47,537 bases of DNA from an uncultured Opitutales bacterium (GTDB lineage: Bacteria; Verrucomicrobiota; Verrucomicrobiia; Opitutales; Intestinicryptomonadaceae): positions 1 through 47,537 of the forward strand of contig URAJ01000018.1 in the NCBI GenBank assembly GCA_900545715.1, written 5' to 3'. The position numbers were made by a program, and so were the translations under genes. Shown one piece after another: positions 1 through 47,537 of the stretch. The notes beneath the pieces were generated by a model. The model had not been told where the DNA came from and did not search any database. It was given only the letters and a program-made list of their open reading frames with translations. The first letter of the stretch is position 1, and each line of letters begins with the position of its first letter.

Positions 1-65
1 TTTAGCGTTTCATTCGGCTAAAAAAGACCGGACGGGATACGTCCGCGAAATTTTGGAGGGAAAAT

Positions 66-839
66 ATGAGAAAAACTATAACAACCGCCGCTTGCCTTTT
101 ATGCGCAGCAATTTTATGCCCGCATGTAAATGCTTCAATAAATTCAGACTTGATAGAAGCAATGAAGGATGCGGCAACCCCAAATAAATCCGTATCGCGA
201 GAAGAATGGATAGCAGGCATAGACGCCCTCTGTGAATCGCTTGTTAAAGCCGATGCGCTGATTTCCCCCGACGGCGGGAACAAAAAAATATATTTCGACG
301 GAATAAAAAACAATCTGACAAACGGCAACGAACACAAATTTATAGAGGACAGACTTTGCGAATTATTGGAAGACGACAATATTGAATGCGAGCGGCAAAG
401 CTCGGACGAGCCCTTCCCGGCAAATTTTAACGGACTTATATTAAAGGGTTCGATAGACAATTCGTCAGTAATGATTGGCAACGAGAAAGCCTTGGCTTAC
501 TCAATGCAGCTGGAAATAGTGCAGAACAAAAAGACTGTTTGGAAAGACAGCATAATGCTCGTGCCCGGAAATTCGCAATACGAGGAAGAGCCGGTTGTCT
601 CCCAAACGATAGTCACAGGGGCAATAATGAAACCGCATTTCAGACCTTTACGCCCTTGCATAGGGGCAAGCAGACCTATTTTAATAATAAACAATAATGG
701 GGTGAGGGTAATCCCGACCGGAAGGCACAGAATGCATCCATACTCGCCCCGCTCACCCGCGGTAATTGTAATGCCGCGCCCCCAGATCTCGCGCCCTGCA
801 CCGCCGCCGCGGCCGGTTTCAAGACCCAGAATGAGATAA
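66..839 (+). CDS. Secreted hypothetical protein with Pro/Arg-rich tail
   Basis: I do not recognise this 257-residue protein. It starts with a clear Sec signal peptide: a basic n-region (MRK), a hydrophobic core to about residue 20, and probable cleavage near residues 23-24 after VNA. The middle (about residues 25-180) is soluble and mixed alpha/beta, with Cys pairs near residues 56, 98 and 107. The last 60 residues are unusually rich in Pro and Arg (repeated RP, PRP and PPPRP), which suggests a disordered, basic tail outside the cytoplasm that could bind polyanions or the cell wall. GGAGGG lies 5 bases before the ATG, one of the few strong ribosome binding sites here. The gene stands alone and has its own terminator. 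Confidence 0.8.
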   Translation: MRKTITTAACLLCAAILCPHVNASINSDLIEAMKDAATPNKSVSREEWIAGIDALCESLVKADALISPDGGNKKIYFDGIKNNLTNGNEHKFIEDRLCELLEDDNIECERQSSDEPFPANFNGLILKGSIDNSSVMIGNEKALAYSMQLEIVQNKKTVWKDSIMLVPGNSQYEEEPVVSQTIVTGAIMKPHFRPLRPCIGASRPILIINNNGVRVIPTGRHRMHPYSPRSPAVIVMPRPQISRPAPPPRPVSRPRMR

Positions 840-847
840 TTTTTATA

Positions 848-880
848 TCCGCCGCACACGTATAAAGCGGCGGATTTTTT
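848..880 (+). terminator. Rho-independent terminator of the secreted protein gene
   Basis: An 8-bp perfect stem (TCCGCCGC at 848-855, GCGGCGGA at 867-874) is followed directly by six T residues. It begins 9 bases after the stop codon of the gene ending at 839. Confidence 0.85.
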
Positions 881-1248
881 GTATGACTCCAACAGTCAGC
901 ATTGAACATAGCCGTCCAATGAGAAAAAAGATTAGCCAGAGCCCAGATAATACGCATTAAAAAAAACGTATATTTATATATAAGAGTAGAAAATCCCCTT
1001 CTCAACTCTCTATTATTCCGACGTCCTCCATTCTTCCAATTAATATTTTAATTAGAGAATAAACCCTATTACAGACAGTCATTAACTAAACCGTATTTTC
1101 CGCAATTTTTATATATTGCCTTAAATTACATAACTAAAAGTCGGAAGCTGGCAAGGCGCACAAAATCGCAGTAACCGGCGCGCAATATTGCGGTAATAAA
1201 ACCTTCCGAAAAATTTTTTCCAATTCTCAAAATACGGCAAAAATGAGC
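881..1248. other. Gene-free AT-rich stretch with one compound inverted repeat
   Basis: No convincing gene lies here. Between 1140 and 1216 the sequence can fold: TCGGAAG (1141-1147) pairs with CTTCCGA (1203-1209), and inside lies the perfect palindrome CGCAATATTGCG (1181-1192). A run of six T follows at about 1214. This could be the end of a small plus-strand RNA or just a terminator-like fold. I see no matching promoter. Confidence 0.3.
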
Positions 1249-1279
1249 AAAAAAAAGCGCCGCGCATATAGCGCGGCGC
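1249..1279 (-). terminator. Rho-independent terminator of the HTH protein gene
   Basis: A perfect 9-bp GC-rich stem (GCGCCGCGC at 1257-1265, GCGCGGCGC at 1271-1279, loop ATATA) is bordered on the low-coordinate side by A residues. On the minus strand it therefore ends in a T-run, 11 bases past the stop of the gene at 1291-1752. Confidence 0.85.
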
Positions 1280-1290
1280 CATAAATTGCA

Positions 1291-1752
1291 TTATTTTTCT
1301 TCGGGAGCGGCAGGCTCTTCCGGAGCTTTGGGAGTTTGCTTGTTCATTTTAGCTATTTCGCGTTTGCCCATTGAGCGCAACTGCGCAAGCCTTTCTTTGG
1401 CGCCGGCGCGCGGCGAAGTTTTGCCAAGTTCCCAGCAGCTTACGGTCAGTGTGCTCACCCCGACAAGCTTGGCAAATTCCGCCTGAGACATGTCGAATTT
1501 AGCCCTCAATTTTTTGATAGCTGCCGCTTTAAACCTAAAAGATTTCGACTTTTTACCGTCGGTATTTTCATCGGAATCTTTTGAAACTTCTGCGGAGGGC
1601 GCAGAAGGTGCGCATTTGACTTTCTTCGACAAAGCCGAGATGGTTTTGCGCAGTTCAACTATTTTCGCTTGCAAGGGCGCGACCGCCAGCTTTACCTCTT
1701 TGCGGGCGAGCCTGCGGATTTCTTCGTATAATACATTTTTTATATCTGCCAT
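1291..1752 (-). CDS. Coiled-coil protein with C-terminal XRE-type helix-turn-helix
   Basis: This 153-residue protein has a charged, helical N-terminus (residues 1-46, heptad-like, with EEIRRLARKEV), a Ser/Glu/Asp-rich linker (47-70) and a helix-turn-helix at about residues 78-125. The DNA-binding part shows the XRE pattern MSQAEFAKLVGVS followed by a recognition helix ending in WELGKTSPR. The tail is rich in Pro, Ala and Glu. It probably binds DNA as a dimer through the coiled coil; the target is unknown. AGGAAAAA precedes the ATG. It is monocistronic with its own terminator. Similar EIRRLARKE-type HTH proteins occur in several phyla, often without an assigned role, so regulator is a family-level inference only. 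Confidence 0.8.
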   Translation of the reverse strand: MADIKNVLYEEIRRLARKEVKLAVAPLQAKIVELRKTISALSKKVKCAPSAPSAEVSKDSDENTDGKKSKSFRFKAAAIKKLRAKFDMSQAEFAKLVGVSTLTVSCWELGKTSPRAGAKERLAQLRSMGKREIAKMNKQTPKAPEEPAAPEEK

Positions 1753-1893
1753 TTTTTCCTATAAAATTATGCAGACTTTGTAGCATATAAAAAATATATT
1801 TCAAGCATTTTTATGCATTTTTTTCATATAAGTATTTAACAATACTACTGTTTTAAAATCCGATATAATGTTTTGTATTTTGGGGGGCAAAAT

Positions 1894-3135
1894 TTATCGG
1901 ACGGAAATTATATCTTTCCAAGAAGTTGTATAAGCCCTGCTTAGCATATCGCGCCGCATTTTCCACTTTTTGTCGATACCTTCCGCAAGCGGGAAAAGCG
2001 TGCCCTTGCCGAATTTTTTATTAATTTTGTCGATTGACGAATATAGTTTGCTTTTTTGCGGTGAAGGCTCAAATAGCTCTCCCTGGACGGCTCCGTTTTC
2101 GAGTCCCCATAAGGTGACTCCGCTCTTCTTGTATCGCCTGCCCTCCAAGAAAATATCAGGAAGTTTCGCCAAAACATATTTTAGCATTTCCGACGTATCG
2201 TCTGTCGCCCTCGGAAATACCACATTTGCCGAAGCTACTCCGCCCTCAAGTTTCCGCGGAGAATACTCCGGATAATACACGAAGTAAACTCCGGCTCCTC
2301 CCGCGCGCTGCCCCTCTGCGCGGAGCTTTTCCGCCGCCCTTCCCAAATAGTACGCAACCGACTCCGATAGAGAATCAAAATCCCTAATGGGTTCGCCAAA
2401 ACACCTCGAATACGCTATGCTTTGCGAAAAATCCCCAGAATCGCGCAAATGCGAGGAGCAATCTATTCCCCGCAACTCCAAGGCAGTCCGCACGAGAGTC
2501 ACGCCATATTTCTTGCGGAGCCTATCCTCCGGATATTCCGCCAAATCTAAAGCTGTCAAAATTCTATCGCGCTCAAGTTTGGGCCCGAGACGGCGGCCTA
2601 CGCCCCAAACCTCGCCGACGGGAATTTTTTTTAGGATTTCTCCGTTTTTTTCCGGCATTACAAAAACTCCGCCTTCGCTTTTTTTCCCTATGTGGTTTGC
2701 GATTTTTGCGAGAGTTTTAGTCGGCGCAAAGCCAATCCCGCATGGTATTCCAATATTTTTTAGTATGCGCGCGCGGGCAGCCAGTGCGTATTCAAACAAA
2801 TCTGGCCTTTTGGGCGGAAAGACAAAAGCTTCGTCTATAGAATACTGTTCTATATCACCAAACGCCTCGCCAAGCACGCACATTAGCCGTTTCGACATGT
2901 CAGCATACAGCTCGAAATTGCTCGATTTCAAAATGATTCCGAGCTGCCGCACGCGCGGTCGCAACTGGAAGTACGGCGTGCCCATCGCTATCCCGAGAGC
3001 CTTAAATTCGTTTGAGCGCGAAACCACGCAGCCGTCGTTGTTGGACAATACCGCAACAGGCTTGCCGACGAGCGAACGGTCAAAAACTCTCTCGCACGAA
3101 ACAAAAAAGTTATTTCCGTCAACAAGCCCTACCAT
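1894..3135 (-). CDS. umuC: Y-family DNA polymerase, UmuC-like
   Basis: This 413-residue protein is close to the length of E. coli UmuC (422). The N-terminal palm carries the first catalytic Asp in VDGNNFF (D6). The second carboxylate pair is in SIDEAF (D101, E102). The early NNDGCVVSRSNE segment is typical of UmuC rather than DinB. A C-terminal QGELF resembles the beta-clamp-binding pentapeptide of Y-family polymerases. Its role is translesion synthesis past DNA lesions, normally together with processed UmuD. It starts 1 base after the umuD-like stop and has a good AGGTG site 3 bases before the ATG, so the two are co-translated. No Verrucomicrobia-type LexA box (TGTTC-N4-GAACA) is visible upstream of the pair. 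Confidence 0.92.
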   Translation of the reverse strand: MVGLVDGNNFFVSCERVFDRSLVGKPVAVLSNNDGCVVSRSNEFKALGIAMGTPYFQLRPRVRQLGIILKSSNFELYADMSKRLMCVLGEAFGDIEQYSIDEAFVFPPKRPDLFEYALAARARILKNIGIPCGIGFAPTKTLAKIANHIGKKSEGGVFVMPEKNGEILKKIPVGEVWGVGRRLGPKLERDRILTALDLAEYPEDRLRKKYGVTLVRTALELRGIDCSSHLRDSGDFSQSIAYSRCFGEPIRDFDSLSESVAYYLGRAAEKLRAEGQRAGGAGVYFVYYPEYSPRKLEGGVASANVVFPRATDDTSEMLKYVLAKLPDIFLEGRRYKKSGVTLWGLENGAVQGELFEPSPQKSKLYSSIDKINKKFGKGTLFPLAEGIDKKWKMRRDMLSRAYTTSWKDIISVR

Positions 3136-3136
3136 A

Positions 3137-3532
3137 TCACCTAAACTTTTTTATGCAGGCTGTCACCACGCCGAATATATCGAGATTTCCGCGCGGGGAA
3201 ATCGTCTTTTTCCCTGCCCTCCCGTCGTCGGATTCGAGAATGATTTTCCCGTCTTTAACACCGCGTATGCGCCTTGCCAGAAACTCGTTTTCCTCGTAAA
3301 GAACAACGATGTCTCCGTCTTTGGGATCCGCAGAGCGGTCCACCACCAATATGTCGCCGCTTCCGATACCCATTCCCGTCATATCGTCGCCGGACATTCT
3401 CGCAAAGAAAGTCGCCGGCGGATTGCGCACAAGCAACTCATTTAAATCCAGAGGCTTGCGCGCATACCCCCCGACCGCCGCCGCAAATCCGCCGAGGGGC
3501 AAATCTTCGGATATGTCTCTTTTTACGTCCAT
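3137..3532 (-). CDS. umuD: UmuD-like protein lacking both catalytic residues
   Basis: This 131-residue protein aligns along its whole length with UmuD (LexA/S24 peptidase fold), including DLNELL, the GDIV strand and the C-terminal LDIFGVV. In E. coli UmuD the self-cleavage dyad is Ser60 in SGDSM and Lys97 in EFTVKKL. Here the matching positions are Asp50 (SGDDM, codon GAT) and Arg87 (EFLARR), so both residues are gone. The position matching the Cys-Gly cleavage site is Gly14-Gly15, and the arm before it is about 10 residues shorter than in E. coli. I chose the ATG at 3532 over an upstream TTG at 3568 because that TTG sits inside a likely -35 box and family similarity begins after 3532. It is directly upstream of umuC. 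Confidence 0.85.
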   Translation of the reverse strand: MDVKRDISEDLPLGGFAAAVGGYARKPLDLNELLVRNPPATFFARMSGDDMTGMGIGSGDILVVDRSADPKDGDIVVLYEENEFLARRIRGVKDGKIILESDDGRAGKKTISPRGNLDIFGVVTACIKKFR

Positions 3533-3539
3533 ACTGCAC

Positions 3540-3568
3540 AATATCGTAATTTGCGCATAAAAGGTCAA
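3540..3568 (-). promoter_or_regulatory. Candidate promoter of the umuDC-like pair
   Basis: Read on the minus strand: TTGACC (3568-3563), 17-base spacer, GATATT (3545-3540). The -10 ends 7 bases before the umuD ATG, so transcription would begin at or next to the start codon. Confidence 0.4.
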
Positions 3569-3592
3569 GGTTTCAGCGCGCCTTTTTAGTTG

Positions 3593-3620
3593 TTGACTGG
3601 AAAATACGCGGAATTATTAT
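3593..3620 (+). promoter_or_regulatory. Candidate promoter of the CNNM/TlyC-type gene
   Basis: TTGACT (3593-3598), 16-base spacer, TATTAT (3615-3620). Each hexamer matches the sigma-70 consensus at 5 of 6 bases. The gene starts at 3634 with AAGGCGG just before it, so the leader is very short. It is arranged back-to-back with the umuD promoter. Confidence 0.5.
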
Positions 3621-3633
3621 AAGGCGGCAAAAT

Positions 3634-4908
3634 ATGGAATTTGTCATAATCGCTGCACTAATCATATCAAACGGTATCCTGGCAATGTCGGAGATTGCGC
3701 TAGTCTCGCTGAGGAAGTCGAATCTCGCTCTGGACGCAAAAAACGGAAGCAAATCGGCAAAAGAGGCGCTGGCTTTGGCGGAAAATCCCGATAGATTTTT
3801 TTCAACCGTACAAATAGGAATTACGCTAATTGGAATCCTAACCGGCATATATTCCGGCGACGCCCTCGCCGGTAAATTCGGCGAACAGTTGGCTGAAATT
3901 GGGATTCCGCAAAAATGGGCGGTACTGAGCGCGCAGGGCGTGATAGTGCTGGCGGCGACATACCTTACGCTGATATTCGGGGAGCTCGTGCCAAAGCGAA
4001 TTGGGCTCGCCGCGCCCGAGAGGGTCGCCAAGATAATCGCAGCCCCCATGACGGCGCTATCAAAGGCGACGGCGCCTTTTGTGTGGATTTTGAGCAAATC
4101 GAGCTCGGCCGTCTTAAACTTGCTGGGAATCAGCCAAATAAAAAATACCGTCACAGAGCGCGAGATAAAATCTCTCGTAGAAGAGGCCGAAGCGGGAGGA
4201 GAGGTTCAGCCCGTTGAAAGAAACCTTGTTGAGAGGGTATTTTCGCTCGGCGACAGGTTTGTCGAATCGATAATGACCCCGCGAAACGATATTGTAAAAA
4301 TAGACATATCTCTTTCAAACCGTGAAATAGGCGAACTCATACGCAAGTCTCCGCACACGGTATATCCCGTAATAGATGGGTCGCTGGATGAAATTCTCGG
4401 GACTGTATCCATAGAGGATCTTTTCGGAAGGCTTGACGAAAAGGATTTCTCCATAAAATCCGCCATCAAGCCCGTCCATTATTTTAAGGAGGACACAAAG
4501 GTTTACAACGCGCTTGAACAGATGCGCGAGTTGCGCCTAAAAAACGCCATAATATCCAACGAATTTGGCGTGACCCTTGGAATAGTGACGCTAAACGACA
4601 TAATAGACGCCGTCCTCGGCGATATGCCCGAAGCCAACGAGGAAATGGACATAGTGCAGCGCTCCGACGGCAGTTTTCTCGTTGACGGCCAATGCCCCTT
4701 CCACGACTTTTTGATATTTTTTGGATTGGAAGACCAAACCCAGACTTGCAACACGGTCGGCGGTCTGGTGCTCGCCCTATTAAAGCGCATTCCGAAAGCT
4801 GGAGAAAAGGCGGAATGGAACGGATTTGAACTTGAAGTAGTGGATATGGACGGCGCGCGCATAGATAAAATCATAGTAAAGCGCCTGCCAGAATCCTCCG
4901 TGCAATAG
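3634..4908 (+). CDS. CNNM/TlyC-family membrane protein (DUF21-CBS-CorC_HlyC)
   Basis: This 424-residue protein has the standard layout. A DUF21 membrane domain (about residues 1-190) starts with a membrane helix directly at the N-terminus and includes SEIALVSLRKSNL and the GITLIGILTGIYSG region. Two CBS repeats follow (about 205-330; the first begins near IMTPRNDIV), then a C-terminal CorC_HlyC domain (about 340-420). Characterised relatives export or regulate magnesium or cobalt, and the older name haemolysin is mostly misleading. It sits in the inner membrane with the CBS part in the cytoplasm, where nucleotide binding may control it. It is monocistronic and divergent from umuD. Confidence 0.88.
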   Translation: MEFVIIAALIISNGILAMSEIALVSLRKSNLALDAKNGSKSAKEALALAENPDRFFSTVQIGITLIGILTGIYSGDALAGKFGEQLAEIGIPQKWAVLSAQGVIVLAATYLTLIFGELVPKRIGLAAPERVAKIIAAPMTALSKATAPFVWILSKSSSAVLNLLGISQIKNTVTEREIKSLVEEAEAGGEVQPVERNLVERVFSLGDRFVESIMTPRNDIVKIDISLSNREIGELIRKSPHTVYPVIDGSLDEILGTVSIEDLFGRLDEKDFSIKSAIKPVHYFKEDTKVYNALEQMRELRLKNAIISNEFGVTLGIVTLNDIIDAVLGDMPEANEEMDIVQRSDGSFLVDGQCPFHDFLIFFGLEDQTQTCNTVGGLVLALLKRIPKAGEKAEWNGFELEVVDMDGARIDKIIVKRLPESSVQ

Positions 4909-5050
4909 CTGGGTATTTACGCGCAAACCTACATTGCCGGACTTCGCGCAGCCGCACTTTTTCACTTCTTATTTTTGCGCCCAAAAACGCTGAATAAAAT
5001 TAATCGAAAAAAATCCTTTTTCAGTGCCTCTAGAAATAGGCGAATGCCCA

Positions 5051-5713
5051 CTACAAAGATTTCAGCGCCGATTTATATTCCGGGGGAATTTTTAGGGATT
5101 CGCATATTTTTCGCACTGCCGCCGACTTTATTTGCGAATCCGAGCTTTTGAGGAAATCCAGCGCCTTTTCAGGAAACTTCGCCGAGCATTCCGCGACTGC
5201 CCAAGCTGTCGCCGCAACCGCATATTTTGCGCGCGTACTTAGCACAGAACAAAGTTTTAAACCCTCGTCAACATGCTCGGCGTCTATAAAGTAGAGCAGG
5301 AAGCAAACCTTCGCAAAGCGCGCGGGGAACTCGCCTTTCGCCAGGAAGTACGGCTTGATAAAATCCCACGCGGCAGGGTTTGCCCGCATAAATTTAAGAG
5401 TCGAGCAGAAACTGTCGCAGACGGACCAATTATCGATTTTTTCGACAAATTCGGCGATGAGCCTAAACATATCGGCTTCCGGAAAATGCGAGTAGCCGAT
5501 TGAAAGCCCCTCTACCATTTTTTCTTCAAAAGATGCGCCAAGTCCGCCCGTTCGGGGAAACTCCGGGCGCCCCCTCGACGCGCTTTCGCGCGCGAGACGC
5601 CTAAGTGTTCCAAGCCTAACCCCGAGTACGCCCTCAACGCCCGGCAACAGGGCCGACGCAAACCGCCTATATTCGGGCTCCGCCGCATCAGCCAGTTTTT
5701 TTCTCAACTGCAC
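5051..5713 (-). CDS. DNA alkylation repair protein, AlkD-like HEAT-repeat family
   Basis: The protein is built of short helical repeats as in AlkD-type DNA glycosylases. It shows the family pattern EYRRFASALLPG, GVRLGTLRRLARE, and a DNWSVCD segment matching the idnW..vD signature. AlkD removes N3- and N7-alkylated purines and enfolds DNA with its HEAT-like helices. The start is uncertain. The frame stays open to an ATG at 5857, but that would overlap the upstream mutase by 110 bases and add a basic 48-residue tail read from mutase codons. Family length (about 220-235 residues) favours GTG 5713, giving 220 residues. TTG 5773 is another option. No strong ribosome binding site helps to decide. 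Confidence 0.75.
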   Translation of the reverse strand: MQLRKKLADAAEPEYRRFASALLPGVEGVLGVRLGTLRRLARESASRGRPEFPRTGGLGASFEEKMVEGLSIGYSHFPEADMFRLIAEFVEKIDNWSVCDSFCSTLKFMRANPAAWDFIKPYFLAKGEFPARFAKVCFLLYFIDAEHVDEGLKLCSVLSTRAKYAVAATAWAVAECSAKFPEKALDFLKSSDSQIKSAAVRKICESLKIPPEYKSALKSL

Positions 5714-5747
5714 AAGCGCGGCGTCCGAGCCTTCATTCGCGGCTTTG

Positions 5748-7676
5748 TTAGAAGTGCGCTTCGAGGTCGTCAAGAATTTTGTCGAGCTCGCTTTTCGCCC
5801 TCTTTTTGGCTTCGACGAGTTCTTCTGGATTTTCCGCTTTTTCGTGGGCAAACGCATAGAATTTTATTTTAGGTTCGGTGCCGCTTCCGCGGACTGCGAA
5901 ACTGTATCCGTTTTCCAACGTGTAAAAATAGAATTTTTCCGGAGGAATGCGTATGCCGTCCGCGTCGAATATTACGTCTTTTGCAAAGTTTACAGATTTT
6001 GCCACTTTTACTCCGCCAACCGATTCGAGCGGAGACTCTCCAAGCTTTGCCAAAAAGTCCTGTATTTGCTTGGCGCCCGAAGCCCCTTCGCGGTAAACGC
6101 TGCGGAGGCTTTCGAGGTAATATCCGCATTTGAGGTAAATTTTATCGAGATATTCGTCGACCGTCATTCCCTTTGACTTCAAATATCCGAGCATTTCGCA
6201 GAACATAATGACTGCCGCATTCGCGTCTTTGTCGCGGACGAGGTCGGTGCCGAGATATCCGTAGCTCTCCTCGCCTCCGAATACGAAGAATGTCGAATAC
6301 TGCTGTGCGAGCTTTGCCCTTTCCGCGTAAGACATCGAGTCCGCCGAGCCGCCTATGGCTTTTTCGAGCTCTTTGCGGTAGTGCTCGAGCCTTCCGCCTA
6401 TCCATTTGAAGCCGGTGAGCGTATTTATGCACTTTACACCGTACGACTGCGCGATTTTATCTTGCAGTGGCGTCGTGACAAAAGTTTTTATAATTGCGCA
6501 TTTGGCGGGATTTGTAATCAACCCCTTTTCAATCATTCGCGATATGCGGTACTCGGCGAGCAGCGAGCCAATCATATTTCCGGTTAATAGGCGGATTTCC
6601 CCGGAGCGCGTGCGGATTGCCACCCCCATGCGGTCGGCGTCGGGATCCGTAGCCATTAGGCATTCTGCGCCTGTTTCGCGCATTTTTTGGATTCCCATTG
6701 CGAGGGTGTCGGCATACTCGGGGTTTGGCTGCCTTACAGTCGGGAAGCGGGAGTCCATCTTCATTTGTGGCTCGACAAAATACGGGGCGAGACCGAAGTG
6801 GCGCATTACCGCCGGGCACATAGTCACCCCCGTTCCGTGGACGGAAGTGTAAACGACTTTCGGCTTGTGCTTCGAAAGCGTTTCAGAGTCCACCACGCAA
6901 TTTTCGATAGACTTAATATAATCCGCCTCAGCTTCGGCAGGGACATTTTTTACGCCGGACATATCCGGTTCGAGAAATTTGTCCACTTCTTTCCATTCGA
7001 CTTTTTCCACCTCGGCAACAATGCCCTCGGCGTGGGGGCTTATTGCCTGTGCACCGTCCGAGAAATAGACTTTGTAGCCGTTGTCGTAAGGCGGGTTGTG
7101 GGAAGCCGTAATGACGATTCCAGCCGTAGTTTTGAGCCTGCGTACAGAGAAGGAAAGCTGTGGCGTAGAGCGCGGGGAATCGAATATAAACGCCTCGCCT
7201 CCGAGGCGCGCCCATACCGACGCCGCGAGCTCGCCGAATCTCTTGGAGAAGTGGCGAACATCGTAAGCCACAACGAGCCGCGGAGTTCCGCCCCCGGAGG
7301 ATGCGAGGTACGATTTGCAATAGTTAAAAAGACCCATCGTGGCGCGTATGACATTAAAGTCGTTCATATTGTTTGTGCCGACAGCCGCGTGCTCGGGGGT
7401 TCCCTGCTCCGACTGCCTTCCAAGCTCGGCCATAGCCGGGACTTTTCCGATGGTGCGCCCGCGCATGCCGCCTGTTCCAAATGCGAGGAATCTAAAAAAT
7501 CTGTCGTTAATTTCATCGTAGCGCCCGGCTTCGATAAGCTCCGTAAGCGCGTCTATCGCCCATTCGGGAAGAAAGCCATGGTCTATCCACGACAAAATAT
7601 TCGCGGACGAACTCTCCATTATTTTATCCGAAACCTCTGAAACGAGATTTCTAAGGTGTTGAATTTTATCTTCCAT
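5748..7676 (-). CDS. pgm: Phosphohexomutase (phosphoglucomutase/phosphomannomutase)
   Basis: This 642-residue alpha-D-phosphohexomutase interconverts hexose 1- and 6-phosphates in the cytoplasm. The diagnostic loops are in order: the phosphoserine loop TASHNPPYDNGYK (Ser192), the metal loop DPDADR (344-349), the sugar loop GGEESYG (467-473) and the C-terminal phosphate loop RGSGTEPK. The YDNGYK context and length fit the larger PgcA-like or eukaryotic PGM2-like branch rather than ManB or GlmM; substrate preference cannot be read from sequence. It could feed glycogen or nucleotide-sugar synthesis or link to the sugar locus at 14.7-19.9 kb, but it is not in that operon. The AlkD-like gene follows on the same strand. 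Confidence 0.92.
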   Translation of the reverse strand: MEDKIQHLRNLVSEVSDKIMESSSANILSWIDHGFLPEWAIDALTELIEAGRYDEINDRFFRFLAFGTGGMRGRTIGKVPAMAELGRQSEQGTPEHAAVGTNNMNDFNVIRATMGLFNYCKSYLASSGGGTPRLVVAYDVRHFSKRFGELAASVWARLGGEAFIFDSPRSTPQLSFSVRRLKTTAGIVITASHNPPYDNGYKVYFSDGAQAISPHAEGIVAEVEKVEWKEVDKFLEPDMSGVKNVPAEAEADYIKSIENCVVDSETLSKHKPKVVYTSVHGTGVTMCPAVMRHFGLAPYFVEPQMKMDSRFPTVRQPNPEYADTLAMGIQKMRETGAECLMATDPDADRMGVAIRTRSGEIRLLTGNMIGSLLAEYRISRMIEKGLITNPAKCAIIKTFVTTPLQDKIAQSYGVKCINTLTGFKWIGGRLEHYRKELEKAIGGSADSMSYAERAKLAQQYSTFFVFGGEESYGYLGTDLVRDKDANAAVIMFCEMLGYLKSKGMTVDEYLDKIYLKCGYYLESLRSVYREGASGAKQIQDFLAKLGESPLESVGGVKVAKSVNFAKDVIFDADGIRIPPEKFYFYTLENGYSFAVRGSGTEPKIKFYAFAHEKAENPEELVEAKKRAKSELDKILDDLEAHF

Positions 7677-7743
7677 AAATTTTATCTATGCGGGTTTTTT
7701 ACAGACCGCCAACGCGTCGGCGGTTCGGCAATATTCGTTTTTT

Positions 7744-7776
7744 ATAAAAAAAAGCGGACGATAAAAACCGTCCGCC
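7744..7776 (-). terminator. Rho-independent terminator of glyA
   Basis: A 7-bp perfect stem (GCGGACG at 7754-7760, CGTCCGC at 7769-7775) is bordered by eight A residues at 7746-7753, which form the T-run on the minus strand. It lies about 55 bases past the glyA stop. Confidence 0.85.
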
Positions 7777-7830
7777 GATTGCTAAAAAATTCCTGCGAAT
7801 CCGCCGCTCAAGACGGATTCGGCGGACGGA

Positions 7831-9093
7831 TTAATACGGGAGGGGATGCGTTTTGCAAAGCTCCAAGGCGATTTCCTTGGCCTTTGCAATCTGCGATTCG
7901 TCGGAGGGGTTGCTTAGAACCATATCTATCGCCTCAGCGATTTTCTCCATATCCGCCTCCACCATTCCACGGCTCGTGACGGCGGGCGTGCCGAGCCTTA
8001 TGCCGCTTGCCTTGAACGGCGAGCGCGTCTCGCCCGGAACCGTGTTTTTATTTGTCGTGATATTGGCCTTGTCGAGGGCGTTTTGGGCGTCCTTTCCGGT
8101 GAGATCCGGGTGGCTCTTGCGGAGGTCGATTAGGATCAAGTGGTTGTCTGTGCCTCCCGAGACAAGCCCGTAGCCGCGCTTTTTGAGCGCTTCCGCGAGG
8201 GCGGCTGCATTTTTTACAATCTGCGCCTGATATTCCTTAAAAGAATCTTTTAGGGCTTCTCCGAAGCACACCGCCTTGCCTGCTATCACATGCATTAGCG
8301 GGCCGCCCTGAATGCCGGGAAATATGGCCGAGTCTATGGCTTTGGCGAGCGCCTCGTCGTTTGTCATAATGAGCCCTCCGCGCGGGCCCCTCAAAGTCTT
8401 GTGGGTTGTTGTTGTGACAAAGTCGCAGTACGGAACGGGCGACGGATGCAGCGCAGCGGCGACCAAGCCCGCGATGTGCGCTATGTCCGCCATAAGAAGC
8501 GCGCCGCACTCCTTGGCAATCTTGCCCATTCTCTCAAAGTCGATTTTGCGGGGATACGCCGACGCACCGACCGTGATGAGCTTAGGTTTTTCGGCGAGCG
8601 CAATTTCTTCAAGCTTGTCGTAATCGATAAAGCCAGTGTCGATATTGACGCCGTAGTTCACCACGTTAAAGAGCATTCCCGAAAGGTTTTTGGGGTGGCC
8701 GTGGGTGAGGTGGCCGCCGTGTTCGAGGCTCATGGTTAAAATTTTGTCGCCCGGTTTGAGGACAGCCGCATAGACCGCAGTATTTGCCTGCGAGCCGGAG
8801 TGTGGCTGAACATTCGCAAATTTAACTCCGAAAAGCTTCTTTGCCCTGTCGATTGCGAGCTGTTCCACGACGTCCACGAACTCGCAGCCGCCGTAATACC
8901 TCTTGCCCGGGTAGCCTTCCGCATATTTGTTTGTAAGAGTCGAGCCCATTGCCTCCATGACCGCCGGAATTACGAAGTTTTCCGACGCTATGAGCTCGAT
9001 ATGCGTTTGCTGACGGTTGGTTTCGTTGCGGATTGCGTCGAAGACCTCCCTGTCAATTTCTTTTAATGAGCCTGCCTGAATCGCCTTATTCAT
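7831..9093 (-). CDS. glyA: Serine hydroxymethyltransferase
   Basis: This 420-residue PLP enzyme converts serine plus tetrahydrofolate to glycine plus methylene-tetrahydrofolate, the main source of one-carbon units. The PLP-binding lysine lies in [14 protein letters not shown] (Lys232). Other family marks are [24 protein letters not shown], and the LIDLR and GIRLGTPA segments near the C-terminus. Length is standard for bacterial SHMT. A perfect TTGACA lies upstream on the minus strand (9139-9134), but the matching -10 is poor. It is closed by the terminator at 7744-7776, so it is expressed separately from the mutase gene downstream. Confidence 0.97.
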
Positions 9094-9179
9094 AATAAAA
9101 AATTTTCCCTATTTCGCACTTACTCGCGCTTTTTGTCAACACAAAGACGGAAATAAAAACTCCTTTGTCTGTTTTGATT

Positions 9180-9632
9180 CTACAAATTTTCAAAATCCAT
9201 CATTTTGCAAACCCTGCGTTCGTGGCGCCCGCCCTCGAATTCAGTGGAGGAAAATATCTTCACTATCGACTCCGCGAGAGTGGGCGTCAGATATTTTGCC
9301 CCCAAGCAAACGACGTTGGCGTTGTTGTGCAGGCGCGAAAATTTTGCGGCATCTTCCGAGAGGCAGAGCGCCGCGCGTATTCCGCGTATTTTATTTGCGG
9401 CAATCGACATTCCTATGCCCGAAGTGCATATCAATACGCCGAGTGAAGCCCGCCCGGAGTTTACGTCGTCGCACACAAGTTTGGCGAAATCCGGATAATC
9501 GACGCTTTCGGAAGTTTCGGGGCCCCTGTCGATAAATTCGCAATATTCGCCCGAAAGATCTTTTAATATTGCGCTTTTTAGGGCGAAGCCACCGTGGTCG
9601 GAAGCTATGCTAAGAATTTTTTTTGAGCTCAT
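9180..9632 (-). CDS. rpiB: Ribose-5-phosphate isomerase B
   Basis: This 150-residue RpiB/LacAB-family sugar isomerase interconverts ribose 5-phosphate and ribulose 5-phosphate in the pentose phosphate pathway. Visible marks are SDHGGFALK at the N-terminus, the catalytic Cys in ICTSGIGMS (Cys69), ANKIRGIRAAL, and HNNANVVCLG. Length matches the family (about 145-155). The frame also has a TTG two codons upstream (9638), but the ATG at 9632 is preferred. The gene overlaps the end of the phosphatase gene by about 23 bases, a pairing with low-molecular-weight phosphatases seen in other bacteria. No strong ribosome binding site, so translational coupling is likely. Confidence 0.95.
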   Translation of the reverse strand: MSSKKILSIASDHGGFALKSAILKDLSGEYCEFIDRGPETSESVDYPDFAKLVCDDVNSGRASLGVLICTSGIGMSIAANKIRGIRAALCLSEDAAKFSRLHNNANVVCLGAKYLTPTLAESIVKIFSSTEFEGGRHERRVCKMMDFENL

Positions 9633-10098
9633 GTTCAAGATATTTTACTATGTGCGGAATGGCCCTTGCAATTTCGTCGCGGACTTCGATGTATTCCGAG
9701 AGCGTGCCGCCGTACGGGTCCGGGATATCCGGGTGCTGGCAGTCCGGAATCATTTGGCAGACAGTAAACATCCGCTCCGGCGGATTTTTATAGAAATTTT
9801 TGACTTCTTCAAGGTGCGAGCGGCTCATTGCAAAAAGCGCATAGCATTCGTCGAGCATGCTCTGGGTAAGCGATGTGGCCCTGTACGAGCTAATATCGAT
9901 GCCTACTCTCACGAGGGCGGAGACCGAATTTGCGCTCGGCGGCATGCCGTCAACGGCGGAAGTGCCGGCGGATACTATTTCGAGACTGTGTATTGGGGAG
10001 GTTTTCGGGCGCGCGGCTATGGCGTGTTTTAGGAGAGCCTCTCCCATTGGGGAACGGCATATATTGCCCGTGCAGAGGAATATTACTTTGTTTTTCAC
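9610..10098 (-). CDS. Low-molecular-weight protein tyrosine/arginine phosphatase
   Basis: This 162-residue protein has the CX5R phosphate loop CTGNICRS at its N-terminus (Cys9, Arg15) and the general-acid Asp in DPYGG near the C-terminus, so the fold and catalysis of LMW-PTP are intact. Targets could be phosphotyrosine (Wzb/Etp-like) or phosphoarginine (YwlE-like). YwlE-like enzymes often neighbour rpiB, which slightly favours that reading here, but no kinase gene is in the window. It is upstream of rpiB on the same strand with a short overlap, so the two form a small operon. The next gene upstream is divergent. Confidence 0.9.
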   Translation of the reverse strand: MKNKVIFLCTGNICRSPMGEALLKHAIAARPKTSPIHSLEIVSAGTSAVDGMPPSANSVSALVRVGIDISSYRATSLTQSMLDECYALFAMSRSHLEEVKNFYKNPPERMFTVCQMIPDCQHPDIPDPYGGTLSEYIEVRDEIARAIPHIVKYLEHELKKNS

Positions 10099-10259
10099 TT
10101 ATATGAGCCTAAATATATTTATTTTCGATACAACGATATTTTTATGAAAAGCATAAGAGTGTCGAGCATTTTTAAAATCGTCCGGTAATTTATTGAAGAA
10201 AAGCGGGAATTTTCGAAAAAAAGCTTGGATATAGCAGTAAATGGGCATAAATTTGCCAA

Positions 10260-11978
10260 ATGGAGCGCATAAGAAAAGTTTTAATGATCTGCGGTTTTGG
10301 GATTGCCGCGCTGCAGGCTGAATTTGCAATTTTACCCTCGTACGCCGCCGAGAGTGCCAATGCTCCGTTCGACGCGAAGTCCGCGGCAGAATTTATGTCC
10401 GCCAACCCGGATTTCAAAAAGTGCGCCGCCGATTTTGAAAGCCGCGCAGAAAAATTGTATGCCGAAAATAAGTTTACCGACGCCGCGGCATCGTACTTCG
10501 CCGCCAAGTTTTTTGGATTTTTTGGCGCAAACGCGCCGGATATGCCAAGTGAGCTTGCGGAATATATGCTCGCGTCGCCCGAACTGCTCTCGGATTTTTT
10601 CTCCACGATTTCCCCAAAGGACGACGCTTCAAAAGTTGCCGGCGCAATTATCGATATCTATAAGTCCGACCCCGATAGCTTTAAAAAATATCCGCGGCTC
10701 GCGTTCGCCATAGCCTTGGTGTTCGACACTCCCCCGCCAAAGAGATGGCCGCACGCGCAGGTTTCCGAAAAATACCTTCCGCGCAAATTTCCCGCGCCTT
10801 CGGAAGCGTTTGCCGAATGGAAGGCCGCGAGGGACCGCGGCAGGTTGCTGTTTCAATTTGAGAGAATGTCTCTGGACGAACTAAAATATCTCGTTGCAAG
10901 CCTCGCCACGAGCGAAGATAAGCAGTGGGCCCAAAAGAGCATATCCATAAACGCCTCAAACATAGGCAAGCTTTACTCTTCTGTCGCCTACAACTATTCG
11001 AGAATAACCGCAAAGCAGTACGACTGGGACGGCCCCGACTACCGCTTGAAAACAATACGCGAAACGGGCGGAATATGCACAGACCAGGCGTATTTTGCCG
11101 CCGAGGCCGCCAAGGCGCGCGGAGTCCCTGCATTCATATTTACGGGCGCCGGATCGGACGGATTTCACGCGTGGACTGCCGCAATGAAAAAGCCCGGGAA
11201 CTGGGAGTTCGGCATAGGCCGGTACGAGGGCGCGCGATACGTCACCGGCACAACAATAGACCCCCAGACCTGGGAAATAGCCTCGGACCACGATCTTGAA
11301 AGCCTCCGAGAGGGTTTTAGGAACGGAGCTAAATACCGCGAAAACGAACTCCACACCATTTTCGCCGAAAAATTCTTCAAATCGGGCGACTACCCATCGG
11401 CGGAGAAGTCGGCGCGCAAAGCCTTGTCGCTCGACAAGAGAAACGCAAAAACGTGGAGGATATTAATAGACGCCTTGCAAAAAAGCGGCGACGAAAGAAA
11501 AGTCTTCGCCGCGCTCGACGAGGCGGTAAAGGCATTTTTTAAATATCCCGATATAGACGCCGAATTCCGCCGCGAACTAATATCGAAATTAAAAGCGGCC
11601 TCAAAAGAAGACGAAGCCCGCAAGCTTTCAACCTCTATAATATTAAAGACAAAATCCTCGCGCCCCGATATTGCGATGTCATTCGCCCGCTCTGAGCTTG
11701 AAGGCGACATTGCCTCTGGCGAAGCTGAAAAGCTCGCCACCTCTTACAAGCGCCTGCTTAATGTTTTCAAAAGCGACGCCGCAATGTCAGCAACCGGCAT
11801 CACAATACCCATTATAAACGCCCTTCTAAAAAAAGGCAAAATAGACGAGACCGACGAAATAATGAAAATCACGCGCCAGACTCTTAAAACATCGCGCGAT
11901 TCCACCCTCGCCCAGCTGCTCGACAATATAGACAGGCAACTCTCGGTCATAAAAAGCAAAATAAAAGCGGCCAAGTAA
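10260..11978 (+). CDS. Secreted transglutaminase-like domain protein with TPR-like tail
   Basis: This 572-residue protein has an N-terminal signal peptide (hydrophobic to about residue 30, ending near SYAAES). The central part carries a transglutaminase-like catalytic triad in the correct order and spacing: Cys273 in GGICTDQAYF, His303 in GFHAWTA and Asp334 in TTIDPQTWE. Residues about 370-560 are repetitive helices, beginning with a clear TPR-like stretch (YPSAEKSARKALSLDK). Bacterial relatives are mostly proteases or amidases acting on peptides in the envelope, with the TPR part binding partners. ATG 10260 or ATG 10284 could be the start; neither has a good ribosome site. Monocistronic. The substrate is unknown. 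Confidence 0.8.
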   Translation: MERIRKVLMICGFGIAALQAEFAILPSYAAESANAPFDAKSAAEFMSANPDFKKCAADFESRAEKLYAENKFTDAAASYFAAKFFGFFGANAPDMPSELAEYMLASPELLSDFFSTISPKDDASKVAGAIIDIYKSDPDSFKKYPRLAFAIALVFDTPPPKRWPHAQVSEKYLPRKFPAPSEAFAEWKAARDRGRLLFQFERMSLDELKYLVASLATSEDKQWAQKSISINASNIGKLYSSVAYNYSRITAKQYDWDGPDYRLKTIRETGGICTDQAYFAAEAAKARGVPAFIFTGAGSDGFHAWTAAMKKPGNWEFGIGRYEGARYVTGTTIDPQTWEIASDHDLESLREGFRNGAKYRENELHTIFAEKFFKSGDYPSAEKSARKALSLDKRNAKTWRILIDALQKSGDERKVFAALDEAVKAFFKYPDIDAEFRRELISKLKAASKEDEARKLSTSIILKTKSSRPDIAMSFARSELEGDIASGEAEKLATSYKRLLNVFKSDAAMSATGITIPIINALLKKGKIDETDEIMKITRQTLKTSRDSTLAQLLDNIDRQLSVIKSKIKAAK

Positions 11979-12130
11979 TTTTGCTTTTGGCAAGCCTCAA
12001 TTGCTTTTGGAGTATGCCGAGAAAACATGGAAAAATCGTCAAAGCAGCCACTATAAACTGAAATTTTTTTACTTTATTTTAAGCACCGTGCATTGCTGTT
12101 GCATGGGAAGCGCGAAGTTATAATAAAGGC

Positions 12131-12350
12131 GCCATACTGGGATTTCCAACCCTGCGCATAGCTATGTTATGGAAAAACATTTCGCAATAAGAGGACGCCG
12201 AACCCGTCAAGCTTTCCTCCCGCAAGCGCATGATTAGGGGAGGAAAACAATTTGCCCGAATAGAAAGAAAAAAATCCCCTGACCTCTGCAAGCCTTTCTC
12301 CCAAATGGGAAACGAAACATAAAAAAGGCGGCTTTTCGCCGCCTTATTTA
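12131..12350 (+). ncRNA. Candidate structured small RNA (unassigned)
   Basis: There is no open frame, but the stretch looks transcribed. A perfect TATAAT lies at 12119-12124 (poor -35). Within the next 220 bases is a 9-bp perfect stem (TTTCCTCCC 12213-12221 with GGGAGGAAA 12238-12246, 16-base loop), a smaller ATGTT/AACAT hairpin (12164-12180), and a terminator at 12325-12345. I could not match it to tmRNA, SRP RNA, 6S RNA, RNase P or a riboswitch. It may instead be the 3' end of the neighbouring transcript. Confidence 0.3.
12321..12350. terminator. Bidirectional terminator between the possible RNA and the oxidoreductase gene
   Basis: An 8-bp stem AAGGCGGC (12325-12332) with GCCGCCTT (12338-12345) has A residues on its left and a T-rich run on its right. 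It is best on the minus strand (T-run of six), serving the gene that ends at 12406, and weaker on plus. Confidence 0.75.
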
Positions 12351-12405
12351 TTGCGCGCTTGCTTTGCGATACAAAAGCGCGCTGTGGTAAAGCTTCAAGA
12401 AAACA

Positions 12406-13479
12406 TTAAAGCTCTATCGTCTTTCCCGTGCGGGCCGACTCGTCCGCCGCAAGCACTATTTTGAGGCTGTTTACGGCATCAGAGAGGTGGTCGCTGAGAT
12501 CAGTGTCATCTACTATTGCCTTGTAGAAATAAAGCTGTTCGCGGGCGCAGAGGTCGTCGTGCTTAGGCTCGTCTTTCGTATCTATCCATTGGTCCTCGTG
12601 GGCCCAGCTCCCGTCGGGAAGCATCTCGGACGAATGGAAGCGAAGCTGTTCGGTTTTTGTGTGGGAATCTATGTCGTCCGACTTATTTTCCGAACCCGCG
12701 TTTTTCGCGCATATCGAAACGCAGCCTTTGGGACCTATAACGTCCTTTACAAAGAATGCGTTTGTTGACATCATCGGGCCCCAGCCGGCCTCGTACCAGC
12801 CGACCGAGCCGTCCTCGAAAGTCACTTGCAGTTGGCCGTAATTGCGCTGGTCGGGCGTGAGCTCGGGGCTTAGATTTGCCATTATGCCGCTTACGCGAAT
12901 GGGCTTAGAACGCGTCATCTGGCACATGACGTCAACATAATGTACTCCGCAATCGACAATGGGCGTCAGCGACTTCAAAAGATTTTTGTGCCCCTGCCAA
13001 GTTTTTCCGTGCGACTGCTGGTTTAGGTTCATGCGCATTACAAGCGGCGTTCCGAGCGTATGCGCAAGCTCTATAAATTTTATCCACGACGGGTGGTGGC
13101 GCAAAATGTATCCGACGACCACTTTCTTATTTAATTTTTTTGCGCATTCAACGACTCTCATCGCCCCTTCAACAGTAGATGAAATGGGTTTTTCCACAAA
13201 AACGTGGCAGCCTGCTTCCATGGCCTTTACTGCGAGCGGCTCGTGGGAGGCGGGATAAGTGCAGATTGCTACGGCGTCGGGAGACGCCTTGGCGAGAGCT
13301 TCGTCGAAATCCGAAAAATAGGGATATTGCTTGCCTACGGAAGCGTTGAAAGCCTCCACAGCCTTCGGATTTGCATCGACGATTCCAACAATCTCGAATT
13401 CGTCCAATTTATCGTACGCGCGGGCGTGCGAAGAGCCCATATTTCCGCAGCCGACAACCATTACTTTTACTTTTTTCAT
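12406..13479 (-). CDS. Gfo/Idh/MocA-family NAD(P)-dependent oxidoreductase
   Basis: This 357-residue protein has an N-terminal Rossmann fold (VMVVGCGNMGSSHARAY) with the VFVEKPISS motif that carries the conserved Lys of the family, then a C-terminal alpha/beta domain. Members oxidise or reduce hydroxyls of sugars or inositols; the substrate cannot be read here. The start is the ATG at 13479, since AAAGG stands 9 bases upstream and the family begins at MKKVKVMVVG. The open frame extends 24 more codons, but these fall in promoter-like sequence. It lies downstream of the AraC regulator and near the GH2 operon, so a role in the same sugar pathway is plausible but unproven. Confidence 0.9.
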   Translation of the reverse strand: MKKVKVMVVGCGNMGSSHARAYDKLDEFEIVGIVDANPKAVEAFNASVGKQYPYFSDFDEALAKASPDAVAICTYPASHEPLAVKAMEAGCHVFVEKPISSTVEGAMRVVECAKKLNKKVVVGYILRHHPSWIKFIELAHTLGTPLVMRMNLNQQSHGKTWQGHKNLLKSLTPIVDCGVHYVDVMCQMTRSKPIRVSGIMANLSPELTPDQRNYGQLQVTFEDGSVGWYEAGWGPMMSTNAFFVKDVIGPKGCVSICAKNAGSENKSDDIDSHTKTEQLRFHSSEMLPDGSWAHEDQWIDTKDEPKHDDLCAREQLYFYKAIVDDTDLSDHLSDAVNSLKIVLAADESARTGKTIEL

Positions 13480-13482
13480 AGA

Positions 13483-13548
13483 CTGTACCTTTTTATTATA
13501 TAAAATTCTAACCGCAAAAAGCGGGATTAAATCGCAAGCAAGGTACAG
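13483..13548 (-). promoter_or_regulatory. Promoter region of the oxidoreductase gene, flanked by a 7-bp inverted repeat
   Basis: On the minus strand a perfect TATAAT (13500-13495) lies about 15 bases before the start codon, with a weak -35. CTGTACC (13483-13489) and GGTACAG (13542-13548) form an inverted repeat on either side of the promoter, which could be an operator pair. The distance is about 59 bases centre to centre. Confidence 0.4.
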
Positions 13549-13668
13549 CAAAGTTTAGGCGCAATCAACAATTTCTTGACTACTCCGCGTGTAAAAATCA
13601 ACCCAATGTCAAAATAGTTCAAAAGCGTCGTAAGGCAATCCAAGCGCAAATTTGCGCAGGCGCAAAAA

Positions 13669-14589
13669 TTATTTTGCCTTTGGGGATTTGCCGAAATAGC
13701 GCTTAAAAGCTTTTGATAAGCAAAAGGCGTCGGCATAACCCGTCTTAGCCGCGACTTTTTCGAGGGGCGTTGCATCGGTGGAGAGCAGCCTGCGGGCCTC
13801 TTGCATGCGCCAAAAAAGCAATGTTTTTGAAAATGTGTCGGAGAATTTTCTTTTGAAAAGCTCGTCGAGCTTACGCGGGGGTAGCCCGAAAAACTTTGAT
13901 GCCGACGCTATCGTCCAATTTTTATGTAAAGTGCTTTTTACCTTCGCAATTTTAGCGTCGAGAAAATCTTCGCCGCTTTTTTTAAAAGCTGGCGATATAT
14001 CGCGGGAGATTATGAGAAAAAGCGCCTCAGCCAAGGGCTCGAGAATTTGGACCGACGGTTTTTTAGAGTAAATTTCGCTTTCGTATATTTTGAATATGCC
14101 GGATATCTTTTCGCAATTTTCCGAAGAATCCACCCTAATTTTGTCAAACTTTCCGCGCCTTCCGCGCGGGCGCAAATGAAACCATACAACCTCCCAGCCC
14201 GAACGTAGGGACCTCAGCTCATACGGGCAGCCCGCCGGGACAAAAGCGAAAGTGTTTGCGGTAAGAGGAGATTTTCCAGACTCGTACGACAATTCCGCCC
14301 CGCCTCCTACCGTGTATAGCACAAGATGGAAATCCGCCCCCGCCCGCGACTGGTAGTAATCCGATAGATGCTTTGTGCGGGCGGCGGAAAGAATTGCATA
14401 CCTTTCGAGCGGATCTATCCCCAAAAATTCCGGCCATGAAAAAAGGGGCTGCTTCCCGCTTTTCCCGCCGAGGACGCGTGCGTTTACGAACGGGCGAGTG
14501 ATATAGCGTTCAGTGCTGGTTTCGGGCCAGAGCTGGAGCTCGGAATCGGATTTTTTATCCCATGCGTATTTTGCGGTTTTTTTTCTCAT
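13669..14589 (-). CDS. AraC-family transcriptional regulator
   Basis: This 306-residue protein has a cupin-like N-terminal sensor (about residues 60-150; GGGAELSYESGK and FVPAGCPYELRS) and a C-terminal double helix-turn-helix of the AraC type (about 210-305). The latter has the family pattern LFKRKFSDTFSKTLLFWRMQEARRLL and ends with GYADAFCLSKAFKRYFGKSP. Proteins of this build sense a sugar through the cupin and activate a nearby operon. Its start is 125 bases from the divergent GmhA-ROK-MFS-GH2 operon, so that operon is the likely target. A perfect TTGACA lies upstream on the minus strand (14656-14651) with a weak -10 18 bases later. Confidence 0.9.
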   Translation of the reverse strand: MRKKTAKYAWDKKSDSELQLWPETSTERYITRPFVNARVLGGKSGKQPLFSWPEFLGIDPLERYAILSAARTKHLSDYYQSRAGADFHLVLYTVGGGAELSYESGKSPLTANTFAFVPAGCPYELRSLRSGWEVVWFHLRPRGRRGKFDKIRVDSSENCEKISGIFKIYESEIYSKKPSVQILEPLAEALFLIISRDISPAFKKSGEDFLDAKIAKVKSTLHKNWTIASASKFFGLPPRKLDELFKRKFSDTFSKTLLFWRMQEARRLLSTDATPLEKVAAKTGYADAFCLSKAFKRYFGKSPKAK

Positions 14590-14665
14590 GGCAACTGCAT
14601 GTTCGAGGAAAGTGTTAGCCTTATAAAATATGTCTTTTTATTCAACTACATGTCAAATAATTTCT

Positions 14666-14694
14666 TTGCCGTTTTATGAGATTTTGGATAAAAT
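14666..14694 (+). promoter_or_regulatory. Candidate promoter of the GmhA-ROK-MFS-GH2 operon
   Basis: TTGCCG (14666-14671), 17-base spacer, TAAAAT (14689-14694). The start codon of the first gene follows 19 bases later. The poor -35 and good -10 fit an activator-dependent promoter. Confidence 0.45.
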
Positions 14695-14713
14695 TTTTTT
14701 AATAAATTTTTGT

Positions 14714-15271
14714 ATGCGAAATTTGAAAACAAATTTAAATTCGCTAATCGAGGCGGCGGAAAAAACGCGCGAACTTGCCGATAGCGCCGATAAAATATGC
14801 GCTGCGCTCGCAAGCTGCATAAGAGGCGGAGGAACCATATTCACCTGCGGAAACGGCGGCAGCGCCGCCGACGCAATGCACTTTGCCGAGGAGCTTACCG
14901 GAAAGTACAAGGCAGTCCGCCGCCCGCTACGGGGGGTATGCCTAAATTCTGACGCCGCTGCGCTTACGTGCATTGCTAACGACTTCGGCTATGAAAGCGT
15001 ATTTTCACGGCAGCTTGAAGCCCTCGGGAGGAAATCCGACGCCGTTTTGATTTTTACTACAAGCGGAAATTCGGCCAACCAGATTGCGGCTGTAAAAAAA
15101 GCGAGAGAACTCGGCATAACGTCGGTAGTTTTGTCGGGGCGCGGCGGCGGCGAATGTTCAAAAATATCAGACCTATGCCTCGTGGTTCCCTCCGACGACG
15201 GGGCGAGAATACAGGAAATTCACGGACTAATCTTGCACACAATTATAGATGCTATTGAGGAGATTGTATGA
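14714..15271 (+). CDS. gmhA: GmhA-like SIS-domain phosphosugar isomerase
   Basis: This 185-residue protein closely resembles sedoheptulose-7-phosphate isomerase (E. coli GmhA, 192 residues). Shared marks are GNGGSAADAMHFAEELTGKY, which holds the metal His and catalytic Glu of the family, NDFGYESVFSRQ, the phosphate-binding TSGNSANQ, and RIQEIHGLILH with the Gln and His metal ligands. The usual product is D-glycero-D-manno-heptose 7-phosphate for LPS inner core. Here it opens a sugar-use operon with a ROK kinase and no HldE or HldD, so it might act on another phosphosugar. I chose ATG 14714 because family similarity begins there and the promoter lies between it and the upstream ATG at 14630. 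Confidence 0.88.
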   Translation: MRNLKTNLNSLIEAAEKTRELADSADKICAALASCIRGGGTIFTCGNGGSAADAMHFAEELTGKYKAVRRPLRGVCLNSDAAALTCIANDFGYESVFSRQLEALGRKSDAVLIFTTSGNSANQIAAVKKARELGITSVVLSGRGGGECSKISDLCLVVPSDDGARIQEIHGLILHTIIDAIEEIV

Positions 15272-16266
15272 GCCGGCTAATAGGAATAGATATAGGCGGG
15301 ACAAAATGCGCCGTTTCTCTCGGCGAAACGGAAGGCGAAACTTTGAGCATTTTAGCCAAGAAAATTTTTGCCACCCCAAACCGCGACCCCAATGCGGCAA
15401 TTCAAAAAATTATATCCTCTATATGGGAGCTTGCGCGCGAAAACAGATTTGACGCGGAGGAGATATCCGCAATAGGCATAGCCTGCGGGGGGCCACTCGA
15501 CAGCGAGCGCGGTTTAGTTTTGAGCCCGCCCAACCTGCCCGGCTGGGACAATGTCGGCATAGTTTCTGAAATTGTAAAAGTATTTAAATCTCCATGCGGG
15601 CTGCAAAACGACGCCAACGCCTGCGCGCTCGCCGAATGGCAATTCGGCGCCGGGAGGGGACTTCGCGACATAGTTTTTCTGACTTTCGGCACGGGGCTTG
15701 GCGCGGGGCTCATTTTAAACGGCGAGCTCTACTCCGGCGCGAATGGAAACGCCGGCGAAGTCGGCCACATCAGGCTTGCGGAATACGGCCCTGTCGGGTA
15801 CGGCAAGCGCGGGTCGTTTGAAGGCTTTTGCAGCGGCGCAGGCATCGCAAAAATCGCGAGAGAGAAAATTACGGAAAAGCTGCAAATGGGCGAGCGCCCC
15901 GCGATATGTGAAGATTTCGCAAAGCTCGATTCCATGACTGCAAAAAGCCTCGCCCAAGCGGCGGAAACCGGAGACAGCCTCGCCATCGAAATTTATGAAG
16001 AAAGCGGAAAAATGCTCGGACTCGGGCTCTCGGTGATAGTCGATATAATAAACCCGCAGGCGATAATAATTGGCGGCGTATTCTCAAGGTCGCGCGAATT
16101 GCTGTGGCCGCACGCCGAAAAAGTCCTCCGCCGCGAGGCGCTCGGAGCTTCGCTTAATGCCTGCAAAATTTTAACGGCGGAACTCGGCGAAAATGTAGGC
16201 GACTACGCGGCGCTTTCAGTAGCGCAATACGAATTGGGGAAAGCCCAAGCGAGAGTTGGGAGGTAA
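15268..16266 (+). CDS. ROK-family sugar kinase without the zinc-binding cysteines
   Basis: This 332-residue ROK kinase has the N-terminal ATP loop GIDIGGTKCA, the catalytic Asp in QNDANACALAEW (Asp115), the second phosphate loop TFGTGLGAG, and GEVGHIRL with the family His167. The usual zinc motif CxCGxxGCxE is changed: the three Cys positions are Val176, Tyr178 and Ser183, while the Gly frame and Glu185 remain. So metal-free folding is expected. ROK enzymes phosphorylate glucose, mannose, fructose, N-acetylglucosamine or N-acetylmannosamine; mannose would suit the beta-mannosidase-like gene in the operon. It overlaps the GmhA-like gene by 4 bases (ATGA), a sign of translational coupling. Confidence 0.9.
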   Translation: MSRLIGIDIGGTKCAVSLGETEGETLSILAKKIFATPNRDPNAAIQKIISSIWELARENRFDAEEISAIGIACGGPLDSERGLVLSPPNLPGWDNVGIVSEIVKVFKSPCGLQNDANACALAEWQFGAGRGLRDIVFLTFGTGLGAGLILNGELYSGANGNAGEVGHIRLAEYGPVGYGKRGSFEGFCSGAGIAKIAREKITEKLQMGERPAICEDFAKLDSMTAKSLAQAAETGDSLAIEIYEESGKMLGLGLSVIVDIINPQAIIIGGVFSRSRELLWPHAEKVLRREALGASLNACKILTAELGENVGDYAALSVAQYELGKAQARVGR

Positions 16267-16271
16267 AAAAT

Positions 16272-17465
16272 ATGGCGCGCTCAAAAACAGCAAAGCTTCT
16301 CCTGCCGCTATTTCTCGGATTCTACGTTATGGGATTCGTCGATTTTGCAGGAATTGCAACAAGCTATGTAAAGGCGGAATTTTCAGGCGCATTGCCGGAC
16401 GAATTTTTTGGTTTTTTGCCCTCGGCCGTCTTGGTATGGTTTCTCGTATTTTCGATTCCTTCGGCAGTGCTCATGGGCAAAATAGGCAGGCGCAACACGG
16501 CGCTTTTAAGCGCCGCGATTACCGCGCTTTCCGCGGCTCTCGCATTCTGCTTCGACTCCATTTGGTTTTGCGTTGCCGGATTCGCTCTGCTCGGAATTGG
16601 AAACGTTATTTTGCAAGTTTCAATGATGCCGCTTTTGTCCGCATGCGTCGTTCCGGAAAGGCTCGCGAGCGCGGCGTCCGCGGGGCAATCCATAAAGGCG
16701 CTTTCGTCGTTTGCAGGCCCGTTTATCGCGCTATTTGCGGCGGAAATTCTCGGCTCATGGAGATGGATTTTTCCGATTTTCGGGGCGATAACAATACTTT
16801 TTGGAATCTGGCTTTATTTTACCGATATACCGGAACCGCCAGAGCGCGGGTCGGCCTCCATAGGAAAGGTTGCGGGGCTGCTTTCCAACAGGACAATTCT
16901 CGCATTGTTTTTTGCGATTGTCGCCGTTGTGGGGCTTGACATGGGAATGAATATGGCCTCCCCAATGGTTCTCATGGAAAAGCTCGGGCTGGATCCGTCG
17001 CTCGAAAGTTCCGTAAGGCGGGTCGGGCTCGCGCCGAGCGTGTATTTTGCGTGCAGAACGGCGGGAACTTTTGCGGGGGCCGCGATACTTTCGAAAATCG
17101 ACTCCTTCGCGTATTTTAAGATGCACATAATACTCGCAATCTTTGCGCTTGTATTTACAATATTTTCGGAATCTGAAATGGCGGCGTTCGCGGGAATAGG
17201 GCTTGTCGGATATTCGATATCGTCGATATACTCCGTTGTATTTTCCCGCGCGCTCAATGAAATGCCGGATTCAGAGAACGAAATATCCGGATTGATGACT
17301 ACGGGGATTGCCGGAGGCGCCGCAATACCCCCCGTAATGACTTTTGCGCAGGGAGTGTATGGAGGGGTGTCGGCAGCATTGGCAGTAATGGTTTGCGTCT
17401 GCCTATATCTAGTTTGGTGCTCGTTTTGCATTTCGGGAGAAAAAAACTCGCAAGAAGCAAATTAG
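16272..17465 (+). CDS. MFS sugar transporter
   Basis: This 397-residue integral membrane protein has about 12 hydrophobic segments in two six-helix halves separated by a charged loop near residues 180-200 (FTDIPEPPERGSAS). The GKIGRRN loop between helices 2 and 3 is the typical MFS signature. It lies 5 bases after the ROK kinase gene and 24 before the GH2 gene, so import of the sugar that the kinase phosphorylates is the simplest reading. The overall pattern is closest to FucP/GlcP-like sugar-proton symporters. Direction and substrate are inferred from context only. Confidence 0.87.
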   Translation: MARSKTAKLLLPLFLGFYVMGFVDFAGIATSYVKAEFSGALPDEFFGFLPSAVLVWFLVFSIPSAVLMGKIGRRNTALLSAAITALSAALAFCFDSIWFCVAGFALLGIGNVILQVSMMPLLSACVVPERLASAASAGQSIKALSSFAGPFIALFAAEILGSWRWIFPIFGAITILFGIWLYFTDIPEPPERGSASIGKVAGLLSNRTILALFFAIVAVVGLDMGMNMASPMVLMEKLGLDPSLESSVRRVGLAPSVYFACRTAGTFAGAAILSKIDSFAYFKMHIILAIFALVFTIFSESEMAAFAGIGLVGYSISSIYSVVFSRALNEMPDSENEISGLMTTGIAGGAAIPPVMTFAQGVYGGVSAALAVMVCVCLYLVWCSFCISGEKNSQEAN

Positions 17466-17489
17466 GCTTTATTATTAAGAAGAATATAT

Positions 17490-19925
17490 ATGAAAAATAT
17501 TATAAAAAAATTTCCGCAAACAGTGGCGGTACTTGCCGCAATAGCCGCAATATTTCTGTTCTTCGGCAGCCGCGAAGGGACGGTGCCGCCCTCACAAAAA
17601 TCGTCAAGTGCGGGCGGAACGGACTTAAACGGTCAATGGTCCCTCAAATTCTGGCCGCAGCCCGACACCGGCGCGCTCAGGACGCTTGGCGAAGCAAAAA
17701 ATGCACAGGAAGCAAAAACGATCAAAGCCCAAGTTCCCGGCAATGTCGAATTGGATCTTTTTAGGGCCGGACTGGTTCCCAATCCGGAATTGGGCGACAA
17801 CTCATACAAACTGCGCGAATACGAGGGCTACCAATGGCTTTTCTCGCGCGAGTTTGCGTCTCCCAAACTCGAAAGCGGCGAGCGCGCGATACTGCGGCTC
17901 GACGGAATTGATACGTTTGCCGACATATTCGTAAACGGCAAAAAAGTCGGAGAGACATCGAATATGCTTATACCGCATTCATTCGATATCACAGACTTCC
18001 TATCGAAGAACGGTAAAAACAATTTGGAAATTTTAATCCGTTCGGCGATAATGGAATCGAACGGGAGAAAAATTGGGGCAATATCTTCGGCGTACGATTC
18101 CGAAGGGATAAGAAAGGCGCCCCACATGTACGGCTGGGACATAATGCCGCGCATGTTGAGCGCTGGTATTTGGCGCGACGCAAAAATTGAAATTCAAAAA
18201 CCCGCCCGCATTGAGGACATTTTCTTTATGACGGTCTACACAGACCCAAAAAATAATGAGGCCGTATGCAGCGCAAGGATAAGAACAGCCTTGCCGCGCG
18301 AGATGCTAGGAAAGCTTTCGGTGCTTGCAAAGTTGTCTATCGGCGGGGAGACAGTCTGGTCGAGAAATATGCCCGCCGACATGTTCACCCTTTCGCCGCG
18401 GGACATCAAAATAAAAAACGCCAAACTTTGGTGGCCGCGCGGATACGGCGAAAGCCCCCTCTACGTTTTCGAGGCCTCCCTGCTCTCGCCCGACGGAAAG
18501 CTGCTCGATTCAAAGCGAATAAACGTGGGGCTGCGCACAGTTAACCTTAAAAGGTCGGATGTCTTTAAAAACGGCGACAAGGGCGAATTTGCATTTTATG
18601 TAAACGGACGCAAAATCTATATAAAAGGCACGAACTGGGTTCCGCTCGACGCACTGCATAGCCGCGATCCCCAACATCTCCAAAAGACTCTTGAAATGGC
18701 GGCGGATTTAAATTGCAATATGTTGCGTTGCTGGGGCGGAAATGTGTACGAGTCCGACGCATTCTACGATTTCTGCGACAAAAACGGCATATTGATATGG
18801 CAGGATTTCAGCCTCGCGTGCACAACTCCCCCGCAAGACGACGATTTTGCAAAAGCGATGGAAATTGAAGCAAGAAGCGTAGTCGAAAGGCTCCGCCATC
18901 ACCCGTCGCTTGCGCTGTGGGCGGGCAACAATGAAAACGACTCGTCTTTCTATTGGCTGTTCAATTCCAACAGGCTCAACATCGACCCTTCAAAGGAACG
19001 CATAAGCCGGAAGGTTTTGCCGGGAGTTTTGTACGAGCTCGACCCCACGCGTCCGTATCTTCCAAGCTCTCCGTATTACAGCAACGACGTTTTTGAGAAT
19101 AAGGCCGACCCTTCGGAAGTTCATTTATGGGGTCCGCGCGGATACTACAAAGCGCCCTTCTACACTTCAAGCAACGCCCACTTCGTAAGCGAGATAGGCT
19201 ACCACGGCTGCCCCAACAGGGAGTCGCTCGAAAAGATGTTTGACAAAAAGCACCTCTACCCGTGGACCGACGCGAAGAATTTGAAATGGAACAAGCAGTG
19301 GCAGGCGAAAGCCGTCACCCCATTTGAGAGCAATATTGGCAACGAAAAGAGAAACTATTTGATGACAAACCAAATTGCAAAAGTCTTTGGGGAAGTCCCG
19401 AGAGATTTGGACGATTTCATATCCGCTTCGCAAATAGTGCAGGCGGAAGCGAAGAAATATTTTATTGAATTCTGGCGGACGGGCAAGCCGTATAGATGCG
19501 GGATACTCTGGTGGAACCTCCGCGACGGCTGGCCGATTCTCTCCGACGCGATAACCGACTATTTCTTTTCAAAGAAGCTCGCCTACTACTACATAAAGCG
19601 CGTGCAGGAAAACGCCATTGTCGCCGTGAATGACGCGCTCGAAGTAATTGCCGTAAACGACACATTCAAGCCGACAGAAGGTAAAGTTGAAATATCGGAC
19701 ATTGAGGGCGGAAAAGTCTTGTTTGAAGCAGACTTTAAAATACCTCCTAACGGAAAAACGCTCGTCGGGAATGTATCCGGGCTGCCGTCGGAACGCGGAA
19801 TGCTGCTTATAAAATACGAAATTGACGGCAAGAAACAGCTAAACCACTATCTGTACGGCAAGCCGCCGTTTGATCTCAAAAAATACAGGGAGTGGGCGGA
19901 GTCGCTCGCGATAAAGCGGGACTGA
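17490..19925 (+). CDS. GH2 glycoside hydrolase, beta-mannosidase-like, membrane-anchored
   Basis: This 811-residue protein starts with an N-terminal membrane segment (about residues 9-26) without a lipobox, so it is anchored or exported. GH2 domains follow in order: a jelly-roll sugar-binding domain (about 45-215, LNGQW near its start), an Ig-like domain, a TIM barrel (about 360-680) and a C-terminal Ig-like part. The acid/base Glu is in WAGNNEND (Glu482) and the nucleophile in FVSEIGYHG (Glu568). The NNEND and SEIGYHG forms, with WPRGYGE and WGGNVYE before them, are typical of beta-mannosidases rather than beta-galactosidases. It probably trims beta-mannosides in the periplasm for the transporter encoded just upstream. 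Last gene of the operon. Confidence 0.9.
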   Translation: MKNIIKKFPQTVAVLAAIAAIFLFFGSREGTVPPSQKSSSAGGTDLNGQWSLKFWPQPDTGALRTLGEAKNAQEAKTIKAQVPGNVELDLFRAGLVPNPELGDNSYKLREYEGYQWLFSREFASPKLESGERAILRLDGIDTFADIFVNGKKVGETSNMLIPHSFDITDFLSKNGKNNLEILIRSAIMESNGRKIGAISSAYDSEGIRKAPHMYGWDIMPRMLSAGIWRDAKIEIQKPARIEDIFFMTVYTDPKNNEAVCSARIRTALPREMLGKLSVLAKLSIGGETVWSRNMPADMFTLSPRDIKIKNAKLWWPRGYGESPLYVFEASLLSPDGKLLDSKRINVGLRTVNLKRSDVFKNGDKGEFAFYVNGRKIYIKGTNWVPLDALHSRDPQHLQKTLEMAADLNCNMLRCWGGNVYESDAFYDFCDKNGILIWQDFSLACTTPPQDDDFAKAMEIEARSVVERLRHHPSLALWAGNNENDSSFYWLFNSNRLNIDPSKERISRKVLPGVLYELDPTRPYLPSSPYYSNDVFENKADPSEVHLWGPRGYYKAPFYTSSNAHFVSEIGYHGCPNRESLEKMFDKKHLYPWTDAKNLKWNKQWQAKAVTPFESNIGNEKRNYLMTNQIAKVFGEVPRDLDDFISASQIVQAEAKKYFIEFWRTGKPYRCGILWWNLRDGWPILSDAITDYFFSKKLAYYYIKRVQENAIVAVNDALEVIAVNDTFKPTEGKVEISDIEGGKVLFEADFKIPPNGKTLVGNVSGLPSERGMLLIKYEIDGKKQLNHYLYGKPPFDLKKYREWAESLAIKRD

Positions 19926-19937
19926 TTGGCAAAATCC

Positions 19938-22900
19938 TCAGAGCTCCAATTCAACAAGATTGCAGTCGTCGTACCCGAGCACAAACGCGCGCACTATCCG
20001 CGCGTTAAAGAGCGACTTTGCCGCGCGCGCGTACATGGAAAGTTGGCGCGCGTATTTTTTTTGCGCGTCGGCAGAAGTGCTTTTGTAATCTATAACCCGC
20101 ACTTCGCGCACGGATCCGTCGGTATCTTTAAAAACTTCAAGCCTGTCGAATATTCCGCTGACCGCGACCGGCTCTCCAGTAAATAAGAATTGGTACTCCG
20201 AAAAACTTTCCGACTCCCCATGTTTTTCAAGAACTTTTCTGCCGTCCTCAGATTCGGCGAGCCTTTCAACTGTTTCAAGCGCCTCCGCAATGTCCGATTC
20301 CGGAAATCTTGACGCGGCGCTTTCAAACTCCAAAGTCCCCGCAAAGCCTTCTCCAAAGTCGGCGCGAAGCCTCAACAGCTCGTGAATCAAAGCTCCCCTT
20401 TGGAGCGATTTTTCATTGGCTTCGACCGGAGAATCCGAAGGTAAATCAGGGCGCGCTCCAACAGATAAAATCTTCGGATTTTCGACCGGAACTATGGAAG
20501 GCATTTGAGGAATTTCCGCCCCGCCCTTTTCAAACCAAAGCGGATCGCCGCGCTCAAATTCGCTATCTGAGATTTTGCGGCAGTTTATCGACTCAAACGC
20601 GCCCCCTATCCATTCCTTTACAGGAGAAACGGATTTTTCCGACCGCTCAGGCATTACGACGTAAACCGCATTTTTAGCGCGAGTGAAAGCCACGTAAAGC
20701 GCGCAAATATCCTCAAAAGCCCGCGCGTCCCTCACGCGCTCGTAATTGGAATTTAGCAGGGCATCCAACGCGCATACGGACGCCGGAGGGGTTATTAACA
20801 TTCCGAGGTACCGTTCGCCCCCCCCAAATTTACCTTCGCATATTTCGCCAAGCCTCGGCGCAGCGGATTTTTCATTCTTGTATGCGTCGGGCAAAATTAC
20901 CATATCAAATCCAAGCCCCTTCGACTTGTGGATTGTCATTACCTGCACGGTATTTTCAGCCGTTCCGGACCTGAATGTTTTTGAGCGGATAAATTCCACG
21001 AATGCGTCGTCGCCGCCAGAAAGATTTTTGTCAAACTCGCCGCAAGCCTCGCACAGGCGCTCGAGCATTTCCAGAGAAAATTCGTCGAGCTTCTCAATCC
21101 CCGATTTTTCGGGAGTCTTTATGAAATTTTCAAATTTTTTAAACAGGGCCGAGTATCCTCCGCATTCGATGTCCGCGCGGGCTTCTCTTAAAAATTCGGC
21201 ATCAAACCCGCGGCAGAATTTCCAAACCGGGGTCATCTCGAGCATAGAGGTTGATGCGCTGTCGGACGGGTGTGCGAGGCGCTGGACAATCTGGAGAAAC
21301 GGCGGCACTATCATATTTTCGGAAGATATGCGCGCGTCAAGTTCTCCAGCCGCCGGAATATTTAAGCCGTCCTCGGCGGCGCGCCTTCGCATATATTCGA
21401 CGAGCGCCTCAACTTCGTCGTTTTTGCGGAGCAAAACCGCACACGATTTTCCCCTAAGCGGCGGGTTGACCTCTTTTACAATTCTGTAAACTCTCTCGTA
21501 CACGGCAATTTTCTCGGCGGCGAGGTCCTCTGATTTTCGCCCTTGCGCACGCTCGGTAATGGAGAGGCGGACGTACGACGGCCTGTCGGGAACGGCAGTC
21601 TCATGGGCGGTAAACAATCCGGAAAACACCTCGGCCGCATTTTTTTTGAAAACGCCCTCAAGGGAAGCTCTGTCGGAAAAAAGCGCATTCACAAGAACTA
21701 TAATGTCAAGACCCGAGCGCCAAGACTTCACGAGCTCCTCGCCCTCCTCCATCAATCCCATGCCGGAATAATTTGCGAAGATTTCTCCAAACAGCCTAAA
21801 ATCCCCGCCACGCCATGAATATATCGACTGCTTGACGTCGCCTACATAAAAAAATGAGCGCTCTTTTGAATCGTCAAAAACGGCTTCGTCAACGAGATTT
21901 TTAAATACTTTCCACTGGGCGCGGGAAGTGTCCTGAAATTCGTCGAACATCCAATGTTTTAGCTTTGAGTCGAGCCGCTCCTCCAAAAGCAGGGTCGTCA
22001 CGCTGTTGTCCGGCGCGGAGAGTATTTTGGGAATGTCGTCGAAAACGAGCTTGCCCTTTGCGCGTACGCTCTTTGTGTATTCGCTCTCAAAATTCGAGCA
22101 AATTTCCGCGAGAGAATGCGTCGCTTCGCAAAGCCTGTGCAAGTGCGAAGACAGCAACCCCGCGAAAAGTGAGGTCAGCACAGATGCCATTTCGGGAGGG
22201 ATAGATACGGTTTTTCTGCCAGATGCAATTTCTGCGTTGTCCTCTATGCGCCCAGCGAGCCTAAACGCCTCCGACAGCCTGGCAACAAAGGCAGGGATGT
22301 AATCCGCCATTCTAAGGTGGTTGGAGTTTTCAAAAAACTTGGACATTCCGAGTTTTTCCATGCCGAATTTCGCCTCCAAGCCGCGCAGGGCTTTCAAGTC
22401 GCATTCGTATTTTTCACCGTTCCATTCGGCAGGCCTTACGTTCTTAAATATTTTGGGATTTCCCCATTCGGATATGTCCGGGTGCAACCATAGCCATTTG
22501 CGGGACAATTCCACAAGTTCCGCGAGTTTTTTGGAGATTGATTTTTCCTCCTGCCCGAATGTCGTCTTTTTTACGAGCTCTGAAAAATCTTCGAAAGTTT
22601 TTTTGGAAATCGCGCCGTTTCTAAAAACGCGCTCCCTGACGGCCGACAACTCCCTTCTTTCCGAGAAAGAATCCATTAAAGCCAAGTCCGAAAAAATCCC
22701 GAAGTCCGGGGCGAACGCGCCGAGCATCGCCGCGCAAAAAGAGTCTATCGTCCCGAGCCTCAGCCTGCCGAGATTTTTTACGAGCCTGTTGAGCAAAGAT
22801 ACAAAGTCTTTTTTAGAATATTTATTTTCGTCGCCGGAAACCTCTTTTGAAAGTTTCTTTGCCTCCTGCTCAGATTCTGCCGCAGCGGCGGTGCGCTTTA

Positions 22901-23075
22901 AAATCTCGCTCAAAAATTCCCCCGCCGATTTGCGTGTGAATGTGAGGGCAACTATCGACGCAGGGTCGGCCTCTTCAAGGGCTATTGCGATATACCGCCC
23001 CGTGAGGCTGTAGGTTTTTCCTGATCCAGCCGAAGCCGAGCTTCTAATGTTTGCAAAAGTCGGTTTGTTTCTCAT
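19938..23075 (-). CDS. addA: AddA-like UvrD-family helicase-nuclease
   Basis: This 1045-residue protein has the superfamily 1A helicase motifs: Walker A in SASAGSGKT (residues 13-21), LTFTRKSA, and DEFQDT with the downstream SIYSWRGGDF. The UvrD C-terminal half includes MTIHKSKGL and ALYVAFTRAKN. The last 100 residues carry a PD-(D/E)XK nuclease core with FDR and VIDYKST. The order helicase then nuclease, and pairing with the AddB-like gene, make it AddA: double-strand-break end processing before RecA loading. It ends tail-to-tail with the GH2 gene, 12 bases apart, and overlaps addB by 4 bases (ATGA). Confidence 0.92.
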   Translation of the reverse strand: MRNKPTFANIRSSASAGSGKTYSLTGRYIAIALEEADPASIVALTFTRKSAGEFLSEILKRTAAAAESEQEAKKLSKEVSGDENKYSKKDFVSLLNRLVKNLGRLRLGTIDSFCAAMLGAFAPDFGIFSDLALMDSFSERRELSAVRERVFRNGAISKKTFEDFSELVKKTTFGQEEKSISKKLAELVELSRKWLWLHPDISEWGNPKIFKNVRPAEWNGEKYECDLKALRGLEAKFGMEKLGMSKFFENSNHLRMADYIPAFVARLSEAFRLAGRIEDNAEIASGRKTVSIPPEMASVLTSLFAGLLSSHLHRLCEATHSLAEICSNFESEYTKSVRAKGKLVFDDIPKILSAPDNSVTTLLLEERLDSKLKHWMFDEFQDTSRAQWKVFKNLVDEAVFDDSKERSFFYVGDVKQSIYSWRGGDFRLFGEIFANYSGMGLMEEGEELVKSWRSGLDIIVLVNALFSDRASLEGVFKKNAAEVFSGLFTAHETAVPDRPSYVRLSITERAQGRKSEDLAAEKIAVYERVYRIVKEVNPPLRGKSCAVLLRKNDEVEALVEYMRRRAAEDGLNIPAAGELDARISSENMIVPPFLQIVQRLAHPSDSASTSMLEMTPVWKFCRGFDAEFLREARADIECGGYSALFKKFENFIKTPEKSGIEKLDEFSLEMLERLCEACGEFDKNLSGGDDAFVEFIRSKTFRSGTAENTVQVMTIHKSKGLGFDMVILPDAYKNEKSAAPRLGEICEGKFGGGERYLGMLITPPASVCALDALLNSNYERVRDARAFEDICALYVAFTRAKNAVYVVMPERSEKSVSPVKEWIGGAFESINCRKISDSEFERGDPLWFEKGGAEIPQMPSIVPVENPKILSVGARPDLPSDSPVEANEKSLQRGALIHELLRLRADFGEGFAGTLEFESAASRFPESDIAEALETVERLAESEDGRKVLEKHGESESFSEYQFLFTGEPVAVSGIFDRLEVFKDTDGSVREVRVIDYKSTSADAQKKYARQLSMYARAAKSLFNARIVRAFVLGYDDCNLVELEL

Positions 23076-25795
23076 CTGTCGAACTCGGTAAGATCTTTCA
23101 TCTCGGAATAGGTAAATCCGAACACGTCGGAAAATTCGTAAAAAGGCGGGTTGCCCTCAGGGAAAAAGTTTTCCGCAGAAATTTCCCCAGCTATCTCCAA
23201 TGCTTTTTCCATGGCAGAATCGAGCAATTCGCCCGAAAAATTATCCCACATCTGAACTCCTGTCTGCGAAAGGTCCTTTGGGACGAGAAAATATCCGCAC
23301 GATATTTTGCGCCCCGGATAAATATCGGCGGCGGCGCGCACATAGAGCGGAAGCTGCAAATTTTTCCACTCGCCTTTGCTTGTCAAATGCTCCCTTTCGA
23401 CGTAATCGGGCGACACTTTGTCGGCTGTTTTGTAGTCGAGAACGGCGTATTCTGGGGAATTTTCCGGATTTTCGCGAGCGTCGATTCTATCAATTCTGCC
23501 CGCGAACCTGCGCCCGCCTTCCGAAAATTCAAACGGGACTTCCGTTTCAGATATTTTCCAGCCCTCTGCGCGGCGCTGCGCTTGCACTCTCGCAACGCTC
23601 CCGAGCCTGTTGCGCAAGTTTTCAATCTGCATCCTTATCTGCATTCTTTGGAACCTTCCAAATGTCGCCTTTGAGAGCGCATCGAGCCTCTCGGACATAA
23701 AGGAGAATATCTCCGACCAATCTGTGCTGTCCGCAACCGCCGACTTCGCAAAGTTTTCCATTACCGAATGAAAAAGCGTTCCGAATTGCGCGGCGTCCAT
23801 CTCCTCCTTTTCGCTGTCAAAAATCTCGGCCTTCAATACGTATTTCAAATAAAAATCCCACGGGGAGGATATGTATGTTTTTAGCGCGCTTGGCGAGAGC
23901 GGGCGGCTGTATGGGAGCTTTTTTGCGGAGAATTTCCACAGAGGCGTAAAGTGCGCGTTGCGCGAACCCGACGGGAGATCCTTAAATAGCAGTTTGACGC
24001 GCTCAGGGAGGTCGTCTTCGCACATTAGTATTGGCGAAGGCATCAGAGGGTCGGAATCTGTATTTTTGCGGGGGACTATTATCGATAATTTGCGCCCCGG
24101 CTCAGAGCGAGAGCGTTTTAGAGCCCATAGCATATACGCGTCGCGCGAGCGCCGCGATTCGGAATTGCGCAACCCCAAAATTTTTCTCGACGAATCTGAC
24201 AGTAGAAGCGTCTGCGGCTCAGCGAGCGGAACTATGCCGTCGTTCATATCGGAGAGCACAATATGCGGATTCGGAGACCAAAAGACGTCTATCCAATCAA
24301 GCAGCCGGATATCGCCCGAGTTTCCCGCCCTTCCCGAGACCTCGGAAGCGAGGCGTTGAATAAATATTTTTACGCAGTCGGCAAACGTAAAAACATTTTC
24401 GGGGCAGCCTGAAAGCTCTTTTGCGGCCTCCGAAAATATTTTGAACGCAGCCCTCTCGGCATTCGGAGCGCGGTTTGAAGAAAAATGGGCCTCCGCCATC
24501 AGCGGTATTTCCGCGGCGAGCCACACGGCGGGATTCGCGCAATTTGAAATATCCGTCTCTAAAGCGGAAACGGCGCGCAAAGCGCGTCCAAGCAAATCGA
24601 TATTTTTTATCCCTGCTAAGCGCGCTCCTCGCGATGAGAGAAAGTCGAGAGCGGCAACTGTGCCGCCCGGTATTGCGGCAGCAAACAAAGCGTCGAAATC
24701 CGCAAACAATTCATCGGCATTTTCACCCGGCAAATATTTTTCGCTAAAATACGGATTTTTGCAAAGTTCGCCCGCAACATTAAAATCTCCGCCCTCCGAA
24801 ATCTGCCCCAAGAGCCGCAGCAACCGTCCGAGTGCGGTCTCCGCGAGAGTATCCACATTTAGAGGCGCAACCGCAAAACCCTTTGCTTCGAGTTTCGCCC
24901 TGAAAACCGGCGCCGCCTTATTCTGTTCGCAAGCCAAAGCCAAAACTTTATGCGCCTCACTGCCGTATTTTTTAGCCAATTCGGCAACAATTCCGGCCTC
25001 CTCCGCAACGGACTGGCACACTGTAATCGAGCCGTCCTCGATTCCAAGCGCGCGGCGATAGGCAAAGCCGACAGGAGCCCCAAATTCGTCAAAGAACTCC
25101 GAATCTCCCTCCGGTGCGTACACGGCAGTTTCAAAGCGGAACGCGGAACGCGCGAACCTTCTAAAAATTCCGGATACGTCCGGAAATCCGACAGCTATAT
25201 ACTTGCGCCCGCTTTCCTTCAATTTTCCAAACGCCATTTCGAGGGCCTCCGCCCTCGTAGGGAATCCCTGCGCCCTCAAAGCGGCAAAATAGCGCTTTTC
25301 AAGCAAAGCCAAATCTTCCCATTTTTGAGAATCTGCCGACTGCGAGAGAATCTTTGAGGCGGAAGATATCGTATGGAGATTTTCCGCAAGGGCAGACTGC
25401 AAAGACGCTATTTTGCGGGCAAAGGTCATGCGGTCGGCATCAGTCGGCAGTCCAGACGGAAATATATACTCAAATTCGCCTTTTTTTACTTTCGACAAAA
25501 TATCCGTCCATATCGACAGATTCCTTATCCCCTTCAAAACTTTACTGTCGCCAATTAAATCCGATATTTCAGATTCGAGGGTTGTGAATTTTAAATCTGT
25601 CGCGCCGCTTTTTCCGCTCCGCAAAAGCTCGGTGATAAATTCTCCGCGCAATAGCTCCGCCGCCGTATGGGTTGGGACTATAACAGTCGCGCAAGCAGAC
25701 GGCGGCGTCGAGGACAATTCCCTCTCAAAATGCGATACGAGCCATTTCGCAAACGCCGTTGCGAGAGGCTCGCGCGAATCTATAAAATGCGGCAT
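23072..25795 (-). CDS. addB: AddB-like PD-(D/E)XK nuclease subunit
   Basis: This 907-residue protein is the partner of the helicase encoded next. The N-terminal half is a degenerate helicase-like region without a Walker A motif. The C-terminal 250 residues hold a RecB-type nuclease with GTLFHSVME, the FAGRIDRID Asp, and VLDYKT with the catalytic Lys. In Bacillus AddB, four Cys around this domain bind an iron-sulfur cluster. Here the segment that should hold the first Cys reads YISSPWDFYLKY, and no closing CxxC group is present, so the cluster is absent. Such iron-free AddB/RexB-like forms exist. Start is the ATG at 25795. Confidence 0.85.
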   Translation of the reverse strand: MPHFIDSREPLATAFAKWLVSHFERELSSTPPSACATVIVPTHTAAELLRGEFITELLRSGKSGATDLKFTTLESEISDLIGDSKVLKGIRNLSIWTDILSKVKKGEFEYIFPSGLPTDADRMTFARKIASLQSALAENLHTISSASKILSQSADSQKWEDLALLEKRYFAALRAQGFPTRAEALEMAFGKLKESGRKYIAVGFPDVSGIFRRFARSAFRFETAVYAPEGDSEFFDEFGAPVGFAYRRALGIEDGSITVCQSVAEEAGIVAELAKKYGSEAHKVLALACEQNKAAPVFRAKLEAKGFAVAPLNVDTLAETALGRLLRLLGQISEGGDFNVAGELCKNPYFSEKYLPGENADELFADFDALFAAAIPGGTVAALDFLSSRGARLAGIKNIDLLGRALRAVSALETDISNCANPAVWLAAEIPLMAEAHFSSNRAPNAERAAFKIFSEAAKELSGCPENVFTFADCVKIFIQRLASEVSGRAGNSGDIRLLDWIDVFWSPNPHIVLSDMNDGIVPLAEPQTLLLSDSSRKILGLRNSESRRSRDAYMLWALKRSRSEPGRKLSIIVPRKNTDSDPLMPSPILMCEDDLPERVKLLFKDLPSGSRNAHFTPLWKFSAKKLPYSRPLSPSALKTYISSPWDFYLKYVLKAEIFDSEKEEMDAAQFGTLFHSVMENFAKSAVADSTDWSEIFSFMSERLDALSKATFGRFQRMQIRMQIENLRNRLGSVARVQAQRRAEGWKISETEVPFEFSEGGRRFAGRIDRIDARENPENSPEYAVLDYKTADKVSPDYVEREHLTSKGEWKNLQLPLYVRAAADIYPGRKISCGYFLVPKDLSQTGVQMWDNFSGELLDSAMEKALEIAGEISAENFFPEGNPPFYEFSDVFGFTYSEMKDLTEFDR

Positions 25796-25941
25796 AATCC
25801 AAGGTTTGCAATTTTTACCGCTCTTTTCAAGAAGTTTCAGGCCGAGTTTTGCGTTTTGCTTGACATAGCCTTAATGCACATTGAGATTTTACCGTAAAAG
25901 TACATATAAAAAATATCCATCGGCACCATAAAAAAAATAAA

Positions 25942-27840
25942 ATGTTCAAAGTAATAAAAATTCTTTTAAGGCTCGCTGCATTTTTTGCATTTGCAAGTTT
26001 GGCATTCTGGCTGTCTGGAATAGAAAATTACCAAGATACCCTCAAAAAGCTCGAAAAACTTCCCGACTGCGACTTCCGCGCCCTCGCCGAAAGTTTTTGG
26101 AATCGCGGTCAGGAAGCCGAGGCTTTCGCATGCCTTGAATACTCCATATCAAACGGGCTTCCGGACGCCGCCGCGTGCAATATGTTGCGGAACAAATATT
26201 TGAATGAAGAAGAGAAAAAAAACTCCGCAACAGGCCGGTTATTCTCAGTCGGGCGTGGATTTATAACCGGAGATGTCGTCAACCTTGAATCTCTTGGAGG
26301 CGCGGTAGTTTCCGATATTATCTTATACGGCGACCTTCGAGACATCGCAAAAGAGCTTTTTATAAATGAGCAAACCGACCTTTTCATACTTCTACTATCT
26401 ACTGCCGGAGCCGCTACAACCTTATTCCCTCCCGCCGACGGAACCCTCTCTCTAATTAAAATAGCAAAAAAAACCCATTCTCTTGCAAAGCCGCTCCAAA
26501 AAAATCTGGAATCCGCCATCACACTTGCGCTCAAATCGCGCTCAAAGTCATCTGTGGCCGAGGCGTTAAAAATAATATCCCCGATATCGGATTTATCAAA
26601 GCGCACAAAAACGTGGACCGGATTTTCATCAGTGCTGAAATTTGCGGAATCCCCAAGCGAAATCTCCGCCGTATGCCGCCTGCTCGACAAGTCCCCCGCA
26701 AACGCTGCAAAGCTTGAACAAATACTTTTTATAAGCGGCAAAAATTCAAAGCGCGCCTTTGAAATCATCGTCGACAATTCCCAAAAAGGAATGGATTACC
26801 TATACGGCATTTTGCGGAAAGGCCCAAAGTCTGTGCAATTTGCCGCGCGCCATCCTGCGCTTATATCCAGAAGCGCAAAAAACACCTACAAAGCCTACCC
26901 GGTGTTTGCGGCAAAAATCGAGGACTATATAAAGGCGTCTTTATTTATGCGGCCGGCATTAAAATGGATATTAGTGTTTTGCTTCGCTTCAGCCGCGGCG
27001 GCCTCCGTCTTGCCATACCGTTATATTTTCTCCGAAGCGAAGGGAGTTGATAAAAACCATTTCAGAGTGAGGGCCGTATCGGGCGTGTTAATTTCATGCA
27101 TTTTGATTGCGGCCGCAATTACGGGGATTCTTGCGGCGCGCGGCTCAGCGGAAAGTGAACAGCAGATCATAACGCCCGATAGACCCATCAAAAAACCTCT
27201 CATATTCTGGGCTAATGCGACTTGCGATATAAACGTATTGATTGACGAAGACTCCCTCTTGAACGACTCCCTCGAAATAAATATAAAAGCTCCGATAGTA
27301 AAAATCGGCGCCCGCCAATACGCCGTCTGCGGATTCGACGCAATAGGCTTTGGCTGGGATGAAATAGCCGCCGAAGGGGTATTTAATTTGCAGGTATGCG
27401 TTTCGAAGCGCGGGGAAAAACCGTTCTCATTTTCCCCGAAGCTCGCCTACTCGGACGGGCATTCCACTGTTTACATTCCCCTAGAAACAGATTGCGAAAC
27501 AAATCTGGAGCTTGCCGGTAAAGATGTAGATATGGACGATGTCGCCATATTTTCAAAGGCTACGGGATTTAAGAATTCCCCCGTTGAGATATCGATTCCT
27601 ACCGACGGGGCTTTAAACATCTATTCCCCGTGCGACGACGGAGATTTGATAGTGTTGCGCGGAGGGCTTTTTTACGGGACAATTTCCGCAAACAAAAACA
27701 ATCCCCCCTTGTGCCGCAGGATAAGCGACAGCGTCCCCGATGATTTTTTAGAAATTCCGCTTGTAAAACCAAGCGATCAAACATACTACACTGACTTTAT
27801 GCGCGCAGTGTCGAAAATTTCAAAAGCGCGCCCAAAATAA
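25942..27840 (+). CDS. Membrane protein of unknown function
   Basis: I do not recognise this 632-residue protein. It has an N-terminal membrane helix (about residues 7-27), a long helical region (about 40-330) with repeated short helix pairs that resemble HEAT or TPR-type packing, two further membrane segments (about 341-361 and 378-398), and a C-terminal domain (about 410-632) rich in beta strands with many Asp residues. The topology suggests that the helical part and the C-terminal part lie on the same side if the first helix is a signal anchor. The HAD phosphatase gene starts 6 bases after its stop, so they share a transcript, but no functional link is evident. Confidence 0.7.
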   Translation: MFKVIKILLRLAAFFAFASLAFWLSGIENYQDTLKKLEKLPDCDFRALAESFWNRGQEAEAFACLEYSISNGLPDAAACNMLRNKYLNEEEKKNSATGRLFSVGRGFITGDVVNLESLGGAVVSDIILYGDLRDIAKELFINEQTDLFILLLSTAGAATTLFPPADGTLSLIKIAKKTHSLAKPLQKNLESAITLALKSRSKSSVAEALKIISPISDLSKRTKTWTGFSSVLKFAESPSEISAVCRLLDKSPANAAKLEQILFISGKNSKRAFEIIVDNSQKGMDYLYGILRKGPKSVQFAARHPALISRSAKNTYKAYPVFAAKIEDYIKASLFMRPALKWILVFCFASAAAASVLPYRYIFSEAKGVDKNHFRVRAVSGVLISCILIAAAITGILAARGSAESEQQIITPDRPIKKPLIFWANATCDINVLIDEDSLLNDSLEINIKAPIVKIGARQYAVCGFDAIGFGWDEIAAEGVFNLQVCVSKRGEKPFSFSPKLAYSDGHSTVYIPLETDCETNLELAGKDVDMDDVAIFSKATGFKNSPVEISIPTDGALNIYSPCDDGDLIVLRGGLFYGTISANKNNPPLCRRISDSVPDDFLEIPLVKPSDQTYYTDFMRAVSKISKARPK

Positions 27841-27846
27841 TTTTTT

Positions 27847-28521
27847 ATGAAGAACGCAATAATATTCGATTTTGACGGAACGATTGCCGAAACGATACCG
27901 TTGACCCTGCAAGCAATACGCGCGGCATACGCAGACAATTCCCTGCCAGTCCCCACAAAGGAGAAAATTGTTTCCAATTTTGGGGCGAACGAGTATGGAA
28001 TGTTTCATAAGATGAGCCCTGACTGCGCGGATAAGCTTTTTGAATCGTACCTTTCAGAATACGCTGCGCTTCACGAGAAATATTCACCCAAGCCTTTTGA
28101 CGGAATTGTAGATGTATTGCATAAAATAAAAAATTCTGGGTGGAAACTCGGGCTTGTGACCGGAAAGCACGAGAAAGCCCTTGAATTGTCGCTATATTAT
28201 TATGGACTGAGAGGGGTTTTTGACGGCATTCGATGCGGCGGGGTAGATCGCTCGATAAAGACAAAAAACATATCTTCGCTCTTGTCCGAATGGGAAATTA
28301 AGCCTGAAAACTCGTGGTATATAGGAGATGTCGCAAGCGATATTTCCGATGCGAGGGCGGCCGGCGCACACCCGCTTTCGGCTGCCTGGGCGCATACGAA
28401 ACTTGCCCAATTGCGGGAGCTTGAAGAGCTCTCTCCGGAGAAAATTTTTAGATCGGTAAAGGAATTCGGCGCCTGGATAGACAATTTGCTTAATAATTAC
28501 GACCCTATTAATAATATTTAA
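27847..28521 (+). CDS. HAD-family phosphatase, phosphoglycolate phosphatase-like
   Basis: This 224-residue haloacid dehalogenase-like hydrolase has motif I FDFDGT (Asp8 nucleophile, Asp10), a helical cap between about residues 17 and 90, motif II Thr in VTGKHEKA, and motif III/IV GDVASDISDARAAG. The cap and length match the Gph/PpaX group, which dephosphorylates phosphoglycolate or pyrophosphate and similar small substrates in the cytoplasm. The true substrate is unknown. It begins 6 bases after the large membrane protein gene and is followed by a lipoprotein gene 66 bases later. Confidence 0.88.
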   Translation: MKNAIIFDFDGTIAETIPLTLQAIRAAYADNSLPVPTKEKIVSNFGANEYGMFHKMSPDCADKLFESYLSEYAALHEKYSPKPFDGIVDVLHKIKNSGWKLGLVTGKHEKALELSLYYYGLRGVFDGIRCGGVDRSIKTKNISSLLSEWEIKPENSWYIGDVASDISDARAAGAHPLSAAWAHTKLAQLRELEELSPEKIFRSVKEFGAWIDNLLNNYDPINNI

Positions 28522-28587
28522 TATTATTTTTAATAAAATAAGCTTGTAATAATAGCATATATAATCCATATAAGTAAGAAAACGGAT

Positions 28588-28929
28588 ATGGGTTATATAG
28601 CGAGGTTATTTTGGGTATTTGTTCCTTGCGCAATATTTTTTGTTGCATGCACAAAGGAGATAAAGATAGACGCAAGCAGCGACGCCTCGCTGAGGAAAAG
28701 CCTAATCAATATGTCGCGCGGCATGAGCGAGAACGAAATCAAGGATTTTAACAACGCCATATACGGCATAATCGCACTTGTGACAAACGATATTCCCAAG
28801 AGTGAAAACCGCACAGACATAGCGATAAAAAAAGTAAGAGCAATGCTCGACGGCAAGTCTGCCGAAGAGGTATTAGAGCTATACGAACACCTCGCACAAA
28901 AAGAATCAAACCTTGCGAGAGCGAAATAG
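28588..28929 (+). CDS. Small lipoprotein of unknown function
   Basis: This 113-residue protein has a lipoprotein signal peptide: a hydrophobic core ending in the lipobox FVAC (Cys21), which would be lipidated. The mature part is a single short helical domain (SLRKSLINMSRGMSENEIKDFNNAIYG and a LDGKSAEEVLELYEHL segment). The pattern of a conserved helix pair ending in LDGKSAEE recalls small bacterial lipoproteins of unassigned function. It is probably anchored to the outer membrane or the outer face of the inner one. The ATG at 28588 is preceded only by a weak ribosome site. It follows the HAD gene on the same strand. Confidence 0.75.
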   Translation: MGYIARLFWVFVPCAIFFVACTKEIKIDASSDASLRKSLINMSRGMSENEIKDFNNAIYGIIALVTNDIPKSENRTDIAIKKVRAMLDGKSAEEVLELYEHLAQKESNLARAK

Positions 28930-29143
28930 TAGCCGCAATTTTCTTTATTTGAGATTAGCCTGCGGCAAAATCCGCGAAGATTTTTTAATATTAAGGCGGG
29001 CGGGATTTGATAAAAAAACGGTATTATAAAACATTCCGCAAAAAAAACGCCAGCAAGCTTTTCACGCATAATACGGAAGTCGATAAAGCGCGGCATTCTT
29101 AAGCAAAAAAAGCGCAAGGCTCGAATGTGACAGCAAAAAAGTA

Positions 29144-29848
29144 CTACAAAATATCTTTGGCCGACGCCAAACACCGCCCAAGCCAGTCGAGCATCAATGC
29201 TTCTGACTCCTGTTCCGACAATTTCCAATCCTCCGAATAATTCCTCATTTTATTCACGAGAATATTTAGGCACAGGGCGCTAAAAACCGACAAATTGACG
29301 CTCTGCACAAAACCGTACATCGGCATCGAAAACGTTATGTCAGCCATCTCGTGCGCAGTCTGCGTAAGCCCCGTAAGCTCCGTGCCTATCATAACCGCCA
29401 AAGGCCTGTCCACAGGCACATCCAATATATCAATAGCCCCTTCGCGCAATGTTGAAGCGGCAAGCAAATATCCCTCGCCCTTTATTTTTTCAAGAGCCGC
29501 CCGCGTATTCGCAAGGCAGTTGTCGTCAACGGATAGCTCGCGCGGCTCGTTGGCCCTGCGCCTTCGGGCGGTAGGCAGGGTGTATCTATGGATATCCATC
29601 CATTTTGATGCGCCCATATCTACATTTCTGCTCGGGATAAATTTATTGCGGTTTTCGATTATATGCGCTTCCTGTATTCCAAAAGCGTCGCAGCTGCGCA
29701 ATACTGCCGAGGCATTGTGCGACTGAAAGACGTCCTCCAGAACCACGGTAATGCGCCTCGTGCGCCATTTCAGCGCGCGGCGCATAAGCTCCACCCTCGT
29801 CGGCTTTAACTTTGCCGACAGGAATTCTATTTTTTCAGATGCCGTCAT
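29144..29848 (-). CDS. trmH: tRNA (guanosine-2'-O-)-methyltransferase, SpoU/TrmH family
   Basis: This 234-residue SPOUT methyltransferase shows the three family motifs: motif 1 FQSHNASAVLRSCDAFG with the conserved Asn and Arg, motif 2 MIGTELTGLT, and motif 3 MYGFVQSVNLSVFSALCL, which form the knotted SAM site. The start of the protein and these motifs match E. coli TrmH, which makes Gm18 in tRNA, better than the rRNA enzyme RlmB. It overlaps the end of the dihydrouridine synthase gene by 4 bases (ATGA), so it is the last gene of a DUF151-dus-trmH unit; two of the three modify tRNA. Confidence 0.9.
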   Translation of the reverse strand: MTASEKIEFLSAKLKPTRVELMRRALKWRTRRITVVLEDVFQSHNASAVLRSCDAFGIQEAHIIENRNKFIPSRNVDMGASKWMDIHRYTLPTARRRRANEPRELSVDDNCLANTRAALEKIKGEGYLLAASTLREGAIDILDVPVDRPLAVMIGTELTGLTQTAHEMADITFSMPMYGFVQSVNLSVFSALCLNILVNKMRNYSEDWKLSEQESEALMLDWLGRCLASAKDIL

Positions 29849-30876
29849 TTATTTTCGTGGTTTGGGCGCGAACACAATCCTGCGTAAGGCTCGTCAGGGA
29901 AAGGAAGGTTTTCGTTTGCTCCGAGCATAAATTTATCGCACACACCCATCAATGCCGGAACTCCGCGGGCGAGGCGCATTTCCCTCAGAAACGCGCCGTC
30001 CCTGTCTATGGCAACCCCTATAAAATTCAAAAACTTTTTCATTCTCGAATCGGGATAGCGCACAGACGAAGCAATTACCGATTTCAATAAGTCCTCCACA
30101 TACGCTCTAACCTCGCCGAGTGTTGGCGAATATGGCTTCCCGGAAGATAGAGCTTCGGAGATTTGCCGAAATATCCACGGATTGCGGACTGCATGCCGCC
30201 CGACCATAACGCCCGCACAGCCCGTGTTTTTCAATACGTCGAGAGCCTTTTTGGCGGATGTAATGTCGCCATTGGCAATTACCGGCACCGGCGATATTTC
30301 CACAGCCTCCTTTATTTTTGAATAATCGCAATCGCCGCGGTAGAGCTGTTTGACAGTGCGCGCGTGGATTGTTATGAAATCGGGGCTTCCGTCTAAAACA
30401 GCCGAGAGGATATCCTCAAAATTTTCCGGAGAATCAAACCCTATGCGCATTTTTACGCTGAAAATTCCGCCCCAGTTATCGCGCATTATGCGGGTTAGAG
30501 AGCGTATTTTTTTCACATCGCGCAACAGGCCTCCTCCCACATTTTTTCTATAAATTTTGGGAGCCGGGCAGCCGAGATTCAAGTCGAGCGAATCGATTGG
30601 ATATTTCGAGAGTTTTTTTATAGCCCGCAAAATGCAATTTTCGTCCTCGCCGATAAATTGCGCTGAAACGGGTCTTCCGCCGGGCTTTGACAATACCGCT
30701 TTTAACACGTGCTCCTCAAATTCAAAGAACTCGTGTATCCGAAAATATTCTGCAATAAAATAGTCGGGCGCGCCCCTGGTTGCGACTATTTGCATAAAAT
30801 CGGCGTCGGTAATATCCTGCATGGGCGCCAAAAAAGTCACGACACCCGACTTTCCAAAAGGCGCCGCCATAAACAT
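29845..30876 (-). CDS. dus: tRNA-dihydrouridine synthase
   Basis: This 343-residue FMN-dependent TIM-barrel enzyme reduces uridine to dihydrouridine in tRNA D-loops. Marks are the N-terminal APMQDITD, the catalytic Cys104 in NLGCPAPK followed by GGGLLRD, the FMN-contacting ITIHARTVKQLY, VIANGDITS and GVMVGRHAVRNPW. Which uridine positions it modifies (DusA-, B- or C-like) is not clear. I chose the ATG at 30876, which overlaps the stop of the DUF151 gene by one base (TGATG). An in-frame TTG one codon earlier and another ATG at 30870 are alternatives. Confidence 0.92.
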   Translation of the reverse strand: MFMAAPFGKSGVVTFLAPMQDITDADFMQIVATRGAPDYFIAEYFRIHEFFEFEEHVLKAVLSKPGGRPVSAQFIGEDENCILRAIKKLSKYPIDSLDLNLGCPAPKIYRKNVGGGLLRDVKKIRSLTRIMRDNWGGIFSVKMRIGFDSPENFEDILSAVLDGSPDFITIHARTVKQLYRGDCDYSKIKEAVEISPVPVIANGDITSAKKALDVLKNTGCAGVMVGRHAVRNPWIFRQISEALSSGKPYSPTLGEVRAYVEDLLKSVIASSVRYPDSRMKKFLNFIGVAIDRDGAFLREMRLARGVPALMGVCDKFMLGANENLPFPDEPYAGLCSRPNHENK

Positions 30877-31313
30877 CAAACTTCGCCGCGAAGCTTTTTG
30901 AGAGCCTCCGACATATCGGGGAGATTTTCGAGGACAGCCGAATCTATCAGAATTGGCGCATTTGCGCGCATAGCCAAGGCGAAAGTATCGCTTGGCCTGC
31001 CGTCTATTTCCACTATTTTCTCACCGAGCTCGTTCGACATCTCGACAGTGAGATTTGTGAAAAAAGTTCCTTCGCAAACATGGTAAATAACAACGCGCTT
31101 TATTTTGCAGTCGAGCCCGTCGAGCATCTGCATCACGAATTCGTGCGTAAGCGGCCTTTCCGACGAAATCCCCTCAAATGCGCTTTGCAGGGCCGCCCCT
31201 TTTGATTTGTCAACGTAAACGACAAAAGTTTTTTCTGGGGCGGTCAGGAAAATCGCATAGCCGTAGGGCGTCGGACATATATCCGCAATATTTACTTTAA
31301 TCAAATCGCTCAT
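30876..31313 (-). CDS. Bifunctional nuclease-domain protein (DUF151)
   Basis: This 145-residue protein fits the BFN/DUF151 family: an N-terminal beta-rich segment with PTPYGYAIFLTAPEKTF, the acidic VYVDKSKGAAL stretch, RPLTHEFVMQMLDGL, and the closing GRPSDTFALAMRANAPI, which is its most conserved part. Plant and bacterial members have reported nuclease activity, but most bacterial ones are uncharacterised. The ATG at 31313 is preferred to an in-frame TTG one codon upstream. It is the first gene of a tight three-gene unit with dus and trmH, so a role in RNA metabolism is possible by association. Confidence 0.88.
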   Translation of the reverse strand: MSDLIKVNIADICPTPYGYAIFLTAPEKTFVVYVDKSKGAALQSAFEGISSERPLTHEFVMQMLDGLDCKIKRVVIYHVCEGTFFTNLTVEMSNELGEKIVEIDGRPSDTFALAMRANAPILIDSAVLENLPDMSEALKKLRGEV

Positions 31314-31393
31314 CAATAAACCGTCTAAAAAATCGCAATGCAGAAGATATGTTTAATATATCGTAATCCGATGTGGATTATAAAGGCGGAACT

Positions 31394-31428
31394 AAAAAAA
31401 ACCAGCCCTCGCAAGAATGAAGGGCCGG
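31394..31428 (-). terminator. Probable rpsT terminator
   Basis: The minus strand has a GCCCT/AGGGC stem (31421-31425 with 31405-31409, extended by two G-C pairs past a mismatch) followed by a run of eight T (31401-31394). It lies about 70 bases past the rpsT stop. Confidence 0.65.
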
Positions 31429-31498
31429 GATACAACATATTTTCGCCCAAATATTGGCAAGACAATCTGCCGCACCACGGCGAAAGAGAAAATTTCAG

Positions 31499-31753
31499 TT
31501 ACTTGACGGCTTTTATTTTGCCGGCGATTTTGCTTTTTACGCGCGCCACTTTATTCGGATGGACGATTCCCTTCTTGGCAGCTTTGTCCATAGCCGAAGC
31601 GAGAACGCTTCCGGCAGCCTTTATAGATTCGGCGTCGGTGGCGGCTTCGAGCTTTTTAGTCAAGGTTTTAATGCGGCTGGTGGCCGCGCGGTTGCGTTCC
31701 GTACGGGTAGCCGTTCTGCGGATGTCTTTTTTCGATGATTGATTGTTTGCCAT
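31499..31753 (-). CDS. rpsT: 30S ribosomal protein S20
   Basis: This 84-residue, strongly basic, all-helical protein has the S20 pattern: MANNQSSKKDIRRTATRTERN at the N-terminus with many Lys and Arg, a central helix with KTLTKKLEAATD, and the closing KGIVHPNKVARVKSKI. It binds 16S rRNA early in 30S assembly. As in many bacteria it stands alone. There is no clear ribosome site before the ATG, and the 120 bases upstream can fold, which would fit regulation at the level of translation as known for S20 in E. coli. Confidence 0.97.
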   Translation of the reverse strand: MANNQSSKKDIRRTATRTERNRAATSRIKTLTKKLEAATDAESIKAAGSVLASAMDKAAKKGIVHPNKVARVKSKIAGKIKAVK

Positions 31754-31773
31754 ATCGGTGTTTTAAATATTGC

Positions 31774-31874
31774 TTGTTTTTATGGAGGCGCGTTTATTAC
31801 GGCTTAATCGCAACCGCAACACCGCAGGGCGCCTAAGCGCAAATGCGGGGCGCGCGTACGCCTCCACTTAATTT
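31774..31874 (-). promoter_or_regulatory. Possible structured leader of rpsT
   Basis: Upstream of rpsT, TGGAGGCG (31783-31790 on plus) pairs with CGCCTCCA (31859-31866), closing a 68-base GC-rich loop with further GCGC pairing inside. In the transcript the arm nearer the start carries CGCCTCCA and the far arm TGGAGGCG. A TATAAG at 31886-31881 on minus could be the -10. S20 regulates its own translation in E. coli, so an autoregulatory site is a reasonable guess, not shown. Confidence 0.35.
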
Positions 31875-32138
31875 AAGCGTCTTATAAAATATGATTATTC
31901 TCGCAAACGCAACAAAAATATTGTCATACCTAAACTTTTTTAAACCTATCTATTTTGTTTGGAGCGGAAGTTTGCATAGCAAATGCCTAAGAAAAGATAA
32001 AGCCGCAATGGGTAAAAATAGATAAAATTTCTTAAAAGCGGCAACAAAGTTGCATTGCCAGAAAGATTGTCAACAGGCATTAAAAAAAATCAAGCTCCAT
32101 AAACGTAAAAAGTGTCTGAAATTTATATAATATAATAA

Positions 32139-32229
32139 TATAAACAGTTGTTTACTGCACAAAATTCTTTCACAGTTTATCGTTAAAATAAAATCAAATC
32201 GCCCGCAAGCATGCGGCGCCGGGCTTTTT
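32139..32229 (+). ncRNA. Candidate small RNA ending in an intrinsic terminator
   Basis: The run at 32125-32140 contains two overlapping TATAAT boxes (32126-32131 and 32131-32136), with no good -35. About 90 bases later a GCCCG/CGGGC hairpin (32201-32224) is followed by five T. No plausible protein is encoded between them. This is the pattern of a short RNA gene, but expression is only inferred. Confidence 0.28.
32201..32229 (+). terminator. Terminator in the gene-free region
   Basis: Stem GCCCG (32201-32205) with CGGGC (32220-32224) around a 14-base loop, then TTTTT. There is no protein gene upstream on this strand within 3 kb. Confidence 0.6.
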
Positions 32230-32411
32230 ATTCGAAATTTCTCAAATCTGGGCTAAAAGATTTTTTTAGTATTATTTCAAAAATAACTATTTTATTTGGG
32301 CGATTGAACTCAGTTTTAATTGTAAAAAACCTAAAAAATTTTAACTCCGTATATAGGCTTCGTAACGTTAACGATTCTTTGGTATGGTTGTATTTCCCAT
32401 ATAAGATAATA

Positions 32412-32457
32412 AAAGCTGCGCTAAAATAAAAATATTTTAGCGCAGCTTTGCTTTTTT
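32412..32457 (+). terminator. Very stable 17-bp terminator hairpin without a protein gene
   Basis: AAAGCTGCGCTAAAATA (32412-32428) and its exact complement (32433-32449) form a 17-bp stem with an AAAA loop, followed by GC and six T. A frame of 72 codons ends inside the stem (32211-32429) but begins inside the previous terminator and looks non-coding. The hairpin most likely ends an unrecognised transcript of 32230-32450. Confidence 0.7.
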
Positions 32458-32892
32458 AATATGAGCAAAAAAAAGACTACCTATAAAAGTCTCTACAATA
32501 CAACAAGCGACCAACCCTATTGGATTTCATAATTAAGCAAGCAAGTACGGAGCCAATCAAACTACGTTAATAACGGAAAACACAGTTGAAAAATCTACTA
32601 TGCAATCACAAATAAAGCATATATCCCGCAAGAGCCTTGCTCACAATCCTATTGCTTTTGTTAAGGCATGCGTTTAGCGCAACATTTGCCGTGTTTTTCG
32701 GGAAAAATCCATAAACAAAGCGGTCTTACGAAGCTTTTCTGTTATTTTGGACAATTCCATTTTCAAAACCAACTCGGGCAATAATTTTGCCGCAACACAA
32801 AAAACTTTATTAGGCAAAACTCCTCGCGGAGTTTTCTCAAATCGTAAAAATAGTCAACAAGCCCTCAAAGAAGCTTTAAATGGATTCTATGC
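32458..32892. other. Gene-free stretch with one strong hairpin
   Basis: No coding region can be supported here. At 32816-32835 a perfect 8-bp stem AAAACTCC/GGAGTTTT with a 4-base loop is flanked by A and T residues, so it could stop transcription from either side. The rest is AT-rich without repeats that I can see. It may be the remains of a decayed gene. Confidence 0.4.
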
Positions 32893-32923
32893 AAAACGCC
32901 CCCCGCAAGGATTTTGCGGGAGG
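32893..32923 (-). terminator. Probable terminator of the pseudopilin operon
   Basis: Stem CCCGCAA (32902-32908) with TTGCGGG (32914-32920), 5-base loop, about 20 bases past the stop at 32942. The T-run on the minus strand is short (four T after GGGGCG), so it may be inefficient. Confidence 0.5.
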
Positions 32924-32941
32924 CTGTTGAAGATAGCATTA

Positions 32942-33427
32942 TTAAACGCCAAGCGCCTCGCGAAGTTTTTGCTGAAATTCCGGAAGATCGCTTTGCGGTG
33001 GGGTATATCCCGGTGTTGACGGATTTAGGCCAAGCCTGCCTGAATTGTCCAAGACCCATTCCGCCAAACCTCCGTCAGAAAAAACTACATCTCCGCTCAT
33101 GACCGCCCCCGGACGCTGTATTGGACTTACTGTTACTCGTACACCTCCGGAGCTTTCCCCCGGATTTTCGGCCTGCGCCTCATTTTCGCCAGCACTGCCG
33201 GATTGCGGGCCCTCCGCATCAACCGGAGAAGCCTCCTGTGCCGAATCGGCAGCATTTTCGCCGCTCGAAGGAATTTGCGCACCAATGTCGTCTATCAAAA
33301 ATCTTACATCAATATACATCATATCGATGCCAAACTCTGATGACAGCAGCCTCTGAATTTCAGATACGCCCTTCCCTTCGGCGACCCATTTTTTAACGGT
33401 TTCTTTTTGTTGGTCGGTTAAGTTCAT
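32942..33427 (-). CDS. Verrucomicrobia-type conserved protein at the end of the pseudopilin operon
   Basis: This 161-residue protein has two conserved ends joined by a disordered linker. Residues 1-48 (LTDQQKETVKKWVAEGKGVSEIQRLLSSEFG) resemble a small helix-turn-helix or homeodomain-like fold. Residues 50-95 are acidic, Ser/Glu/Pro-rich and probably unstructured. Residues 96-161 form a compact domain with VRVTVSPIQRPGAVMSGDVVF, GLAEWVLDNSGRLGL and an amphipathic final helix. From memory, proteins of this pattern are widespread in Verrucomicrobiota and unnamed; I cannot assign a function. It has no signal peptide, so it is cytoplasmic. It starts 3 bases after the stop of the pseudopilin gene upstream, so it belongs to that operon. 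Confidence 0.78.
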   Translation of the reverse strand: MNLTDQQKETVKKWVAEGKGVSEIQRLLSSEFGIDMMYIDVRFLIDDIGAQIPSSGENAADSAQEASPVDAEGPQSGSAGENEAQAENPGESSGGVRVTVSPIQRPGAVMSGDVVFSDGGLAEWVLDNSGRLGLNPSTPGYTPPQSDLPEFQQKLREALGV

Positions 33428-33430
33428 ATT

Positions 33431-34579
33431 TTATTCTATCGGATCCGACATGAATATTACGCGGCGCGTCACCGTATTGCCGTGCGCAAGTACAAGCTCC
33501 TTAAACTTGTCAAGGCTCAGATTTTGCCCCTTCATAAGCGCACGCATTTCACGCGCTCCGGCATCGGATATAAATGTCATTGAAATATCAGCGTACGCGA
33601 GAGTTCCGTTTTCGACCTCAGTCGGCACAACCGACTCTCTTCCACCTCCCGAAGCATAGGAATACAGGGGAGACTCTACTATTATTTTTTTGCCGACAGC
33701 AAAACCGACACCCGGCGGAACATACGCTATCTTCTTTTTGGGAATATTCGCACCCGGCGTATAAGACGGATTGTCGTAAGAAATTGCAAAACGAACCCTG
33801 AAATCGACAATGTTCATCGCAAGCAGATTTTCGGGATCCAAAGTCCACGACCTCAAATCTTGCATGGGCTGTTCTACGCCGTTTTCATCTATTACCGTGC
33901 AGCGCTGACCCCATAGGTTCATTTGCAGGGCATACCTATAATCCTCAGTTTCGTAAGTACCCTGTTTTTCAGGCCCCATAGCTTCAAGAACTGTGGACTT
34001 CGGGTCAATTACAGCGCGGTACAAACCGTAAAAAGCGTTATATTGGCTGGCATTTGCCGATTCGTCGGACTGCCCTTCCATAAACGGACTTTTTACGCAT
34101 AGCTGATACTTTATCGCGCACACATTGCCGGGAATCGGAATGGCGTTTGTAGGGTCCAAAACGGACGAGGACAAGTTTTCCCTCGTGTATCTGGGCCTGA
34201 GCGAAGTTGGCGCGTAAAACATTATTTCCGGCGGGCGGAGGGGAGTTGTATCAAGCTCGTTAGAGCCCGTAAGCATGCCGGCGTTCATCGGATACGCAAC
34301 TTGAAGCCATGCACCACCATCTTTTTTAATTATAAGACTCTCCAGGTCGTCCTGCATTACTCTGCCGACTACCCCCGCGTCAAAGTATGTTTGTATTTGG
34401 CCGCTCGAACGATTCCAAGTATTGATAATCGCAGATGTCACATACAAAACCGCCACCACTATCAAGCTCATGATGGCGCTCGCGGCGAGTATTTCCACAA
34501 GGGTAAAGCCTTTTCTCGCGGCCGCCGCGCGCACGCCCCAAGTGCGGTGCAATATCATTTTTTTATCAAAAATTTTCAT
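33431..34579 (-). CDS. Pseudopilin, GspJ-like
   Basis: This 382-residue protein carries a type IV pilin-like signal after a long 23-residue basic leader: cleavage would fall between Gly23 and Phe24 (ARKG, then FTLVEIL), with the conserved Glu at +5, followed by a 20-residue hydrophobic helix (AASAIMSLIVVAVLYVTSA). The large, beta-rich periplasmic domain and its position after a GspI-like gene suggest a minor pseudopilin of the GspJ type, at the tip of the pseudopilus. It is longer than GspJ (about 200 residues), so the assignment is by position and motif only. Its start is 4 bases after the previous stop. Confidence 0.78.
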   Translation of the reverse strand: MKIFDKKMILHRTWGVRAAAARKGFTLVEILAASAIMSLIVVAVLYVTSAIINTWNRSSGQIQTYFDAGVVGRVMQDDLESLIIKKDGGAWLQVAYPMNAGMLTGSNELDTTPLRPPEIMFYAPTSLRPRYTRENLSSSVLDPTNAIPIPGNVCAIKYQLCVKSPFMEGQSDESANASQYNAFYGLYRAVIDPKSTVLEAMGPEKQGTYETEDYRYALQMNLWGQRCTVIDENGVEQPMQDLRSWTLDPENLLAMNIVDFRVRFAISYDNPSYTPGANIPKKKIAYVPPGVGFAVGKKIIVESPLYSYASGGGRESVVPTEVENGTLAYADISMTFISDAGAREMRALMKGQNLSLDKFKELVLAHGNTVTRRVIFMSDPIE

Positions 34580-34583
34580 GGTT

Positions 34584-35210
34584 TTATCGCATTTTTATTA
34601 TTACGTCGTCGTATATGCGCCTCTGGACATTTTGGCTCTCTTCGCCTACGCCTGAAATTATGTCGTCGCGCGGGTCGGCGAGTATTTCCACTTTTATCGG
34701 CAAATACGCTACGGCATATAATTGGGAATCGCCCGGGAGGACTCCGCCGCCGTATTCGGCCGAATCTCCGACAGTGATTTTTTCGCCCTTCAAGCCCTCT
34801 TGATAGACAGAAACAAGCACTCTGTATATTTCGCCCTCGGAGCGTTTTAGGTGCTCATTGTCCGGCGGCATTCCAGACATCATTCCCTCCTGCTCGGAGG
34901 ATACCGTCACGAGGCTTGAATTGTCGGGGTCGTCCGGGTTTTGGTATTCGTCCCAAAAGTATATCACATGCGGCTCTGTGGGATTCAGCACCCATTGGTA
35001 TACTGTATCGAAGTTCTTTTCTTTGAGAGTAGTCTCTATGTTAGAAATTAGCGCAACCGCCTTGCTTTGCTGGCGTATTTGATTTATGTTTGCCGTTATT
35101 GCAGAAAGCAGTCCTATCATGGACGATATTGCAATCGCCATAACGCCAACGGCGAGCATCACTTCGACAAGTGTAAATGCGCTGCGTTTATTTTTTAAAG
35201 GTGTTCTCAT
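34584..35210 (-). CDS. Pseudopilin, GspI-like
   Basis: This 208-residue protein has a prepilin-type N-terminus with leader MRTPLKNKRSA and FTLVEVMLAVGVMAIAIS helix. The residue just before the cut is Ala, not the usual Gly, and Glu is present at +5. GspI-type pseudopilins have this FTLVEVL pattern with a short leader and a small beta domain, so GspI-like is the best call. It starts 1 base after the stop of the preceding gene and ends 4 bases before the next, so the operon is tightly packed. Confidence 0.78.
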   Translation of the reverse strand: MRTPLKNKRSAFTLVEVMLAVGVMAIAISSMIGLLSAITANINQIRQQSKAVALISNIETTLKEKNFDTVYQWVLNPTEPHVIYFWDEYQNPDDPDNSSLVTVSSEQEGMMSGMPPDNEHLKRSEGEIYRVLVSVYQEGLKGEKITVGDSAEYGGGVLPGDSQLYAVAYLPIKVEILADPRDDIISGVGEESQNVQRRIYDDVIIKMR

Positions 35211-35211
35211 A

Positions 35212-35916
35212 TTACTTTATAGTTTCTTCCATTTCGCCGTAATCGGTAAACGGTATTGTGTTTCCTATACGCCTAACGACAAATCCCATCTGGGAAAACG
35301 CGTTGTCAACAAGCAGAACTCCTTTGGAATCGAGATTGCCCGCGACAAGCATTATATATGCGCCCGGATTCATCGACAAACCGTCGGAGGAAAATTCATA
35401 AGAGTACCAATCTCCGTTGCCCTCCGACACTGAAAGCGGCGTGGCGGACGGAAATTCGCTTAGCCCTACCCGGTTGAATACGCCGGTGTAGCCGTTGTTA
35501 AAGGTGCTCTTGAAAACGTCGGAATCCGAAAGCCCGTTTTGCAATTTCACCATTGTCGAGAAATCTCCCTGCGGGGGTACGAAAAACACGCCTTCCGGAA
35601 GCATAATTCCCCTGTTTAGGGCAACCCACCCTTTCACTTCGTCATCGTTGCCCTTCACTTTATAGATCACGCCCACTTGGCGCAATTTGCGGGAAAGGTC
35701 GTCGCCGCGGTATATTATTACGCGCGACGGAGTCTGCCGTTTTATGGCGTTTGTTCTGGCTTCGTGGAAGGCCGCCATCATTGTCCTGTTGGCGGAATAC
35801 ATCGGCTGGGCCGAGTCTTTCATATTTAGCATGGAAATGCCGGTGGACAATATGGCGATAATGCCTATAACCACCAACATTTCTATGAGGGTAAACGCCT
35901 GTCTTGAACTTCGCAT
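35212..35916 (-). CDS. Pseudopilin, GspH-like
   Basis: This 234-residue protein has a short leader (MRSSRQA) then FTLIEMLVVIGIIAIL, a standard prepilin helix with Glu at +5. Again Ala, not Gly, is at -1. The following NRTMMAAFHEARTNAIKRQTPSRVIIYRG resembles the region after the helix in GspH/FimT-type minor pseudopilins, where a run of helix leads into a beta domain (SRVIIYRG). Its place between a GspG-like and GspI-like gene agrees with the usual G-H-I-J order. Confidence 0.8.
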   Translation of the reverse strand: MRSSRQAFTLIEMLVVIGIIAILSTGISMLNMKDSAQPMYSANRTMMAAFHEARTNAIKRQTPSRVIIYRGDDLSRKLRQVGVIYKVKGNDDEVKGWVALNRGIMLPEGVFFVPPQGDFSTMVKLQNGLSDSDVFKSTFNNGYTGVFNRVGLSEFPSATPLSVSEGNGDWYSYEFSSDGLSMNPGAYIMLVAGNLDSKGVLLVDNAFSQMGFVVRRIGNTIPFTDYGEMEETIK

Positions 35917-35935
35917 AACTTAAAAATATAGCCGG

Positions 35936-36559
35936 TTACCAAGAGAATATATCTTCCGCGCCGTATTCAGCCTTTGCGCTGCGGCCGTCTTTTTTAAGAG
36001 TAAACACTATCGCCCTCGCCCTCAATCCGCGTTCGGGATTCGGAACTATATCGCGCAATTCGTCGGCTGGAATGCCGTCCGTAACTGTCGGGAAGCCCTG
36101 TTTTATGAATCCGTCGCCGTCTTTATCGACGCTAACGTAGATGTTCGGATTCCCAAAACCGTCAACCAATTTCCATTTGCCCTTTAATTGAACGAGGTTG
36201 CTCGTGCTAAAATCGAGGAATTTGCGGCCCTTTCTGTTGAATTCCGCCCTGTCGGACTGCGAAAGTTTTTTACCGTCGCAATCGACGCCTGTGACCGCCT
36301 TTACAAAGTTTTCGGCATAATTGCCGTCGTCGAGATTTGTGCGGTCGCGGGCGGTTAGAAAATCCGGGAAATATCCGTACTCGTCCTTGTAACGTTCGAG
36401 CGCGTTTACCATGTTTGAAAAGAATGTCTTTGAAGTCGCCTTCACAGCGTTCTTTTGGGCGTTGGATATCATCGGGGTCAAAAGCCCGACAAGCACGCCT
36501 ATTATCGATATGACTATCATCAGCTCTATGAGCGTAAAACCTTTTTTTGCGGATTTCAT
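35936..36559 (-). CDS. Pseudopilin, GspG-like
   Basis: This 207-residue prepilin-like protein has leader MKSAKKG, then FTLIELMIVISIIGVLVGLL, with Gly at -1 and Glu at +5. The globular part contains ALERYKDEYGYFPD, the common major-pseudopilin pattern, and a C-terminal DKDGDGFIKQG stretch that could bind calcium as in GspG. An AAGGAAT ribosome site lies 7 bases upstream of the ATG. It is the second of two GspG-like genes in this operon. Confidence 0.82.
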   Translation of the reverse strand: MKSAKKGFTLIELMIVISIIGVLVGLLTPMISNAQKNAVKATSKTFFSNMVNALERYKDEYGYFPDFLTARDRTNLDDGNYAENFVKAVTGVDCDGKKLSQSDRAEFNRKGRKFLDFSTSNLVQLKGKWKLVDGFGNPNIYVSVDKDGDGFIKQGFPTVTDGIPADELRDIVPNPERGLRARAIVFTLKKDGRSAKAEYGAEDIFSW

Positions 36560-36607
36560 ATACGGATTCCTTTTCTTTAAAGAGATTAGTTTGTATTGGG
36601 GTAAATA

Positions 36608-37273
36608 TTAATCTTCAACGCCTTGGATTATATTATCCATATTTTCAGGCTCGTTTTGGTACTCGTTCATATCGGGGATTATGCCTGTCGTGTACATTGA
36701 GCGGACATTTTTTTCTTTTCCGTCGGGACCTTTTGAAAGCAATATGAAGCCCTGTCCGCGCCATGAGGCGGTCTCCGTATTCATCGTGTTGGCGGTGTTA
36801 TAGAAATACAGGTACGGTTCAAACCACGGATCTACAAAATAGACTCCACTCTTTTCGGGATCGACATTTTCAAGGTGGGGATCTGCCGGATCCGCAATCC
36901 TCAATTTTGATACATCGACAAAGGGCCTCGTGTCGGTTCCGGCGTCGCTCATTACAATCTGAGCGTTCTGAATTTTCGCGACCATTTTGCCTGTCAAGCA
37001 TTTATAAAGGTCGCCCGCAGCCTGCTTTTCGTTGCCTGCGGCTGTTATTCGCGGATAAGTGTCGTATTGGTTATAAAACGACTCTATGCCCGTTGCAATG
37101 AGCGCCATGTCCGACTTCGCCTGCGCCCTTCCCTGCGCTTCGCCGACAGTTCCGAGCATTTGCGTAGTAATTCCCATAAGCAAAACTATTATGCCTATGA
37201 CAATCAATATTTCAATTAGGGTAAAACCGCCGCGCTTGGCGGTATGTTTTGGGGTAAAAATATGACTATCCAT
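36608..37273 (-). CDS. Pseudopilin, GspG-like (first in operon)
   Basis: This 221-residue protein has a 16-residue leader ending KRGG and the helix FTLIEILIVIGIIVLLMGIT, with Glu at +5. The globular domain includes GIESFYNQYDTYPR and, near the end, GQGFILLSKGPDG, which is the typical closing loop of major pseudopilins of type II systems (GspG). I chose the ATG at 37273. An in-frame TTG at 37312 is part of a perfect TTGACA that is more likely a -35 box. The gene lies 54 bases after obg on the same strand and leads the five-pseudopilin series. Confidence 0.82.
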   Translation of the reverse strand: MDSHIFTPKHTAKRGGFTLIEILIVIGIIVLLMGITTQMLGTVGEAQGRAQAKSDMALIATGIESFYNQYDTYPRITAAGNEKQAAGDLYKCLTGKMVAKIQNAQIVMSDAGTDTRPFVDVSKLRIADPADPHLENVDPEKSGVYFVDPWFEPYLYFYNTANTMNTETASWRGQGFILLSKGPDGKEKNVRSMYTTGIIPDMNEYQNEPENMDNIIQGVED

Positions 37274-37327
37274 GTGTAAAAGATGTGTAAGCCTATACGG
37301 GGCGATTGTCAAAGTTTTTAAGCGCCT

Positions 37328-38326
37328 TTATTGAGTTTTTTTGCAAATATCGTATATTTCGGACTTTAATTTCCCGATTCCCTCCTCGGACAGGCATGAT
37401 ATGGGGATTATATCCAGGTCTTTATGCCTTCTTTTGAATTTTTTTAGGTTCTTAACAGCTTCGTCTTCGTCCATTTTATTGGCGGCAACTATCATAGGCT
37501 TTTTGAGAAGTTCGGGAGAATAGAGCCCGAGTTCTTTTATAAGGTTTTCATAGTCGTCCGAGGGGTCGCGCCCGTCGGTTCCCGCCATATCGATAATCAG
37601 CACCAGAACCTTGCAGCGCTCTATATGCCGCAGAAATTTATGCCCCAAACCCCTATTATCGCTGGCGCCGTCTATGAGCCCGGGAATGTCGGCGAGTTTT
37701 AGCTTGTCGTAGTGATCGGGGTATTCGAGCGTTCCTATATTTACATGTAGCGTCGTAAACGGATATGCGCCGATTTTTGGGTTTGCATTTGTTATTAAAG
37801 ATACGAGCGAAGATTTCCCGGCATTGGGATATCCGACAAGACCCGCGTCTGCGATTGATTTTAGCACGAGCCTAAATTCCCCGCTCTCGCCTTCCGTGCC
37901 GTACGTAAACTGGCGCGGCGCCCTGTTTGTGGAGCTTTTAAAATGGATATTTCCAAGCCCGCCCTTGCCCCCGCGCAACAGCAGGATTTTTTCGTTGTGG
38001 CGCAGTATCTCCACAACAACCGCGCCGTTTTCGTCATTTATAATTACAGTTCCCGGCGGTACCCGCAAATATGCGTCCGCGCCGGACGCCCCTGTTTTTT
38101 GGCGCCCCATTCCGTCGCCGCCGTCCCCGGCGGAGAGATTCGGGGTATAGGAGTATTTTTCGAGGTCGGACAAATTTTCGTCACCGAGAGCATAGACATC
38201 GCCGCCCTTTCCGCCGTCGCCGCCGTCAGGCCCCCCGAACGGAATGAATTTTTCGCGGCGGAATCCGGCGGATCCCTTGCCGCCGTTGCCGGCTCTTAGC
38301 GTCACTTTGGCTTCATCTACAAACAT
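37328..38326 (-). CDS. obg: GTPase Obg (CgtA)
   Basis: This 332-residue protein has the glycine-rich N-terminal Obg fold (residues 1-158: GNGGKGSAGFRREKFIPFGGPDGGDGG) and a G domain with P-loop GYPNAGKSSL, switch DIPGLIDGA, and NKMD for guanine recognition. Obg binds the 50S subunit and couples ribosome assembly to growth. The C-terminal OCT extension of some homologues is absent, as in many Verrucomicrobiota-like and Gram-negative forms. It stands first in the minus-strand series before the pseudopilins, probably transcribed together in part. Confidence 0.96.
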   Translation of the reverse strand: MFVDEAKVTLRAGNGGKGSAGFRREKFIPFGGPDGGDGGKGGDVYALGDENLSDLEKYSYTPNLSAGDGGDGMGRQKTGASGADAYLRVPPGTVIINDENGAVVVEILRHNEKILLLRGGKGGLGNIHFKSSTNRAPRQFTYGTEGESGEFRLVLKSIADAGLVGYPNAGKSSLVSLITNANPKIGAYPFTTLHVNIGTLEYPDHYDKLKLADIPGLIDGASDNRGLGHKFLRHIERCKVLVLIIDMAGTDGRDPSDDYENLIKELGLYSPELLKKPMIVAANKMDEDEAVKNLKKFKRRHKDLDIIPISCLSEEGIGKLKSEIYDICKKTQ

Positions 38327-38512
38327 GGATTCTCTCTCTCAAAAACGGTTTAGTATTTATTTAAGTATCGACTCAGCTTGCGCGAAGTCAAGCCGCAACG
38401 AATCCAGAGAATTGCTCCTGCGATTTTTATCCCAGAACCCCACGCCTTTCGCCCGCAACGCGTCCGTTTTGCAAAAACTTTTTAGAGACTTTATATTTTG
38501 CTGTAAACCGAT

Positions 38513-38593
38513 ACTGAATGTATTTTTTCAATAATTAAGAGAATAGCTGCAAGGCATTTCGTTTGTGCAAATGTTGCACTGAATGTATTTTTT
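38513..38593. repeat. Two direct copies of a 16-bp sequence upstream of obg
   Basis: ACTGAATGTATTTTTT occurs at 38513-38528 and again at 38578-38593, 65 bases apart start to start. It lies in the 434-base gap between the divergent obg and tspO genes, which otherwise holds only the tspO promoter. It might be a pair of regulatory sites or a trace of a small duplication. Confidence 0.5.
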
Positions 38594-38701
38594 ATATTTA
38601 AAACAATCTGTCCGCACGCCATTCAGAGACTCGGCGGAATTTGCATATCCATCTCTCCCGCTTACGGCGGCTTGCTAAAAATCTAAAAAAATTAAAAAAA
38701 A

Positions 38702-38730
38702 TTGTCAAAAATATAAACGCAATTTAAAAT
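38702..38730 (+). promoter_or_regulatory. Candidate promoter of tspO
   Basis: TTGTCA (38702-38707), 17-base spacer, TAAAAT (38725-38730). Both match consensus at 5 of 6 bases. The start codon follows 30 bases later without a Shine-Dalgarno site. Confidence 0.55.
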
Positions 38731-38760
38731 TCCCTCAAAAAATATAAAAATTCTTAAAAT

Positions 38761-39255
38761 ATGAAAAATACGCTTAGTTTTTCAAATGCGGCAAAAGCAG
38801 CCGCAGCATGCGCTATATGCGCCGTTGCCTGCCTTTTAGTCGGCTGGCTGTCGTCTCTTTTTCAGGGGGAATCGCTCTCACAATGCTACCCGCTTATAAA
38901 AAAGCCGTCTTTCACGCCCCCAAGTATGGTTTTCCCCATTGCGTGGTGCATTTTATACGTGCTCTCGGGAATTTCCGCGGGGCTCGTATTGACTTCGCCA
39001 AAAGAGGGGAAAACAGCGCCAATTCTTATTTTTTGCGCCCAGCTATTCGCGAACTTTCTGTGGAGCGTCCTGTTCTTTGGCATGCACAACCCCGCTGCAG
39101 GTCTCGCCGACTCTATCGTGTTGCTTATACTGGCTGCACTGTACGCCAAGTGCGCATGGAATATTTCAAAAACAGCCTCTATTATATTCGTCCCTTACGT
39201 CCTGTGGTGCGCGTTCGCTACAATCTTAAATCTCTGGATTGTATTTTTAAACTAA
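38761..39255 (+). CDS. tspO: TspO/MBR family membrane protein
   Basis: This 164-residue protein has five predicted membrane helices and the TspO signature: KPSFTPPSMVFPIAWCILYVLSGIS after the first helix, NFLWSVLFFGMHNP, and the closing VPYVLWCAFATILNLWIVFLN with the conserved Trp and Asn. Family members bind porphyrins and related tetrapyrroles and affect oxidative-stress responses in the membrane. It ends overlapping by 4 bases with the convergent xseA stop. Confidence 0.93.
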   Translation: MKNTLSFSNAAKAAAACAICAVACLLVGWLSSLFQGESLSQCYPLIKKPSFTPPSMVFPIAWCILYVLSGISAGLVLTSPKEGKTAPILIFCAQLFANFLWSVLFFGMHNPAAGLADSIVLLILAALYAKCAWNISKTASIIFVPYVLWCAFATILNLWIVFLN

Positions 39256-40532
39256 ATTTTTTCGACTCTTACATCCCCGTCGCAAAAGCGCAAACCAAAT
39301 GGTTTTTCAGGGACATCGGCCGCGCGGGAAATAAAATTCCCCTCGGAGTCGGTAGCCAGGGCGAATCCCCTATTTAAAACGCTGTCGATGCCAAGCAGTT
39401 CGATGTGCTTTTCGAGGTACTCGAGCTTGCGGCGGAAAGCCTCAAGAGTCCGCTCCGGGGCTATTCTCTCCATCTTTGCGCATGCGCGCAAATACCTCGA
39501 GTTGGATTCCGACAATATCGCCGTCGCCGCCGTGCGAAGCCTCGATTCGTCGGTATCGAGCGCAAGATTGTACTCCCTAATCTTGTATTCGGGAGAATTT
39601 AGGCGGAGCGAATTTGCGAGCGCCTCCAAGCCTTCGCGCGCGCTTTCCAAGCGGAAAGCCGCCGCTTTATCCAATCCCGACTCTACTGAATCAACCGCGT
39701 TTTTTGCGCCGATTCTCGCGCTTGAAATGACCTCCGCCGCCGCGCTCGGAGTTTCCGCACGCAAGTCCGCCGCAAAATCCGAAAGCGTAAAGTCTATTTC
39801 GTGGCCGACTGCGGAAATCGTGGGAATTGAGCAGGCGGAAACAGCTCTCGCAACTTTTTCCTCGTTGAAAGGCCACAAGTCTTCAAGGCTTCCGCCGCCG
39901 CGCATTAGGATGAGCAGATCGAATCCCCCTCTGTCCGGAAAGGTAAAATTTTCGGCAATTCTTACTGCTTCGCACAATTCGCCCGCTGCCTCCGCGCCCT
40001 GCACGCGCGCCGGAATCACAACGATCTCGCCTTTCCAGCCCCTGCGGGATAAAATTCGGCAAAAGTCCCTAATTGCCGCGCCCTGCGGGGAAGTCGCAAC
40101 CGCCACGCGGCGCGGCAGCAAAGGAATTTGCTTTTTTCTGTCTGCGTCGAAAACGCCCTCCGCCGCGAGCTTTTCCTTCAAAGCCTGAAAGCGCGCCGCG
40201 AGATCCCCCGCTCCGTCCGGGATTACCGCCTTGACTACTATCTGGTAGTTTCCGCGCGCCTCGTAAATAGATATTTCCCCGAATGCGAAAATCCGCATAC
40301 CGTCCGCAAGGCGCAACGTCATATTCCTCGAATACCCCTTGAACAAAACCGCCGATATCGAGCCTTCGTCGTCTTTTAGGGTGAAATAGGTGTGCCCGCT
40401 CGAATACGTTTTTAGGTTTGAAATTTCGCCTTTTAGCCACAGCTCTGGAATATGGGTTTTAATGAGCATTTTAAAGCGGCGCGAAAATTCGCCCACACTG
40501 AGTATTTCATCGCTCTGTCTTAGAAATTCCAT
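39252..40532 (-). CDS. xseA: Exodeoxyribonuclease VII large subunit
   Basis: This 426-residue protein has the N-terminal OB fold (about 14-105, with SSGHTYFTLKDDEGSISAVLFKG) and the catalytic core with RVAVATSPQGAAIRDF and RGGGSLEDLWPFNEE, both highly conserved in XseA, followed by a coiled coil. It degrades single-stranded DNA to short oligomers. The small subunit XseB is not adjacent. It overlaps the end of the membrane protein gene upstream by 26 bases and its stop overlaps that of tspO, in a convergent arrangement. Confidence 0.95.
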   Translation of the reverse strand: MEFLRQSDEILSVGEFSRRFKMLIKTHIPELWLKGEISNLKTYSSGHTYFTLKDDEGSISAVLFKGYSRNMTLRLADGMRIFAFGEISIYEARGNYQIVVKAVIPDGAGDLAARFQALKEKLAAEGVFDADRKKQIPLLPRRVAVATSPQGAAIRDFCRILSRRGWKGEIVVIPARVQGAEAAGELCEAVRIAENFTFPDRGGFDLLILMRGGGSLEDLWPFNEEKVARAVSACSIPTISAVGHEIDFTLSDFAADLRAETPSAAAEVISSARIGAKNAVDSVESGLDKAAAFRLESAREGLEALANSLRLNSPEYKIREYNLALDTDESRLRTAATAILSESNSRYLRACAKMERIAPERTLEAFRRKLEYLEKHIELLGIDSVLNRGFALATDSEGNFISRAADVPEKPFGLRFCDGDVRVEKI

Positions 40533-41247
40533 TTTTCCCCCTCAGTTTGTGCCCGTACCGCTTGTCGAGCATCCTCGCGACGATTGCAAGTATCACAAAA
40601 AAAGAAACCGCTATCGCCATGTTTGAAAATCCGCCTGTAAAAAATCCCTCGCCGAGATACACGTATCCGAAAATCTGAACATACTGTATCGGCAGCGACA
40701 CCACAACGTATTTTACAAACGGTATCCCCGCCAGACCCAGCGCGTAGTTTTGCACAGCCAGCGGATTGCCGGGAATCATACGCATTAAAAATACAAACTC
40801 GTACTGCTCGTACGGAGGCAGCCTCGGAATTTTAACCCCGCGCGCCTCGAGCTTCACCCGCAAAAAGTCGCCAAACTTGCGGGATATGAAGTACGACACC
40901 GCAATATTGGCTGTCACTCCGAGCCAGCAATATAGAAGAATCACAATCATCGGCTCCGTTTCCGCGCGGGCCGAGGCTAGTATGAATATCGGCGTCACGG
41001 GCAGAAAGAATATGGGCAAAACGAAAATCACGAGGGAATAGACAATCAGCGGAACACCCTCGAGCAACCGCAAATTGTCTCTAAAATAAACTCCCACATC
41101 CGCCAAAAAAACCTCGATTTCACGCTGCCAAAAGAAAAACGCCCACACGAAAAGTGCGGCCGCAAATATTCCCGCGGACGCCAGATACGCGTATTTTCTT
41201 TTTATTTTCACTGCTACATTAGTGGCGCTCCGAAAGGCGGAACGCAA
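40507..41247 (-). CDS. TVP38/TMEM64 (VTT domain) membrane protein
   Basis: This 246-residue integral membrane protein has a basic N-terminus, a first membrane helix, then the VTT/SNARE-associated domain: FFLPVTPIFILASA, FLMRMIPGNPLAVQNYALGLAGI, and conserved VSLPIQYVQ. Such DedA-superfamily proteins are thought to be lipid scramblases or transporters. The annotated start is a TTG 4 bases after the mqnB stop; a GTG at 41211 is another option, giving a protein 12 residues shorter. It sits between mqnB and xseA. Confidence 0.85.
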   Translation of the reverse strand: MRSAFRSATNVAVKIKRKYAYLASAGIFAAALFVWAFFFWQREIEVFLADVGVYFRDNLRLLEGVPLIVYSLVIFVLPIFFLPVTPIFILASARAETEPMIVILLYCWLGVTANIAVSYFISRKFGDFLRVKLEARGVKIPRLPPYEQYEFVFLMRMIPGNPLAVQNYALGLAGIPFVKYVVVSLPIQYVQIFGYVYLGEGFFTGGFSNMAIAVSFFVILAIVARMLDKRYGHKLRGKNGISKTER

Positions 41248-41250
41248 GGC

Positions 41251-41838
41251 TTATATCCAGAAATTTTCGAGTTTTTCCAGAACCCTGCAAATTGACAAAA
41301 TGTTGGAATGTATATCGCACTCGGGAGAGAAGTCGGTGAGGATTTTTCTTATGTAAAGTTTTTTTGAGAACGCTTTTGCCGCGCAAGCGAGCGCCCAGCC
41401 CTCCATATCTACAAGCTCGCCCATGCCCGCGGCCTGCTCCCTGTCCTTTGCCGAGGCGACAGGCCGGCTGGAAGTCGCGAGTGTCGCCGTTTCGCAGCCG
41501 CCCATTGTCTGCATTTCAAAAACCTCGCCGCAATAGGGCTCGATGCAAGATACGCTTCTTACATCGAAAATTTCCCCAAGCTCTTGAGCACCGAATTTTG
41601 GCGAGGCCGCCCCCGCAGCCCCTATATTTATTGCAGATTCAAAATCGAGCTCCGACGCCGCCCATGAAAACGCCGTCGCCGCGTTCGCAAGGCCGATTCG
41701 CGTTATTACCACAGTCTTGGTGTCGTTTTCCCAGACCTGATAGGGCGTTTCGCGCACTTTCTTGTACGAGAACTCAGCGGATTTCAATACGCCGCCTATC
41801 TCCCACAAAGAGGCGGCAAATATGGCTGTCTTTTTCAT
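41251..41838 (-). CDS. mqnB: Futalosine hydrolase
   Basis: This 195-residue nucleosidase is of the MTAN/phosphorylase fold: VITRIGLANAATAF near the N-terminus, INIGAAGAAS, and DMEGWALA with the ribose-binding Met-Glu pair. With its place in the mqn cluster this is MqnB, which releases the base from (amino)futalosine to give dehypoxanthinyl futalosine. It overlaps mqnD by 4 bases (ATGA), so the ATG at 41838 is preferred over an upstream in-frame GTG (41847). Confidence 0.88.
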   Translation of the reverse strand: MKKTAIFAASLWEIGGVLKSAEFSYKKVRETPYQVWENDTKTVVITRIGLANAATAFSWAASELDFESAINIGAAGAASPKFGAQELGEIFDVRSVSCIEPYCGEVFEMQTMGGCETATLATSSRPVASAKDREQAAGMGELVDMEGWALACAAKAFSKKLYIRKILTDFSPECDIHSNILSICRVLEKLENFWI

Positions 41839-42596
41839 ATCGCGCACTTGGAAAGGTTTTTTATCAGATCACCGCGTATTTTAGATATGTCCATCGAGTA
41901 ATTGTTGACGAAAGCGTAAATGTGCTTTTCGAGGACGCTGTCGTCGAGATATTGCGCCTTGCTCCTTACGAACTCACGCGTGGCTTTTGGATTTTCAAAA
42001 GCCGCCGAGATGCTTTGGCGGATAAGGCTCTCGACCGACTCTTTGCGCTTAGAGACATCTTTGCGGATGCAAATGCAGCCGAGCGGGACCGGAAGCCCCG
42101 TGCGCATTGTCCAAAAGCCTCCGAGGTCGGCGGCGAGCTCCAAGCCCTCGTCGGCAAACACGAATCTGCCCTCGTGAATCAGCACTCCCGCATCGGCCTC
42201 GCCAGCGGATATTGCGCTCGATATATCCCTAAAATAGGCGGCCTTCATCTCAATATCCCCGCCCGCGTAAAATTTAAGCAATGCCGCCGCCGTCGTATTG
42301 AGCCCGGGCACAAGCACTGGCTTTGAAGGGTCGAATTTTCCGCCCTTTTTCACGACGAGTATCGGGCCGGTCCCCATGCCGAGGGCGGCGCCGGCGTCGA
42401 GCAGCTCGTATTTATCGGAGTTTTTTATGTAGGCCGGAAAGGACATTTTCGTAAGCGGATATTTTCCGTTTTCGGCCGCAATATTTAGCTCCTCTATATC
42501 GGCAAATTCAAATTCAAATCCGGATTTTATCTTTTTAGATATGAGCGCCTCGTAGGAAAAGGTATCGTTTGGGCAAGGTGTTATTGCAAACTTCAT
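41835..42596 (-). CDS. mqnD: 1,4-dihydroxy-6-naphthoate synthase
   Basis: This 253-residue periplasmic-binding-protein-like fold enzyme starts with the MqnD signature TPCPNDTFSYEAL and continues with DIEELNIAAENGKYPLTKMS, GAALGMGTGPILVVKK and LNTTAAALLKFY. It turns cyclic dehypoxanthinyl futalosine into dihydroxy-naphthoate in menaquinone synthesis. The order mqnC then mqnD then mqnB along the minus strand is followed with short gaps or overlaps. Confidence 0.94.
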   Translation of the reverse strand: MKFAITPCPNDTFSYEALISKKIKSGFEFEFADIEELNIAAENGKYPLTKMSFPAYIKNSDKYELLDAGAALGMGTGPILVVKKGGKFDPSKPVLVPGLNTTAAALLKFYAGGDIEMKAAYFRDISSAISAGEADAGVLIHEGRFVFADEGLELAADLGGFWTMRTGLPVPLGCICIRKDVSKRKESVESLIRQSISAAFENPKATREFVRSKAQYLDDSVLEKHIYAFVNNYSMDISKIRGDLIKNLSKCAI

Positions 42597-42607
42597 AATT
42601 TTAAAAT

Positions 42608-43642
42608 TTAGAATTCGGAGACTGTCTCGTAAAGGCCGTTTCGCTCGCGCGGAACAAGCCCCGCAGAAACTATGATTTTACGCATATTTTCGGCGGTTGC
42701 GCGGTTGTCGATGCCAGTCGCGCGGACAACCATCTCGTCCATCAGAACTCCGCCGACGTCGTTTGCGCCGAATAGCAGCGCAACTTCCGCGACTTTCAAG
42801 CCCTCGGTAAGCCAGCCCGACTGAACGTAGTCTATATTGTCGAGATACGCGCGAGAGAGCGCGAGCGTTTTCAAAAAATCCGGCGCACCCGCGCGCCCGA
42901 CCTTTCCCTCTAAAAGAGTGCGCTCGGGCGATACCGGCCACGCGATAAACGCCTTAAAAACGCCAGTCTCGTCTTGGGTTCTGCGCACGACATCCAAATG
43001 CTCCACCCTCTCCGCAAAAGTTTCCCCCATCCCGAAAGTCATTGTGGCAGACGACGTCATCGAGTTTTCTGCCAGAGCCCTCATAACTTCCACCCATTCT
43101 TCAACGCTGCACTTGTTTGGGCAAAGAGACTTTCTTATGCGCTCCACAAGCAAATCCGCAGCCCCGGGAACCGAGTCCGCCCCCGCGGATTTTAGGCGGG
43201 ATACGGCGTCTTTCACATCAACCCCCGCCCCGCGCGCGAAAGACACTATTTCAGACGGCGAAAAGACGTGCAGCCACAGCGATGGGAAAGCCGACTTTAT
43301 TTTTGATAGCAGCCTTTCCGCCCAATCGAGAGTGAACTGTGGGCTGAGCCCGCCCTGCAACATTATCTGCGTCGCTCCCCTCTCCGCAGCCTCCGCGCAA
43401 AGGGAAAATATTTCGCCGTCAGAGAGCCTGTACGGTTTTACGACGCCTGCTTTTGCGTGGTATGCGCAAAACTTGCACTGGGCCGTGCATATATTCGAAT
43501 AGTTTATCATTCGGTTTACGACATATCCCGCCCGTCGGTTGGCAAAGGCGTTGCGGGGGGCCGCGAGTTTTGCAAGCTCAAATAGCGTCGCATTCTCGAG
43601 GCCGAGGGCCGCCTCTCGTGAGATTCTTTCCATTGTTTTCAT
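42608..43642 (-). CDS. mqnC: Cyclic dehypoxanthinyl futalosine synthase (radical SAM)
   Basis: This 344-residue radical-SAM enzyme has the cluster motif Cys52-x3-Cys56-x2-Cys59 in INYSNICTAQCKFCAY. Typical MqnC features are MLQGGLSPQF, WLHVFSPSEI, and the second half with TMTFGMGET and TGVFKAFIAWP. It closes the ring of dehypoxanthinyl futalosine. I assigned it as MqnC rather than MqnE by the HVFSPSE stretch and its partner at 44433 with the MqnE pattern. It starts at the ATG that overlaps the mqnA stop (ATGA). Confidence 0.9.
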   Translation of the reverse strand: MKTMERISREAALGLENATLFELAKLAAPRNAFANRRAGYVVNRMINYSNICTAQCKFCAYHAKAGVVKPYRLSDGEIFSLCAEAAERGATQIMLQGGLSPQFTLDWAERLLSKIKSAFPSLWLHVFSPSEIVSFARGAGVDVKDAVSRLKSAGADSVPGAADLLVERIRKSLCPNKCSVEEWVEVMRALAENSMTSSATMTFGMGETFAERVEHLDVVRRTQDETGVFKAFIAWPVSPERTLLEGKVGRAGAPDFLKTLALSRAYLDNIDYVQSGWLTEGLKVAEVALLFGANDVGGVLMDEMVVRATGIDNRATAENMRKIIVSAGLVPRERNGLYETVSEF

Positions 43643-44415
43643 TTCGTCGGAATTTCTGAACGGGCAAGGTCCGCGGCATAATCGAAAGCCTTTTTGAATA
43701 GGCCGCTCGGAAGCTCGTATTTTAAATTTCGGTAATATTTTTTTAGGGCTGGCGCGTCAAGCCCAGCGCAGGAAGTGCGCATTGCGCCCACCGCTTTCCC
43801 AATAACTGAGCCCGGATTTTTGCGGAATGCCGCGAGCGCATTTTTTATGTTTTTTTCAAGTAGCGGCGCGGCTTCCGAATAAACGTTTCTGCGCACTACA
43901 AAAACGGAATACACCATCGGGAGCCCTATTTCTGCGCGCCACATTTCGCCGAGGTCGGCGCAAAATTCGCGCGGTGTGAACGCGAGGGCTGCATCTCCTA
44001 TAAGCAGCGCGGCGTCGGCTGAATCGAGCGGAGCGCTCGGCATCGATAAAATGTCGGCGCCGTATTTGAGCCTGAACAAATGGGCGAAGGCGCGCGCGGA
44101 TGTCCCGGATTCGGGAGTTATGTAAAGCGATGCGTCCGGAAAGGATTTAAACGGCACCCTGGAAAATATTTTGACCGACATAACCTCGCCGTCGGAAAAT
44201 ATGCCGTAGCGCGGGAGAACCTTATAATGCTTCTCTATTTCGCCCTCGTAAACCCACCTTGAAATCATTGCGGCATCGACGTCTGCGCGCGCGGCGCGCG
44301 AGTTGAGCTCGGCGGGCACGGCGGAAAACGAGTCGAACTCCGGATAGTCGGCCTGAAAAAACGGCAGGGAGTTGACGTACGAAATTCTTCCGAGTGTATA
44401 GCGCGCTCCAGGCAT
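43639..44415 (-). CDS. mqnA: Chorismate dehydratase
   Basis: This 258-residue protein has the MqnA fold and starts with GRISYVNSLPFF, a strong family marker, then AELNSRAARADVDAAMIS, and ALLIGDAALAF. It converts chorismate to 3-enolpyruvyl-benzoate, the first committed step of the futalosine pathway. It follows mqnE by 17 bases and overlaps mqnC by 4 bases. Confidence 0.93.
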   Translation of the reverse strand: MPGARYTLGRISYVNSLPFFQADYPEFDSFSAVPAELNSRAARADVDAAMISRWVYEGEIEKHYKVLPRYGIFSDGEVMSVKIFSRVPFKSFPDASLYITPESGTSARAFAHLFRLKYGADILSMPSAPLDSADAALLIGDAALAFTPREFCADLGEMWRAEIGLPMVYSVFVVRRNVYSEAAPLLEKNIKNALAAFRKNPGSVIGKAVGAMRTSCAGLDAPALKKYYRNLKYELPSGLFKKAFDYAADLARSEIPTK

Positions 44416-44432
44416 TCCAGAATCGTCTGCGC

Positions 44433-45476
44433 CTATTTGCGCACTATGTAGTTTGAGTTTGACTTTACAGGCTCGAAACCGGCGGCGATGATTGTGCGGC
44501 GCATAAAGTTTTCGTCCCTATCAACCGGCGCAGCGCCTGCGGATACGGCGACTTCCTCGCGCCAATGCGTGCCGCCTATGTCGTCCGCCCCGAAGTTTAA
44601 TAGGACCTGCACAAATCTGTCGCCGTAATGGGTGACGGGCGTCCTGACGTGGGAAAAGTTGTCAAGCACAACCCTCGCAAGCGCGCAAATTTTCAAGTCG
44701 TACGTAGCCGACGAGCGCGCCGGTATGCCGCTTGAGCCCCTGCGGAATGGAAGCGGAACAAACGCCTTGAATCCGCCAGTTTCGGACTGGAGTTCGCGGA
44801 GTCTGAAAAGGTGGTCGACTACGCTTTCCGGAGTCTCTATGTGCCCGTACAGCATAGTGGCGTTGGTTCTAATTCCGTGGCTGTGGGCTATGCGCATTGC
44901 GTCAATCCATTCGTCGGCGGAAAGCTTGTCGGGGGCGATTTTATCGCGCACTTGCTTATCGAAAATCTCGGCGCCACCCCCCGGAAGGGCGTTTACGCCC
45001 GCCGCTTTTAGGCGTTCAAAAACCTCCCCGAGCGGAAGCCCGGACGCCTTTGCCATCGCCGCGCATTCCGACGCCGTAAACGCCACAATATTCAGCTTGG
45101 GATCGGCGCTTTTAACGGCGCGTATTATGTCTATGTAATAGCTCAGCGGAAGCTTGGAATATATGCCGCCTATTATGTGTATTTCCTCCGCCCCCATTTC
45201 CGAAAATTTTTTAGCGCGCTCAAAAACCTCCTCGGGCGTAAGCAAATACGCGCCCTCCTGCCCCTCCTTTTTGGAAAAGGAGCATATCGGGCAAAGAACT
45301 TCGCAAATGTTCGAATACGTAATGGCGGCGTTTACCGCGTAATATGCGCGGTTGGAATGGAGCTTGCGCCTCACTTTATCGGCAAGCTCGCCTATTTCGA
45401 GGGCAGAGCCCTCTTTCAAATACGCAAGGGCTGTTGCTTTGTCTATTTCGCAAGGTCTGTCTGAAAAATATGCCAT
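44433..45476 (-). CDS. mqnE: Aminofutalosine synthase (radical SAM)
   Basis: This 347-residue radical-SAM enzyme has Cys58-x3-Cys62-x2-Cys65 in NICEVLCPICSF. Typical MqnE features are EIHIIGGIYSKLPLSYY, NALPGGGAEI and TNATMLYGHIETP. It joins 3-enolpyruvyl-benzoate with SAM to form aminofutalosine. It is the first gene of the minus-strand mqn series, reading away from the ubiA-ubiX-ubiD series. A TTGACA lies upstream on minus, but a good -10 is lacking. Confidence 0.92.
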   Translation of the reverse strand: MAYFSDRPCEIDKATALAYLKEGSALEIGELADKVRRKLHSNRAYYAVNAAITYSNICEVLCPICSFSKKEGQEGAYLLTPEEVFERAKKFSEMGAEEIHIIGGIYSKLPLSYYIDIIRAVKSADPKLNIVAFTASECAAMAKASGLPLGEVFERLKAAGVNALPGGGAEIFDKQVRDKIAPDKLSADEWIDAMRIAHSHGIRTNATMLYGHIETPESVVDHLFRLRELQSETGGFKAFVPLPFRRGSSGIPARSSATYDLKICALARVVLDNFSHVRTPVTHYGDRFVQVLLNFGADDIGGTHWREEVAVSAGAAPVDRDENFMRRTIIAAGFEPVKSNSNYIVRK

Positions 45477-45536
45477 TTTTTTGAAAATGGATTAGCCGGT
45501 AAATTTGTCAACATTTTGCGGTTTTTCTAAAAATCG

Positions 45537-45565
45537 TTGCGCGCGCGGAAAATAAATGAGATATT
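45537..45565 (+). promoter_or_regulatory. Candidate promoter of ubiA with a start codon almost at +1
   Basis: TTGCGC (45537-45542), 17-base spacer, GATATT (45560-45565). Only 6 bases separate the -10 from the ATG of ubiA (45572), and there is no ribosome site. The same -10 and spacing occur before umuD at 3540-3568. Confidence 0.35.
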
Positions 45566-45571
45566 AAATGG

Positions 45572-46471
45572 ATGAATTTATCAAATACCCCGTGCGCGGC
45601 ACATGCCGCCGCCTTCATCAGAAACGCGACCGCATATTCGAGGCTCGTAAAACTCGAGCACACCCTATTCGCGCTTCCCTTCGCCTTGTCCGCCCTATGC
45701 CTTGCTTCATACTGCGGATACCCCGCTGGGATAAAGAAAATACTGCTGTGCGTCGCCGCATTCGCATGCGCGCGGGCGGCGGCAATGGGCTTTAACAGGC
45801 TTGCCGACATCAAGTACGACGCAAAAAATCCGCGCACAAAAATGCGCCCGAGCGTCACCGGAGAAATCTCCCCGAAAGCGGCGGCTGCGTTTACCGCAAT
45901 ATTTGCGGCGGGCTTTTGCGCATGCGCCTATTTTATAAACCTCGCCTGCTTCTACCTATCGTTTCCCGCTCTCGCGGTAATTTTAGGATATTCTTACGCA
46001 AAGCGTTTTACTTGCGCCGCACACTACATTCTCGGTCTTGCGCTTGCGCTCGCGCCCGCCGGGGCGTGGATTGCGGCGGCGGATTCGTTCGACCCGAGAA
46101 TCTTGTCGCTCTCGGGGGCGTTGTTTTTTAGCATAGCAGCCTTCGACATAATATACGCCTTGCAGGATATCGATTTTGACAGGCGCGAAAACCCCCATTC
46201 AATACCCGCCGCCCTGGGTAAAAACGGCGCGATTATTGTTGCGGGAATTTCCTTTGTGGCGGCCGCGGCTCTATTCTTTGCGGCGGGCGCGCTATTCGGC
46301 TTGGGAGTTTGCTACTTCCTGTGCGCCGCAATAATTACCGTGTTGTACATTTTGGGAATTTGCGCCGTAGTCTTTGGGGGCAACTCCTTCGTAAACGCCG
46401 TATTTTTCTATATAAACGTGGCCTCCGGGTGGCTCGGATTCTTTGGGATTGCCTGCCAGCTCGCGCTCTGA
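45572..46471 (+). CDS. mqnP: UbiA-family prenyltransferase (probably MqnP)
   Basis: This 299-residue membrane prenyltransferase has the first Asp-rich motif NRLADIKYD (Asn75 to Asp83) and the second motif DIDFDRREN near residue 198, which bind magnesium and the prenyl diphosphate. About eight membrane helices follow the first cytosolic segment. In futalosine organisms the UbiA homologue next to UbiD and UbiX is MqnP, which attaches the prenyl chain to 1,4-dihydroxy-6-naphthoate. It is divergent from mqnE, which supports this role. Confidence 0.88.
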   Translation: MNLSNTPCAAHAAAFIRNATAYSRLVKLEHTLFALPFALSALCLASYCGYPAGIKKILLCVAAFACARAAAMGFNRLADIKYDAKNPRTKMRPSVTGEISPKAAAAFTAIFAAGFCACAYFINLACFYLSFPALAVILGYSYAKRFTCAAHYILGLALALAPAGAWIAAADSFDPRILSLSGALFFSIAAFDIIYALQDIDFDRRENPHSIPAALGKNGAIIVAGISFVAAAALFFAAGALFGLGVCYFLCAAIITVLYILGICAVVFGGNSFVNAVFFYINVASGWLGFFGIACQLAL

Positions 46472-46486
46472 TTCAATTTTGGGGAA

Positions 46487-47095
46487 ATGAAAAAAAATGA
46501 CACAAATCGCCGCGCCGTTCTCGGCATTAGCGGAGCGTCGGGTTCGATATACGCGCTAAGGCTCGCAAAAATCCTGCTTGAAGCGGGGGCAGATTTATAC
46601 TGCATTCCAACGCGCGCCGCCGTAAAAATCCTCGCTGACGAAACCGGATACGCCGATTTCAATACGGCAATAGCCGCCCAACTGGAAAAGAATCCAGCCG
46701 ATTGCGGAAAGTTGCGCGTATGCGGCATAGACGATTTTGGCGCGCCCCCTGCGAGCGGCTCGTTTAGGTTCGATGCAATGGCGGTTTTGCCGTGCTCCAT
46801 GAACACTCTCGGGAAAATCGCGAACTCAATCGCCGACAACCTGCTGGTGCGGGCCGCGGACGTTGCTTTAAAAGAGCGCCGAAGGATAGTCGTATGCCCC
46901 CGCGAGACCCCCCTTGCGCTCTCGCATATTGAAAATATGCGCTCAATTTTTCTCGCGGGCGCGGTGGTGATGCCGGCTTGCCCCGCATTTTACAACAAGC
47001 CCTCCGGCATAATTGAAATCGCCGACTTTGTCGCCGGGCGCGCAGCCGCCTCAATGGGCTTTGGTTTTGAAGGCGTCAAGGAGTGGGGAATATGA
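46487..47095 (+). CDS. ubiX: UbiX-like flavin prenyltransferase
   Basis: This 202-residue flavoprotein has GISGASGSIYALRL at the N-terminus, AVLPCSMNTLGKIANSIADNLLVRAADVALKERR and ETPLALSHIENM, all typical of UbiX/Pad1. It makes the prenylated FMN that UbiD-type decarboxylases need. It lies 15 bases after the UbiA-type gene and overlaps ubiD by 4 bases (ATGA). Confidence 0.94.
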   Translation: MKKNDTNRRAVLGISGASGSIYALRLAKILLEAGADLYCIPTRAAVKILADETGYADFNTAIAAQLEKNPADCGKLRVCGIDDFGAPPASGSFRFDAMAVLPCSMNTLGKIANSIADNLLVRAADVALKERRRIVVCPRETPLALSHIENMRSIFLAGAVVMPACPAFYNKPSGIIEIADFVAGRAAASMGFGFEGVKEWGI

Positions 47096-47535
47096 AAAAA
47101 AATTTCAAAGACTTGCAGGAATTCATAGAATGCCTCGATTTGCTCGGCGAATTGCGGAAAATTGAATCGCCCGTTTCCCCCGAGATAGAGATTTCAAAGA
47201 TAGTCGATGCCGAATCCAAAAAGCCTGGCGGCGGGAAAGCGCTGCTTTTTGAGAATGTTGTGGACAACGGCAAAAAAACTTTTCCTGTGGCGGCAAATCT
47301 TTTCGGAAGCGAAAAAAGAATGGCGCTTGCAATCGGGGCGAAGACTCTCGCGCAGTCCGGAGACAGGATAGCTGAAATTGCAAGAATGTCTCCGCCCAGA
47401 AGTTTTTCCGACATTTTCGCCGCGGCAAAAAAGCTGTTTCCGCTCGTCAAAATATTTCCCAAAAAAATCTCCGGCGCGGCGCCGTCCGCCATGGCCGGAC
47501 AGGAGAATGACGGGAAATTTATGGATGCGCTGTGA
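47092..47535 (+). pseudogene. N-terminal part of a UbiD-family decarboxylase, stopped at the window edge
   Basis: The frame begins at ATG 47092 with GGGGA just upstream, overlapping ubiX by 4 bases. It carries the N-terminal UbiD pattern: LQEFIECLDLLGELRKI, VSPEIEISKI, ALLFENV, NLFGSEKRMALA. UbiD-type decarboxylases are about 480-610 residues, but here TGA at 47533 ends the protein after 147 residues, at a point where homologues go on with a Pro-rich stretch (ALP). The stop is 3 bases from the window end, so sequence error at the edge, a real truncation and a frame change cannot be separated. Its role would be removing the carboxyl from the prenylated naphthoate (MqnL-type). Confidence 0.6.
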
Positions 47536-47537
47536 AA

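Follow-up and report, generated by a model that had tools for sequence, protein, structure and literature searches.

Replacement of the catalytic dyad and cleavage site in a UmuD ortholog of Verrucomicrobiota encoded beside an intact UmuC

Results and Discussion

The window, which is the whole stretch of 47,537 nucleotides analysed here, encodes a protein that is, judged by its sequence, a UmuD ortholog turned non-peptidase. Both residues of the Ser/Lys dyad are replaced together with the cleavage site, and self-cleavage by the S24 mechanism is near certain to be impossible. The dyad was lost while the UmuD-UmuC pair was kept, thereby suggesting a polymerase that is run without the cleavage switch. 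The explanation preferred here, held with moderate confidence, is that LexA is gone, self-cleavage has been abandoned and UmuD persists in a structural role, as a subunit of a polymerase V that works independently of cleavage.

The UmuD protein and its catalytic positions

The features of the gene are as follows.

3137..3532, minus strand: umuD ortholog of 131 aa with S24 fold, Asp50/Arg87 replacing the Ser/Lys dyad (Pfam, NCBIfam, PDB alignment)
3383..3385, minus strand: codon GAT of Asp50, at the position of catalytic Ser60 (PDB alignment and translation)
3272..3274, minus strand: codon AGG of Arg87, at the position of catalytic Lys97 (PDB alignment and translation)
3488..3493, minus strand: Gly14-Gly15, followed by FAAAV and not FPSPA, at the position of the Cys24-Gly25 cleavage site (alignment)

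Pfam PF00717 (63.8 bits) was the sole domain detected in the 131 residues, and the match to NCBIfam PRK10276.1 reached 97.6 bits, below the curated cut-off of 110. An S24/LexA-type fold with UmuD as the best match was obtained by sequence, structure and fold comparison. The structure predictions are single chains in which the N-terminal arm was modelled without confidence; the match of the predicted model gave the same dyad register as the PDB alignment, that is Asp50 at Ser60 and Arg87 at Lys97. An earlier note on this DNA had claimed these two replacements and they were confirmed by the sequence and structure comparisons, the structure-based alignment restoring neither a catalytic Ser nor a catalytic Lys. 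By alignment, the Ser nucleophile and the Lys general base of self-cleaving S24 peptidases are absent from the protein, and so is the Ala/Cys-Gly cleavage site, in place of which stands Gly14-Gly15. The claimed loss of self-cleavage is therefore well supported, since neither the dyad nor the cleavage site is present. We considered and rejected a shift of the catalytic residues to other positions: S47 is Ala in the homolog P0005, and R87 is followed by R88 with the nearest Lys at K93.

The nearest known system is E. coli UmuD in DNA polymerase V (UmuD'2C-RecA). It shares with the window protein the fold, the operon order and a UmuC in which the catalytic site, the RecA-NT region and the C-terminal tail are present. 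Unlike E. coli UmuD, the window protein has no Ser-Lys dyad, Cys-Gly site or FPSP motif, and 14 residues instead of 24 precede the glycine. Phage P1 HumD is a Pol V partner independent of the usual cleavage; its model NF051876 matches the window UmuD at 49.9 bits, far under the curated cut-off of 120, which places the protein outside that model. Streptococcus pyogenes SipA, a signal-peptidase homologue, belongs to the same fold superfamily (fold match 4n31). In the available text of its description, SipA has Asp at the Ser position, is called an 'inactive' peptidase and is needed for pilus polymerisation, and Asp mutants were without effect (PMC4049620). SipA differs in being a membrane protein of pilus assembly and in having Gly at the Lys position, where the window protein has Arg. 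By analogy, SipA shows that the fold can lose its dyad, take Asp for Ser and yet stay needed.

Homologs and order of the losses

Homologs were taken from three lists (best 120 of 357, best 120 of 7976 and best 120 of 7143). In the best 120 of 357 homologs, Asp/Arg was found in 11 and Asp/His in one, and two fragments show one position each; P0011 (the Asp/His protein), P0013 and P0014, which are fragmentary or anomalous at one end, were counted separately. As 11 homologs share the pair, a sequencing error behind Asp50/Arg87 was rejected. An enlarged set of 179 rows (175 proteins, the window, Marseille-Q1082, the G204 fragment and E. coli) contained 153 Ser/Lys, 12 Asp/Arg, 9 Ser/Arg and 2 Ala/Arg rows and 3 others. 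Seven Ser/Arg rows were accepted (Marseille-Q1082, P0015-P0017 and P0241-P0243). P0024 was discounted as Ser/Arg evidence, being chimera-like and covering 42% of the query, and P0020, also Ser/Arg, is known from one sequence, on a contig of 666 bases.

The Ser and Lys columns were also read at genome loci in 82 distinct UmuD-like open reading frames, drawn from strong hits of the order search, family searches and five further genome loci. Ser/Lys was present in 79, the three others being Marseille-Q1082, a relic (locus L005) and G204. Among the relatives with a genome, Puniceicoccaceae bacterium Marseille-Q1082 was the closest found, and its UmuD stands half-way, Ser being kept and Lys changed to Arg. 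The profile search of the order, covering 372 genomes, gave no match stronger than Marseille-Q1082 and no Asp/Arg DNA beyond the window, and no relatives of the window UmuD were found in the viral contigs searched. No natural dyad-less UmuD was found in the literature searched, where most subscription papers fell outside coverage; the LexA mutant K156R did not occur in the 20 papers listed. A Lys-to-Arg LexA mutant is said to cleave slowly.

The UmuD tree joined seven Asp/Arg and seven Ser/Arg rows in one clade with support of 100/99, the bootstrap being not fully settled. This clade adjoins the Ser/Lys proteins P0245 and P0258, belongs to a set of 18 rows of which four are Ser/Lys (100/98) and is nested among Ser/Lys UmuDs; by sequence, the window UmuD and Ser/Lys UmuDs are of common descent. 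The UmuC tree gave a matching core, in which the window and P0121 group with Marseille-Q1082, P0122, P0123 and P0126 (99/98), followed by P0124 and P0125. The UmuCs P0121-P0126 were paired with their UmuDs from the UmuC tree, and UmuD P0258 was paired with UmuC P0125 only by equal longest contig (10054) and contig count. Because the change of Lys to Arg is common to the Ser/Arg sister group, it is probably the earlier step and falls on the stem, with Ser to Asp following on the Asp/Arg branch.

The Ala/Arg UmuDs P0055 and G204 fall outside this clade. P0055 attaches beside the Ser/Lys protein P0250, with P0250/P0251 as nearest Ser/Lys proteins, and the UmuC of G204 groups with P0134, near G018 and G104. 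The two may represent one or two further losses of the dyad, with Arg at the Lys position in each protein. They were rejected as surely independent losses: both lie on one side of a branch supported at 98/90, with a branch length of 5.75 for G204. The G204 UmuD (L041, 1486-1782) belongs to the same family as Marseille-Q1082 and is a fragment ending at the contig edge; its umuC is on a separate contig with catalytic motifs read as intact.

Within the Asp/Arg group, six full-length orthologs are 85-98% identical with no gap or stop. Among the seven Asp/Arg sequences 22 of 131 positions vary, with 2 of 44 in residues 7-50 and none in residues 7-19 around Gly14-Gly15. The Asp/Arg form looks to have settled after a burst of change.

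Cleavage site and N-terminal arm

One of the 153 Ser/Lys rows is gapped at the cleavage site. Ala or Cys precedes the glycine of a GF pair in all 152 readable rows, and GFP is present in 151. The site reads G-GFAAA in the Asp/Arg rows with an arm and N-GFSAA in the seven Ser/Arg rows, the FPSP motif being lost in both; in P0055 it reads S-GFSAT. P0020 is the exception, as this Ser/Arg protein retains an intact CGFPSPA site. The change of Lys to Arg and the loss of the site are therefore not strictly tied, and a tight coupling of the two is weakened.

UmuD' could still be produced if another protease cut the protein in trans, an explanation that we regard as quite unlikely. The invariance of residues 7-19 in the seven Asp/Arg orthologs would fit it, and in the available text of PMC5342242 a partner whose active site works can cut E. 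coli UmuD(S60A) in trans. It is opposed by the recognition site being replaced differently, with G-G in the Asp/Arg and N-G in the Ser/Arg proteins, and by the genome of Marseille-Q1082, whose single S24 match is UmuD itself.

The earlier note had also suggested that a shorter arm already mimics UmuD'. This part was dropped because the Ser/Lys sisters P0258 and P0245 share the length of 14 residues before the glycine; in addition, the E. coli truncation 'UmuD 8' acts like UmuD and 'UmuD 18' resembles UmuD' in the accessible part of the source (PMC5342242). In the E. coli Pol V model, as far as given in the text available, the N-terminal end of UmuD' sits in the UmuC cleft (PMC11791011).

The UmuC partner and rates of change

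The partner gene lies directly downstream of umuD, one base apart.

1894..3135, minus strand: umuC, 413 aa, in which catalytic Asp/Asp-Glu is kept and both the RecA-NT region and the C-terminal tail can be recognised (domain matches, alignment)

The claim of an intact umuC was borne out. Asp6, Asp101 and Glu102 are kept in all six UmuC-tree members of the clade, as in 114 of 115 background UmuCs (the remaining one is gapped at Asp6), and five clade-specific changes were found among sites conserved at 90% or more in the 115 other UmuCs. The site aligned to E. coli QLNLF, which we take to be the beta-clamp motif, reads QGELF in the window and Marseille-Q1082 and QLDLF and QLDMF in G018 and G104. 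For the Pol V model, the available text gives the RecA-NT region and the C-terminal tail of UmuC as the parts binding RecA and UmuD' (PMC11791011).

UmuD changed fast on the dyad-less branch and UmuC little. Changes per column amount to 1.65 on the UmuD stem of the clade; on the UmuC stem they amount to 0.14, or to 0.21 when the count starts at the P0125 split. Pairwise identities were set against a control of 61 Ser/Lys umuDC pairs including E. coli, the comparisons of which are not independent. The window and Marseille-Q1082 are 77.2% identical in UmuC and 56.4% in UmuD by local alignment (51.6% end to end), whereas control pairs with UmuC at 75-80% have a UmuD mean of 77.0% and a minimum of 68.3% (60 comparisons). 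For the window and P0258/P0125 the values are 70.2% for UmuC and 48.5% for UmuD, against a control bin with a mean of 72.2% and a minimum of 60.4% (216 comparisons). The Ser/Lys pair P0258/P0125 compared with G018 gave 59.0% for UmuC and 62.3% for UmuD, inside its bin (mean 66.4%, minimum 57.3%). The Ser/Lys members G018 and G104 of the same family, with 81.0% for UmuC and 70.0% for UmuD, are the lowest of their bin (29 comparisons, mean 89.6%), so that UmuD is somewhat fast in this family anyway and not only in the dyad-less proteins.

Engineered uncleavable E. coli UmuD (S60A, K97A) is disabled at the same two positions. In the available text of the sources, UmuD(K97A) retains UmuC at the membrane (PMC4552617), UmuD(S60A) strongly lowers UV mutagenesis (PMC3901139) and UmuD 8 S60A does likewise (PMC5342242). 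These data oppose the preferred explanation, since uncleavable UmuD in E. coli does the opposite and restrains UmuC. They match a reading, considered unlikely here, in which uncleaved UmuD would be a permanent brake or checkpoint that holds UmuC inactive, the pair serving replication control and not mutagenesis. Against this reading, an unused polymerase should drift, and the catalytic residues and conserved sites of UmuC were kept as described above. The window form further differs from the E. coli mutants in being natural and clade-wide and in having lost the cleavage site too, while those mutants restrain UmuC (PMC5342242, PMC3901139, PMC4552617, as far as their available text goes). A cleavage-independent Pol V is favoured over a permanent brake on three grounds: another sequence stands at the cleavage site, UmuC retains its catalytic site, and control by LexA is probably missing.

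Gene neighbourhood and transcription

The neighbouring features are given below.

3634..4908, plus strand: CNNM/CorC-type membrane gene, divergent, a conserved neighbour (domain match, gene order)
3540..3568, minus strand: sigma-70-like promoter TTGACC-17-GATATT, with its end 7 bases upstream of the umuD ATG (site scan, conservation)
1291..1752, minus strand: HTH protein gene downstream of umuC, in the same place in Marseille-Q1082 (domain match, gene order)
1256..1280, minus strand: hairpin and T run resembling a terminator, downstream of the HTH gene (site scan)

The order CNNM gene, umuD, umuC and HTH gene is the same in Marseille-Q1082 (Puniceicoccaceae, Verrucomicrobiota). Judged by this order and the UmuC and UmuD identities, the window's organism probably stands near Marseille-Q1082. 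It is possible that the HTH gene is the third gene of the umuDC transcript, and its product is a candidate regulator where LexA is absent. Eight terminator-like sites were found against a mean of 4.3 in shuffles. Four promoter-like sites were found in 1200..4000 against a mean of 3.2 in shuffles, so conservation alone singles out the umuD one: TTGACCTTTT and TACGATA of this site are kept in L001 and L005, with GATACG as the second hexamer there. Divergent promoter-like sites for umuD (minus strand) and the CNNM gene (plus strand) lie within about 80 bases in window positions 3540-3620.

With no more than 7 bases between the umuD promoter-like site and the ATG, the umuD transcript would be leaderless and translation from the ATG is suggested. 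This position speaks against an internal start at TTG codon 11, which would yield a genetically pre-cut UmuD'-like protein; the codon does lie four codons before Gly15, and this explanation is held to be extremely unlikely.

LexA and RecA in the family

S24 matches were obtained in four of the 19 genomes of the Marseille-Q1082 family, every one at the UmuD locus, for assemblies whose completeness is not given; no S24 protein other than UmuD was found in the 19 genomes. The same search gave matches in 10 of 14 control genomes. RecA was found in 18 of the 19, and the nineteenth (G069), with no candidates in the S24, RecA or UmuC searches, is uninformative. The window UmuD itself has PF00717 alone and not the combination of DNA-binding domain and S24 domain by which LexA is recognised. 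From the S24 matches in the family genomes we infer a loss of LexA in the window's organism. G018 and G104, which belong to the family and lack LexA, still have a Ser/Lys UmuD, so the loss of LexA alone does not force the loss of the dyad. UmuDAb of Acinetobacter is, in the text available, a UmuD relative in bacteria without LexA (PMC11332147); it keeps self-cleavage and a DNA-binding domain according to the available part of PMC8565304, whereas the window UmuD has no DNA-binding domain.

UmuC of this type was found in four of the 19 family genomes, and the umuDC operon is dispensable in the family. At L005 190-335 (G002, an Opitutales MAG) a Ser/Arg-type umuD relic stands beside the CNNM gene and stops after about 49 residues; no umuC of this type was found in that genome. 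This scatter, the relic and the long UmuD branch would agree with an operon on its way out, UmuD being a gene in decay before loss. The six full-length Asp/Arg orthologs, at 85-98% identity without stop or gap, the S24 fold kept in the predicted model and the intact UmuC argue against decay, which is taken to be very unlikely.

Conclusion

It is likely that UmuD is retained as a subunit, and we infer the role of the uncleaved subunit in the preferred explanation as follows. With LexA absent from the family, polymerase V would no longer be gated by RecA-stimulated self-cleavage, and uncleaved UmuD would stay the arm-bearing subunit of UmuC. The complex would be governed by expression and by RecA binding via the RecA-NT region of UmuC, not by proteolysis, and Arg and Asp, now in place of the dyad, may be joined by a salt bridge and so keep the former active site shut. 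The complete scheme is put forward tentatively: a naturally cleavage-independent polymerase V whose proteolytic catch was taken apart in steps (Lys to Arg, cleavage site, Ser to Asp) in a LexA-less family, with full-length UmuD rebuilt as a constitutive activating subunit and a similar loss (Ala/Arg) at least one more time outside the clade.

Of the earlier reading, the loss of self-cleavage beside an intact UmuC stood and an uncleaved form working with UmuC is favoured, whereas the short-arm mimic of UmuD' did not hold; its third option, an inhibitor, is considered less likely. The present analysis adds that the protein belongs to a clade in which an intermediate state occurs, that at least one parallel exists outside this clade and that no LexA-type protein was found in the family.

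In textbooks, UmuD cleavage is the post-translational step that gates mutagenic synthesis, and in the available text of PMC3901139 and PMC4552617 an E. coli UmuD that resists cleavage blocks such synthesis. The Ser/Lys, Ser/Arg, Asp/Arg and Ala/Arg forms provide a comparison series for the roles of the arm and of cleavage. If the explanation is true, a lineage that fixed an uncleavable UmuD while keeping UmuC would mean that this gate is removable in nature and that its removal is tied to the loss of LexA.
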